Below are positions 1 through 39,247 of a DNA stretch of 39,247 nt, one piece after another. Numbering within the stretch: position 1 is the first letter of the stretch; every line of letters starts with the position of its first letter. The notes below the pieces were generated by a model. It saw nothing but the letters and a program-made list of their open reading frames with translations. It did no database searches and had not been told where the DNA came from. The stretch is from an uncultured Oscillospiraceae bacterium (GTDB lineage: Bacteria; Bacillota; Clostridia; Oscillospirales; Oscillospiraceae), in contig CANRIW010000017.1 of the NCBI GenBank assembly GCA_947630785.1, forward strand, positions 1-39,247. Direction: 5' to 3'. A program made the position numbers and the translations under genes.

Positions 1-34
1 GTTTTCAGGTTGAACTTTTCGATGAAGGAAGAAA

Positions 35-1078
35 ATGCGGGATTCATTTTGTTTCACCAGGAAAGTACAAGAAGCAAAGGCTGTTTCAATGCGCATTGAA
101 CAGCGGCACCGGGAATACGAAGAATTAGAGCATGAGGTTAATGAGTTAAGAGAGGAAAAAGAAAAGGCGACAGAAGAGCTTAAACAAAATGCACTCAAAG
201 AAAAGGATGAGGAACTCCGCCAAAAGGCTTCTGAGTATGACGAATGGTGCGTCAAACTGACTGCAATTAAGAATGAATTAATGATTTCACCCGAGCCGCT
301 TCTCCATGAACCAAAACCCACGGCGGTGTTTATGTCTATAGCTCAGTACAACATCATTTTTGTGAGAATTTATGAATGGTTTAAATATGGAATTTATAGT
401 TTTGAAAGCGAGAAATACATGCTTTCTTTTGTAAAAATATCTTCATTATATGAGAGCTATCTATTAGCAAAAATGTTAGAGTATTTTAAAAATCGTGATT
501 ATGTTCTTCAAAGTGCAACAAAATGCGTTTATCCTGTTCATCGGAGTTGGAAATACAGGAATACCCAATGCAATAACACTTTTATATTTAGAAGCAAAAA
601 GAAACGTATTACGCTGTATTACCAGCCTGTGATTTTTGACGAGGATCGCCATAACATCAACGGCATCGGTCTGTATAGGAACAATTCCATCCCGGCGGAT
701 GGCGATACTACGAAAGAAGGAGCGCGTTACTATACTCCTGATTTTCTTATCAAATTTGACGAGGAGGATACGTCAAAATACTTAATTATTGATGCGAAGT
801 TCAGCAAATTTGGAAATGTGCGAGTGCCTATTGTCAAAAATCTTGCATTTAAGTATCTTTTTTCACTAAGCCCAATTAAAAACAACCATATGATTGCTGG
901 AATGGGTATCATATATGGGAAGTGCTGGAAAGGCGAACAGGTACAAAGTGCATATGACAAACAAATTGAAGGGAATGAAGTTTTCCCGTTTACAGACATC
1001 GTTCCATTGATAGAAGGGATTGATTCTGAGGATCACTTTAACAAATTAGATTTACTGTTTAAGAAACTGGAACGATAG
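35..1078 (+). CDS. PD-(D/E)XK nuclease-like protein (DUF2357 type), 5' end probably frameshifted or truncated
   Basis: The protein has a charged coiled-coil stretch (about residues 20-70), a central helical region, and a C-terminal nuclease-like core. The core shows Asp236 in a Y-T-P-D-F motif and Asp253-Ala-Lys255 in an I-I-D-A-K-F motif, the classic PD-(D/E)XK arrangement. I assign it to DUF2357-like restriction or defence nucleases from this core and its order of parts; the family name is inference. The first residues encoded from position 35 look unnatural. Frame 3 (positions 3 to about 90) instead encodes a sensible segment beginning F-Q-V-E-L-F-D-E-G, so the intact gene probably started upstream and shifted frame near 85-95. 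ATG at 89 is an alternative start. The gene is clearly AT-richer than the folate and sugar genes, which suggests transfer. It lies beside TnpV in a mobile-looking region. Confidence 0.6.
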   Translation: MRDSFCFTRKVQEAKAVSMRIEQRHREYEELEHEVNELREEKEKATEELKQNALKEKDEELRQKASEYDEWCVKLTAIKNELMISPEPLLHEPKPTAVFMSIAQYNIIFVRIYEWFKYGIYSFESEKYMLSFVKISSLYESYLLAKMLEYFKNRDYVLQSATKCVYPVHRSWKYRNTQCNNTFIFRSKKKRITLYYQPVIFDEDRHNINGIGLYRNNSIPADGDTTKEGARYYTPDFLIKFDEEDTSKYLIIDAKFSKFGNVRVPIVKNLAFKYLFSLSPIKNNHMIAGMGIIYGKCWKGEQVQSAYDKQIEGNEVFPFTDIVPLIEGIDSEDHFNKLDLLFKKLER

Positions 1079-1231
1079 CATGAATTGCAATAAGTATAGA
1101 TTCTAATCGCGTTCGAAAAACACTGTAGAAAACGAGGGACGATAGCAAAGGTGTATTTTGAATGTATCTCAGGTTTAAAAAGGACATATTCTCTTAGTGC
1201 AACGATAGGTGACAGTGTTCTTGCCCAATGT

Positions 1232-1279
1232 ATGAAGGAATCCCAGAAGAGCACTTCTGTCTCTCTGGGACTCCTTCAT
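1232..1279. repeat. Imperfect inverted repeat (hairpin)
   Basis: Arms at 1233-1247 and 1264-1278 match at 14 of 15 positions, and the loop contains a smaller nested hairpin (AGAAG/CTTCT). Neither side has a strong T-run, so it is at best a weak terminator between the nuclease-like gene and the convergent stalk-domain gene. It is the only structure I see in the non-coding stretch 1079-1318. Confidence 0.5.
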
Positions 1280-1318
1280 CGTTTCAGAAATATTTGAGAT
1301 TCGCTTTTTATTACTACC

Positions 1319-1960
1319 TCACTTTATCCACGCCCTTGCCAAATCAAAGTTACTGATGGTATAGCCGTTCATCGCGTTGGCGTTGCCCAGAGGGAGGTTG
1401 CCGTAGGAGAAATACATCGTCACGGTGTAACCCGGTACGAGTTCCTGGGCCTCAGCCGCCATCTTCTCGCATTCGGCCCTAATGGTGGAGAGGTCCATGG
1501 ACTTCCACCATGCCATGAACTCCGCTTTGTTCATGGAGCCGGAGTAGTCGGCGTTAAAAATCTTTTCGGAGCCGTAGTTGGTAACGGGTGTCCCCGTGAC
1601 CGTCCACTGGCTGGAGAAGGAGGACACGCTGGGCACGGGAGCCGGAGCAGGCGCGGCGGCCTTGCCGGGAGCGTTGACCACCGCCATGTTGCGGGAGCCG
1701 TCGTAGCTGACCTCCAGGCCGTAAGCCTCAGCCAGCGCCCGAAGGGGAGCGTAGGTGGTGCCGTTGTAGACGAACACCAGCACATCGTTCCCGTTCACGT
1801 CCTTGGGTTTGAATACCTCGCCGTTGACCATGACGTTGATGGGACTGCCAGTGATGGTGAACGCGCCACTGGCGGCCAGGGCGGGCAAGGACAGGGAGCA
1901 GAGGATCAGGGCGGCGACAGCGCCCATGAGGAAAGAGAAAAGTCGAGTTCGGTTTTTCAT
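1319..1960 (-). CDS. Exported protein with copper-amine-oxidase-like N-terminal (stalk) domain
   Basis: The 213-residue protein starts at the ATG ending at 1960, with GGAGGT about seven bases upstream. The open frame extends further upstream, but that part overlaps the TnpV gene. A basic N-terminus and hydrophobic stretch end in A-L-A-A, a signal peptidase I type site, so it is exported and not lipidated. Residues about 30-95 match the copper amine oxidase N-terminal domain found in many Firmicutes envelope proteins, including the V-N-G and T-Y-A-P-L-R-A-L-A-E-A motifs. A short Ala/Pro linker then leads to an unrecognised C-terminal domain of about 100 residues. In this family the domain is a beta-rich stalk or binding module and not an oxidase. 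Its substrate or partner cannot be inferred. Confidence 0.75.
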   Translation of the reverse strand: MKNRTRLFSFLMGAVAALILCSLSLPALAASGAFTITGSPINVMVNGEVFKPKDVNGNDVLVFVYNGTTYAPLRALAEAYGLEVSYDGSRNMAVVNAPGKAAAPAPAPVPSVSSFSSQWTVTGTPVTNYGSEKIFNADYSGSMNKAEFMAWWKSMDLSTIRAECEKMAAEAQELVPGYTVTMYFSYGNLPLGNANAMNGYTISNFDLARAWIK

Positions 1961-1998
1961 GTGTATGCACCTCCGATTCGTAGTATTGTAGGGCTTGC

Positions 1999-2349
1999 TC
2001 AGGAATAGATCAGTTCGTTCAGGATCACCTCCTCCGCGGCGTTGCGGATGTTGTTCATGGCGCCCACCCAAGCCATCTGGTCTTGGACCTTGATCTGCTC
2101 TGTGACACCCTGCTCCGCCGCCATCTGCCGGGTCAGCCGCTCAAACATTTCCGTGGCCTGCCGGTCGATCTCCGCAAGGTGGGCGTTGAGCTTGCCTGAA
2201 AGAAGCATCCCGGTGTAGATCCCGTTGCGGTGCCGTTTCAAGTAGTCTCGCCGCCTCATACCCCAGATGCCCGTGGAAATGGCCTCTGGAACAGTCAGGT
2301 CTGGGATAAGGTAGTCACCTTCCCGGTGGTACGTCAGGTTTGCGCTCAT
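1999..2349 (-). CDS. tnpV: TnpV-family transposon-encoded protein
   Basis: The 116-residue protein has the signatures of TnpV, an accessory protein of Tn4451/Tn4453-type mobilizable transposons of clostridia. These are an N-terminal T-Y-H-R-E-G-D-Y-L-I-P-D-L, a central L-L-S-G-K-L, and a C-terminal A-E-E-V-I-L-N-E-L-I-Y-S. The start at 2349 has a strong AAGGAGG ribosome binding site. No full transposase or large serine recombinase is present next to it, so it is an orphan marking an old or fragmented element. The molecular function of TnpV is not well established. The stalk-domain gene follows 38 bases downstream on the same strand, and a shared transcript is possible. Confidence 0.85.
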   Translation of the reverse strand: MSANLTYHREGDYLIPDLTVPEAISTGIWGMRRRDYLKRHRNGIYTGMLLSGKLNAHLAEIDRQATEMFERLTRQMAAEQGVTEQIKVQDQMAWVGAMNNIRNAAEEVILNELIYS

Positions 2350-2419
2350 TTGTTTGACCTCCTTCCTGTGATGGCTTTATTGTAGCAGTCGCCATTCCAA
2401 AAGACGAATGTGCGAAAAA

Positions 2420-2462
2420 GAAAACGCTCAGAAAAGCATTTTCTGCTCTTTTGAGCGTTTTC
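2420..2462. terminator. Palindromic hairpin upstream of tnpV, probable bidirectional terminator
   Basis: An 11-bp perfect inverted repeat (GAAAACGCTCA, 2420-2430, with its complement at 2452-2462) encloses a loop that can itself pair. A-rich and T-rich arm ends would give a terminator-like structure in both directions. Confidence 0.55.
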
Positions 2463-2567
2463 ATGGGATTATTAATACGATTTGTGTCTGCTGTATCATA
2501 GCTCGGTATGTGTGTTCAGTGCCGGATCTCTGATGTTTTACGGAATCCCTTATGAATATCCGTACCA

Positions 2568-2606
2568 GAGAAAACCCTGTGATCTCAACGGTCACAGGGT
2601 TTTCTC
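2568..2606. terminator. Intrinsic terminator downstream of araR (minus strand)
   Basis: A perfect 15-bp inverted repeat, GAGAAAACCCTGTGA at 2568-2582 and its complement at 2592-2606, surrounds a 9-base loop. It lies 18 bases past the stop of the minus-strand regulator gene. Confidence 0.8.
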
Positions 2607-2624
2607 ATGCCCTGCTGCCCTCAT

Positions 2625-3686
2625 TTATCCACTCTGTTTTTTGATCAATCGCCAGGAGAAGGAATGAGATTCGCATGGCCGGCCCTCGATGCGGTCAAGG
2701 ATCAACCGGGCGGCCTCGCTGCCGAGCTTGATCTGATGGGCGAGCGAAGTGATCGGCACCGGGCACAGATCGCTGTAATAGCTGTTGTCAAAGCTGACCA
2801 CCGCCATCTCTTCCGGGATGTGATATCCCAGCGTCAGGAAATAGCGGATCAGCCGGTCGGCGACCTCGTCATTGTAGCAGATGGTAGCGGTACAGTCCTG
2901 AAGGTAGAAATGGCGGAAGTGCTCCAGCAGATCGGGGTGGCCATAGTCCAGCAGGTATCTGCGCTCCTCGGTGGAGTACCAGCAGACGTGGTTGTCGGGG
3001 ATCGGCAGACCCGCGTCCCGCATGGCGGAGAGGAACCCCAGATAGCGCTGATGGCCCTGGATATCGTCGGACTTGAAAATGCCCGCGATCTTCGTGTGCC
3101 CCCTGGAGATCAGATGGCGCGCCAGCATATAGCCCCCGCCGAAATTATCGTCGGAGACGCATAATGTATCCTGCAGGGCGCTGTAAGTCCCGTGGAGAAA
3201 TACGGTCGGGATGTTCGCCTGGATCAGCTTCTCATACAGGTCCAGATTCGGGCTGGGCAAAGCGGTTTTTGTCCCCTCGATGATCACACCGCCGATCGGC
3301 TTGCGCAGCAGGTCCTGGAGTATTTTCCGTTCACTTGTGATCTCGTTCTGGGTGAAGAAGAGGATCGTAGAGTAGCCGTTTGCGGTGAGTACGGTCTGGA
3401 TATCCTGCAAGACGGTCGGGAAGATATAGTCGTTGGAAAAAGTGGTGACGATGGCGATGAGGCTGTTGTCCCGCTCCCGCACCCGCTGCCGGACCCGGGA
3501 GACGGAGCCCCTGCGCTTTTCTATGAGGCCATGTTCCACAAGGCTGTCCAGGGCGCGCCGCACGGTTTGACGGCTGTACCCGTAGGTCTCAACGATCTTT
3601 CCTTCAGTGGGGAGCTTGTCGGTAAAGGTGCCGTCGCTGATCTTTGCCTGAAGCTCCGCGGCTAAAACAAGATATTTGAACGGCAT
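2625..3686 (-). CDS. araR: GntR/LacI-type transcriptional repressor, AraR-like
   Basis: The 353-residue protein joins a GntR-type winged helix (residues about 1-68, including the recognition region Y-S-R-Q-T-V-R-R-A-L-D-S-L) to a LacI-type periplasmic-binding-protein sugar domain (about 75-340). This chimeric architecture is that of AraR, which releases DNA when L-arabinose binds. The araBAD-type operon nearby supports the assignment. I chose the start at 3686, with GAAGGAG about seven bases upstream, because the upstream in-frame ATG at 3734 overlaps a consensus TATAAT promoter box and would lie before the transcript begins. A 14-bp palindrome just upstream of the -35 box may be an autoregulatory operator. 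Its predicted targets are the GH2-araBAD promoter and its own gene; the link is inference. Confidence 0.85.
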   Translation of the reverse strand: MPFKYLVLAAELQAKISDGTFTDKLPTEGKIVETYGYSRQTVRRALDSLVEHGLIEKRRGSVSRVRQRVRERDNSLIAIVTTFSNDYIFPTVLQDIQTVLTANGYSTILFFTQNEITSERKILQDLLRKPIGGVIIEGTKTALPSPNLDLYEKLIQANIPTVFLHGTYSALQDTLCVSDDNFGGGYMLARHLISRGHTKIAGIFKSDDIQGHQRYLGFLSAMRDAGLPIPDNHVCWYSTEERRYLLDYGHPDLLEHFRHFYLQDCTATICYNDEVADRLIRYFLTLGYHIPEEMAVVSFDNSYYSDLCPVPITSLAHQIKLGSEAARLILDRIEGRPCESHSFSWRLIKKQSG

Positions 3687-3732
3687 AGCGGCTGCTCCTT
3701 CAGTGAGATAGATTTCTGCCCGATTTGATTTC

Positions 3733-3761
3733 ATTATACTCTCCGCCCTGGTAAGAAGCAA
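3733..3761 (-). promoter_or_regulatory. Promoter of araR
   Basis: On the minus strand: TTGCTT, 17-bp spacer, TATAAT. The -35 box is at 3756-3761 and the -10 box at 3733-3738. It predicts a leader of about 40 bases before the start codon at 3686. Confidence 0.75.
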
Positions 3762-3762
3762 G

Positions 3763-3776
3763 GGGTTCATGAACCC
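3763..3776. promoter_or_regulatory. Perfect 14-bp palindrome, candidate operator of araR
   Basis: GGGTTCATGAACCC is a perfect palindrome that begins one base upstream of the araR -35 box. The position fits a repressor or activator site. Which protein binds is not shown by the sequence. Confidence 0.5.
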
Positions 3777-3836
3777 GCTCCGCATGCCTGGAACAAAAGG
3801 ACTGAAAAGGAACCGATTTCTGACAGCGCTTCAGGC

Positions 3837-3865
3837 TTGCGCCGCGAAGCGGTCTGTTGTATAAT
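3837..3865 (+). promoter_or_regulatory. Promoter of the folT-folC riboswitch operon
   Basis: TTGCGC at 3837-3842, 17-bp spacer, TATAAT at 3860-3865. Transcription should start near 3872, just before the riboswitch aptamer. Confidence 0.75.
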
Positions 3866-3876
3866 ATAATACAAGG

Positions 3877-3981
3877 TTTGGTCAGAGTAGGGCCAGCGCG
3901 TCAAGTGCCGGGGGATGGGAGGTCGCCCCCGGACGAAGCACGGGAGTGTGTGCGCGGTGCTGTCCCGCATCCGCTGCCACC
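3877..3981 (+). ncRNA. Tetrahydrofolate (THF) riboswitch aptamer
   Basis: The leader carries the conserved blocks of the class I THF riboswitch in order: AGAGTAG (3884-3890), GCGTCAAGTG, GGGATGGGAGGTCG, GGACGAAGC, and GCATCCGCTGCC at 3967-3978, with closing-stem complementarity at the two ends. This class senses reduced folates and is typical of folT and folC leaders in Clostridia. Both genes follow here, which supports the call. Exact ends are approximate. Confidence 0.9.
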
Positions 3982-3996
3982 GAAGGATGTGAAAAG

Positions 3997-4031
3997 CTCC
4001 TTTCGTGGCAACCGTCACGAAAGGAGTTTTT
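3997..4031 (+). promoter_or_regulatory. Riboswitch expression platform: hairpin hiding the folT ribosome binding site
   Basis: A perfect 11-bp stem (CTCCTTTCGTG at 3997-4007, CACGAAAGGAG at 4016-4026) with an 8-base loop contains the only ribosome binding site (AAGGAG) of folT in its 3' arm and is followed by five T. When formed it would block translation, and it may also act as a terminator. An upstream GTG at 4005 lies inside the stem and is not the start. Confidence 0.75.
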
Positions 4032-4034
4032 ATC

Positions 4035-4544
4035 GTGAAAAAGAACAACATCCGCCTGTTGGTCACCATGGCCATGATGGTTGCCATGCACATCATCCTA
4101 TCCCGGTTCCTGTCCATCAATACACCGATCCAGAAGATCGGCTTCTCTTTCGTGCCGCTGTTCATTGCGGCGGTGCTCTACGGCCCCGTCGCCGCGGGAG
4201 CGGTGGGGGCCATCGGGGACTTTCTGGGGGCCACCCTGTTCCCCATCGGTCCTTACTTTCCCGGCTTTACCGTCACCTGCTGCCTGACGGGCGTGGTGTT
4301 CGGCCTGCTGCTCCACAGGGAGCAGACCATCCCCCGGGTAGCGGCGGCCACCCTGGTCAATCAGTTTGTGGTGGGGCTGCTGGTGAACTCGGCCAATCTG
4401 GCTATCCTGTACGGCTCGCCCTATCTTGAGACGATGGTCAGCCGCATCCCCCAGGTGGCCATCCTGGTGCCGGTGGAGTTCGCGGTGATGACGCTGCTGA
4501 CCCAGGGCGTGTTCCGCCGTCTCAAATCTACGCAGACGGCATGA
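4035..4544 (+). CDS. folT: Folate ECF transporter S component FolT
   Basis: The 169-residue integral membrane protein has about six hydrophobic segments. It resembles FolT, the folate-binding subunit of energy-coupling factor transporters, through the N-terminal helix with R-F-L-S-I-N-T-P, the K-I-G-F-S-F-V-P-L-F motif, and the G-A-I-G-D-F-L-G-A loop. It works with the shared EcfA/A'/T module, which is not in this window. I chose the GTG at 4035 because AAGGAG lies eight bases upstream; the earlier in-frame GTG at 4005 has no binding site and sits inside the regulatory hairpin. The gene is preceded by a THF riboswitch and followed 20 bases later by the folC fusion, so folate uptake and retention are co-regulated by reduced folate. 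Confidence 0.9.
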   Translation: MKKNNIRLLVTMAMMVAMHIILSRFLSINTPIQKIGFSFVPLFIAAVLYGPVAAGAVGAIGDFLGATLFPIGPYFPGFTVTCCLTGVVFGLLLHREQTIPRVAAATLVNQFVVGLLVNSANLAILYGSPYLETMVSRIPQVAILVPVEFAVMTLLTQGVFRRLKSTQTA

Positions 4545-4564
4545 GACCACATGGAGGAAACACC

Positions 4565-6415
4565 ATGACACCGGAGGAAGCAATCTCCTACATCGAAAAC
4601 TACGGCTGGAGCACCACCCGGCTGGGGCTGGACCGCACCCGGGAGCTTTTGTATAAGCTGGGCGACCCCCAGAAGACGCTGAAATTCGTCCATGTGGCGG
4701 GAAGCAACGGCAAGGGCTCCACCTGCGCCATGCTGGACGCCATCCTGCGCACGGCGGGATACCGCACCGGCCTCTACACCTCGCCCTACATCCAGCGCTT
4801 CAACGAGCGCATCCGAATCGACGGGGAGGACATCCCCGGCGGGGACCTGGCGGCCCTGACGGAGCGGGTGATGGCCGTGGCCGAGGGGATGGAGGACCAT
4901 CCCAGCCAGTTCGAGCTGGTGACCGCCATCGCCATGCTCTACTACCGGGAGCGAAACTGCGACATCGTGGTGCTGGAGGTGGGCATGGGCGGCGCGCTGG
5001 ACAGCACCAACGTCATCGACCCGCCGGAGGTTGCCGTGCTCACCAACATCGGCCTGGAGCACACGGAGTATCTGGGCGACACCATTGAAAAGATCGCCCG
5101 CACCAAGGCCGGCATCATCAAGCCGGGTTGCCGCGCTGTCTGCTACGACGGCGACCCGGCGGCCACGGCGGTGGTGGAGCAAATCTGCGGAGAACGGAAC
5201 GTGCCCCTCCACAAAGCGGACTTCTCCCGGCTGACCGCCCTGCGGTATGATCTGGACGGGCAGGACTTCACCTACCGGGGCAAGGCGTACCACATCGCCC
5301 TGCTGGGGCCCCACCAGCTCTGCAACGCCGCCATGACGCTGGAGACGGTGTCCGCCCTGCGGGAGCGGGGATGGGACATCCCGGAGAAGGCCGTGGAGAA
5401 GGGACTGGCCGCCGCCCGGTGGCCCGCCCGGCTGGAGGTGCTGGACCGCTCCCCCTTGTTTTTGCTGGACGGCGGTCACAACCCCCAGTGCGCCCAGGCG
5501 CTGGCGGACAGTCTGGACGCCCTGCTGCCCGATCAGAAGGTGGTGTTTTTGGCCGGCGTACTGGCCGACAAGGACTACCGCGCCATCATCGACACCCTGG
5601 CCCCCTACGCGAAGGAGTTCGTCTGTCTGACCCCGATCAGCGACCGGGCTCTGCCGGCGGAGGACTTCGCGGCCTATCTCAATGGCCGGGGCCTGGCCGC
5701 CAGAGCCTGTGAGGACATCCCATCCGGCATCCGGGCGGCGCTGGACGCGGCTGGAGAGGGCGGCGTCGTGGTGGGATTCGGGTCCCTTTACCTGGCGGGG
5801 CATCTCCGGGAGGAGTTCCCCGCCGCGTACCGCAAATGGCTGCGCAAGACGAAGATCAGAGCACGGGACAGCCTGACGCCGGAGGAGCGGGCGGAGTTGT
5901 CCCGCAGGGCGGCGGAGCGTATCGCCGCGTCGCCGGAGTTCCGGTCAGCCAAAACCGTGCTGCTCTACCGGGCGACCCGTGGAGAGCTGCGGCTGGACGC
6001 GCTGGAGGCCGCCCCGGAGGCGGTAGGCAAGCGGCTGGTCTATCCCCGCTGCGTCAGCGGCACGGAGATGATCGCCCTGCTGCCCCGGGGAGAGGACGCC
6101 TGGGCGTCCGGCTCCTTCGGCATCCCGGAACCGGTCCCGGAGCGGTCCGAACCGATCCCGCCGGAGGACATCGACCTGGTGATCTGCCCGGGGACGGCGT
6201 TCGACGAGGCATGCAACCGCATGGGCATGGGCGCGGGGTTCTACGACCGGTATTTGGAGAAGTGCGTCAACGCCCATATCATCATGGCGGCCTTTGAGTG
6301 CCAGAAGGCGGCTCAGGTGCCTGTCGGCACTTGGGACAGGCCCATGGAGATGATCTTCACGGAGAAGGCCGTTTACCACAGCGCCCTTACAGAGCGCGGC
6401 ATTTGCCGCGGGTGA
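4565..6415 (+). CDS. folC: Fused folylpolyglutamate synthase / 5-formyltetrahydrofolate cyclo-ligase
   Basis: The 616-residue protein has two full enzyme domains. Residues about 1-420 are FolC (Mur ligase fold), which adds glutamates to folates. They show the P-loop G-S-N-G-K-G-S-T (46-53), the Y-T-S-P-Y-I-Q-R-F-N-E-R-I motif, and D-G-G-H-N-P-Q near 302. Residues about 425-616 match 5-formyl-THF cyclo-ligase (MTHFS), which uses ATP to return 5-formyl-THF to 5,10-methenyl-THF. Its signature P-G-T-A-F-D-E-A-C-N-R-M-G-M-G-A-G-F-Y-D-R-Y lies near 541-562. There is no stop or frameshift between the domains. The start at 4565 has GGAGG seven bases upstream; ATG at 4541 overlaps the folT stop and lacks a site. 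Both activities act on the same folate pool, so the fusion makes metabolic sense. Confidence 0.9.
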   Translation: MTPEEAISYIENYGWSTTRLGLDRTRELLYKLGDPQKTLKFVHVAGSNGKGSTCAMLDAILRTAGYRTGLYTSPYIQRFNERIRIDGEDIPGGDLAALTERVMAVAEGMEDHPSQFELVTAIAMLYYRERNCDIVVLEVGMGGALDSTNVIDPPEVAVLTNIGLEHTEYLGDTIEKIARTKAGIIKPGCRAVCYDGDPAATAVVEQICGERNVPLHKADFSRLTALRYDLDGQDFTYRGKAYHIALLGPHQLCNAAMTLETVSALRERGWDIPEKAVEKGLAAARWPARLEVLDRSPLFLLDGGHNPQCAQALADSLDALLPDQKVVFLAGVLADKDYRAIIDTLAPYAKEFVCLTPISDRALPAEDFAAYLNGRGLAARACEDIPSGIRAALDAAGEGGVVVGFGSLYLAGHLREEFPAAYRKWLRKTKIRARDSLTPEERAELSRRAAERIAASPEFRSAKTVLLYRATRGELRLDALEAAPEAVGKRLVYPRCVSGTEMIALLPRGEDAWASGSFGIPEPVPERSEPIPPEDIDLVICPGTAFDEACNRMGMGAGFYDRYLEKCVNAHIIMAAFECQKAAQVPVGTWDRPMEMIFTEKAVYHSALTERGICRG

Positions 6416-6456
6416 GCGTCGCATTTGACGGATGTTTTTTTCAAGAGCATGAGGCA

Positions 6457-6500
6457 GGTCGGGGAGGAGAAACGAATCAGGTGGCCTCCCCGGCCTTTTT
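6457..6500 (+). terminator. Intrinsic terminator of the folT-folC operon, overlapping the araD 3' end
   Basis: GGTCGGGGAGG (6457-6467) pairs with CCTCCCCGGCC (6485-6495), 10 of 11 plus a G-U pair, and is followed by five T. Part of the 3' arm codes for the last residues of the convergent araD. A weaker alternative is the T-run at 6435-6441 after a 4-bp stem. Confidence 0.55.
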
Positions 6501-7190
6501 CTGCCCGTAATAGGCGTTGGGGCCGTGCTTGCGCATGTAGTGCTTGTCCAGGATGCGCTGGGGGGCCGGCGCGGCGCCGGCGTCCACCTGCCGGGTCAGG
6601 ATGGCCATTCTGGCCACCTCCTCCAACACCACCGCGTGGTACACCGCCTGGGCGGCGTCCTTCCCCCAGGTGAAGGGCCCATGGCTGTGGCAGATGACGG
6701 CGGGCACCGCCATGGGGTCGATCCCCCGGCTTTGGAAGGTCTCCACGATGACATTGCCGGTGTTCTTCTCGTAGTCCTCGTCCAGCTCCGCCTGGGTCAG
6801 GTGCCGGGCGCAGGGGATGGGCCCGTAGAAGTAGTCCGCATGGGTGGTGCCGTAGGCAGGGATGTCCTGTCCCGCCTGGGCCCAGGCCACGGCGTGGGGG
6901 CTGTGGGTGTGGACGATGCCGCCGATCTCCGGGAACGCGTTGTACAGCACCAGATGGGTCCTGGTGTCGGAGGAGGGATTCAGCTCCCCCTCCACCTTGT
7001 TGCCGTCCAGGTCCATGACCACCAGGTCCTCGGGTTTCAGCGCGTCGTACTCCACCCCGGAGGGCTTGATGACGAACAGGCCCCTCTCCCGGTCGATGCC
7101 GGACACGTTGCCCCAGGTGTAGGTGACCAGATTCCGGCGGGGCAGCTCCATATTGGCCTCATAGACCTTGCGCTTCAATTCTTCCAGCAT
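6477..7190 (-). CDS. araD: L-ribulose-5-phosphate 4-epimerase
   Basis: AraD is a class II aldolase-like zinc enzyme that converts L-ribulose-5-phosphate to D-xylulose-5-phosphate, the last step of arabinose entry into the pentose phosphate pathway. The 237-residue length fits the family. The sequence shows the phosphate-site N-V-S-G motif (28-31), S-S-D-T near 73-76, the zinc histidines in V-H-T-H-S-P-H (His94, His96), and a further histidine in C-H-S-H-G-P-F (168-170). The start has GGGAGG upstream. It is the last gene of the GH2-araB-araA-araD operon, 60 bases after araA. Its 3' end overlaps the terminator of the convergent folate operon. Confidence 0.95.
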
Positions 7191-7250
7191 AGATTTGCCT
7201 CCCTTAAAAGGCGGCGGGACGGGCCCTCCCCATCCCGCCGCGGTTACGTA

Positions 7251-8720
7251 TTACAGAGCCTTCAGCTTCCAGGCGATGTCGTTGTAGAAGAGCTCCTTTT
7301 CCAGCCCCTCCACGGTGGTGTCCTTGGTGATGTGGACGAACTCGATGTCCATCATGTTGGCCCAGTCCTTCATCTGCTCCGCAGATACGTCGTAGCTCAG
7401 CACCGTGTGGTGAGCGCCGCCGGCGGTGATCCAGCACTCCACGCCGGTGGTGAGGGAGGGCTCCGCCCGCCACATCACCCGCGCCACGGGCAGGTTGGGC
7501 ATGGGCAGGATGGGCTTCACGCAGTGGATGTCCTGGCAGATGAGCCGCAGCCGGCCGCCCATGTCGATAAGGGAGACCACGATGGCGTCTCCCTCCTTGC
7601 CCTCGAACACCAACCGGGCGGGGTCCTTCTGGTTCATGCCGATGCCCAGATGATGGGTCTCGATGCGGGGCTTCCCGGCGGCCACGGAGGGGCACACCTC
7701 CAGCATATGGGCGCCCAGGGAGTACTCCGCGCCGGGAACCAGATTGTAGGTGTAGTCCTCCATGAAAGCGGAGGCGCCGTTGCCGTTTTCGCCCATGGCC
7801 TTCATAATGGCGGTCATGGCGGAGACCTTCCAGTCCCCCTCGCCGCCGTAGCCGTAGCCCTGGGCCATCAGGTGCTGGGATGCCAGACCGGGGAGCTGCT
7901 CCATGCCGTACAGGTCCTGGAAGGTGTTGGAGAACGCTTTGCACCCCTCAGCGTCCATCATCCGCTTGATGGCGATCTCCTCGCGGGCCTGATATCGGAT
8001 GGCGTCCATGTTGTCGGTGGCGACGTCGTAGCTGGCCTTGTAGACCTCCACCAGCGCGTCGATCTCGGCGTCGGTGACGGCGTTCATCTCCTTCACCAGG
8101 TCGCCCACGGCCCAGGTGTTCACCTGCCAGCCCAGCTTGGTCTGGACCTCCACCTTGTCGCCCTCGGTGACGGCCACTTCCCGCATGTTGTCGCCGAAGC
8201 GCATGACCTTCATCTCTTTGGACACGGCCACGCCGATGGCGGCCTTCATCCAGTCGCCCAGACGCTTCTGGACGGTCTTGTCGGTCCAGTGGCCGGCGAT
8301 GACCTTCCGGGGCAGGCGCAGCCGGGCGACGATGAAGCCGTGCTCCCGGTCGCCGTGGGCGGCCTGGTTCAGATTCATAAAGTCCATGTCGATCTCCTCG
8401 TTGGGGATCTCCACGTTGTACTGGGTGGCCAGATGGCAGTAGGGCTTCTGGAGGTTCGCCAGGCCGTTGATCCACATTTTGCTGGGGGAGAAGGTGTGGC
8501 ACCAGGCCACGATGCCGGCGCAGTTGTCGTCGTAGTTGGCCTCCTTCACCACGTCGGTGATCTCCTGGTTGGTCTTGGCGGTGACCTTGTAGACCAGGGG
8601 ATAGGGCAGGACCCTGGACAGCTCCTCCGCCATCTCGGCGGCGCGCTGGGCCACGGTCTCCAGCACCTCAGGGCCGTACAGGAACTGAGAACCCACCACA
8701 AACCAAAATTCATAGTTCAT
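7251..8720 (-). CDS. araA: L-arabinose isomerase
   Basis: The 489-residue protein begins M-N-Y-E-F-W-F-V-V-G-S-Q-F-L-Y-G, the typical AraA N-terminus, and keeps the family length. AraA is a manganese-dependent cytoplasmic enzyme that interconverts L-arabinose and L-ribulose. Other family features are the W-C-H-T-F-S-P-S-K-M-W stretch near 90-100, the G-E-G-D-W-K segment, and the C-terminal G-G-A-H-H-T-V-L metal-ligand motif. The start has AGGAGG upstream. It lies 12 bases after araB, which makes translational coupling likely. Confidence 0.96.
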   Translation of the reverse strand: MNYEFWFVVGSQFLYGPEVLETVAQRAAEMAEELSRVLPYPLVYKVTAKTNQEITDVVKEANYDDNCAGIVAWCHTFSPSKMWINGLANLQKPYCHLATQYNVEIPNEEIDMDFMNLNQAAHGDREHGFIVARLRLPRKVIAGHWTDKTVQKRLGDWMKAAIGVAVSKEMKVMRFGDNMREVAVTEGDKVEVQTKLGWQVNTWAVGDLVKEMNAVTDAEIDALVEVYKASYDVATDNMDAIRYQAREEIAIKRMMDAEGCKAFSNTFQDLYGMEQLPGLASQHLMAQGYGYGGEGDWKVSAMTAIMKAMGENGNGASAFMEDYTYNLVPGAEYSLGAHMLEVCPSVAAGKPRIETHHLGIGMNQKDPARLVFEGKEGDAIVVSLIDMGGRLRLICQDIHCVKPILPMPNLPVARVMWRAEPSLTTGVECWITAGGAHHTVLSYDVSAEQMKDWANMMDIEFVHITKDTTVEGLEKELFYNDIAWKLKAL

Positions 8721-8732
8721 ATCCTATTCCTC

Positions 8733-10286
8733 CTAAAGCGTCTCCACCGCCGTCCGCTCCACGGACAGCAGGGCGCGATACTGTTTCATGTAGGCGTTGA
8801 AGCCCTCCACGTCCTCCGCCAGCGGGGCCAGCGTGGTCCCGGACACCCCGGCGAAAACGCGGCGGCCCAGATAGTCCTCCAGCGTCTCCCCCTCCGCCCG
8901 GTTGATCCGGTAGGCAGCCAGCAGCGCCATGCCGTAGGGGCCGCCCTCTCCGGCGGTCTCCATGCAGGTCACGGGGGCGCTGCAGGCGGCCGCCAGATAC
9001 CTCTGCCCCACACCGGGGGTCTTGAACAGGCCCCCGTGGCCGGTGAGGAAGTCGATGTTCACCCGCTCCTCCGCCAGGATGTCCATGCCGATCTTCAGCG
9101 TCGCCATGGTGGAGTAGAGCTGGGCCCGGAAGAAGTTTGCCAGCGTGAACCTGCTGTCCGGCCGCCGGACCACCAGAGGCCGCCCCGCGTCCATGTGGGT
9201 CACGCCTTCGCCGGCCAGATAGTTGCACACCGTCACGCCGCCGCAGTCCGGATCGCCCTCCAGGCTTTTTTGGTACAGTTTGGTGTACAGTTCGCCGGTA
9301 TCGGGGGCGGCGCCGAACAGCTCCGCGGTCTCCCGCAGCACCCCCGCCCAGGCGTTGGTGTCGTTGGTGCAGTTGTTGCAGTGGACCATGGCCACCGGCC
9401 TGCCGGTGGGGGTGGTCACCAAGTCGATCTCCTCATAGACCTTTTTCAGCGGCTGCTCCAGCACCACCATGGAGAAAATGGAGGTGCCGGCGGACACGTT
9501 GCCCGTCCGGGGGGCCACCGCGTTGGTGGCCGCCATGCCGGTGCCCGCGTCCCCCTCGGCGGGGGCAAAGGGGATACCAGCCGGCAGCAGGCCGTCCAGC
9601 CGGACAGCCCCCTCCGGGGTCAGGGAGCCGGCGTCCTCCCCCGCCGTCAGCACGGCAGGAAGGATGTCCTCCAGCTTCCAAGGGAGATTTCGATCCGAAA
9701 TGAGGTAGTCGAACCTCTCCAGCATATCCCTGTCGTAGCAGAGATTCTCCGAGTCGATGGGGAACATCCCGGACGCCTCGCCGATGCCCACGGCGTTCAC
9801 CCCGGTGAGCATGTAGTGGACATATCCCGCCAGGGTGGTGATATGGGCGATGCGGGAAATATGCTCTTCCCCGTTCAGTACCGCCTGGTACAGATGGGCG
9901 ATGGACCACCGCTGGGGGATGTTGAAGCCGAACAGGGAGGTCAGCTCCTCCGAGGCTCGGCCCGTCATGGTATTCTGCCAGGTGCGGAAGGGGACCAGCA
10001 GATGCCAGTCCGCGTCAAAGGCCAGGTAGCCGTGCATCATGGCGGACACGCCCATGGCCCTGACGTTTTCCCGGCCCTCCACGCCCGCGAAGGCCGCTTT
10101 CAGCCCGGTCCACACCTCGTCCAGGGAGTAAGTCCAGACGCCGTTTTCATAGCTGCTGGCCCAGGTGTAGTCCCCGGATGAGACCGGGGCATGGCTCCCG
10201 TCGATGGCCACCGCTTTGATCCGGGTGGAGCCCAGCTCGATGCCTAAGCAAAGGCCCTCATCATGGGCCGTCTGTTCCCGCCGCAT
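8733..10286 (-). CDS. araB: FGGY-family carbohydrate kinase, probable L-ribulokinase
   Basis: The 517-residue protein has the FGGY kinase fold: an N-terminal phosphate loop [12 protein letters not shown] near 14-25, an [11 protein letters not shown] segment, and the adenosine-site G-G-L-F-K-T-P-G region near 423. Sequence alone cannot separate ribulokinase from other FGGY kinases; the placement between the GH2 gene and araA-araD makes L-ribulose the likely substrate. Some relatives are annotated as xylulokinase. AAGGAGG lies eight bases before the ATG, and the upstream GH2 gene ends 15 bases away. ATP-dependent phosphorylation would trap ribulose for AraD. Confidence 0.88.
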
Positions 10287-10301
10287 GGTCTGCGCCTCCT
10301 T

Positions 10302-12653
10302 TTACCGTATTTCGTCCACAAGCTTGACCACGGCCCGTGCGGAGCCGTGGCCGCTCTCCGCCTTGACCGTCACATCGCCCTCCGGCTGTATAATGGCCAG
10401 GGCCTCGCCGTAGTAGGTATCGGTGACGTCGTTGAGGTAGCCCCGCTCATTGTAGGAGCAGGCGTTCCCCAAGGCCAGCAGTTTTCCGCCCTCCACGGTC
10501 ACCTTGATATCCCCACGGGCCAGGGGCTTGACGGTGCCGTTCCCGTCGGTATAGCGCAGCCGGACGTAGAGCAGATCGCCGGGCTTCACCGTCTCCTGCT
10601 CCGGGATGAGGACCAGTTTCGTCTCCTCCCCGGCGGTGCGGAGGCTGGTGCGGGCGATTTCAGCGCCGCTGTCATCGTAGATCACGGCGGTGAGCTCTCC
10701 CGGCTGATAGACCGCCTTGAACTTCACCTGATGATTGGCGGGCAGCTTCTTCCGGCCCAGGGACTTCCCGTTCAGCAGCAGCTCCGCCTCCGCCCCGCGG
10801 GCGTAGACCTCCACCGTGGTCGTCTTCCCCTCGCAGCCCTGCCAGGACCAGCTCTCGATGGCGTTGGTCATCCGCCACGCGCCGGGAGAGTGTTTCTCAC
10901 TGGCCCACTTCACGGGGATGACCCCGATGCGCACGGGGCACAGCTCAAAGGCCACCTGGGTATAGGCCATCTGGCAGGTTTCGGTGCCGATCAGGTCGAT
11001 GGTCCCCGCGCCGGCGGTGAGCCAGCCGGGGCCGTGCTCGAACTCCGGGGCGTACTCCCTGTACTCCCAGGCCCCCAGGCCCACCTCGCCCAGGTAGTCC
11101 ATCCCCGTCCACGCGAAGTCGCCGATGAGGGCGGGGTTGTCTTTCGCCAGGTCGTAAAAGGCCGCCGCGTCGGTGCAGAAGGTCTCGCTGCCCAGGATGA
11201 CCCGGTCCGGGTACTTCTTCAGATCCTTTTTGTAGCGGTTGACGCCGTAGTTATAGCCCGCCGCGTCCAGCTTAGCGAAGGCGTCCCGGGTCTTTACGTC
11301 GCTGCCGTGGAGGGTGGCCCCGAACTTCATGAACCCGGCGCCCAGCAGGCCGGCCACGCTGTTAATGAACTCGCTGCCCACCGCCTTTTTCTTCTGGGGC
11401 TTGCCCTTGTTCTTCTCCGCCTTGGCCGCCTCGGCCTTGGCCTTGTCGTCGGAGTAGACGCCGAACCCCATGGAGCTGAGGAAGTTGAAGAAGATGTTGA
11501 TGCCGCATGTGACGGGCCGGTCGTCCAGAGTGTGCAGGTAGTTCCGCATTTGCCCTGTCAGCTCGATACCCTTCTTCTGGGCGGTCTCGGCCACCTCGTT
11601 GCCGATGGAGTACATGACCACGGATGGGTGGTTCCGGTCCTTCTCCACCAGCAGCTTCAGGTCATTCCGCCAGTTCTGCTCCACGAAGCTGGCGTAGTCG
11701 TACTGGGTCTTATGGATGTACCACATATCCGCGTACTCGTCCAGCACCAGCATCCCCAGCTCGTCGCAGGCGTCCAGGACGGCCCTGCTGGCCGGGTTAT
11801 GGGCGGAGCGGATGGCGTTGTAGCCCGCCTTTTTCAGCAGGGCGATCTTCCGTCGGGCGGCGAAGGGGTGCTCCATGACCCCCAGGATGCCGTTGTCGTG
11901 ATGGACGCAGGCCCCCAGCAGCAGGGTCCTCTTGCCGTTAAGCCGGAAGCCGCACTTGGCGTCGCACTCCACCGAGCGGATGCCGAAACGGACCTCCTGC
12001 ACGTCCTCCCCATAGGTGAGGCGGCAGATGTACAGCTTGGGATGCTCCGGGCTCCACAGCTCCGCCCCGGCCAGGATGAACTCCATCCGGCCGGAGGACT
12101 CCTTCGCGGCCATTACCGTATCCCCGTCCAGGATCTCGCATTTGACAGGGCCCGCCCCGGTGGTCTTGAAGTCCACGCTGATGTTTCGGGCCCGGAAGTC
12201 CACCGTCCTGATGACGACGCTCTCCGGAATGATATGCTCTTTGGGCAGAGTCACCAGGGTCACGGGGCGGTAGATGCCCGCGCCGGAGTACCAGCGGGAG
12301 TTGGGCTGGCCGGCGTTGTGGGCCACCACCCGGATGGTGTGCTTCCCCTCGCTCACCAGCACCTTGAAGCCGAAGTAGCCGTTCGGGTGGGCGGGGACGC
12401 TCGCTCCGTCCAGCCAGACCTCGGCATTGTGGTAGACCCCCTCGAACTCGATGTAGGCGGCGTCTGCCGGGGCGTCGAACTCTTTGGTATACTCGTAGTC
12501 CCGGCCGGCGAACCAGCCGGTGTTGGTGCCGCCGGCGCTGTCCGCCGTGCGAGGCTCAGCCAGCATGGGGTCGTGGGGCAGGGTGACGACCTGCCATTCC
12601 TCCGCGCCGAGATGCGTATACTTCCAATCGGAGTTCATGCTGATTTTCTTCAT
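10302..12653 (-). CDS. Glycoside hydrolase family 2 enzyme (beta-galactosidase-like), cytoplasmic
   Basis: The 783-residue protein has the GH2 order: jelly-roll sugar-binding domain (about 1-150), Ig-like domain, TIM barrel with the acid/base Glu353 in S-I-G-N-E-V and the nucleophile Glu490 in L-G-S-E-T-F, then C-terminal Ig-like domains. It has no signal peptide. A basic Lys/Ala-rich insertion (about 403-424) sits between the two catalytic residues. The start at 12653 is preceded by AAGGGTGAG; an upstream ATG at 12692 overlaps the promoter. As first gene of the arabinose operon it probably frees L-arabinose from a short imported oligosaccharide or glycoside. GH2 also holds galactosidases, mannosidases and glucuronidases, so substrate is inference from context. 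Confidence 0.88.
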   Translation of the reverse strand: MKKISMNSDWKYTHLGAEEWQVVTLPHDPMLAEPRTADSAGGTNTGWFAGRDYEYTKEFDAPADAAYIEFEGVYHNAEVWLDGASVPAHPNGYFGFKVLVSEGKHTIRVVAHNAGQPNSRWYSGAGIYRPVTLVTLPKEHIIPESVVIRTVDFRARNISVDFKTTGAGPVKCEILDGDTVMAAKESSGRMEFILAGAELWSPEHPKLYICRLTYGEDVQEVRFGIRSVECDAKCGFRLNGKRTLLLGACVHHDNGILGVMEHPFAARRKIALLKKAGYNAIRSAHNPASRAVLDACDELGMLVLDEYADMWYIHKTQYDYASFVEQNWRNDLKLLVEKDRNHPSVVMYSIGNEVAETAQKKGIELTGQMRNYLHTLDDRPVTCGINIFFNFLSSMGFGVYSDDKAKAEAAKAEKNKGKPQKKKAVGSEFINSVAGLLGAGFMKFGATLHGSDVKTRDAFAKLDAAGYNYGVNRYKKDLKKYPDRVILGSETFCTDAAAFYDLAKDNPALIGDFAWTGMDYLGEVGLGAWEYREYAPEFEHGPGWLTAGAGTIDLIGTETCQMAYTQVAFELCPVRIGVIPVKWASEKHSPGAWRMTNAIESWSWQGCEGKTTTVEVYARGAEAELLLNGKSLGRKKLPANHQVKFKAVYQPGELTAVIYDDSGAEIARTSLRTAGEETKLVLIPEQETVKPGDLLYVRLRYTDGNGTVKPLARGDIKVTVEGGKLLALGNACSYNERGYLNDVTDTYYGEALAIIQPEGDVTVKAESGHGSARAVVKLVDEIR

Positions 12654-12692
12654 CTGATTCTCACCCTTTTTTACAGGATATTTATAGTACAA

Positions 12693-12721
12693 ATAATATC
12701 AAGCAGGGTCGCCCTGCGCAA
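12693..12721 (-). promoter_or_regulatory. Promoter of the GH2-araB-araA-araD operon
   Basis: On the minus strand: TTGCGC (12716-12721), 17-bp spacer, TATTAT (12693-12698). The spacer holds a 15-bp dyad. The rest of the intergenic region to 13036 is AT-rich; apart from a pseudo-palindrome AAACATATACGTGTTT at 12899-12914 I see no other feature in it. Confidence 0.65.
12703..12717. promoter_or_regulatory. Dyad in the araBAD promoter spacer, candidate operator
   Basis: GCAGGG-TCG-CCCTGC is a perfect dyad lying between the -35 and -10 boxes of the arabinose operon promoter, where a bound protein would block RNA polymerase. It does not resemble the 14-bp palindrome at araR, so a shared regulator is not proven. 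Confidence 0.5.
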
Positions 12722-13036
12722 TAAAATCAGACCGCTTTCATTCAGATTTTCTGTTTTAAACAATATAACTTAATAGTCTGAAAAAATAAACAGAATTTCT
12801 CAGATAAAATATGCATAAATTTAATAATTACAATTCAATTTGCGATTTTACTTTGACAGAAATGATTGATCGACAAGCGATTTTGACAGCATGTGCTTAA
12901 ACATATACGTGTTTTGCCTCTCAAAATTGAATACATGTGTTTTAGCGGGAGGACGGTACGCCATTCAAATATTTTGTTTTGGCCGCTTTCCTCTGTGGAA
13001 CTTACAGCGCCGTCCATGATTTTTCCCGAATACAGG

Positions 13037-13065
13037 TTGCAATGTCAGACGGAAAACGATAAAAT
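13037..13065 (+). promoter_or_regulatory. Promoter of the MBL/HD-GYP/FecR/CHASE2 operon
   Basis: TTGCAA at 13037-13042, 17-bp spacer, TAAAAT at 13060-13065. Transcription would start near 13072 and run through seven closely spaced genes to 23452. I see no other strong promoter before those genes. Confidence 0.6.
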
Positions 13066-13093
13066 AGGGGACAAATGACAGCGGGAGGTCACG

Positions 13094-13906
13094 ATGGCGG
13101 TGGAAAAACTGAGATTTGAGCCGTGGGGCGTCCGCGGCTCTTTTCCCGTGGCGAAAGAGGGGTTCCTGTCCTACGGAGGCGATACCTCCTGCTTTTCGCT
13201 CCTGTGCGGGGACAGCCTTGCCGTATTTGACGCCGGCTCCGGTCTGACGGCCCTGGGGGAGAGGCTGGAGCGGGAGAGGGGCGTCAGGAGCGTCCATATC
13301 CTGCTGAGCCACGCCCACATCGACCATATCATGGGCCTGCCTCCCTTCCTGAGCGGCGCGGGGCGGGACAGGACGGTACACCTGTACGGCGGCGGGAGCA
13401 CCCTGGACGCTGTGGAGCGCCTGGCGGGCGAGCCGTACTGGCCATGCTCCCTCCGGGACAGCGGCGCCCGCCTGCACCGGGTGGACCCCGGCGCGCCCTT
13501 CCGGCTGGAGGGGGGAGAGGCCGGGGCGCGGCTCTCGTCCATGGAGGGGACCCATCCCGGCGGGTGCCTGTGGTACCGGCTGGAGTATGCGGGCCGGTCC
13601 GTCGTCTATTTTCTGGACTGTGAGATAGACCGGGAGCGGCGGCTGGAGATGATCCGGTTTGCCCGGAACGCCAGCCTGCTGGTCTGGGACGCCAGCTTCC
13701 CGCCCGGCCGGGAGAGGCCCGGATGGGGGCACTCCACCTGGGCCCAGGGGGCTGCCCTGGCCCGGGAGGCCGGGGCGGAACGGGTGCTCATGGCCCACTA
13801 CGCCCGCGACCTGGATGACCGCGCTCTGGAGCGCTTGGAGCGCGGCGCGGCCCAGGCGGGGGACGCCTGTATTTTCGCAAGAGAAGGGATGGAGATCAAG
13901 CTATGA
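13094..13906 (+). CDS. Metallo-beta-lactamase-fold hydrolase
   Basis: The 270-residue cytoplasmic protein has a complete dinuclear zinc site of the MBL fold: His73-Ala-His75-Ile-Asp77-His78, His154, Asp175 and His235. It has no signal peptide or extra domain. It resembles phosphodiesterase-like MBL proteins (RNase Z / PhnP / class II cyclic nucleotide phosphodiesterase superfamily) more than beta-lactamases. A substrate cannot be fixed from sequence. It is first in the signalling operon and overlaps the next gene by four bases (ATGA), so the two products are made together. The cyclase at the other end of the operon makes cyclic nucleotide hydrolysis a plausible role (inference). Start: GGGAGG about seven bases upstream. 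Confidence 0.8.
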   Translation: MAVEKLRFEPWGVRGSFPVAKEGFLSYGGDTSCFSLLCGDSLAVFDAGSGLTALGERLERERGVRSVHILLSHAHIDHIMGLPPFLSGAGRDRTVHLYGGGSTLDAVERLAGEPYWPCSLRDSGARLHRVDPGAPFRLEGGEAGARLSSMEGTHPGGCLWYRLEYAGRSVVYFLDCEIDRERRLEMIRFARNASLLVWDASFPPGRERPGWGHSTWAQGAALAREAGAERVLMAHYARDLDDRALERLERGAAQAGDACIFAREGMEIKL

Positions 13907-15345
13907 CGCAGCATGAGATCAAAAATATCCTGGAGATCGGCGTGATGCTGTCCTCCGAGCGGGATCTGGAGAAGCTTTTGGCCCGGGTGCTGGACTGCGT
14001 GATGGACCTGGCCCGGTGCGACGCCGGCACCCTCTATCTGCTGGAGGGGGATCACCTGGCGTTCAAACTCATGCGGAACCGCTCCCGGCAGCTCGGGACG
14101 CTGCCCCCGGTGCCGCTGGACCGGGAGCACGTGTGCGCCCTGTCCTTCCTGGACGGTCGGACCATCTCCATCGACGATGTGTACTTAAGCCGGGAGTGCG
14201 ATTTCAGCGGCACCCTCCGGTATGACGCCCTCACCGGCTACCGCACCCGCTCCATGCTGGTGGTGCCCATGATCGGCCGGCAGGGGGAGAAGCTGGGGGT
14301 GATCCAGCTCATCAACGCCCTGGACGACGGCGGCGCGGTGGCCCCCTTCCCGGCCGATATGACCCTGGTGCTGGAGTCAGCGGCCTCCCAGGCGGCCATC
14401 ACCATCCTGAACGCGCGGTACATCGAGGAGATCCGGGAGCTGTTCCACTCCTTCGTGCGGGTGATGTCCGCCGCCATCGGCGAGCTGACCCCCTACAACG
14501 CCAGCCACACCATGCACATGGCGGAGTACTGCGGCCGCTTTCTGGATTATCTGAACGAGAGCGCCGGGTATGAGCGGTTCGACGCCGACCGCCGGGAGGA
14601 GCTGCTCACCAGCGTATGGCTCCATGATGTGGGCAAGCTCATCACCCCTCTGGAGGTGATGAACAAGGCGGGACGGCTGCGCCCCGAGCAGCACGACGCC
14701 CTGTTCCACCGCCTGGAGGTCATCCGCCTGCGGGGGGAGATCGACCGGCTGAACGGCCGCATCACCCCGGAGGAACTGAGCGCCCTGGAAGAGGACACCT
14801 ATGCCGCCCAGCGGTTCATCGACGAGATCGACGCCGCCGATTTCCTGAGCGACGAGCGCCTGGCCCGGGTCGACGCGCTGGCGGAGCGCACCTATACCGC
14901 GGCGGACGGCTCCATTCGCCCCTGGCTGACGGAGGAGGAACACAAAATGCTGTCCATTCGGGGCGGTACCCTCTCCCCGGAGGAGCGGAAGATCATGGAG
15001 AAGCACGTGGTGTTCACCGACAAGCTGCTGTCTCAGATCCGTTTTTCGAGGAACCTTTCCCATGTGCGCCAGTGGGCGGCCAGCCATCATGAGCTGCTCA
15101 ACGGACAGGGCTATCCCGACCACCTCCGGGGCGACGCCATCCCCGAGGAAGTCCGCATCATCACCATCCTGGACGTCTTTGACGCGCTGGTGGCCTCCGA
15201 CCGGCCCTATAAGGAGGGCAAGCCGGTGCCGGCGGCCCTGGCCATTCTGAAGGATATGGCCGCCCAGGGCAGGTTGGACAGCGAACTGTTGGAGCAATTT
15301 ACCGCCAGCCGGTGCTGGGAGACGGAGGAGGAAAACGCGCAATGA
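13903..15345 (+). CDS. GAF domain / HD-GYP phosphodiesterase-type protein
   Basis: The 480-residue soluble protein has an N-terminal GAF sensor domain (about 5-165) and a C-terminal HD-GYP domain. Visible metal-site residues are His202/His205, His241-Asp242-Val-Gly-Lys, His368, His395-His396-Glu, the N-G-Q-G-Y-P box (403-405), and Asp424 in L-D-V-F-D-A-L. Spacing after His368 matches canonical HD-GYP enzymes, which open cyclic-di-GMP or cGAMP. Between Asp242 and His368 it carries about 90 extra, mostly helical, acidic residues. It overlaps the MBL gene upstream and the first FecR gene downstream by ATGA. No GGDEF protein is present, so whether it acts on c-di-GMP or another nucleotide is open. 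Confidence 0.87.
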   Translation: MTQHEIKNILEIGVMLSSERDLEKLLARVLDCVMDLARCDAGTLYLLEGDHLAFKLMRNRSRQLGTLPPVPLDREHVCALSFLDGRTISIDDVYLSRECDFSGTLRYDALTGYRTRSMLVVPMIGRQGEKLGVIQLINALDDGGAVAPFPADMTLVLESAASQAAITILNARYIEEIRELFHSFVRVMSAAIGELTPYNASHTMHMAEYCGRFLDYLNESAGYERFDADRREELLTSVWLHDVGKLITPLEVMNKAGRLRPEQHDALFHRLEVIRLRGEIDRLNGRITPEELSALEEDTYAAQRFIDEIDAADFLSDERLARVDALAERTYTAADGSIRPWLTEEEHKMLSIRGGTLSPEERKIMEKHVVFTDKLLSQIRFSRNLSHVRQWAASHHELLNGQGYPDHLRGDAIPEEVRIITILDVFDALVASDRPYKEGKPVPAALAILKDMAAQGRLDSELLEQFTASRCWETEEENAQ

Positions 15346-16718
15346 GACGTTTCGACCGAAAACGGATGATCTCCCTGGCTCTGGCGGCCTGCCTGCTGCT
15401 GTCCTGCGCCGCCTGCGGCGGGGAGGGCGAGGCCCGGGCCGCCAGTATGTGGCTGGTAAAGACCGAGGGCACGGTCTCCGTCACCGACGGTGAGGGCGGG
15501 GACGTGTCCCTGCTGGACCGGCTGGGCCTGTTCAGCGGGTACGGGGTGGCCACTCAGGCCGCCAGCTTTGGGTGGATCGACCTGGACGACACCAAGCTCA
15601 CCAAGATGGACGAGAACAGCGGCGTCACCGTCCAAAAGGACGGGAAACACCTGGAGCTGACGGTGGATCGTGGCTCCCTGTTCTTCAACGTCACCAGACC
15701 CCTGGGGAACGACGAATCATTTGAAATCCGCTCCTCCACCATGGTCACCGCCATCCGGGGCACCTGCGGCTGGGTGGAGGTCCCCGACGCGGAGCACATG
15801 AACGTCTACATCCTGGAGGGCACGGTGGAGTGCTCGGTGGGGGACGTGACCGAGTCCGTTACCGCAGGCCAGACCGCCGCCATCGACGCCCAGGCGGGTG
15901 CCATATCGGTGAAGGACTTCACCGAGAACGACATCCCGGCCTTTGTCGCCGCCGAGGTGGAGGAGGACCCGGACCTGGCTGACGCTATCCAGGACGCCTC
16001 CGGGCTGGACATGGAGAGCGGCCTGAGGCAGCCGGGACGCAACGCCTACGGGGCCACGACCTTTGAGCAGAGGGAGGACTATATCCCCTTTGAGGAGCTG
16101 CCCGCGGAGAAGCAGACCATGATACAAGAAGGTCTCCAGGCCAACACCGCCGAGGACCGGTCTCATCTGGCTGAGCTGTGTGCAGCATGCCAGCAGGAGA
16201 CAAATTCCCAGTTCTTTACTGCCTGGGACGAATATAAGGTCTATGTTCTCATTGACCATATGAACGGGGACCCGATGAACGGGGACCCGCGGCTGACAAT
16301 GGAGTTTCGCCCTGAAAATGGAATGGGATATGCGTCAAATACAGTTGTATCCGAAACAAGTTCCGGCAGCAGCCTTTATCAGTGCCCCTGTGAAAATTGG
16401 CAATGGAACGGTGAGATGATGGCCACAGATAAGGATGTAGCTTCTTCCGGATCCGCGACCGAAATAACGACCACGGGACAGTTTGTGGACGGCCTCCGCC
16501 AGGGTACCTTTCACAAGGAAGTCGTCATGACCGTAAACGGAGAGACCAGAACAAGAACCGGTGAGGGCACTTTCACAGACGGGCGTGGGATTATTATCCG
16601 TACGGACGATGCGCTTGGCGATTCCACCATATACGCCTGGGGCATCATCTTCAACTTGGGCGAGGCCCCCGAGGGGGAGCCCCTGACGCAATATCAGCTG
16701 GATATGCTCTACTGGTGA
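15342..16718 (+). CDS. FecR-domain lipoprotein, copy A
   Basis: The 458-residue protein begins with a basic N-terminus and hydrophobic segment ending L-L-S-C, a lipobox, so it should be anchored on the outer face of the membrane. Residues about 33-168 form a FecR domain (W-L-V-K-T-E-G-T-V-S-V near its start; S-S-T-M-V-T-A-I-R-G-T-C-G in the core). FecR domains act as extracytoplasmic sensors or regulators. After a conserved A-I-Q-D-A-S-G-L-D hinge there is a unique C-terminal domain with a W-Q-W-N-G and V-D-G-L-R-Q-G-T-F pattern, faintly like MORN repeats. A 15-bp tandem repeat at 16260-16289 adds a second M-N-G-D-P. The start at 15342 overlaps the HD-GYP stop; a start at 15312 lacks a signal peptide fit. 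Confidence 0.85.
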   Translation: MRRFDRKRMISLALAACLLLSCAACGGEGEARAASMWLVKTEGTVSVTDGEGGDVSLLDRLGLFSGYGVATQAASFGWIDLDDTKLTKMDENSGVTVQKDGKHLELTVDRGSLFFNVTRPLGNDESFEIRSSTMVTAIRGTCGWVEVPDAEHMNVYILEGTVECSVGDVTESVTAGQTAAIDAQAGAISVKDFTENDIPAFVAAEVEEDPDLADAIQDASGLDMESGLRQPGRNAYGATTFEQREDYIPFEELPAEKQTMIQEGLQANTAEDRSHLAELCAACQQETNSQFFTAWDEYKVYVLIDHMNGDPMNGDPRLTMEFRPENGMGYASNTVVSETSSGSSLYQCPCENWQWNGEMMATDKDVASSGSATEITTTGQFVDGLRQGTFHKEVVMTVNGETRTRTGEGTFTDGRGIIIRTDDALGDSTIYAWGIIFNLGEAPEGEPLTQYQLDMLYW

Positions 16719-16731
16719 GGAGGAATAGGCG

Positions 16732-18768
16732 ATGAAAAAACTGAAACGGATCTTATCCCTGGCCCTGGCGGCCTGCCTGCTGCTGTCCTGCGCCGCCTGC
16801 GGCGGGGAGGGCGAGGCCCGGGCCGCCAGCATGTGGCTGGTGAAGACCGAGGGCACGGTCTCCGTCACCGACGGGGAGGGCGGGGACGTGTCCCTGCTGG
16901 ACCGGCTGGGCCTGTTCAGCGGGTACGGCGTGGCCACCCAGGCTGCCAGCTTCGGGTGGATCGACCTGGGCGACACCAAGCTCACCAAGATGGACGAGAA
17001 CAGCGGCGTCACCGTCCAAAAGGACGGAAAACACCTGGAGCTGACGGTGGACCGGGGCGCTCTGTTCTTCAACGTCACCAGGCCCCTGGGGGACGACGAA
17101 TCGTTTGAAATCCGCTCCTCCACCATGGTCACCGCCATCCGGGGGACCTGCGGCTGGGTGGAGGTCCCCGACGCGGACCATATGAACGTCTATATCCTGG
17201 AGGGCACGGTGGAGTGCTCGGTGGGGGACGCGAAGGTGCCCGTCACCGCCGGCCAGACCGCCGCCATTCGCGCCGGGGAGAGCAGTATCACTGTGGATAC
17301 CTTCTTCGCCTGCAGTATCCCCGCCTTTGTCAGGGCCGAGGTGGAAGACGACGAGGAACTGGCCGCCGCCATCCTGGACGCCTCCGGGCTGGACGTGCTG
17401 GGCGGCGGAGACATTCAGACCGCGCTGGAGGGGATGGGCTACATCGGCGACCCCGCCGCCTCTACCATGACGCCGGAGCAGGCCGCCAGGCTGGGCGAGA
17501 CTCTGCAGCGGCTGGTGGCCGAGTCAGAGGCCGAGTATGTGACCGGCTCCGGGCAGGTCCCTGGCGGCGAGTTCCACTGCTACGCCGCCCTCTTTGACGC
17601 GGGGGACGGCTCCCCCGCCGTGGCATTCCTGAACAACGGGGAACTCTCCTACGACGCCATCATGGGCCGCGGCTACCCCGACTACTCCGGCATCATCGTG
17701 CTGCACTTCCAGGACGGGCAGCTGGTCCGTATGCCCAACGAGGGACTCGATGGGCTGGACTTGTCCGACCACTATGCCGTGTTCTTCGGCTATATGGCCC
17801 CGGACGGCTCGGCCAGCGACATCAGCCAGGAATGGGTCTACGACCTGACGGCCGGCGGCATCCACGGCCCGATCGTCTCCCAGGTCACCTATGACGAATA
17901 CGGCCCCGGCGGCATCACCATCGACGGCGTCCCCGCCACCCAGGAGCAGTATTCCGCCTGGGCGGGGCAGTGGCCCCATTCCGGAACCGGATTTAGTATC
18001 GGCAACGGCGGCTTCGGCAGTGCCACCGGCGCGCAGGACGCCTCCGAACTGGCCGCCGCCCTTTTAGCCGCCTCCGGGCTGGACGTATCGGATCCGGGCC
18101 CCGCCGGGGACCCGGCCCTGCTGTCCGGCGTGTACTTCGGGGACCCCACTTCCTGCACCATGACGGCGGACCAGGCGGCGGCCCTTGCCGCCGCCTTGCG
18201 CAGCAAGATGGAAAAGGTGGAGCAGGACTTCGCCGAGAGCCGCTATAAGGATCCCAGCTCCGACGGCCCGCGTTCCTTTGCCGCCCTCTTCGACGCCGGA
18301 AACGGCGCGCCCGCGATGATCTTTGCCGGCGGACAGCACCTGCCGATCAGTTTTGAGGGAGAGGTGCAGATGATCTCTCCGTATACCTTTGGCATATGGC
18401 ATTTCCCCGGTGGGGAGCTGGCGGAGTTCACCGATTTTGACATGGCCGCCGTCCACGACGGCTGGATCCTGGTCAACGGCATGTGGCCGGACGGGAGCGG
18501 CTATGACGGCGCCGCTCTGCCCCTCAACGGCTTTATCGACGCCGACGCGCCGCTGGCCAGCGCCCACTCCAACTACTATGACGGCCCCGCGCCTGTGTTC
18601 CAGATCGATGGCGCGGACGTGTCTGGGAGCGATTTCGACGCCTGGACCGCCCGGTGGGACGGCGACGCCCAGGTGGGTGTCAGCCACGGAAGCGACATCG
18701 GCGCCCAGTGCTGGGGCATGGCCCCGGCGGAGGACGTGCTGGCGGCCCTGGATGCCTGGGCGGGATAA
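16732..18768 (+). CDS. FecR-domain lipoprotein, copy B, with duplicated C-terminal domain
   Basis: The 678-residue paralogue has the same lipobox and an almost identical FecR domain, but a different and longer C-terminus. That part is an internal duplication: about 209-425 and 438-660 align, both with a D-A-S-G-L-D / A-A-S-G-L-D hinge, an S/C-T-M-T-x-x-Q-A-A motif, and A-A-L-F-D-A-G-D/N-G. I recognise no known domain in the repeats. It follows copy A by 13 bases with the site GAGGAGGAATAGGCG before its ATG, the same leader found before copy D. It is probably surface-exposed and reads a different ligand or partner from its neighbours (inference). Confidence 0.82.
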   Translation: MKKLKRILSLALAACLLLSCAACGGEGEARAASMWLVKTEGTVSVTDGEGGDVSLLDRLGLFSGYGVATQAASFGWIDLGDTKLTKMDENSGVTVQKDGKHLELTVDRGALFFNVTRPLGDDESFEIRSSTMVTAIRGTCGWVEVPDADHMNVYILEGTVECSVGDAKVPVTAGQTAAIRAGESSITVDTFFACSIPAFVRAEVEDDEELAAAILDASGLDVLGGGDIQTALEGMGYIGDPAASTMTPEQAARLGETLQRLVAESEAEYVTGSGQVPGGEFHCYAALFDAGDGSPAVAFLNNGELSYDAIMGRGYPDYSGIIVLHFQDGQLVRMPNEGLDGLDLSDHYAVFFGYMAPDGSASDISQEWVYDLTAGGIHGPIVSQVTYDEYGPGGITIDGVPATQEQYSAWAGQWPHSGTGFSIGNGGFGSATGAQDASELAAALLAASGLDVSDPGPAGDPALLSGVYFGDPTSCTMTADQAAALAAALRSKMEKVEQDFAESRYKDPSSDGPRSFAALFDAGNGAPAMIFAGGQHLPISFEGEVQMISPYTFGIWHFPGGELAEFTDFDMAAVHDGWILVNGMWPDGSGYDGAALPLNGFIDADAPLASAHSNYYDGPAPVFQIDGADVSGSDFDAWTARWDGDAQVGVSHGSDIGAQCWGMAPAEDVLAALDAWAG

Positions 18769-18792
18769 ACAGTTGGGAGAGGAGCGGATGAG

Positions 18793-20178
18793 ATGAAATG
18801 CCTGAAACATACAGCCGCTCTGCTGTTGGCGGCGGCCCTGCTGCTGTCCTGCGCCGCCTGCGGCGGGGAGGGCGAGGCCCGGGCCGCCAGCATGTGGCTG
18901 GTGAAGACCGAGGGCACGGTCTCCGTCACCGACGGGGAGGGCGGGGACGTGTCCCTGCTGGACCGGCTGGGCCTGTTCAGCGGGTACGGCGTGGCCACCC
19001 AGGCTGCCAGCTTCGGGTGGATCGACCTGGGCGACACCAAGCTCACCAAGATGGACGAGAACAGCGGCGTCACCGTCCAAAAGGACGGAAAACACCTGGA
19101 GCTGACGGTGGACCGGGGCGCTCTGTTCTTCAACGTCACCAGGCCCCTGGGGGACGACGAATCGTTTGAAATCCGTTCCTCCACCATGGTCACCGCCATC
19201 CGGGGGACCTGCGGCTGGGTGGAGGTCCCCGACGAGGACCATATGAACGTCTACATCCTGGAGGGCACGGTGGAGTGCTCGGTGGGGGAGGTGACCGAGT
19301 CCGTTACCGCAGGCCAGACCGCCGCTATCGACGCCGGGACGGGCGCCATATCGGTGAAGGACTTCACCGAGAACGACATCCCGGCCTTTGTCGCCGCCGA
19401 GGTGGAGGAGGACCCGGACCTGGCTGACGCCATCCAGGACGCCTCCGGGCTGGACATGGAGAGCGGCCTGAGGCGGCCGGACCTGAACGCTTATGGCGCC
19501 ACGGTCTTTGAACAGCGGGAGAACTATATCGATTTTGACCAGCTGCCCCCAGTATATCAGGCCATCATACAGGATGCGTTCGAGCACCTCGCCGATGTGG
19601 AGACCCATAATTTGACAGAAATGTGCTCGACGTTAGACAGAACGTGGAACTTCTTTACCACATGGAACGATTACAAGGTCTATTTCAGCTCTGAGCTGGG
19701 TTTTGACGGCCAGGAGTCCAGCCGGCTGGTAGTGGAGTTCCGGCCCGAAAACGGAATGGGATATGTGCTGGCCCCTGTCAGGACGCCCGGCGGCAACATC
19801 GGCAGTAACTATTCGTGCCCCTGCGAGGGGTGGCAGTGGAACGGAGATATGACGGGCCGCGACGACGAGACCATCCGGGAGAATGGAAGACCGGCGGCTG
19901 AAACGCATTTGGGGACGGAAGGACAGCTTGTGGACGGCCTCCGTCAAGGCGCCTTCCGCACAGTCGGATTAAGCGTCAAAGATGCCGGCGACGGATCGTT
20001 CGACCAGGAGAGGATCGACACGGAGAACGTCTTCACAGACGGACGGGGTGTTGATTACCGGGACGGTATGACCGATCAGGCCTCCGGCGTATACCTCTGG
20101 GGCATCGTGCTGAACCTGGGGGAGGCACCCGCGGGCGGGCCCCTGACGCAGTACCAGCTGGATATGCTCTACTGGTGA
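18793..20178 (+). CDS. FecR-domain lipoprotein, copy C
   Basis: The 461-residue paralogue is closest to copy A in both the hinge (D-F-T-E-N-D-I-P-A-F-V-A-A-E-V) and the C-terminal domain (C-E-G-W-Q-W-N-G; V-D-G-L-R-Q-G-A-F; ending Q-Y-Q-L-D-M-L-Y-W). Its FecR domain DNA, however, is almost identical to copies B and D, which points to gene conversion. Signal peptide and L-L-S-C lipobox are intact although the first residues (M-K-C-L-K-H-T) differ. The start at 18793 has GAGAGGAG upstream, 24 bases after copy B. Confidence 0.83.
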   Translation: MKCLKHTAALLLAAALLLSCAACGGEGEARAASMWLVKTEGTVSVTDGEGGDVSLLDRLGLFSGYGVATQAASFGWIDLGDTKLTKMDENSGVTVQKDGKHLELTVDRGALFFNVTRPLGDDESFEIRSSTMVTAIRGTCGWVEVPDEDHMNVYILEGTVECSVGEVTESVTAGQTAAIDAGTGAISVKDFTENDIPAFVAAEVEEDPDLADAIQDASGLDMESGLRRPDLNAYGATVFEQRENYIDFDQLPPVYQAIIQDAFEHLADVETHNLTEMCSTLDRTWNFFTTWNDYKVYFSSELGFDGQESSRLVVEFRPENGMGYVLAPVRTPGGNIGSNYSCPCEGWQWNGDMTGRDDETIRENGRPAAETHLGTEGQLVDGLRQGAFRTVGLSVKDAGDGSFDQERIDTENVFTDGRGVDYRDGMTDQASGVYLWGIVLNLGEAPAGGPLTQYQLDMLYW

Positions 20179-20191
20179 GGAGGAATAGGCG

Positions 20192-21619
20192 ATGAACGAG
20201 CTGAAACGGATTGTATCCCTGACCCTGGCGGCCTGCCTGCTGCTGCCCTGCGCCGCCTGCGGCGGCCCGGACGGGCCCGCAGCCACCCCCGGCCAGATAG
20301 GCCAGGGCGGCACGGCGGAGGCCGCCAGCATGTGGCTGGTGAAGACCGAGGGCACGGTCTCCGTCACCGACGGGGAGGGCGGGGACGTGTCCCTGCTGGA
20401 CCGGCTGGGCCTGTTCAGCGGGTACGGCGTGGCCACCCAGGCTGCCAGCTTCGGGTGGATCGACCTGGGCGACACCAAGCTCACCAAGATGGACGAGAAC
20501 AGCGGCGTCACCGTCCAAAAGGACGGAAAACACCTGGAGCTGACGGTGGACCGGGGCGCTCTGTTCTTCAACGTCACCAGGCCCCTGGGGGACGACGAAT
20601 CGTTTGAAATCCGTTCCTCCACCATGGTCACCGCCATCCGGGGCACCTGCGGCTGGGTGGAGGTCCCCGACCCGGACCATATGAACGTCTACATCCTGGA
20701 GGGCACGGTGGAGTGCTCGGTGGGGGACGTGACCGAGTCCGTTACCGCAGGGGAGAAGGCGTTCCTGTCCAGAGTGGATGGGGAGGGCGCCATTGTGAAG
20801 GCGGCATTTGACCGGACAAACGTGCCCGATTTCGTTGCGGTCGAGGCCGCCGGGGACGGCGATTTGAAAAATGCCATTTTGGATGCCTCCGGGGTGGACG
20901 TGTCAGCCCTGCGCTACGGCGTCGAGGTCACGCCCTTTGCGCAGCGGTTTGAATATCAGGACTTTACAGCCCTGCCCCCGGAGACCCAGGAGCTGCTCCG
21001 GAGTACAGCGGCGGCCATTTCGGCCCACGATGACGGGACGCTGGAGGAACTGCTGACCTTTGAAAACCTTGCCCCCTGCAAAGTCGAGGGCTGGAGCGAC
21101 AACCAGATCGTATTCTATACAGAGTTCGACAGCCAGAAGCTCCGAGTCGAGTTGACACAGATCCTCTATACAGATGGCTCCGCTCCGGAGGAGCATCTCG
21201 AGCGGGTCGTGGAGTACCGCCCGAAGAACGGCCCCGGCTGCTTCTATTATGACGAGGACTGGTACCATATCGACGCATCCCTGAATCGGACGGGGTATTA
21301 TGCCGGCTGGCTTGTTTGGGGGGACTGCCTCTGTGTGGACTGGCAGTTTGAGGGAGACGCTGTCCTGTCATTTTTGCGCTACCCGATATACAGCAACACA
21401 GTCGCTCATTCGGGAGCGCTGAAGGGGCGGATCGTCCACAACCTGCGGGAGGGCGCCTGGACCTTCGAGGGCGACCCCGACAGCAGTCTCAGCGGCATTT
21501 TCAATGGGAACAGCGATGACACCTACGAAAAAGGAGTCGGAACGGTGGGCACCCCCTACGAGGGTGCTGCTTACGGCATTCGGCCATTGGTATGGGAGAA
21601 GGCCGCGATGTACTGGTGA
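20192..21619 (+). CDS. FecR-domain lipoprotein, copy D
   Basis: The 475-residue paralogue has a lipobox L-L-P-C and a distinctive Gly/Pro-rich linker of about 20 residues before the FecR domain. Its FecR domain is nearly identical to B and C. The C-terminal domain is a diverged relative of those in A and C: V-E-Y-R-P-K-N-G, V-D-W-Q-F-E-G and N-L-R-E-G-A-W occupy matching positions. The hinge A-I-L-D-A-S-G-V-D is kept. The leader before it repeats that of copy B, and it lies 13 bases after copy C and 30 bases before the CHASE2 cyclase. It may be the FecR protein closest in function to the cyclase, but that is only positional inference. Confidence 0.82.
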   Translation: MNELKRIVSLTLAACLLLPCAACGGPDGPAATPGQIGQGGTAEAASMWLVKTEGTVSVTDGEGGDVSLLDRLGLFSGYGVATQAASFGWIDLGDTKLTKMDENSGVTVQKDGKHLELTVDRGALFFNVTRPLGDDESFEIRSSTMVTAIRGTCGWVEVPDPDHMNVYILEGTVECSVGDVTESVTAGEKAFLSRVDGEGAIVKAAFDRTNVPDFVAVEAAGDGDLKNAILDASGVDVSALRYGVEVTPFAQRFEYQDFTALPPETQELLRSTAAAISAHDDGTLEELLTFENLAPCKVEGWSDNQIVFYTEFDSQKLRVELTQILYTDGSAPEEHLERVVEYRPKNGPGCFYYDEDWYHIDASLNRTGYYAGWLVWGDCLCVDWQFEGDAVLSFLRYPIYSNTVAHSGALKGRIVHNLREGAWTFEGDPDSSLSGIFNGNSDDTYEKGVGTVGTPYEGAAYGIRPLVWEKAAMYW

Positions 21620-21649
21620 CCCATCTGATTGGGAAGGAAGTGAACCGCC

Positions 21650-23452
21650 ATGAGAAAAAAGCTTCTGCCTCCGCTGGCCGCTCTGGCCGCCGCCCTGCTG
21701 CTGACCCTTCTGGCGGGGCTGGGCGCTCTGGACCGGCCGGATCAGGCGGCGGCTGACCTGCTCTACCAGCGGGAACGGTTCTCCGAGGGAAATATCGTCC
21801 TGGTGGGCATCGACCAGAGGGCGCTGGAGGAACTGGGCCCCTACAGTCAATGGAGCCGGGACGTCTTTGCCCGAGCGGTGGAGGCGCTGAACGCCTCGGA
21901 GGAGGACCGCCCGGCGGTCATCGGCCTGGACGTGCTTTTTACCGGCGAGACCGCCCCGGAGACGGACGCGGCCCTGGCGGAGGCCGCCGGCCGGTACGGC
22001 AACGTGGTCACCGCCTCGTCGGCGAAATTCGGCGGCGACCCGCTGTCCGACGGGAACGGGGACTATTATCTGGACGGCTTCTCCCCCCTGGCCTATGACG
22101 AGCCCTATGAGGCCCTGCGGGACGTCACCGTCCAGGGCCACGTCAACGCCATGATGGACGGCGACGGCATCATACGCCACGGCCTGCTCAGCCTGACCCT
22201 GTCCGACGGGCGGCGGGTGCCCTCCTTCGCCCTGGCCGTCGCCCAAAAATACGCGGAGGCAAAGGGCCTGCCGGAGCCAGAGCCGCCTCAGACCGACCGG
22301 CGGGGGTTCTGGTATCTGCCTTTCGTAAGGCTGCCGGGGGACTACAGCGAGAACATCTCCATCGCCGACCTGCTGGACGGCTCGGTCCCCATGGATCACT
22401 TTCGGGGGAAGATCGTCCTCATCGGCCCCTATGCCGCCGGCCTGGGGGACAGCTACACTACCGCCATCGACCACGCGAAGCCCATGTACGGGGTGGAGGT
22501 CCAGGCCAACGCCGCCGAGGCCATCCTTCTGGCAGACTATCCCCGGGAGGCAAAGGACGCCCCCCAGCTGGCCGCCCTTTTTGCCCTTCTGCTGCTGGCC
22601 TTCTTCCTGTTCTGGAAACGGCACGCGGCGCTCTCCACCGCCGCCCTGGCGGTATTGGCAGGGGGTTGGCTGGGCCTCTGCCTCCTGATGAGGGAGCGGG
22701 GGCTGCTCCTGCGGGTGCTGTGGGTGCCGGTGGGAGCCGCCATCCTCTATCTGGGCTGCCTGGCGGTCAACTATATCCAATCGGTGCTGGAGACCCGCCG
22801 GGTGACGGCCACTTTCCAGCGCTACGTGGCCCCGGAGATCGTCCGCGAGCTGCTGAAGACCCCCGACGCCTTGAAGCTCACCGGGAAGACCGCCGAGATC
22901 GCGGTGCTGTTCGTGGACGTGCGGGGTTTCACCTCCATGTCGGAGGTGCTCTCCCCCACCGAGGTGGTGGCTATCTTGAATCGCTACCTGACCCTGATCT
23001 CCGACTGCATCCTGAAACACGGCGGCACCTTGGACAAATTCGTGGGGGACGCGGCCATGGCCTTTTGGGGCGCGCCGCTGCCCTGTGATGACGCCGTGCT
23101 GGAGGCCGCCCGGGCAGCCGTGGATATGATCGAGGGCTCCAGGGCTCTGTCGGATCAGCTGACGGCGGAATTCGGCCGGACGGTGTCCTTCGGAATCGGC
23201 ATCCACACAGGCGAGGCCGTGGTGGGCAACGTGGGTTCCCCCAAGCGGATGGACTACACCGCCATCGGCGACACGGTGAACACCGCCGCCCGGCTGGAGG
23301 CCAACGCCCCCGGCGGGACCATCTACATCTCCCGGGCTGTGGCCGATGCCCTGGGGGACCGGGCCAGGGTGACATCCCTGGGGGATTCGGTGCCGCTGAA
23401 GGGCAAGCAGGCCGGTTTCGAGGTGCTGGTCCTGGAAGGGCTGATGAAATGA
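21650..23452 (+). CDS. CHASE2-domain class III adenylate/guanylate cyclase
   Basis: The 600-residue protein has one N-terminal membrane helix (about 7-27), an extracytoplasmic CHASE2 sensor domain (about 30-310), three further membrane helices (about 305-380), and a class III cyclase catalytic domain (about 410-590). The catalytic residues look intact: metal Asp423 (V-D-V-R-G-F-T) and Asp467, Lys463, Thr537 at the second purine-contact position, Asn544 and Arg548. Lys plus Thr fits a class IIIb adenylyl cyclase, so cAMP is the expected product (established for the class; not tested here). It closes the operon, 30 bases after copy D, with GGAAGGAAG before the ATG. The CHASE2 domain and the FecR lipoproteins face the same side of the membrane, which suggests they interact. 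Confidence 0.92.
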   Translation: MRKKLLPPLAALAAALLLTLLAGLGALDRPDQAAADLLYQRERFSEGNIVLVGIDQRALEELGPYSQWSRDVFARAVEALNASEEDRPAVIGLDVLFTGETAPETDAALAEAAGRYGNVVTASSAKFGGDPLSDGNGDYYLDGFSPLAYDEPYEALRDVTVQGHVNAMMDGDGIIRHGLLSLTLSDGRRVPSFALAVAQKYAEAKGLPEPEPPQTDRRGFWYLPFVRLPGDYSENISIADLLDGSVPMDHFRGKIVLIGPYAAGLGDSYTTAIDHAKPMYGVEVQANAAEAILLADYPREAKDAPQLAALFALLLLAFFLFWKRHAALSTAALAVLAGGWLGLCLLMRERGLLLRVLWVPVGAAILYLGCLAVNYIQSVLETRRVTATFQRYVAPEIVRELLKTPDALKLTGKTAEIAVLFVDVRGFTSMSEVLSPTEVVAILNRYLTLISDCILKHGGTLDKFVGDAAMAFWGAPLPCDDAVLEAARAAVDMIEGSRALSDQLTAEFGRTVSFGIGIHTGEAVVGNVGSPKRMDYTAIGDTVNTAARLEANAPGGTIYISRAVADALGDRARVTSLGDSVPLKGKQAGFEVLVLEGLMK

Positions 23453-23503
23453 GGAGCAGCTGAGTGAGCGCGATTCGCACAAAAAATAAGGCCCCGCAAA
23501 CCT

Positions 23504-23641
23504 CCCGGACATTTTCACAAATCGCTCCTCATTCAGCCTTTGGATGATAGCGTCCAGTTCATTGATACGGTGTTCGGCTTTCTCCAATTTGCGCTTAGCC
23601 TGCTCCCGTTCCACGCTTTGCGCCGCCAGCTTGTTAGTCAT
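23504..23641 (-). pseudogene. Remnant of a large serine recombinase (C-terminal coiled-coil)
   Basis: Forty-six codons on the minus strand read as the coiled-coil region near the C-terminus of clostridial large serine recombinases: K-R-K-L-E-K-A-E-H-R-I-N-E-L-D-A-I-I-Q-R-L, then E-E-R-F-V-K-M-S-G. The usual short linker between these parts looks deleted, and no catalytic domain, start signal or rest of the gene is present. It sits alone between the signalling and fructan operons, so it is a scar of a lost mobile element. Confidence 0.6.
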
Positions 23642-23665
23642 CACCAGACGCGACGAACGGAACAG

Positions 23666-23723
23666 AAAAAGGGGCCGAAACCGTGTGAGCGCCGGAATTG
23701 ACGCGAACACGGCTTCGGCCCCT
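23666..23723 (-). terminator. Intrinsic terminator of the fructan operon
   Basis: AGGGGCCGAAACCGTG (23670-23685) and its near-complement (23708-23723; 15 of 16) form a long stem. Reading on the minus strand it is followed by five T. It lies 76 bases beyond the fructokinase stop. Confidence 0.75.
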
Positions 23724-23799
23724 CGGCAGTTGGGCTTATGACATGTGGTAATGGCCCGGGCAACAGCCCAGGCCATTTCATTTCATCGAAGCGCTATAT

Positions 23800-24762
23800 T
23801 CACAGCAGCGCCATGATCTGCTCCCGCTCCGGCATGGAGCGGATGGCCCCCTTTTTGGTGGTGACCAGGTAGGCCGCCGTGTTGGCGAAGCACAGCATCT
23901 GGCCCAGATCGTCACGGGTCAGGCCGTCCAGCCCATGCTCCAGCACATAGTTCAGCACACAGGCGCAGAAGGTGTCCCCCGCGCCGGTGGTCTCGATGGT
24001 GCCGCCCAGCTTGAGGGCTGGCTGATAGACCCGCATGCCGCCGTAATGGGCCCAGCTGCCGTCGGCGCCGGCGGTGGCGTTCAGCAGCCTGATGTGGGGG
24101 TGCTTCGCCTGAAGGATGGCCACGGCCCGGCCGATGTCCGTCTGGCCGGTGAGGAACTTCAGCTCGTTGTCGGCGATCTTGAGCACGTCGCACTGGCTGA
24201 GGCCCCACTCGATCTGGGCCTTTGCTTCGTCCAGGCTGTCCCACAGGGGCGGGCGCAGGTTGGGGTCGAAGGAGATCACCGCGCCGCGCTCCCTGGCCAG
24301 GGCCACCGCCTGTTTGGTGGCGGAGCGCACCGGCTCATGGGTCAGGGACAGGGAGCCGAAGTGGAACACGCGGGCGCCTTGTATCAGCTCCGCGGGGACT
24401 TCCTCCGGCGTCAGCATCATGTCCGCGCCGGGGGCCCGGTAGAAGGAGAAATCCCGGTCACCCCCCGGCAGGGTTTTCACAAAGGCCAGGGTGGTGCGGA
24501 CGGACCGGTCCACGGCCAGGCCGCTCATGTCGATGCCGGCCTCCTCCGCCACGCCCCGCAGCAGGGATCCGAACATATCGTTCCCCACCTTGCCGATGAA
24601 GGCGGTCCTTTTGCCCAGCTTTTGCAGCATGGCCAGCACGTTGCAGGGGGCCCCGCCGGGATTGGCCTCGAACAGGGGATTGCCCTGGCCGCTGGCGCCG
24701 TTCTCCGTGAAGTCCATGAGCAGCTCGCCCAGGGCGACCACGTCAAATGCCTTGTCTGTCAT
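23800..24762 (-). CDS. PfkB-family carbohydrate kinase, probable fructokinase
   Basis: The 320-residue cytoplasmic protein matches bacterial fructokinases of the ribokinase (PfkB) family: the N-terminal N-P-G-G-A-P-C-N-V motif (34-42), which contacts the sugar, and T-T-G-A-G-D-T-F (258-265) with catalytic Asp263. It transfers phosphate from ATP to fructose. The chosen start M-T-D-K-A-F-D at 24762 lies just past the GH32 stop (13-base gap) with a GAGGGGG site. It is the last gene of the operon before the terminator and would phosphorylate fructose released by the two GH32 enzymes. Confidence 0.92.
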   Translation of the reverse strand: MTDKAFDVVALGELLMDFTENGASGQGNPLFEANPGGAPCNVLAMLQKLGKRTAFIGKVGNDMFGSLLRGVAEEAGIDMSGLAVDRSVRTTLAFVKTLPGGDRDFSFYRAPGADMMLTPEEVPAELIQGARVFHFGSLSLTHEPVRSATKQAVALARERGAVISFDPNLRPPLWDSLDEAKAQIEWGLSQCDVLKIADNELKFLTGQTDIGRAVAILQAKHPHIRLLNATAGADGSWAHYGGMRVYQPALKLGGTIETTGAGDTFCACVLNYVLEHGLDGLTRDDLGQMLCFANTAAYLVTTKKGAIRSMPEREQIMALL

Positions 24763-24775
24763 GCCGTCCGCCCCC

Positions 24776-26263
24776 TCAGTCCATGACGATGTCGTATTTC
24801 TCCACATCCATCAGCACCGAGCCCACCGCGTCGAAGCTGATGGCGGCGGCCTCCTGCCGGGTGAAGATGACGGCGGAGGCGGCCTGCTCCCCGTCGTTGA
24901 CGAACACCTCCACGCTGAACCGGTCCAGGACGATCCGCAGCTTGAGCTCGCCGTCCCTGGGCCGCACCAGGAGGCTGCGGGTGTGGACGATGTCGGCGTT
25001 GCTGCCGCTGCGGGTGCGGTCCAGCTTCAGGATGCTGGTGTCCGGCTTGTACCGCAGGGTGGTGACATACTCCCCGTCCTTGGCCACATTGACCCGGAAG
25101 CTGCGATAGGAGTCCCGGCTGGCGGGCCGGACGGTGACGGTCATGTCGATCATCCGCCCCTGGATGCCGTGGAGGGTGGTCTCCGCCCCCACCAGCACGT
25201 TCTGGTAGGCGACCCTGTTCCGGCGATACCCCTCCAGCTCCCGCACCGGCGTCTGGATCAGGCGGTCCTCCCGGATGGACAGCTCCCGGGGCAGGGACAT
25301 CTGCCCGAACCAGCGGTAGGCCCGGGGCTTGCCGCCGATGGTGTTCCAGTTCTGCATCCAGCCGATCATGATCCGGCGGCCGTCGGCGGCCTCCAGGGTC
25401 TGGGGGGCGTAGAAGTCGATGCCGTAGTCGATGGCCTGGACGCTCTCCCGCTCGAAGCGGTTGCGCTCCTGATCGTAGCTCCCGATGAGGCAGACGGTGC
25501 CGTGGCCGGCGTGGAACTCCAGCCCGATGGGGCTCATCTCCATGGGGCTGACCAGCAGCACCTGCTTTCCGTCCAGGGGGAAGAAGTCGGGGCACTCCCA
25601 CATCTGCCCATACTGGTTGCGGGAGGCGTCCACCGGCCCCACCAGGGACCAGTCCACGCCGTTCTCGCTTTTGTAGAGCAGCACCGTCCCGCTGCTGTCC
25701 GGGACGCGGTTGCCCACCACCAGGCGGTAGGTGCCGTCCGGCTCCCGCCACACCTTGGGGTCCCGGAAGTCCTCCGGGCTGCCCCCGGCGGGCAGGTCTT
25801 TGGCCGTCAGCACCGGGTTGGCGTGCCACTTCTCATAGTCCACCCCGTCGCCGATGGCGACGCACTGGGTTTGGCAGTCGTGAAGCTCGCCGTTCTCCTG
25901 GCGGATCTGGCGCACCCCAGTGTAGACCAGGAGCTGGCGGCCGTCGGGCAGCTCCGCCGCGCCGCCGGAAAAGCACCCGTTCTGATCGTACTCCATATCG
26001 GGGGCCAGGGCCGCGGGCAGCCGCTCCCAGCGGAGAAAGTCATGAGTCTTGACATGGCCCCAGTGCATGGAGTCCCAGTCGGTGGAGTAGGGGTGATACT
26101 GGTAAAAGAGATGGTACTCCCCCTTGTAGCGGGAGAAGCCGTTGGGGTCGTTCATCCAGCCGATGGTGGGGGTCAGGTGAAAGGCCGGACGCCGGTCGTC
26201 CGGGATAAAGGGGCCGTAGTGGGCCTCAAATTCCCGCGCTTTTTGCAGCTTGTCGCTGATCAT
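24776..26263 (-). CDS. Cytoplasmic GH32 beta-fructosidase (sucrose/fructo-oligosaccharide hydrolase)
   Basis: The 495-residue protein has no signal peptide and contains the full GH32 catalytic set: W-M-N-D-P-N-G with nucleophile Asp39, F-R-D-P with transition-state Asp168, and W-E-C-P with acid/base Glu223. A C-terminal beta-sandwich follows. It hydrolyses beta-fructosidic bonds in sucrose, kestose and short fructans. Whether it prefers phosphorylated sucrose cannot be told, but the ABC transporter (not a PTS) upstream argues for unphosphorylated oligosaccharides. Its ATG overlaps the stop of the YesL gene by one base, so translation is coupled. Confidence 0.94.
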   Translation of the reverse strand: MISDKLQKAREFEAHYGPFIPDDRRPAFHLTPTIGWMNDPNGFSRYKGEYHLFYQYHPYSTDWDSMHWGHVKTHDFLRWERLPAALAPDMEYDQNGCFSGGAAELPDGRQLLVYTGVRQIRQENGELHDCQTQCVAIGDGVDYEKWHANPVLTAKDLPAGGSPEDFRDPKVWREPDGTYRLVVGNRVPDSSGTVLLYKSENGVDWSLVGPVDASRNQYGQMWECPDFFPLDGKQVLLVSPMEMSPIGLEFHAGHGTVCLIGSYDQERNRFERESVQAIDYGIDFYAPQTLEAADGRRIMIGWMQNWNTIGGKPRAYRWFGQMSLPRELSIREDRLIQTPVRELEGYRRNRVAYQNVLVGAETTLHGIQGRMIDMTVTVRPASRDSYRSFRVNVAKDGEYVTTLRYKPDTSILKLDRTRSGSNADIVHTRSLLVRPRDGELKLRIVLDRFSVEVFVNDGEQAASAVIFTRQEAAAISFDAVGSVLMDVEKYDIVMD

Positions 26264-26934
26264 CAGGATCCCTCCGTTTTGCTGTTGTCAGGGCCGTCGC
26301 CCCCGTCCGTCTCTTTCTCCACGTCCTCCGGCCGCATGTGCAGCAGGAACACCTTTTCCATGGTGACGCTGCCGATCCAGCAGGCCGCGGCGGGGACGAT
26401 CAGGAGCAGGACGGGGGCGATCAGGACCAGGGCGGCCCCGGCCAGGATGGGCAGGAACACCCACAGGGACTTGATGGGGTGGGCCGCCATGAGCAGAGCG
26501 CTGAAGCGCAGCACGTCCTTCACGCTCCCGTTGAACCGGGCGCAGTAGGCAGACAGCCACGCCGTCCAGGTCACCGCCACGCAGATGAGGATCAGGACCA
26601 CCCAGTAGAGGTTCCCAATCAGCTTCCCCTGGAGGTACATGGAGCGGAACACCAGGGCGTCCACTATCAGCAGGACCAGCAGGGGCAGGGCGGGCAGCCA
26701 GGCCAGGGTGGAGCGCCTCAGGTTCTCCTTGAACGCCTCCCAGAAGGTCCGCCACAGGTATCCCTCGTCCCGGCGGATGTATTTGTACACCGCGGCGTAC
26801 AGGGCGGCGGACGACGCGCCCATGGTGACGATGGGGATGGAGAAAATCAGCCACAGGACGCTGAGGCAGATGCAGTCGGCGATGTGGATCAGGCCGCGCA
26901 TGAACTTGCTGTCGATGTCAAACAGGCGTCTCAT
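26263..26934 (-). CDS. YesL/DUF624-family membrane protein
   Basis: The 223-residue protein has about five hydrophobic helices and an N-terminal G-L-I-H-I-A-D-C-I-C-L-S-V-L-W-L segment typical of the YesL (DUF624) family. These proteins are encoded next to CUT1-type oligosaccharide transporters in many Firmicutes. Their molecular role is unknown; a part in transporter assembly or sensing has been guessed. The C-terminus is acidic and cytoplasmic. Here it lies between the two GH32 genes, overlapping the downstream one by one base. Confidence 0.82.
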   Translation of the reverse strand: MRRLFDIDSKFMRGLIHIADCICLSVLWLIFSIPIVTMGASSAALYAAVYKYIRRDEGYLWRTFWEAFKENLRRSTLAWLPALPLLVLLIVDALVFRSMYLQGKLIGNLYWVVLILICVAVTWTAWLSAYCARFNGSVKDVLRFSALLMAAHPIKSLWVFLPILAGAALVLIAPVLLLIVPAAACWIGSVTMEKVFLLHMRPEDVEKETDGGDGPDNSKTEGS

Positions 26935-26985
26935 TTCCCTTTCCCCCGCTCGTCAGATGTGTGGTTTGGATGGACTTTGGCGCTG

Positions 26986-28734
26986 TCACGGACGGGTGTA
27001 CTCCCTGAGAGAGGAGAACAGCACCGTATTGTTCTCCGCGAACAGCTGGATGGTCTTGCCGCTGGCCCCGTAGAGCCGGACGGTGAGGGCGGCCTGGCCG
27101 TCGATGTAGAACACGCCCGCCGAGCCCTCCTGGATGTAGGTGAAGGAGTAGTCCGTATTGGGCTCCAGATCCACCGCCGTCTCGGTGATGAGGGTGCCGC
27201 CCTCGTTGAACTGGAGCTGCACCTTGTCCTCCGCGGGGACCAGGGCGATGAACTTGTTTTTGTCGTCCCGGCCGTTGTAGTCGAAGCTGAGGCCGAAGGA
27301 GCCCTCGCCGGTATAGCGGAACTCGCCGGTGAGCTTGAAGCTCTCATAGCAGGTGAAGGCGTCGGCGTAGGCGTAGACCGAGCCGGACTCCACGGAGACG
27401 TGGGTGTCCTCCGCCGCCAGCGCCCGCCGGACCGAGAAGGCGTCCTCCACGGCGTCCACCGGGGCCAGGGCCAGGGTGCCGTCCTCGTTTTGGATCAGCT
27501 TTTGGACGGCCAGATTGCCCGCCCAGCCGGACACGTCCTGGGTGGAGGAGGGGGACTCGGACCGCCGGGCCCAGCCCACCATGTAACAGTTCTCGCCGTC
27601 CTCCACGTGCTTGGCGGCGTAGAACAGCTTGCCGTCCAGCCGCACGGGGTCCCCGTAGGGGCCGTAGGGAGTATCGGACACGGCGTACCAGAGGGTGTCG
27701 TCCTGGGCGGAGTAGGTGATATAGTACTTGCCGCCCATCTCAAAGGTGTCGCTGCACTCCAGGTTCCAGAAGTCGCCGTTTTTGGCCTCGTCGTTGGTGA
27801 AGATGACCCCGTCGTAGTGCCTGTTCGCCAGATCGGGGCTGAGGGTATATTTCAGGATGCGCGCCACCCCGCCCTGGGAGGCGGTGACGGTGAGGACGAT
27901 GTTCCCGCTCCCGTCCACATATCCCTGGGGGTCCCGGAAGTCGTTTTTCTGGCCCAGCTCGGAGGGGGGCGTGATCTCCCAGCCCTCCAGCTTCTCGAAA
28001 GCGGTGGGGGTATCGCCCACGGCCACCATGATCTTCTCGGCGTACTCCAGGATGTTCCCGTCGCCGTGACCAGTATAGAAGAAGTAGTACTTCCCGTCAA
28101 CCTTCACCACGGAGCCGGTGCCGATCCAGCTGTCCTGGCCGCCGGAGCGGTTGGCCTCCAGCACCGGGTCGTCGTACTCGGTGTAGGTGAGGAAGTCGGT
28201 AGTAGTGGCCAGATAGACCGAGTGGTTGTAGGAGTCGCCGGCCTCTTTCAGGTAGTAGATGTAATAGGTCCCGTCCTCATAGTAGGGCATGGTGTCGCCC
28301 ACATAGGGCTGGCTGGTGCCGTCCGCCTCCGGGAGGAAGAAGGTGGTGTAGTCGTATGCCTCCTCCTGGCTGCCGGGGGTGCGGAGGGAGGAGAAGTCCT
28401 TGTCGTTGCCGGGGTCGGTGATCGCGTCCCCGGTGTCCTTATCCCAGCCGGCGTAGAGGGTCATATCGGCCTTGACCTTGTCCTTGCCCGCGTCCCAGGG
28501 CTGGGTGAGGCCGGCGTCCTGGAACCAGCCCAGGAAGGTGTAGCCCTCCCGGACGGGGGCCTCGGGGGCGGTGACGGTCTTGCCGGAGGACACCGTCTGA
28601 CTTGGGATGGTCAGGTCGGCGTCGGAGTTGTCGTCGAAGGTCACCGTGTACTCCGCGGTGGGGCCGCATCCGCACAGCAGGGCGCTGAGGAGCAGGCACA
28701 GGGCGGTGAGCCCCGCGATGATGGTTCGTCTCAT
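26986..28734 (-). CDS. Surface lipoprotein GH32 enzyme with Flg_new/InlB-type repeat domain
   Basis: The 582-residue protein has a signal peptide ending L-L-C-G-C (lipidated Cys23). A Listeria-Bacteroides type repeat (Flg_new, about 28-97, with G-Y-T-F-L-G-W-F and L-Y-A-G-W) follows, then a GH32 five-bladed propeller and a C-terminal beta-sandwich. Likely catalytic residues are Asp147 (V-G-D-T-M-P), Asp268 in F-R-D-P and Glu326 in L-E-C-S. The usual W-M-N-D-P-N-G box is replaced by a diverged form, typical of exo- or endo-fructanase-like GH32 branches. It probably trims inulin or levan at the cell surface. The start at 28734 has GGGAGG nine bases upstream. Confidence 0.85.
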   Translation of the reverse strand: MRRTIIAGLTALCLLLSALLCGCGPTAEYTVTFDDNSDADLTIPSQTVSSGKTVTAPEAPVREGYTFLGWFQDAGLTQPWDAGKDKVKADMTLYAGWDKDTGDAITDPGNDKDFSSLRTPGSQEEAYDYTTFFLPEADGTSQPYVGDTMPYYEDGTYYIYYLKEAGDSYNHSVYLATTTDFLTYTEYDDPVLEANRSGGQDSWIGTGSVVKVDGKYYFFYTGHGDGNILEYAEKIMVAVGDTPTAFEKLEGWEITPPSELGQKNDFRDPQGYVDGSGNIVLTVTASQGGVARILKYTLSPDLANRHYDGVIFTNDEAKNGDFWNLECSDTFEMGGKYYITYSAQDDTLWYAVSDTPYGPYGDPVRLDGKLFYAAKHVEDGENCYMVGWARRSESPSSTQDVSGWAGNLAVQKLIQNEDGTLALAPVDAVEDAFSVRRALAAEDTHVSVESGSVYAYADAFTCYESFKLTGEFRYTGEGSFGLSFDYNGRDDKNKFIALVPAEDKVQLQFNEGGTLITETAVDLEPNTDYSFTYIQEGSAGVFYIDGQAALTVRLYGASGKTIQLFAENNTVLFSSLREYTRP

Positions 28735-28778
28735 GTTAGCTAACCTCCCTATGTCGTTGAGCGCGTCCGCAGTACGCT

Positions 28779-28810
28779 TGCAGAGGGGATACCCAGGCAT
28801 CCCCTCTGCA
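28779..28810. repeat. Perfect hairpin between two lipoprotein genes of the fructan operon
   Basis: TGCAGAGGGGAT (28779-28790) and its exact complement (28799-28810) enclose an 8-base loop. There is no T-run on the minus strand, so it is more likely an mRNA-stabilising or processing element than a terminator. Confidence 0.6.
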
Positions 28811-28831
28811 GGCGTTTTGCGTATAGTCGGA

Positions 28832-30613
28832 TCAGATCACGCTGCTCTGATAGATGGTGATGTTGGAGAACTCGATGGTCACCTCGCCCATCCCGGCCAG
28901 GTCCGCGGAGCCGAACTGGAACAGGAGCTCAAAGTCCATGTCGGTGATGAGGGTGTCGGTGGTGGTGAAGGTGAAGGTCTGCTCCTCGGTGGTGAAGTCG
29001 ATGCCCTCGGACAGGCGGGGGTCCCAGCCGCCGGCGGGGTTCAGGAAGAAGCCACAGGAGACGGGCTTGGTGGCCTTGGCGGTGATCTCCACCGTGAAGT
29101 AGCTGTCGGCGGGCAGGGTCAGGTCCATGTAGAGCTTGTCGTGCCAGTCGGTGGTGCCGCCCTGGTCGATGCGGTAGTTGAGGCTGCCGTTCTCGGTCCA
29201 GATGGTGCCCACGCCCCGCTCGTTGTCCTCGTCGGTGCCGTTGTAGGTGCCCCAGCTGTAACCGTCGCCCTCATAGGGGACGCCGAAGCTGTCGATGGTC
29301 TTTTCGGTGTTCAGATCGCCCTCCACCTTGCCGAACTCCAGGGCGGTGACGGTGATGGTGTTGGCGGTGACGCCGTCGGAGGGGTTGCCGATCTGCATGC
29401 GGATGACGGGGTCGGACACGGCGTTCTCGGCGGTGAACACGTTGGTGATCTCGACCTCCTCGCCGGCGGCCAGGTTCAGGCTGTTGAAGTTGGCCCGGGC
29501 CGCGTCGGCCTGAGAGGCGCTCTCCACCAGCAGCTCGCCGGACTGGGCGCTGTCTGCCTTGACGGTGAAGCGGTAGTAGTACTTGGTGCCCGCCTCCACG
29601 GCCACGCCGGGCAGGGCCAGGTCGGCCTTGATGCTCCACACGCCGCCCTCGGTGGGATAGGAGTCGATCTGGAAGGCGGCCGCGCCGCCCGCCACGTTCA
29701 CAGAGGCGGCGGCCCCGTCCCCGGCGGAGACGGCGGCCTCAGCCGCGTCGGAGAAGGTGGCGGTGTAGACGGGGGCCATGGTCTGCTCGCCGGTGATCTC
29801 ATAGATCTCGATCTTGTCGATGGTGACGGTGAAATTGGCGGGGGTGGTGTCAGCGGGGTTGTCGGGGTTGGGGGTGATCTTGCCCAGGTTCAGAAGCAGG
29901 TCGGCGGTGTTCTCCCCGGCGGAGGTGAAGTTCATCTCGATGGGGGCGATCTCAGGGCCGATGGGCAGGTTATAGGCCCCGCCCAGGTTCTGATCCCCGG
30001 CGTTGGCCAGCAGATGGGCGTAGGTGGGGGCGGTGGACTTGGCCCACACCTTCACCCGGTAGTCCGCTGCCTTCAGCGCCACGCCGGACTTGACCAGCTG
30101 GATGTCGGTGTCGCCGCTGCCGGGGTCGGTGATGTCGAACACATAGGCGCCCTGCTTCAGCGCGCCGGCGGCCTGGACGCCGTCCGCGACCTTGGCGGTC
30201 CAGCCGTGGCTGTCGGCGGCCTTGTCGGAGAAGTCGAACTTCTGGAAGACCACCGCCTCGCCGGTTTGGCGGGTGACGGTGAGGGTGGCGTAGGCCTTAC
30301 TCTCCAGCCCGCCCTTGTCGGTGACGGAGTAGGTCAGCTCATAGTCGCCAGGGTTCTCCGGGGTGGCCTTGCCGTTCTGGAAGGTCAGCTCGGGCAGAGA
30401 GGTGATGACGATTTTGGCGGTCACGTCGCCGTCCTCCGCGTCGGTGGCGGAGACGCCGGCCATGGCGTCGAACTCGCTGCCGGCCTGGACGCTCTGGTCC
30501 GCCACGCCGGTGATCTCAGGGGCCGTGTTGTCTCCGCTCTGCCCGCAGGCGGAGGCGGAGAGCAGCAGGGCCAGGCACAGCAGTGCCGCGAAAACATTAC
30601 GAAGCTGTTTCAT
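28832..30613 (-). CDS. Multidomain surface lipoprotein with Ig-like and carbohydrate-binding-like modules
   Basis: The 593-residue protein starts with a lipoprotein signal (Cys23 after L-S-A-S-A). It continues with an Ig-like DUF5011-type domain (about 30-113; A-P-E-I-T-G-V-A-D and Y-E-L-T-Y-S-V-T-D-K-G-G), then three beta-sandwich segments (about 118-270, 285-430, 440-593) resembling CBM4/9-like modules. There are no catalytic motifs. Its place between the solute-binding protein and the surface GH32 suggests that it captures fructan at the cell surface, a role like that of SusE/F-type proteins in Bacteroidetes (inference by analogy). CBM assignment is from fold-like sequence pattern only. 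Confidence 0.75.
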   Translation of the reverse strand: MKQLRNVFAALLCLALLLSASACGQSGDNTAPEITGVADQSVQAGSEFDAMAGVSATDAEDGDVTAKIVITSLPELTFQNGKATPENPGDYELTYSVTDKGGLESKAYATLTVTRQTGEAVVFQKFDFSDKAADSHGWTAKVADGVQAAGALKQGAYVFDITDPGSGDTDIQLVKSGVALKAADYRVKVWAKSTAPTYAHLLANAGDQNLGGAYNLPIGPEIAPIEMNFTSAGENTADLLLNLGKITPNPDNPADTTPANFTVTIDKIEIYEITGEQTMAPVYTATFSDAAEAAVSAGDGAAASVNVAGGAAAFQIDSYPTEGGVWSIKADLALPGVAVEAGTKYYYRFTVKADSAQSGELLVESASQADAARANFNSLNLAAGEEVEITNVFTAENAVSDPVIRMQIGNPSDGVTANTITVTALEFGKVEGDLNTEKTIDSFGVPYEGDGYSWGTYNGTDEDNERGVGTIWTENGSLNYRIDQGGTTDWHDKLYMDLTLPADSYFTVEITAKATKPVSCGFFLNPAGGWDPRLSEGIDFTTEEQTFTFTTTDTLITDMDFELLFQFGSADLAGMGEVTIEFSNITIYQSSVI

Positions 30614-30628
30614 TTCGGCGCACTCCCC

Positions 30629-32326
30629 TTAAAAGCTGGCCGTGTAGCGGTCATAGGCGTCCTGATAGATCTTCTGGATGGCGCTGAGGTTGACCCGGCC
30701 GTCCAGGTCGTTCTGGAAGGTGGTCCAGTCGGCGTCGGACACGCCGCCGTTCATCAGCCACTTGATAAGGTTGGTGCGGATGTAGTCGTTCAGGTTGGAC
30801 TCATAGCTGCTCAGGGTGTTCAGCTCCTCCAGGGTGAACTGGAGGTTGGTGGGGCAGGGCACCACGCCATCGGGCACATAGGGCTTGGCACACAGGTCCA
30901 GCCGCTCCAGGCGGAGCTGAGCGCGGGGTTCCATGTGGACCACGCTGTTCCAGGCGTCCTCGGACAGATAGATGATGCCCAGAGGGGCGTTCTGGAGGCG
31001 CAGCTCGTCGGAGGTCATGCCCTCGGGCACTTCCTTCTGCACCAGCATGCCGTTCTCGTCCAGCTCCTCCTCATAGACGATGCCGATGGGGCCGTAGTTG
31101 ATCTGGGCGGAGATCATGGGGTCATAATAGCGGTCGAAGTAGGCCAGCAGGACTTCCACGTTGGGCACGCCGTTGAAGAAGATGACCTCGCCGGTGCTGA
31201 CTTCGGGGTTGTTGGACACGCAGACGGTCTGGTCGCCATTGGGGCCCACCAGGGGGGCGCAGCAGATGTAGTTCTCCGGATTGGACACCACGGTCTCGCT
31301 CTCCCACCAGTAGAAGGCACCGTAGGTCTCGTCCCCCTTGCCATTGGCAAGGAAGTTGTCCTGGGAGATCTCGAAGGACACCTTGTCGATGAGGCCCTTG
31401 GATACCCAGTCGGCGATGAAGTTGGTGGCTTCCTTAAAGCGGTCGTCCTGGACGGTGTAGGTGACCTTGCCGTCCACGATGACCCGGTGGTCGGTGTTGT
31501 CGTTCAGGCCGAACATGCCGTAGAGGTCGCACTGGTTGCCCTGCCAGTTGTTGTAGACGAAGCTCAGGGGCCGCTCGTCGTCGGTCTTGCCGTTGCCGTT
31601 CATGTCGTTGTCCCGGAAATAGGCCAGCATGGCCTCCATTTGGGCGGCGGTGAGGGACAGGCCGTCCTTCAGATCGGCGGCGGTAAGGCCGGTGACGGCG
31701 CCGGCGTCGATGGCGGCCTGGGCCCAGTTCTTGTTCAGGAACAGCAGGTTGGGGTGCTCCAGCAGGCCCATCTCCTCTACCCGGGGCAGGGAGTAGATCT
31801 TGCCGTCCTCGCTGGTGAGCTGTGCCTTGATGTCGGGGCGGTCCGCCAGGATCTTGGACAGGTTGGGCATGTACTCCAGGTAGTCGCTGATGGGCAACAG
31901 GACCTCCCGCTGGGCGTATTTGATGATCTCGCCGGCGCTCATGCCCGCGTGATAGATGGCGTCGGGCCGGTCGGAGGCGTTGCCGAAGATCAGGTTCTTC
32001 TGCTGGCCGTAGACGGACTCGGACACGTTCTCCCAGGACACGTACACGTTGGTGCTCTCATACAGGTCCTGCATGATTTTCATGTCGTTGTAGTCCAGGG
32101 CGGAGGCGTTCTTGGAGGAGTAGACGTTGAAGGAGATCTCCTGAGCGCCCTTGTCGTTGAGGATGGGGGCGTTGGGATCGGTCCACTGGAAGCCGTACTC
32201 GGATTTGAGGGTCTCGATGTCGGAGCCGCTCTGCTGCCCGCCGGGCCTGTTGCCGCTGGGGCCGCCGCAGGCGGCCAGAGTCAGCACCAGCGCCGCCAGC
32301 GCGAGGATGGAAAGAAACTTTTTCAT
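30629..32326 (-). CDS. Extracellular solute-binding lipoprotein of a CUT1 ABC transporter
   Basis: The 565-residue protein has a lipobox L-A-A-C-G and the layout of large family 1 solute-binding proteins of the LplA type, common with oligosaccharide transporters in Firmicutes. Context (two GH32 enzymes and a fructokinase) makes fructo-oligosaccharides the likely ligand. The start has GGAGGT nine bases upstream. It follows the second permease by 45 bases, a wider gap than between the permeases, which may allow separate and stronger expression. Its stop lies 15 bases before the CBM-like lipoprotein. Confidence 0.92.
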   Translation of the reverse strand: MKKFLSILALAALVLTLAACGGPSGNRPGGQQSGSDIETLKSEYGFQWTDPNAPILNDKGAQEISFNVYSSKNASALDYNDMKIMQDLYESTNVYVSWENVSESVYGQQKNLIFGNASDRPDAIYHAGMSAGEIIKYAQREVLLPISDYLEYMPNLSKILADRPDIKAQLTSEDGKIYSLPRVEEMGLLEHPNLLFLNKNWAQAAIDAGAVTGLTAADLKDGLSLTAAQMEAMLAYFRDNDMNGNGKTDDERPLSFVYNNWQGNQCDLYGMFGLNDNTDHRVIVDGKVTYTVQDDRFKEATNFIADWVSKGLIDKVSFEISQDNFLANGKGDETYGAFYWWESETVVSNPENYICCAPLVGPNGDQTVCVSNNPEVSTGEVIFFNGVPNVEVLLAYFDRYYDPMISAQINYGPIGIVYEEELDENGMLVQKEVPEGMTSDELRLQNAPLGIIYLSEDAWNSVVHMEPRAQLRLERLDLCAKPYVPDGVVPCPTNLQFTLEELNTLSSYESNLNDYIRTNLIKWLMNGGVSDADWTTFQNDLDGRVNLSAIQKIYQDAYDRYTASF

Positions 32327-32371
32327 ACTGTGTTACCTCCGGTTCGATGGTTGAGTTTAAGTGTTTGCGGA

Positions 32372-33268
32372 TCAGCCCTTGAGGGAGCCGATCATCACGC
32401 CCTGGGCGAAGTACTTCTGCACGAAGGGGTACAGGCAGATGACCGGGGCGCTGGACACGATGACGGACACGTACTTGATCTGGTTGGCCAGGCGGTACTG
32501 CTCCAGGATGGTCTCGCCGCTGCCGCCGGTGGTGCTCTCGGAGGCGATGAGGATCTCCTTCAGCACCAGCTGGAGCGGGTACAGGTTCTCGTCCTGGAGG
32601 AAGATCATGGCGTTGAAGTAGCTGTTCCACTGGCCCACCGCGTAGTACAGCGCCATGACGGCCAGGATGGCCTTGGACAGGGGGATGACCAGGTTGGTGA
32701 AGATGCGCCACTCGCCCGCGCCGTCGATCCGGGCGGCCTCCACCAGCCCCTCCGGGATGCTGGACTCAAAGAAGGTCCGGGTCATAAACAGGTTCCACAC
32801 CGACAGGATGGAGGGCAGGATCACCGACCACATGTTGTTCACCAGGTGCAGGCTGTTCATCACGTTGTAGAAGGGGATCAGGCCGCCGCCGAAGAACATG
32901 GGGATGATGAAGTAGATCATAAAGAACTTCTTGCCCAGCAGCGTCTTCCGGCTCAGGGCCCAGCCCGCGGGGATGGTGACGATCAGGGAGAGGACCACGG
33001 TGAGGACGGTGTAGATGATGGTGTTCAGGTAGCCCCGCCACACGTCGGCCCGCTCCAAAATCTTCTGAAAGCCGGACAGGGTCACCCGCACGGGGTAGAG
33101 CACCACCTCGCCGGCCAGGACGGCGTCGGGGTCGGAGATGGCGGCGATGATGATGAAGTAGATGGGGTACAGGATGATGAGGGTCATCAGGCCCAGGAAG
33201 ATGTAGTTGAGGGCGTAGAACACCTTGTCGCCCATGGTGCTTTTCAGCAGTTTGTTTTTCACTGGCAT
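32372..33268 (-). CDS. CUT1 ABC transporter permease (LplC/YtcP type)
   Basis: The 298-residue protein has six predicted membrane helices and the permease EAA-type loop, E-A-A-R-I-D-G-A-G-E-W-R-I-F, that contacts the ATPase. It pairs with the preceding permease to form the channel. I use ATG at 33268, nine bases after GGGAGG; a GTG two codons earlier lies only three bases from that site and is unlikely. It is 15 bases downstream of the partner permease gene. Confidence 0.93.
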   Translation of the reverse strand: MPVKNKLLKSTMGDKVFYALNYIFLGLMTLIILYPIYFIIIAAISDPDAVLAGEVVLYPVRVTLSGFQKILERADVWRGYLNTIIYTVLTVVLSLIVTIPAGWALSRKTLLGKKFFMIYFIIPMFFGGGLIPFYNVMNSLHLVNNMWSVILPSILSVWNLFMTRTFFESSIPEGLVEAARIDGAGEWRIFTNLVIPLSKAILAVMALYYAVGQWNSYFNAMIFLQDENLYPLQLVLKEILIASESTTGGSGETILEQYRLANQIKYVSVIVSSAPVICLYPFVQKYFAQGVMIGSLKG

Positions 33269-33283
33269 CGTCACAGCCTCCCT

Positions 33284-34255
33284 TTAGAACAGAGAGTTCT
33301 CGGAGAACTTCTTGGATGTGGTGTTGGCGATGATGAGCAGCACCACGTTGATCACCGAGTTGAACAGGCCGATGGCGGTGGCGTAAGCCTGGTCGGGCAC
33401 GCCGGTAAGGCCCTGTTTGTACACGTAGGTGGCGATCAGCTCGCTGACGCCCAGGTTGCCGTCGGTCTGCATCAGCAGGGCCTTCTCGTAGCCCACGCCC
33501 ATCAGGCCGCCGATGGACATGATGAGCATCACGCTGACCATGGGCATGATGGCGGGCAGATCCACGTGGATGACCCGCTGGAACCGGGAGGCACCGTCCA
33601 GGATGGCCGCCTCATGGAGCCCAGGATCCACATTGGACAGGGCCGCGATGTAGATGATGGCGCTCCAGCCGAAGTCCTGCCAGTTGCTGGAGAGGATGTA
33701 CATGGGCCGGAAGGCGCCCTCTTCCAGGAAGTAGGACACCCGGTCCCCGCCGATTCCCGCGATGATGTTGTTCACCAGGCCGTACCGGCCGAAGAACAGG
33801 GTCAGCATACCGACCATGACCACCAGAGAGATGAAGTGGGGCGCGGTGAAGATGGTCTGGATGACCTTGGCCGTCCGCTTGCCCTTGAGGGCGTTGAGGG
33901 ACAGGGCGATGATGATGGGCAGGGGGAAGCCGATGATGAAGCCCAGGATGCACAGCAGGAAGGTGTTCTTCATCAGCGGCCAGAACTGCACGTCGGTGAA
34001 GAAGCGGATGAAGTTGTCGAACCCCACCCAGCGGGTGTAGGGGCCGATGATCTGGTCGCCGGGCATGAAGTCCTGGAACGCGATCAGCACGCCGTAGATG
34101 GGCAGGTAGTTGAACAGGAACACCACCAGCACCGCGGGAAGCAGCATGAGCAGCCACGGGCAGCTCTTCCTCAGCCGCCTCCATTTCCCTCCGCCCACGG
34201 TGTTCCCGTTCTTCGGAACGGCCACCGCGGCGGAGGCGCTATTTTGTCTCGCCAT
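33284..34255 (-). CDS. CUT1 ABC transporter permease (LplB type)
   Basis: The 323-residue protein has a Ser/Ala-rich cytoplasmic N-terminus, six membrane helices and an EAA-type loop (E-A-A-I-L-D-G-A-S-R-F-Q-R). The L-P-I-Y-G-V-L-I-A-F-Q-D-F motif after the first helix is typical of LplB-like oligosaccharide permeases. It follows the ATPase gene by 56 bases and precedes the second permease by 15 bases. Confidence 0.93.
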   Translation of the reverse strand: MARQNSASAAVAVPKNGNTVGGGKWRRLRKSCPWLLMLLPAVLVVFLFNYLPIYGVLIAFQDFMPGDQIIGPYTRWVGFDNFIRFFTDVQFWPLMKNTFLLCILGFIIGFPLPIIIALSLNALKGKRTAKVIQTIFTAPHFISLVVMVGMLTLFFGRYGLVNNIIAGIGGDRVSYFLEEGAFRPMYILSSNWQDFGWSAIIYIAALSNVDPGLHEAAILDGASRFQRVIHVDLPAIMPMVSVMLIMSIGGLMGVGYEKALLMQTDGNLGVSELIATYVYKQGLTGVPDQAYATAIGLFNSVINVVLLIIANTTSKKFSENSLF

Positions 34256-34311
34256 TTTTTGATCCCCTTTCTTTTTTCCAAACTTTATTTCAAGGCGTTT
34301 GCCAAAAGCGC

Positions 34312-35469
34312 TTATTGGAAATCGTACGTCTTGCAGACAGGGGCGCAGGCGTCGGCGGACTCCTTGTCGTACCAGATCAGGTTGTTGCCGGTCTCCTTGT
34401 CGAACAGCTGGATCAGCTTGGGCTGGGTGGCGAAGTTCACCTTCGCGCCGGCGGACACATCCACCTTCAGATCCACGGTGGGGATCACCATGACCACCTC
34501 GTCCTCATCGCTGCGGGCGTGCAGATGCACCTCGGAGCCCATCATCTCGTTGACCTCGATGGTGGCCACCAGGTCGCCGCTGCCCACGCTGATGTGCTGG
34601 GGCCGGATGCCGCACACGATGTCGCAGGCGGGCTGATGGTTCTGCTTCAGGGCCTTCTGCTGGAAATCGTCCAGCTTGAACTTCGCGCCCCGGATCTCCG
34701 CATAGTAGGTATCGTTCTCATAGAGCAGCTTGCAGTTGTCGAAGAAGTTCATCACCGGCATGCCGATGAAGCCGGCCACGAACAGGTTTACGGGCTTGCC
34801 GAAGACCTCGGCAGGGGTGCCGATCTGGTTGACGAAACCGTCCTTCATGATCACGATCCGGTCGCCCAGGGTCATGGCCTCGGTCTGGTCGTGGGTGACG
34901 TACATGAAGGTGGTGTTGATCCGCTGGCGCAGCTTGATGATCTCGGCGCGCATCTGGTTACGGAGCTTGGCGTCCAGGTTGGACAGAGGCTCGTCCATCA
35001 GGAACACCTTCGGGTCACGCACCATGGCCCGGCCGATGGCCACGCGCTGCCGCTGGCCGCCGGACAGAGCCTTGGGCTTCCGATCCAGGTACTGGGTGAT
35101 GTCCAGGATCTGGGCCACCTCGCGGACCTTCTTGTCGATCTCCGCCTTGGGCACCTTCTTCAGCTTCAGGGCGAAGGCCATATTGTCATAGACCGTCATG
35201 TGGGGGTACAGGGCGTAGGACTGGAACACCATGGCGATATCCCGATCCTTGGGCTCCACGTTGTTGCAGAGCTTACCGTCGATGTACAGTTCGCCTTCGC
35301 TGATCTCCTCCAGGCCGGCCACCATGCGGAGCGTGGTGGACTTGCCGCAGCCGGAGGGCCCCACCAGCACGATGAATTCCTTGTCCTGGATGGCAAGGTT
35401 CACATCGTGGACAGCGGTGACGCCGCCGTCGTAGACCTTCTTCAAACCTTTCAATAAGACTTCGGACAT
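34312..35469 (-). CDS. CUT1 sugar ABC transporter ATPase (UgpC/MsmX type)
   Basis: The 385-residue protein has Walker A G-P-S-G-C-G-K-S-T (37-45), signature L-S-G-G-Q (135-139), Walker B V-F-L-M-D-E-P (155-161), and a C-terminal TOBE-type regulatory domain. It powers import through the two permeases. Many Firmicutes share one MsmX-like ATPase among several CUT1 systems; here the ATPase is the first gene of the operon. The start at 35469 (M-S-E-V-L-L-K-G-L-K) has GGGGAG upstream; longer reading into the promoter region was rejected. Confidence 0.94.
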   Translation of the reverse strand: MSEVLLKGLKKVYDGGVTAVHDVNLAIQDKEFIVLVGPSGCGKSTTLRMVAGLEEISEGELYIDGKLCNNVEPKDRDIAMVFQSYALYPHMTVYDNMAFALKLKKVPKAEIDKKVREVAQILDITQYLDRKPKALSGGQRQRVAIGRAMVRDPKVFLMDEPLSNLDAKLRNQMRAEIIKLRQRINTTFMYVTHDQTEAMTLGDRIVIMKDGFVNQIGTPAEVFGKPVNLFVAGFIGMPVMNFFDNCKLLYENDTYYAEIRGAKFKLDDFQQKALKQNHQPACDIVCGIRPQHISVGSGDLVATIEVNEMMGSEVHLHARSDEDEVVMVIPTVDLKVDVSAGAKVNFATQPKLIQLFDKETGNNLIWYDKESADACAPVCKTYDFQ

Positions 35470-35556
35470 AGCTTTGACTCCCCTTTTCTTAAAATGTGCG
35501 GAGGGCCAGGAGTGGAGCGGCCTCCCGCCATTGGAATAACACCGCGAATTTACGCT

Positions 35557-35575
35557 TGTAAACATTGTGTTTACA
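35557..35575. promoter_or_regulatory. Palindromic operator in the fructan operon leader
   Basis: TGTAAACA-TTG-TGTTTACA is a perfect dyad of 19 bp. It lies about 20-40 bases downstream of the predicted transcription start of the ABC operon. The adjacent TTTAC-GCTT-GTAAA (35550-35563) overlaps it, and further TTTAC motifs lie at 35612-35617 and near 35690. LacI-type regulators bind such dyads; the divergent LacI gene is the obvious candidate. Confidence 0.65.
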
Positions 35576-35598
35576 TTACGGGCTGTTCTGTTGTGGCT

Positions 35599-35627
35599 AT
35601 CGTAACCCTAAATTTACGCTACGTCAA
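35599..35627 (-). promoter_or_regulatory. Promoter of the fructan operon
   Basis: On the minus strand: TTGACG (35622-35627), 17-bp spacer, TACGAT (35599-35604). Its spacer holds a TTTACG motif that also occurs in the downstream operator region. Confidence 0.6.
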
Positions 35628-35724
35628 CAAGAATTTGTGCAAAAAAATCAAAAATGGCACATTTGCCAAATTTGAACCGCAAATTTTGTTTACATTAACT
35701 CATTGAATTTACAAAATGCACATC

Positions 35725-35753
35725 TTGCTTTTTCGCTCGCGGTGTGTTATCAT
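35725..35753 (+). promoter_or_regulatory. Promoter of the LacI-family regulator gene
   Basis: TTGCTT at 35725-35730, 17-bp spacer, TATCAT at 35748-35753. It predicts a leader of about 30 bases containing the AGAGGAG site. Confidence 0.65.
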
Positions 35754-35790
35754 AAGAAAAATGGAAAAGAAAAGCAGAGGAGTTTGACAA

Positions 35791-36843
35791 ATGCCACATA
35801 AGCGCGTAACGATGCAGGACCTGGCCGAGGCCTGCGGCCTCTCCCGGAACACGGTCTCCAAGGTCTTCAACGACCGGGGCGCCGTGCCGGAGTCCACTAA
35901 GCGGATGGTGCTCCAGAAGGCCCAGGAGATCGGCTACCTCCAGACGCCCTATCTCCCCGCCCCGGAGGGGGAGGCCGCTCCATCCCCCGCCCGCCCCCAG
36001 AACATCGCCCTGATTACCAGCCACATGCCGAAGGATTATCACTTCGCCATGCTGATCCTGCCCGTCTTCACGGAGCGCCTGGGCCGCGGGGGATATACGC
36101 TGATGATTTATGAGCTCTCCCCGGAGGAGCTGCGGGAGCGGCGCCTGCCCTCCCATATGCCCCTGGAGCAGACCGCCGGCATCCTGGGGATCGAGCTGTT
36201 CGACCGGGGCTATATGGAGATGCTCTGCTCCCTGGGGCTCCCCGTCCTCTCCGTGGACGGCTACATGGAGGCCATGACCACCCCCATGAAGTGCGATTTC
36301 ATCCTGATGGAGAACCTGTCCAGCACCATCGCCCTCACCGGGCGGATGATCTCCGCCGGGGCCCGGCGGCTGGGGTTCGTGGGGGACGTGGCACACTGCT
36401 GCAGCTTCCACGAGCGGTGGATGGGTTTCTGCCTGGCGCTGGAGGACGCCGGCATCCCCCTGGACAAAAGCTGCTGTATCCTGGAAAAGGACGCGGAGCC
36501 CTATGACGACGTGGACTGGGTGATGGAGCAGCTGCGGAAGATGCCCGCTATCCCGGACGCCTTCGTCTGCGCCAACGACTACCTGGCCTTCCCCGTGGTG
36601 GCGGCGCTGAAGCGCCTGGGCCTGGCGATCCCCGGAGACGTGATGGTGGCCGGCTTTGACGACACACCGCCCTCCGCCGTGATGGACCCATCCCTGACCA
36701 CGGTGCAGATCCCCAGCGCCGACTTCGGACGGATTGCAGCGGAGCGCCTGCTGGACCGGATCCAGCGCTCCGGCGTCCCGTTTTTGAGCACCTACGTCAA
36801 GACCACGCCGGTCTGGCGGGGGTCTACGGATAAATCAAACTAA
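35791..36843 (+). CDS. LacI-family transcriptional regulator of the fructan locus
   Basis: The 350-residue protein has the LacI helix-turn-helix near its N-terminus (V-T-M-Q-D-L-A-E-A-C-G-L-S-R-N-T-V-S-K-V, about 6-25) and a periplasmic-binding-protein sugar domain (about 60-335) ending in a typical S-L-T-T-V-Q-I-P segment. It is transcribed divergently from the fructan operon, with the TGTAAACA-N3-TGTTTACA dyad between them. It is therefore predicted to repress that operon until fructose, sucrose or a fructo-oligosaccharide binds. The start has AGAGGAG eight bases upstream. Confidence 0.9.
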   Translation: MPHKRVTMQDLAEACGLSRNTVSKVFNDRGAVPESTKRMVLQKAQEIGYLQTPYLPAPEGEAAPSPARPQNIALITSHMPKDYHFAMLILPVFTERLGRGGYTLMIYELSPEELRERRLPSHMPLEQTAGILGIELFDRGYMEMLCSLGLPVLSVDGYMEAMTTPMKCDFILMENLSSTIALTGRMISAGARRLGFVGDVAHCCSFHERWMGFCLALEDAGIPLDKSCCILEKDAEPYDDVDWVMEQLRKMPAIPDAFVCANDYLAFPVVAALKRLGLAIPGDVMVAGFDDTPPSAVMDPSLTTVQIPSADFGRIAAERLLDRIQRSGVPFLSTYVKTTPVWRGSTDKSN

Positions 36844-36845
36844 TA

Positions 36846-36879
36846 AAAACAGCCGGTTTCGCAAGAAACCGGCTGTTTT
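36846..36879 (+). terminator. Intrinsic terminator of the LacI regulator gene
   Basis: AAAACAGCCGGTTTC (36846-36860) and its perfect complement (36865-36879) with a GCAA loop, ending in a T-run, lie two bases after the stop codon. Confidence 0.9.
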
Positions 36880-36918
36880 CCGTGGGCTGACCATCCCAAA
36901 ATACATAGGCGGAAGGGG

Positions 36919-36999
36919 CCCCGCAAAGCCGCCCTCTGGCTTTGTGGGGAAAGGAGGAGCGGAGGAGTGAGCGCGCTCCGGCGCAAAAAACGCCGGAGC
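36919..36999. repeat. Two hairpins next to the tRNA fragment
   Basis: The first hairpin has arms CCCCGCAAAGCC (36919-36930) and GGCTTTGTGGGG (36938-36949; one mismatch). The second has arms GCTCCGGCG (36975-36983) and CGCCGGAGC (36991-36999) around CAAAAAA. Similar words (GTGAGCGCG, GGCCCCGCAAA) occur at 23463-23500 near the recombinase scar. Confidence 0.6.
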
Positions 37000-37024
37000 A
37001 AGCGATACGCAGCTTGCTCCGACG

Positions 37025-37069
37025 TGGTGACCCAGCGGGGATTCGAACCCCGGACCTTCGCCTTAAAAG
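37025..37069 (-). other. 3' fragment of tRNA-Lys(UUU), probable attachment site (att)
   Basis: On the minus strand the sequence reads as the anticodon loop CTTTTAA (anticodon TTT), 5-base stem strand GGCGA, variable loop AGGTC, T-arm CGGGG-TTCGAAT-CCCCG, acceptor strand CTGGGTC, discriminator A, and CCA. The 5' half is missing: bases beyond the loop do not pair with GGCGA. A bare 3' tRNA half of this kind is the usual trace of tyrosine-recombinase integration at a tRNA anticodon loop. The element would extend to the right, with the intact tRNA at its far end outside the window. Confidence 0.8.
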
Positions 37070-37149
37070 TCCTGCAATAGAGCTGAAAAAGTATTGAACA
37101 TCGTTAAATTGCGTGTGAAAAACGGAGATTTTCAAGAGAAAATGTTAAG

Positions 37150-37208
37150 TTGAGTTCAACAGCGTTGAGTGTCGTTTAGGGGCGTAGTTGAATTTTTGTT
37201 GAACTCAA
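37150..37208. repeat. TTGAGTTCAAC inverted pair with extra GTTGA words beside the att site
   Basis: TTGAGTTCAAC (37150-37160) and its exact complement (37198-37208) flank further GTTGAGT and GTTGAAT words. Short repeats like these next to an att core resemble integrase or excisionase arm sites. Confidence 0.5.
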
Positions 37209-37228
37209 ATCCAGGTTGCCGGAGCCTG

Positions 37229-37255
37229 CCCTGGCTGCTTCAAAAGCGGCCAGGG
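37229..37255. terminator. Hairpin after the XRE gene
   Basis: CCCTGGCTGCTT (37229-37240) and AAGCGGCCAGGG (37244-37255) pair at 11 of 12 positions. No clear T-run follows on the minus strand, so termination is uncertain. Confidence 0.4.
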
Positions 37256-37257
37256 GT

Positions 37258-37482
37258 TTATATTCTACTGGATGTCTCCGCTTCGCTGTACTCCAGGATG
37301 TCCCCCGGCTGACACTCCAGCAGCCGGCAGAGACGCTCCATGTTCGTCCAGGAAACAAGCTGCCCCGCTCGGAAGGATTGCAGCGTGGACTCGGCCAGAA
37401 GTTTCTCCTTCCTGATCCGGTTGGTATTGTACCCCTTTTCCTTCAATGCCGCGAGGACATCGATCTTGTAGGTAATCGGCAT
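37258..37482 (-). CDS. XRE/Cro-CI family helix-turn-helix repressor
   Basis: The 74-residue protein is almost only a helix-turn-helix domain. The sequence N-R-I-R-K-E-K-L-L-A-E-S-T-L-Q-S-F-R forms the DNA-reading part, and the tail L-L-E-C-Q-P-G-D-I-L-E-Y is characteristic of small XRE regulators of phages and conjugative elements. There is no effector domain. It is transcribed away from the small-gene operon, and three spaced operators lie between the two promoters. This layout is that of a prophage or ICE repressor that controls itself and the opposite promoter. The start has GAGGGTGA upstream. Confidence 0.85.
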   Translation of the reverse strand: MPITYKIDVLAALKEKGYNTNRIRKEKLLAESTLQSFRAGQLVSWTNMERLCRLLECQPGDILEYSEAETSSRI

Positions 37483-37547
37483 AGTTTCACCCTCTCTCTT
37501 TTGATTCCGGGGACGGCAACAAAGTACGCACCTTCTCCATTGTCCTT

Positions 37548-37576
37548 ATTTTACTTCGAGATTACACTATATTCAA
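37548..37576 (-). promoter_or_regulatory. Promoter of the XRE repressor gene
   Basis: On the minus strand: TTGAAT (37571-37576), 17-bp spacer, TAAAAT (37548-37553). Operator O1 covers its -35 box. Confidence 0.65.
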
Positions 37577-37652
37577 GTGTAAATATTGCACAGAGATTAC
37601 ACCAAATGTTTGTGTAATATACCATATTGAATTACACTGAAATATGGTGTAT
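37562..37652. promoter_or_regulatory. Three 21-bp operators at exact 35-bp spacing
   Basis: Sites fit TTACAC-N9-GTGTAA: O1 37562-37582 (perfect, arms extend to 7 bp), O2 37597-37617 (perfect), O3 37632-37652 (last base T). The starts are 35 bp apart. O1 overlaps the XRE promoter and O3 covers the spacer of the opposite promoter. Confidence 0.85.
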
Positions 37653-37655
37653 TAT
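37627..37655 (+). promoter_or_regulatory. Promoter of the small-gene operon of the element
   Basis: TTGAAT (37627-37632), 17-bp spacer, TATTAT (37650-37655). It uses the same -35 hexamer as the opposing XRE promoter and is covered by operator O3. Confidence 0.65.
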
Positions 37656-37685
37656 ATAGACAGATCGGGAGAGAAAAACCCGAGC

Positions 37686-37781
37686 GGGCGGTGGCCCTCA
37701 ACCAGCCGCAAGCCGGTCCAGACATACGGGTGAGGAAGAGCAGCGGGCTGCGAACGACATTCCCGACGGACCGGGCCGCCC
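37686..37781 (+). ncRNA. Structured 5' leader with nested stems
   Basis: The leader between promoter and first gene is about 145 bases long. It can form an outer stem GGGCGG/CCGCCC (37686-37691 with 37776-37781) and an inner stem CCGGTCC/GGACCGG (37713-37719 with 37768-37774). The AAGGAGG site follows directly. No known riboswitch class is recognised. Confidence 0.45.
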
Positions 37782-37805
37782 AACAATTTGAAGGAGGTAC
37801 ACACA

Positions 37806-38084
37806 ATGAGTATGAACGAACTGAACGCCACCGCGCGGAGTCTGCTGGATGTGCGGGCCATGATCGCGGAGCTGGAGGCCGAGGCAGAAGCTCTCACCGA
37901 CAAGCTCAAGGCCGCGATGGTCGAGCAGGGCACCGAAGCCCTCCAGGGCGACGGATGGAAGGCAACCTGGAAGAACGTCACCAGCAACCGGTTCGACAGC
38001 AAGTCTTTCAAGGCCGACCACGCCGATCTCTACGGCCAGTACAGTAAGGCCACTGTTACCACCCGGTTCATCCTGAGCGTATGA
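37806..38084 (+). CDS. Small coiled-coil protein of a phage or integrative element
   Basis: The 92-residue protein has an N-terminal alpha-helical, Glu/Ala-rich coiled coil (about 1-45) and a C-terminal part with G-W-K-A-T-W-K-N-V-T-S-N-R-F-D and a C-terminal T-T-R-F. I recognise this type from early regions of Firmicutes prophages and ICEs, but no function is known to me. The start at 37806 has GAAGGAGG nine bases upstream; a start at 37788 has none. It is the first gene under the repressor-controlled promoter. Confidence 0.75.
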   Translation: MSMNELNATARSLLDVRAMIAELEAEAEALTDKLKAAMVEQGTEALQGDGWKATWKNVTSNRFDSKSFKADHADLYGQYSKATVTTRFILSV

Positions 38085-38094
38085 AAGAGGGCCC

Positions 38095-38178
38095 CATATC
38101 CGAACCGCCGACCAAGCTACCGGATATGAAGCCCACACCAACCCCGGGGGGCCGGTGCCTCTATTGTACCGGCTCCCC
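38095..38178 (+). ncRNA. Structured leader before the second gene of the element
   Basis: It holds two hairpins: CATATCCG/CGGATATG (38095-38102 with 38121-38128) and an 11-bp stem (38146-38156 with 38168-38178, one G-U pair). The AAGGAGG site of the next gene follows 12 bases later. There is no T-run, so it is not a simple terminator. Confidence 0.45.
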
Positions 38179-38204
38179 GCCAAAAAGACAAGGAGGAATT
38201 TTTG

Positions 38205-38522
38205 ATGAAGCAGAAAAGTTTGGCCATGATGGACGCGATCCTGGGCGCCATCTCCGAGAGCCGGGAATGGATAGAGATCCAGAACACTTCCCCGGTCATT
38301 GTCGAAGCCTTTGCCAGCATGGACGCCGCTGTGGAGAAGGCAAGGGCATATATCCCCGCTGACCTCTGCGACGAACTGGAAATTGCCCAGAGCGCCGCCA
38401 TCGGTGCCATCGGGGAGGCCGGCATCCTATACGGTATCCATGTGGGCGACGTTATCCATCAGACCACCGCTGACCCCATCCCCCTCGCGCACTTCATCCA
38501 GTCCGGGAGAAAGGAGGGGTGA
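38205..38522 (+). CDS. Hypothetical protein of the integrated element
   Basis: The 105-residue protein starts at ATG 38205 with AAGGAGG eight bases upstream. It is mostly alpha-helical, with M-D-A-I-L-G-A-I-S-E-S-R-E-W near the N-terminus and A-A-I-G-A-I-G-E-A-G-I-L-Y-G near 70-83. No domain is recognised. It is followed three bases later by the next small gene, as in phage or ICE early operons. Confidence 0.7.
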   Translation: MKQKSLAMMDAILGAISESREWIEIQNTSPVIVEAFASMDAAVEKARAYIPADLCDELEIAQSAAIGAIGEAGILYGIHVGDVIHQTTADPIPLAHFIQSGRKEG

Positions 38523-38525
38523 GCG

Positions 38526-38729
38526 ATGAACGAGAAGACCATGGAAATGAGGCGGTACATTGACCGCTCCAGGGCACTCAAAGGGGGATATACCCCCTTC
38601 ACCTCGAAGGAGTTGCTGGCGCTCGGGCAATTTGCCCAGGAGGACAGCATGTACAGTGCCATCCTCCTGGGCATGAACTACGGATACGCCAAGGGAGTGA
38701 ATACACAACGGCGACAGAGAGGAGAATGA
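38526..38729 (+). CDS. Hypothetical small protein of the integrated element
   Basis: The 67-residue basic protein (R-R-Y-I-D-R-S-R-A-L-K-G-G-Y-T-P-F-T near the N-terminus, M-N-Y-G-Y-A-K-G later) has a strong AAAGGAGGGG site. It lies three bases after the previous gene and four bases before the next, so it is part of one operon. Function unknown. Confidence 0.65.
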   Translation: MNEKTMEMRRYIDRSRALKGGYTPFTSKELLALGQFAQEDSMYSAILLGMNYGYAKGVNTQRRQRGE

Positions 38730-38733
38730 AAAT

Positions 38734-38934
38734 ATGGTATCCCCGGAAAAACCCCAGATACATATCCGCACAGAGCTGATTCCCGATTACGTTCTCCATG
38801 AGCTATTGTCCGCTGCCTATGACGCGGCGGCGGCCTACATGGAGCAGCCCGGCGTCCGGGAGAAGTACGAACGCTGGCTGGCGGAGAAGGAGGCCACAAC
38901 AATAGGGTCGAGCGGGCAGACAACAACGGAATGA
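38734..38934 (+). CDS. Hypothetical small protein of the integrated element
   Basis: The 66-residue acidic, helical protein has A-A-Y-D-A-A-A-A-Y-M-E-Q-P-G-V-R-E-K-Y-E-R-W in its centre. An AGAGGAG site lies about nine bases before the ATG. It is the last gene before a perfect terminator. Function unknown. Confidence 0.65.
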   Translation: MVSPEKPQIHIRTELIPDYVLHELLSAAYDAAAAYMEQPGVREKYERWLAEKEATTIGSSGQTTTE

Positions 38935-38943
38935 GCGCAGCAA

Positions 38944-38971
38944 GACCGGCTCGGATAGCACCGAGCCGGTC
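38944..38971 (+). terminator. Intrinsic terminator of the small-gene operon
   Basis: GACCGGCTCGG (38944-38954) and its perfect complement (38961-38971) with a 6-base loop, followed by TCTTT. The rest of 38972-39180 shows no gene that I can support. Confidence 0.8.
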
Positions 38972-39181
38972 TCTTTGCCCTGTTGCAACAGATTTAAGGG
39001 GGCTACAAGGGCCATGCACCGCCTCTGCCGTGTCTCTACACTTCCGGGGCTCACCGATACCCCGGCCCAGCACGAACGAAGAAGGAAACACTCAGTCTGT
39101 GAGCAGCCCGGGAGGGCCGCGCCCACAGGAAAACCCGGTTTTCATGAAAAAGTCCTCCAAAAGCGTAACGAAATGGGTCTG

Positions 39182-39216
39182 TTGACAAATCCCCTCCTCA
39201 AAAAATATGCTATAAT
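39182..39216 (+). promoter_or_regulatory. Promoter with extended -10 near the window end
   Basis: TTGACA at 39182-39187 and an extended -10 TGCTATAAT at 39208-39216. The spacing to TATAAT is long (23 bp), so the extended -10 probably carries the promoter; TATGCT at 39206-39211 is an alternative 18-bp-spaced -10. A CCCC-TAA-GGGG hairpin follows. Confidence 0.5.
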
Positions 39217-39237
39217 ACCCCTAAGGGGGCGAGTATA

Positions 39238-39247
39238 ATGCAGTTGC
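39238..39247 (+). CDS. Possible start of a gene cut by the window edge
   Basis: ATG at 39238 follows AAGGGGG by eight bases and the extended -10 promoter by 21 bases. Only three codons (M-Q-L) are visible, so the product cannot be named. Confidence 0.35.

What the first reader, a model, noticed from the sequence alone, without database searches (positions are those of the whole stretch)
13094..23452. Seven-gene envelope-sensing nucleotide signalling operon: MBL hydrolase, GAF/HD-GYP, four FecR lipoproteins, CHASE2 cyclase
One promoter and 4-base overlaps or short gaps tie together a class III cyclase with an extracytoplasmic CHASE2 sensor, four surface lipoproteins with FecR sensor domains, and two intact hydrolase-type cytoplasmic proteins. 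FecR proteins normally control TonB-linked sigma factors in Gram-negatives; here there is no sigma factor or receptor. Inference: the FecR lipoproteins present ligand or envelope signals to CHASE2, which sets cyclic nucleotide synthesis, while the HD-GYP and MBL proteins degrade or tune it. The combination with a four-fold FecR array may be undescribed.
Basis: partly seen in the sequence, partly recalled or inferred. Interest (0 to 1): 0.87.

Follow-up and report, generated by a model that had tools for sequence, protein, structure and literature searches.

The report
Surface lipoprotein array feeding cAMP sensor
A gut Clostridia genome carries a seven-gene signalling operon in which four near-copies of a surface protein, each with a different outer end, appear to feed one membrane enzyme predicted to make cyclic AMP; versions of this gene set recur in many relatives.

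Summary
In detail: seven intact + strand genes at 13094-23452 encode MBL hydrolase, GAF/HD-GYP, four FecR proteins and CHASE2-cyclase. The neighbourhood recurs: of 69 unique related cyclase loci with at least 5 kb upstream, 54 have FecR, 46 MBL, 40 HD-GYP. FecR and CHASE2 co-occur genome-wide: FecR in 26 of 28 CHASE2+ against 1 of 32 CHASE2- family genomes. The four FecR blocks are 94-99% identical in DNA, cluster by genome, and carry divergent tails, two of which clearly keep orthology. That fits one shared partner with several antennae. Cyclase residues predict cAMP. I read GAF/HD-GYP as the receiver rather than an eraser: its GAF resembles cyclic-nucleotide GAF domains, one relative fuses CHASE2 directly to HD-GYP, and GGDEF proteins take its place elsewhere. 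Oddly, no GGDEF or EAL domain was found in six genomes of the genus, so the HD-GYP substrate is unknown. FecR/CHASE2-cyclase clusters are in print for Campylobacterota and FecR/CHASE2-kinase for Burkholderiales, so this is a new variant. Nothing was measured in the laboratory.

The parts
13094..13906 (+). MBL-fold metallohydrolase (RNase Z/PhnP-like), proposed cyclic-nucleotide phosphodiesterase
   Evidence: Pfam Lactamase_B_2 64.9 bits; HxHxDH and further His/Asp columns invariant in 12 aligned proteins, window included; PDB relatives include RNase Z
13903..15345 (+). GAF/HD-GYP protein, proposed cyclic-nucleotide receiver with phosphohydrolase output
   Evidence: GAF + HD_5; H202, HD, HHE and GYP columns invariant in 10 aligned proteins, window included; GAF hits CyaB2 1ykd and PmGH 4mcw; HD-GYP hits 5z7c and 4mcw
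15342..16718 (+). FecR1 lipoprotein (block 15432-15947, variable tail after it)
   Evidence: Pfam FecR; block position; lipobox pattern
16732..18768 (+). FecR2 lipoprotein (block 16816-17328) with two tails in tandem
   Evidence: Pfam FecR; second tail 90% and first tail 35% identical to the tail of one G285 FecR protein
18793..20178 (+). FecR3 lipoprotein (block 18877-19392)
   Evidence: Pfam FecR; tail 88.6% identical to a G285 tail
20192..21619 (+). FecR4 surface protein (block 20315-20836); lipobox pattern not matched
   Evidence: Pfam FecR; N-terminal hydrophobic segment; no lipobox match; tail without a close G285 counterpart
21650..23452 (+). CHASE2 class III cyclase: N-terminal hydrophobic segment, CHASE2 (21692-22597), further hydrophobic segments, cyclase domain (about 22889-23410)
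   Evidence: CHASE2 156 bits, Guanylate_cyc 88 bits; hydrophobic segments at residues 3-29, 302-348, 351-376; D423, D467, K463, N544, R548 invariant and D535 at least 90% in 15 aligned proteins, window included
13037..13065 (+). promoter-like site upstream of the operon (weak, 9 of 12)
   Evidence: consensus scan only

Best explanation
The operon is one surface-to-second-messenger circuit. Four extracytoplasmic FecR proteins share a near-identical FecR block close to the membrane anchor and differ in their outer tails. The tails meet different envelope or external signals; the shared block acts on the extracytoplasmic CHASE2 domain of the single cyclase. The cyclase makes cAMP. The GAF domain of GAF/HD-GYP reads the cAMP and switches the HD-GYP phosphohydrolase; the MBL protein removes cAMP. 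Shown by sequence: gene set, recurrence, association of FecR with CHASE2, FecR blocks that cluster by genome while at least two tails keep orthology, catalytic residues present. Inferred: physical FecR-CHASE2 contact, direction (FecR as input), cAMP as product, GAF as receptor, MBL as cAMP phosphodiesterase. Unknown: the signals and the HD-GYP substrate, since no GGDEF or EAL domain was found in this genus.
For: Gene set in 69 assessable loci: FecR 54, MBL 46, HD-GYP 40, GGDEF 20, cyclase alone 3. FecR profile in 26 of 28 CHASE2+ genomes against 1 of 32 CHASE2- (Fisher 1.4e-13, kinship not corrected). FecR blocks split by genome with 100/99 support, while FecR3 and the second FecR2 tail pair with G285 tails at 89-90%; block more alike than tail in 31 of 31 paralogue pairs of 12 loci. 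Cyclase aligns with P. aeruginosa CyaB at the Lys and Asp recalled as adenylate-type. GAF alone: best whole-chain PDB hit CyaB2 1ykd, E 2e-14, two GAF domains summed. CHASE2-HD-GYP fusion 12 bases after the stop of an ORF with a FecR match in G176. In chains without the GAF/HD-GYP gene: cNMP-GGDEF, GAF-GGDEF or MBL-GAF-GGDEF. The operon-type GAF/HD-GYP (over 600 bits) in 20 of 28 CHASE2+ and 0 of 32 CHASE2- genomes. Parallels: PMC9239204; NsrA-dependent CHASE2-cyclase signalling in S. meliloti (PMC7529298, PMC13001267); cAMP-sensing EAL enzyme Bd1971 (PMC6717892).
Against: No GGDEF in G000 and five genus-mates by two searches and no EAL, so a c-di-GMP output makes no obvious sense here. By single domain the GAF scores slightly better against PmGH (35.1 bits), whose structure paper describes a c-di-GMP phosphodiesterase, than against CyaB2 (32.7 bits), and it lacks the Lys of the NKFDE signature (motif recalled). 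15 of 69 loci have no FecR gene in the chain; 3 of 20 GGDEF chains also have HD-GYP. Two of the 26 FecR-positive genomes (G008, G028) rest on weak matches, E about 2e-5. The MBL scores higher with RNase Z models (63.6 bits, cut-off 315) than with the cyclic-nucleotide phosphodiesterase model (24.5 bits, cut-off 400). FecR1 tail is only 60% like its nearest G285 tail and FecR4 tail has no close counterpart there. Tails could be effectors rather than sensors.
Confidence: 0.5

Rival explanations
1. FecR proteins are outputs, not inputs: surface or wall-binding adhesins co-expressed with a CHASE2 cyclase that senses its own signal and controls them.
For: Some FecR tails in relatives carry surface modules: LRR_5, Big_2, Flg_new, SLH/NHL, RCC1, Cna_B/SpaA; weak NCBIfam similarity, far below cut-off, to Leptospira adhesins Lsa33 and Lsa19.
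Against: The part that clusters by genome is the FecR block near the membrane anchor, not the tail. FecR genes also stand beside CHASE2 receptors with other outputs: histidine kinase (PMC5192318) and HD-GYP.
Confidence: 0.27
2. HD-GYP and MBL both remove or tune the cyclase product; the cAMP receiver is a CRP-like regulator elsewhere in the genome.
For: G000 has two cNMP-binding proteins; the one scanned is CRP/FNR-like, below curated cut-offs. HD-GYP persists where no GGDEF is found.
Against: cNMP-binding proteins occur in 28 of 28 CHASE2+ and 29 of 32 CHASE2- genomes, so they do not follow the operon. 17 of 20 chains with GGDEF have no operon-type HD-GYP, and a GGDEF synthase would be an odd stand-in for a cAMP eraser.
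Confidence: 0.17
3. The four FecR genes are recent tandem duplicates without functional meaning; near-identity of the blocks is mere recency, and block above tail is ordinary domain constraint.
For: Blocks share exact runs of up to 339 bases. A domain is expected to be more conserved than a linker-rich tail, so alone does not show homogenisation. For the FecR1 pair the tail dS (0.73) exceeds the block dS (0.37). FecR blocks of L121, L122 and L129 group by position, not by genome.
Against: FecR3 tail is 88.6% identical to a G285 tail but 52.5% to FecR1, while its block sides with the other window blocks; for this pair block dS is 0.39 against tail dS 0.19.
Confidence: 0.06

Closest known systems
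Campylobacterota cluster of CHASE2 adenylate cyclase, cAMP phosphodiesterase, FecR outer-membrane protein and TPR protein (PMC9239204, one section read)
   Same: CHASE2 cyclase clustered with FecR and phosphodiesterase genes; the four genes listed include no sigma factor
   Different: Here Clostridia with no TonB receptor found, four FecR genes with divergent tails, a GAF/HD-GYP protein, no TPR match among the operon genes
BiofilmReg operon of Burkholderiales: LysM-FecR protein with CHASE2 histidine kinase (PMC5192318, passages and outline read)
   Same: Extracytoplasmic FecR protein encoded 10 bases from a CHASE2 receptor; extra wall-binding module
   Different: Output is a two-component system; one FecR gene
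Sinorhizobium meliloti CyaD1, CyaD2 and CyaK cyclases with NsrA (PMC7529298 and PMC13001267, passages read)
   Same: A separate surface protein is required for CHASE2-cyclase cAMP signalling; a FecR gene lies next to cyaD1 on the opposite strand
   Different: NsrA is a predicted outer-membrane beta-barrel; the receiver is the CRP-type regulator Clr
FecI/FecR/FecA cell-surface signalling (recalled; outlined in PMC9239204)
   Same: FecR domain in an extracytoplasmic protein
   Different: No sigma factor in the operon, no TonB receptor found, no second membrane segment or anti-sigma part matched
Bd1971, cAMP-sensing EAL c-di-GMP phosphodiesterase (PMC6717892, abstract and outline read)
   Same: cAMP controls a cyclic-dinucleotide phosphodiesterase
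   Different: cNMP-type sensor and EAL enzyme instead of GAF and HD-GYP

Membership tests
FecI/FecR/FecA sigma-regulating FecR | cytoplasmic anti-sigma N-terminus followed by a membrane span (recalled) | tested here: not met
   Only the FecR domain matched in Pfam; a single hydrophobic segment at the very N-terminus, lipobox in 3 of 4
FecI/FecR/FecA sigma-regulating FecR | sigma factor beside it and a TonB receptor | tested here: not met
   None among the seven operon genes or 18 other window proteins scanned, three of which had no match (not every window ORF was scanned); PF00593 in 0 of 6 genus genomes. Sigma factors elsewhere in the genome were not searched
FecR domain (PF04773) | profile match over curated cut-off | tested here: met
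   33-35 bits against 24 for all four
CHASE2 receptor | CHASE2 domain between membrane segments | tested here: met
   156 bits; hydrophobic segments on both sides
Class III adenylate cyclase | two metal Asp, substrate Lys and Asp, transition-state Asn and Arg (roles recalled) | tested here: met
   activity not measured
HD-GYP phosphodiesterase | HD, HHE and GYP motifs | tested here: met
   Invariant in 10 aligned proteins; aligned to 4mcw and 5z7c
HD-GYP acting on c-di-GMP made in the same cell | a GGDEF synthase in the genome | tested here: not met
   No GGDEF in G000 and five genus-mates by two searches and no EAL; six-frame searches here can miss weak members, as one search shows for FecR
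cAMP-binding GAF | binds cAMP; NKFDE-like signature (recalled) | tested here: inconclusive
   Whole-chain best hit 1ykd, single-domain best hit 4mcw; signature only partly present
MBL cyclic-nucleotide phosphodiesterase | curated family match or activity | tested here: inconclusive
   Metal motif present; NF041851 24.5 bits against cut-off 400; RNase Z models score higher but also below cut-off

The most novel reading that the evidence does not exclude
The FecR domain is a general extracytoplasmic adaptor for CHASE2 receptors, independent of sigma factors, and some Clostridia have built it into a constant/variable array: one homogenised docking block, several swappable antennae, one shared receptor whose output (cyclase, kinase, HD-GYP) is interchangeable. 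In this genus the circuit ends in an HD-GYP enzyme whose substrate is not c-di-GMP.
Probability: 0.35. Interest if true: 0.8.

Novelty: new variant of a known kind. Interest (0 to 1): 0.6.

Why it matters
The factors that CHASE2 domains recognise were called unknown in 2016 (PMC5192318), and FecR is usually taken as a sigma-factor regulator. If the FecR block is the CHASE2 partner, signal entry can be tested with a defined pair of proteins, and the tails tell where to look for ligands. The HD-GYP in a genus without a detectable c-di-GMP synthase offers a clean test for another substrate.

Tried and rejected
PF04773 in the genome search missed the four known FecR genes of G000, so its negatives were set aside and the search repeated with a profile of 31 operon FecR domains; that profile favours FecR proteins of the operon kind. 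CRP-like proteins as the cAMP reader: present with and without the operon, so uninformative. Classical FecR signalling: rejected (see membership test). FecR profile against PDB sequences: no hit up to E 1. Plasmid collection: of eight regions chosen and opened, two had no annotation; of the other six, five have a FecR gene beside the cyclase (Shinella, S. meliloti, Phyllobacterium, Methylosinus, and Methyloprofundus), two of them on the opposite strand, and Gemmobacter has none. Class-wide sample: FecR in 16 of 20 fetched CHASE2 loci from 18 genomes, 15 of them within about 3.1 kb, one of these on the opposite strand (distances read from its coordinates); it overlaps the other set, since at least L167 and L170 lie on contigs of the same length as those of L137 and L121.

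Rows dropped before counts: 6 duplicate loci and 2 without a cyclase call, one of which (L053) holds the CHASE2-HD-GYP fusion; then 31 of 100 unique loci with under 5 kb upstream. The chain rule (same strand, within 7 kb, gaps under 1.8 kb) cuts long arrays, so MBL and HD-GYP of L038 and L048, seen, are not counted. The 32 CHASE2- genomes are 32 of the 272 without a match: four genus-mates and 28 taken in handle order, not at random. Enzyme alignments A1-A3 hold chosen members, not all that were fetched.
Full report
WHAT IS THERE. Seven intact genes lie on the + strand at 13094-23452: an MBL-fold hydrolase, a GAF/HD-GYP protein, four FecR proteins and a CHASE2 class III cyclase, all over Pfam cut-offs. 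Two junctions are 4-base overlaps, the other four are gaps of 13-30 bases. The nearest genes on both sides are minus-strand sugar-use genes (GH2 family before, PfkB kinase after). The window lies in a 2.17 Mb assembly of 72 contigs, 98.5% complete. I infer its family to be GTDB Oscillospiraceae, because contigs of family members have the same lengths as named records such as JAAWHG010000008.1, 71,452 bases; no tool stated it.

RECURRENCE. CHASE2 occurs in 28 of 300 family genomes sampled and 19 of 391 class genomes, the window's own genome counted in both, so it is patchy. Where it occurs the gene set recurs. 28 fetched stretches and 80 named loci gave 100 unique cyclase loci, the window not among them. 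Of the 69 with at least 5 kb upstream, the same-strand chain holds FecR in 54, MBL in 46, HD-GYP in 40, GGDEF in 20 and cNMP in 2, and the cyclase stands alone in 3. FecR copies per chain were 0 in 15, 1 in 43, 2 in 4 and 3 in 7. A class-wide sample not chosen by similarity to this cyclase gave FecR in 16 of 20 loci, with some overlap with the first set.

FECR GOES WITH CHASE2. A profile of 31 operon FecR domains found FecR in 26 of 28 CHASE2+ genomes and 1 of 32 CHASE2- genomes (Fisher p 1.4e-13, not corrected for kinship; the 32 were not a random draw). Two of the 26, G008 and G028, rest on weak matches; the two misses are G086 and G267, and the one CHASE2- genome with FecR is G030. Among the six sampled genomes of the window's genus, the two with CHASE2 have FecR and the four without have none. 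Of 52 FecR matches, 31 lie on the cyclase contig, one of those about 200 kb away in G071. Six genomes carry FecR only on other contigs or far away: G122, G175, G056, G071, G190 and G057; for G057 and G190, whose cyclase contigs are under 7 kb, this may be a contig break. In five of six annotated Pseudomonadota plasmid regions opened, a FecR gene is beside the cyclase.

CONSTANT BLOCK, VARIABLE TAILS. The FecR block (429 bases) is 93.7-98.8% identical among the four window copies and 87.4-89.3% identical to the three copies of genus-mate G285; a DNA tree splits the blocks by genome with 100/99 support. In the wider protein tree the window copies form one group (89/98) but the G285 copies do not. 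Tails tell another story for two genes: FecR3 tail is 88.6% identical to one G285 tail but 52.5% to FecR1, and the second tail of FecR2 is 90% identical to another G285 tail. FecR1 tail is 60% like its nearest G285 tail, and FecR4 tail has no close counterpart (29% at best in G285). Block dS is 0.39 and 0.37 in two pairs; tail dS is 0.19 for FecR3 but 0.73 for FecR1. I read this as homogenisation of the block within each genome. In 12 multi-FecR loci the domain is more alike than the tail in all 31 paralogue pairs, one of which had no alignable tail; ordinary constraint on a domain would also give that. Blocks group by locus in most of the 12, but by position in L121, L122 and L129, and L134 does not form one group. 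Some tails of relatives carry LRR_5, Big_2, Flg_new, RCC1, SLH/NHL or Cna_B/SpaA modules; the window tails match nothing in Pfam. Of 76 FecR proteins scanned, 67 matched PF04773; the other 9 had been found by the session profile.

THE ENZYMES. Cyclase: D423, D467, K463, N544 and R548 are invariant and D535 at least 90% conserved in 15 aligned proteins, and the Lys and Asp align with P. aeruginosa CyaB; with residue roles recalled, this predicts cAMP. HD-GYP: H202, HD, HHE and GYP columns are invariant in 10 aligned proteins, and the DRPYK stretch aligns with PmGH. The operon type (over 600 bits) is in 20 of 28 CHASE2+ and 0 of 32 CHASE2- genomes. dN/dS between G000 and G285 is 0.34 for HD-GYP, 0.27 for MBL and 0.23 for the cyclase, one pair of genomes only. 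MBL: HxHxDH and other His/Asp columns are invariant in 12 aligned proteins; its PDB relatives include RNase Z.

WIRING. For the GAF domain alone the best whole-chain PDB hit is the tandem GAF of cyanobacterial cyclase CyaB2, 1ykd (E 2e-14), ahead of PmGH (5e-8) and PDE5 (1e-6). That lead comes from summing two GAF domains: by single domain PmGH scores 35.1 bits and CyaB2 32.7. That 1ykd binds cAMP is recalled. In chains without the GAF/HD-GYP gene other receiver-plus-dinucleotide enzymes appear: a cNMP-GGDEF protein (L030), GAF-GGDEF (L091, L128), or an MBL-GAF-GGDEF protein next to the cyclase (L121; L168 and L169, where the GAF match is below cut-off). 17 of 20 GGDEF chains lack HD-GYP, 3 have both. 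In G176 the CHASE2 domain is fused to an HD-GYP that matches the operon profile with 410 bits, and the gene starts 12 bases after the stop of a 1342-residue ORF that holds the FecR match. Together these place HD-GYP or GGDEF downstream of FecR/CHASE2. They do not prove cAMP binding.

A PUZZLE. Neither PF00990 nor a profile of six GGDEF domains (with hits in four other family genomes) finds GGDEF in G000 or its five genus-mates, and PF00563 finds no EAL. The two genomes with the operon each have one match to the HD-GYP profile, the one in the operon. Diadenylate cyclase is found in 6 of 6. So either a weak GGDEF was missed, or this HD-GYP acts on something other than c-di-GMP.

LITERATURE. Nine searches of the held open-licence library: FecR + CHASE2 (3 papers), with adenylate cyclase (2), any two of 'FecR domain', adenylate cyclase, CHASE (536, 15 listed), CHASE2 + Clostridia (2, neither about this by title and abstract), any two of NsrA, CHASE2, Sinorhizobium (11), HD-GYP + adenylate cyclase + FecR (1), 'FecR domain' + surface + Firmicutes (0), any three of HD-GYP, GAF domain, cAMP, PmGH (40, 12 listed), FecR + adenylate cyclase + operon (9, listing only). 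PMC9239204: section 9 read and passages; it reports Campylobacterota clusters of CHASE2 cyclase, cAMP phosphodiesterase, FecR and TPR. PMC5192318: passages and outline. PMC5498481, PMC13001267, PMC7529298, PMC4159591: passages. PMC6717892: abstract and outline. Nothing that I read describes the Clostridia form, the arrays or their concerted evolution; subscription papers are mostly not held.

VERDICT. A real, recurring signalling operon of a partly known kind, with an array feature and a GGDEF-free setting that I did not find in print in those searches. Functional link of FecR and CHASE2: about 0.85. Whole circuit as described: 0.5. The FecR genes share exact repeats of up to 339 bases in a 72-contig assembly, so the copy number should be checked with long reads; the three-copy array in G285 supports the array being real.

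Noticed in passing
window genus: G000 and five genus-mates: No GGDEF or EAL domain found in any of six genomes, yet two carry an HD-GYP, inside this operon only.
   Followed up: partly
window 16732-18768: FecR2 has two tails in tandem, apparently a fusion or duplication; the second resembles the tail of a single-tail protein in G285.
   Followed up: partly
L053:13006-15063: CHASE2 fused directly to HD-GYP, right after an ORF that carries a FecR match.
   Followed up: yes
L152 (Shinella plasmid): FecR and cyclase genes are followed by NHLP bacteriocin-export genes and a cyclic-nucleotide-binding protein gene.
   Followed up: no
window 26986-28800: GH32-like hydrolase with a Listeria-Bacteroides repeat, within a minus-strand cluster of sugar-use and ABC importer genes.
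   Followed up: no
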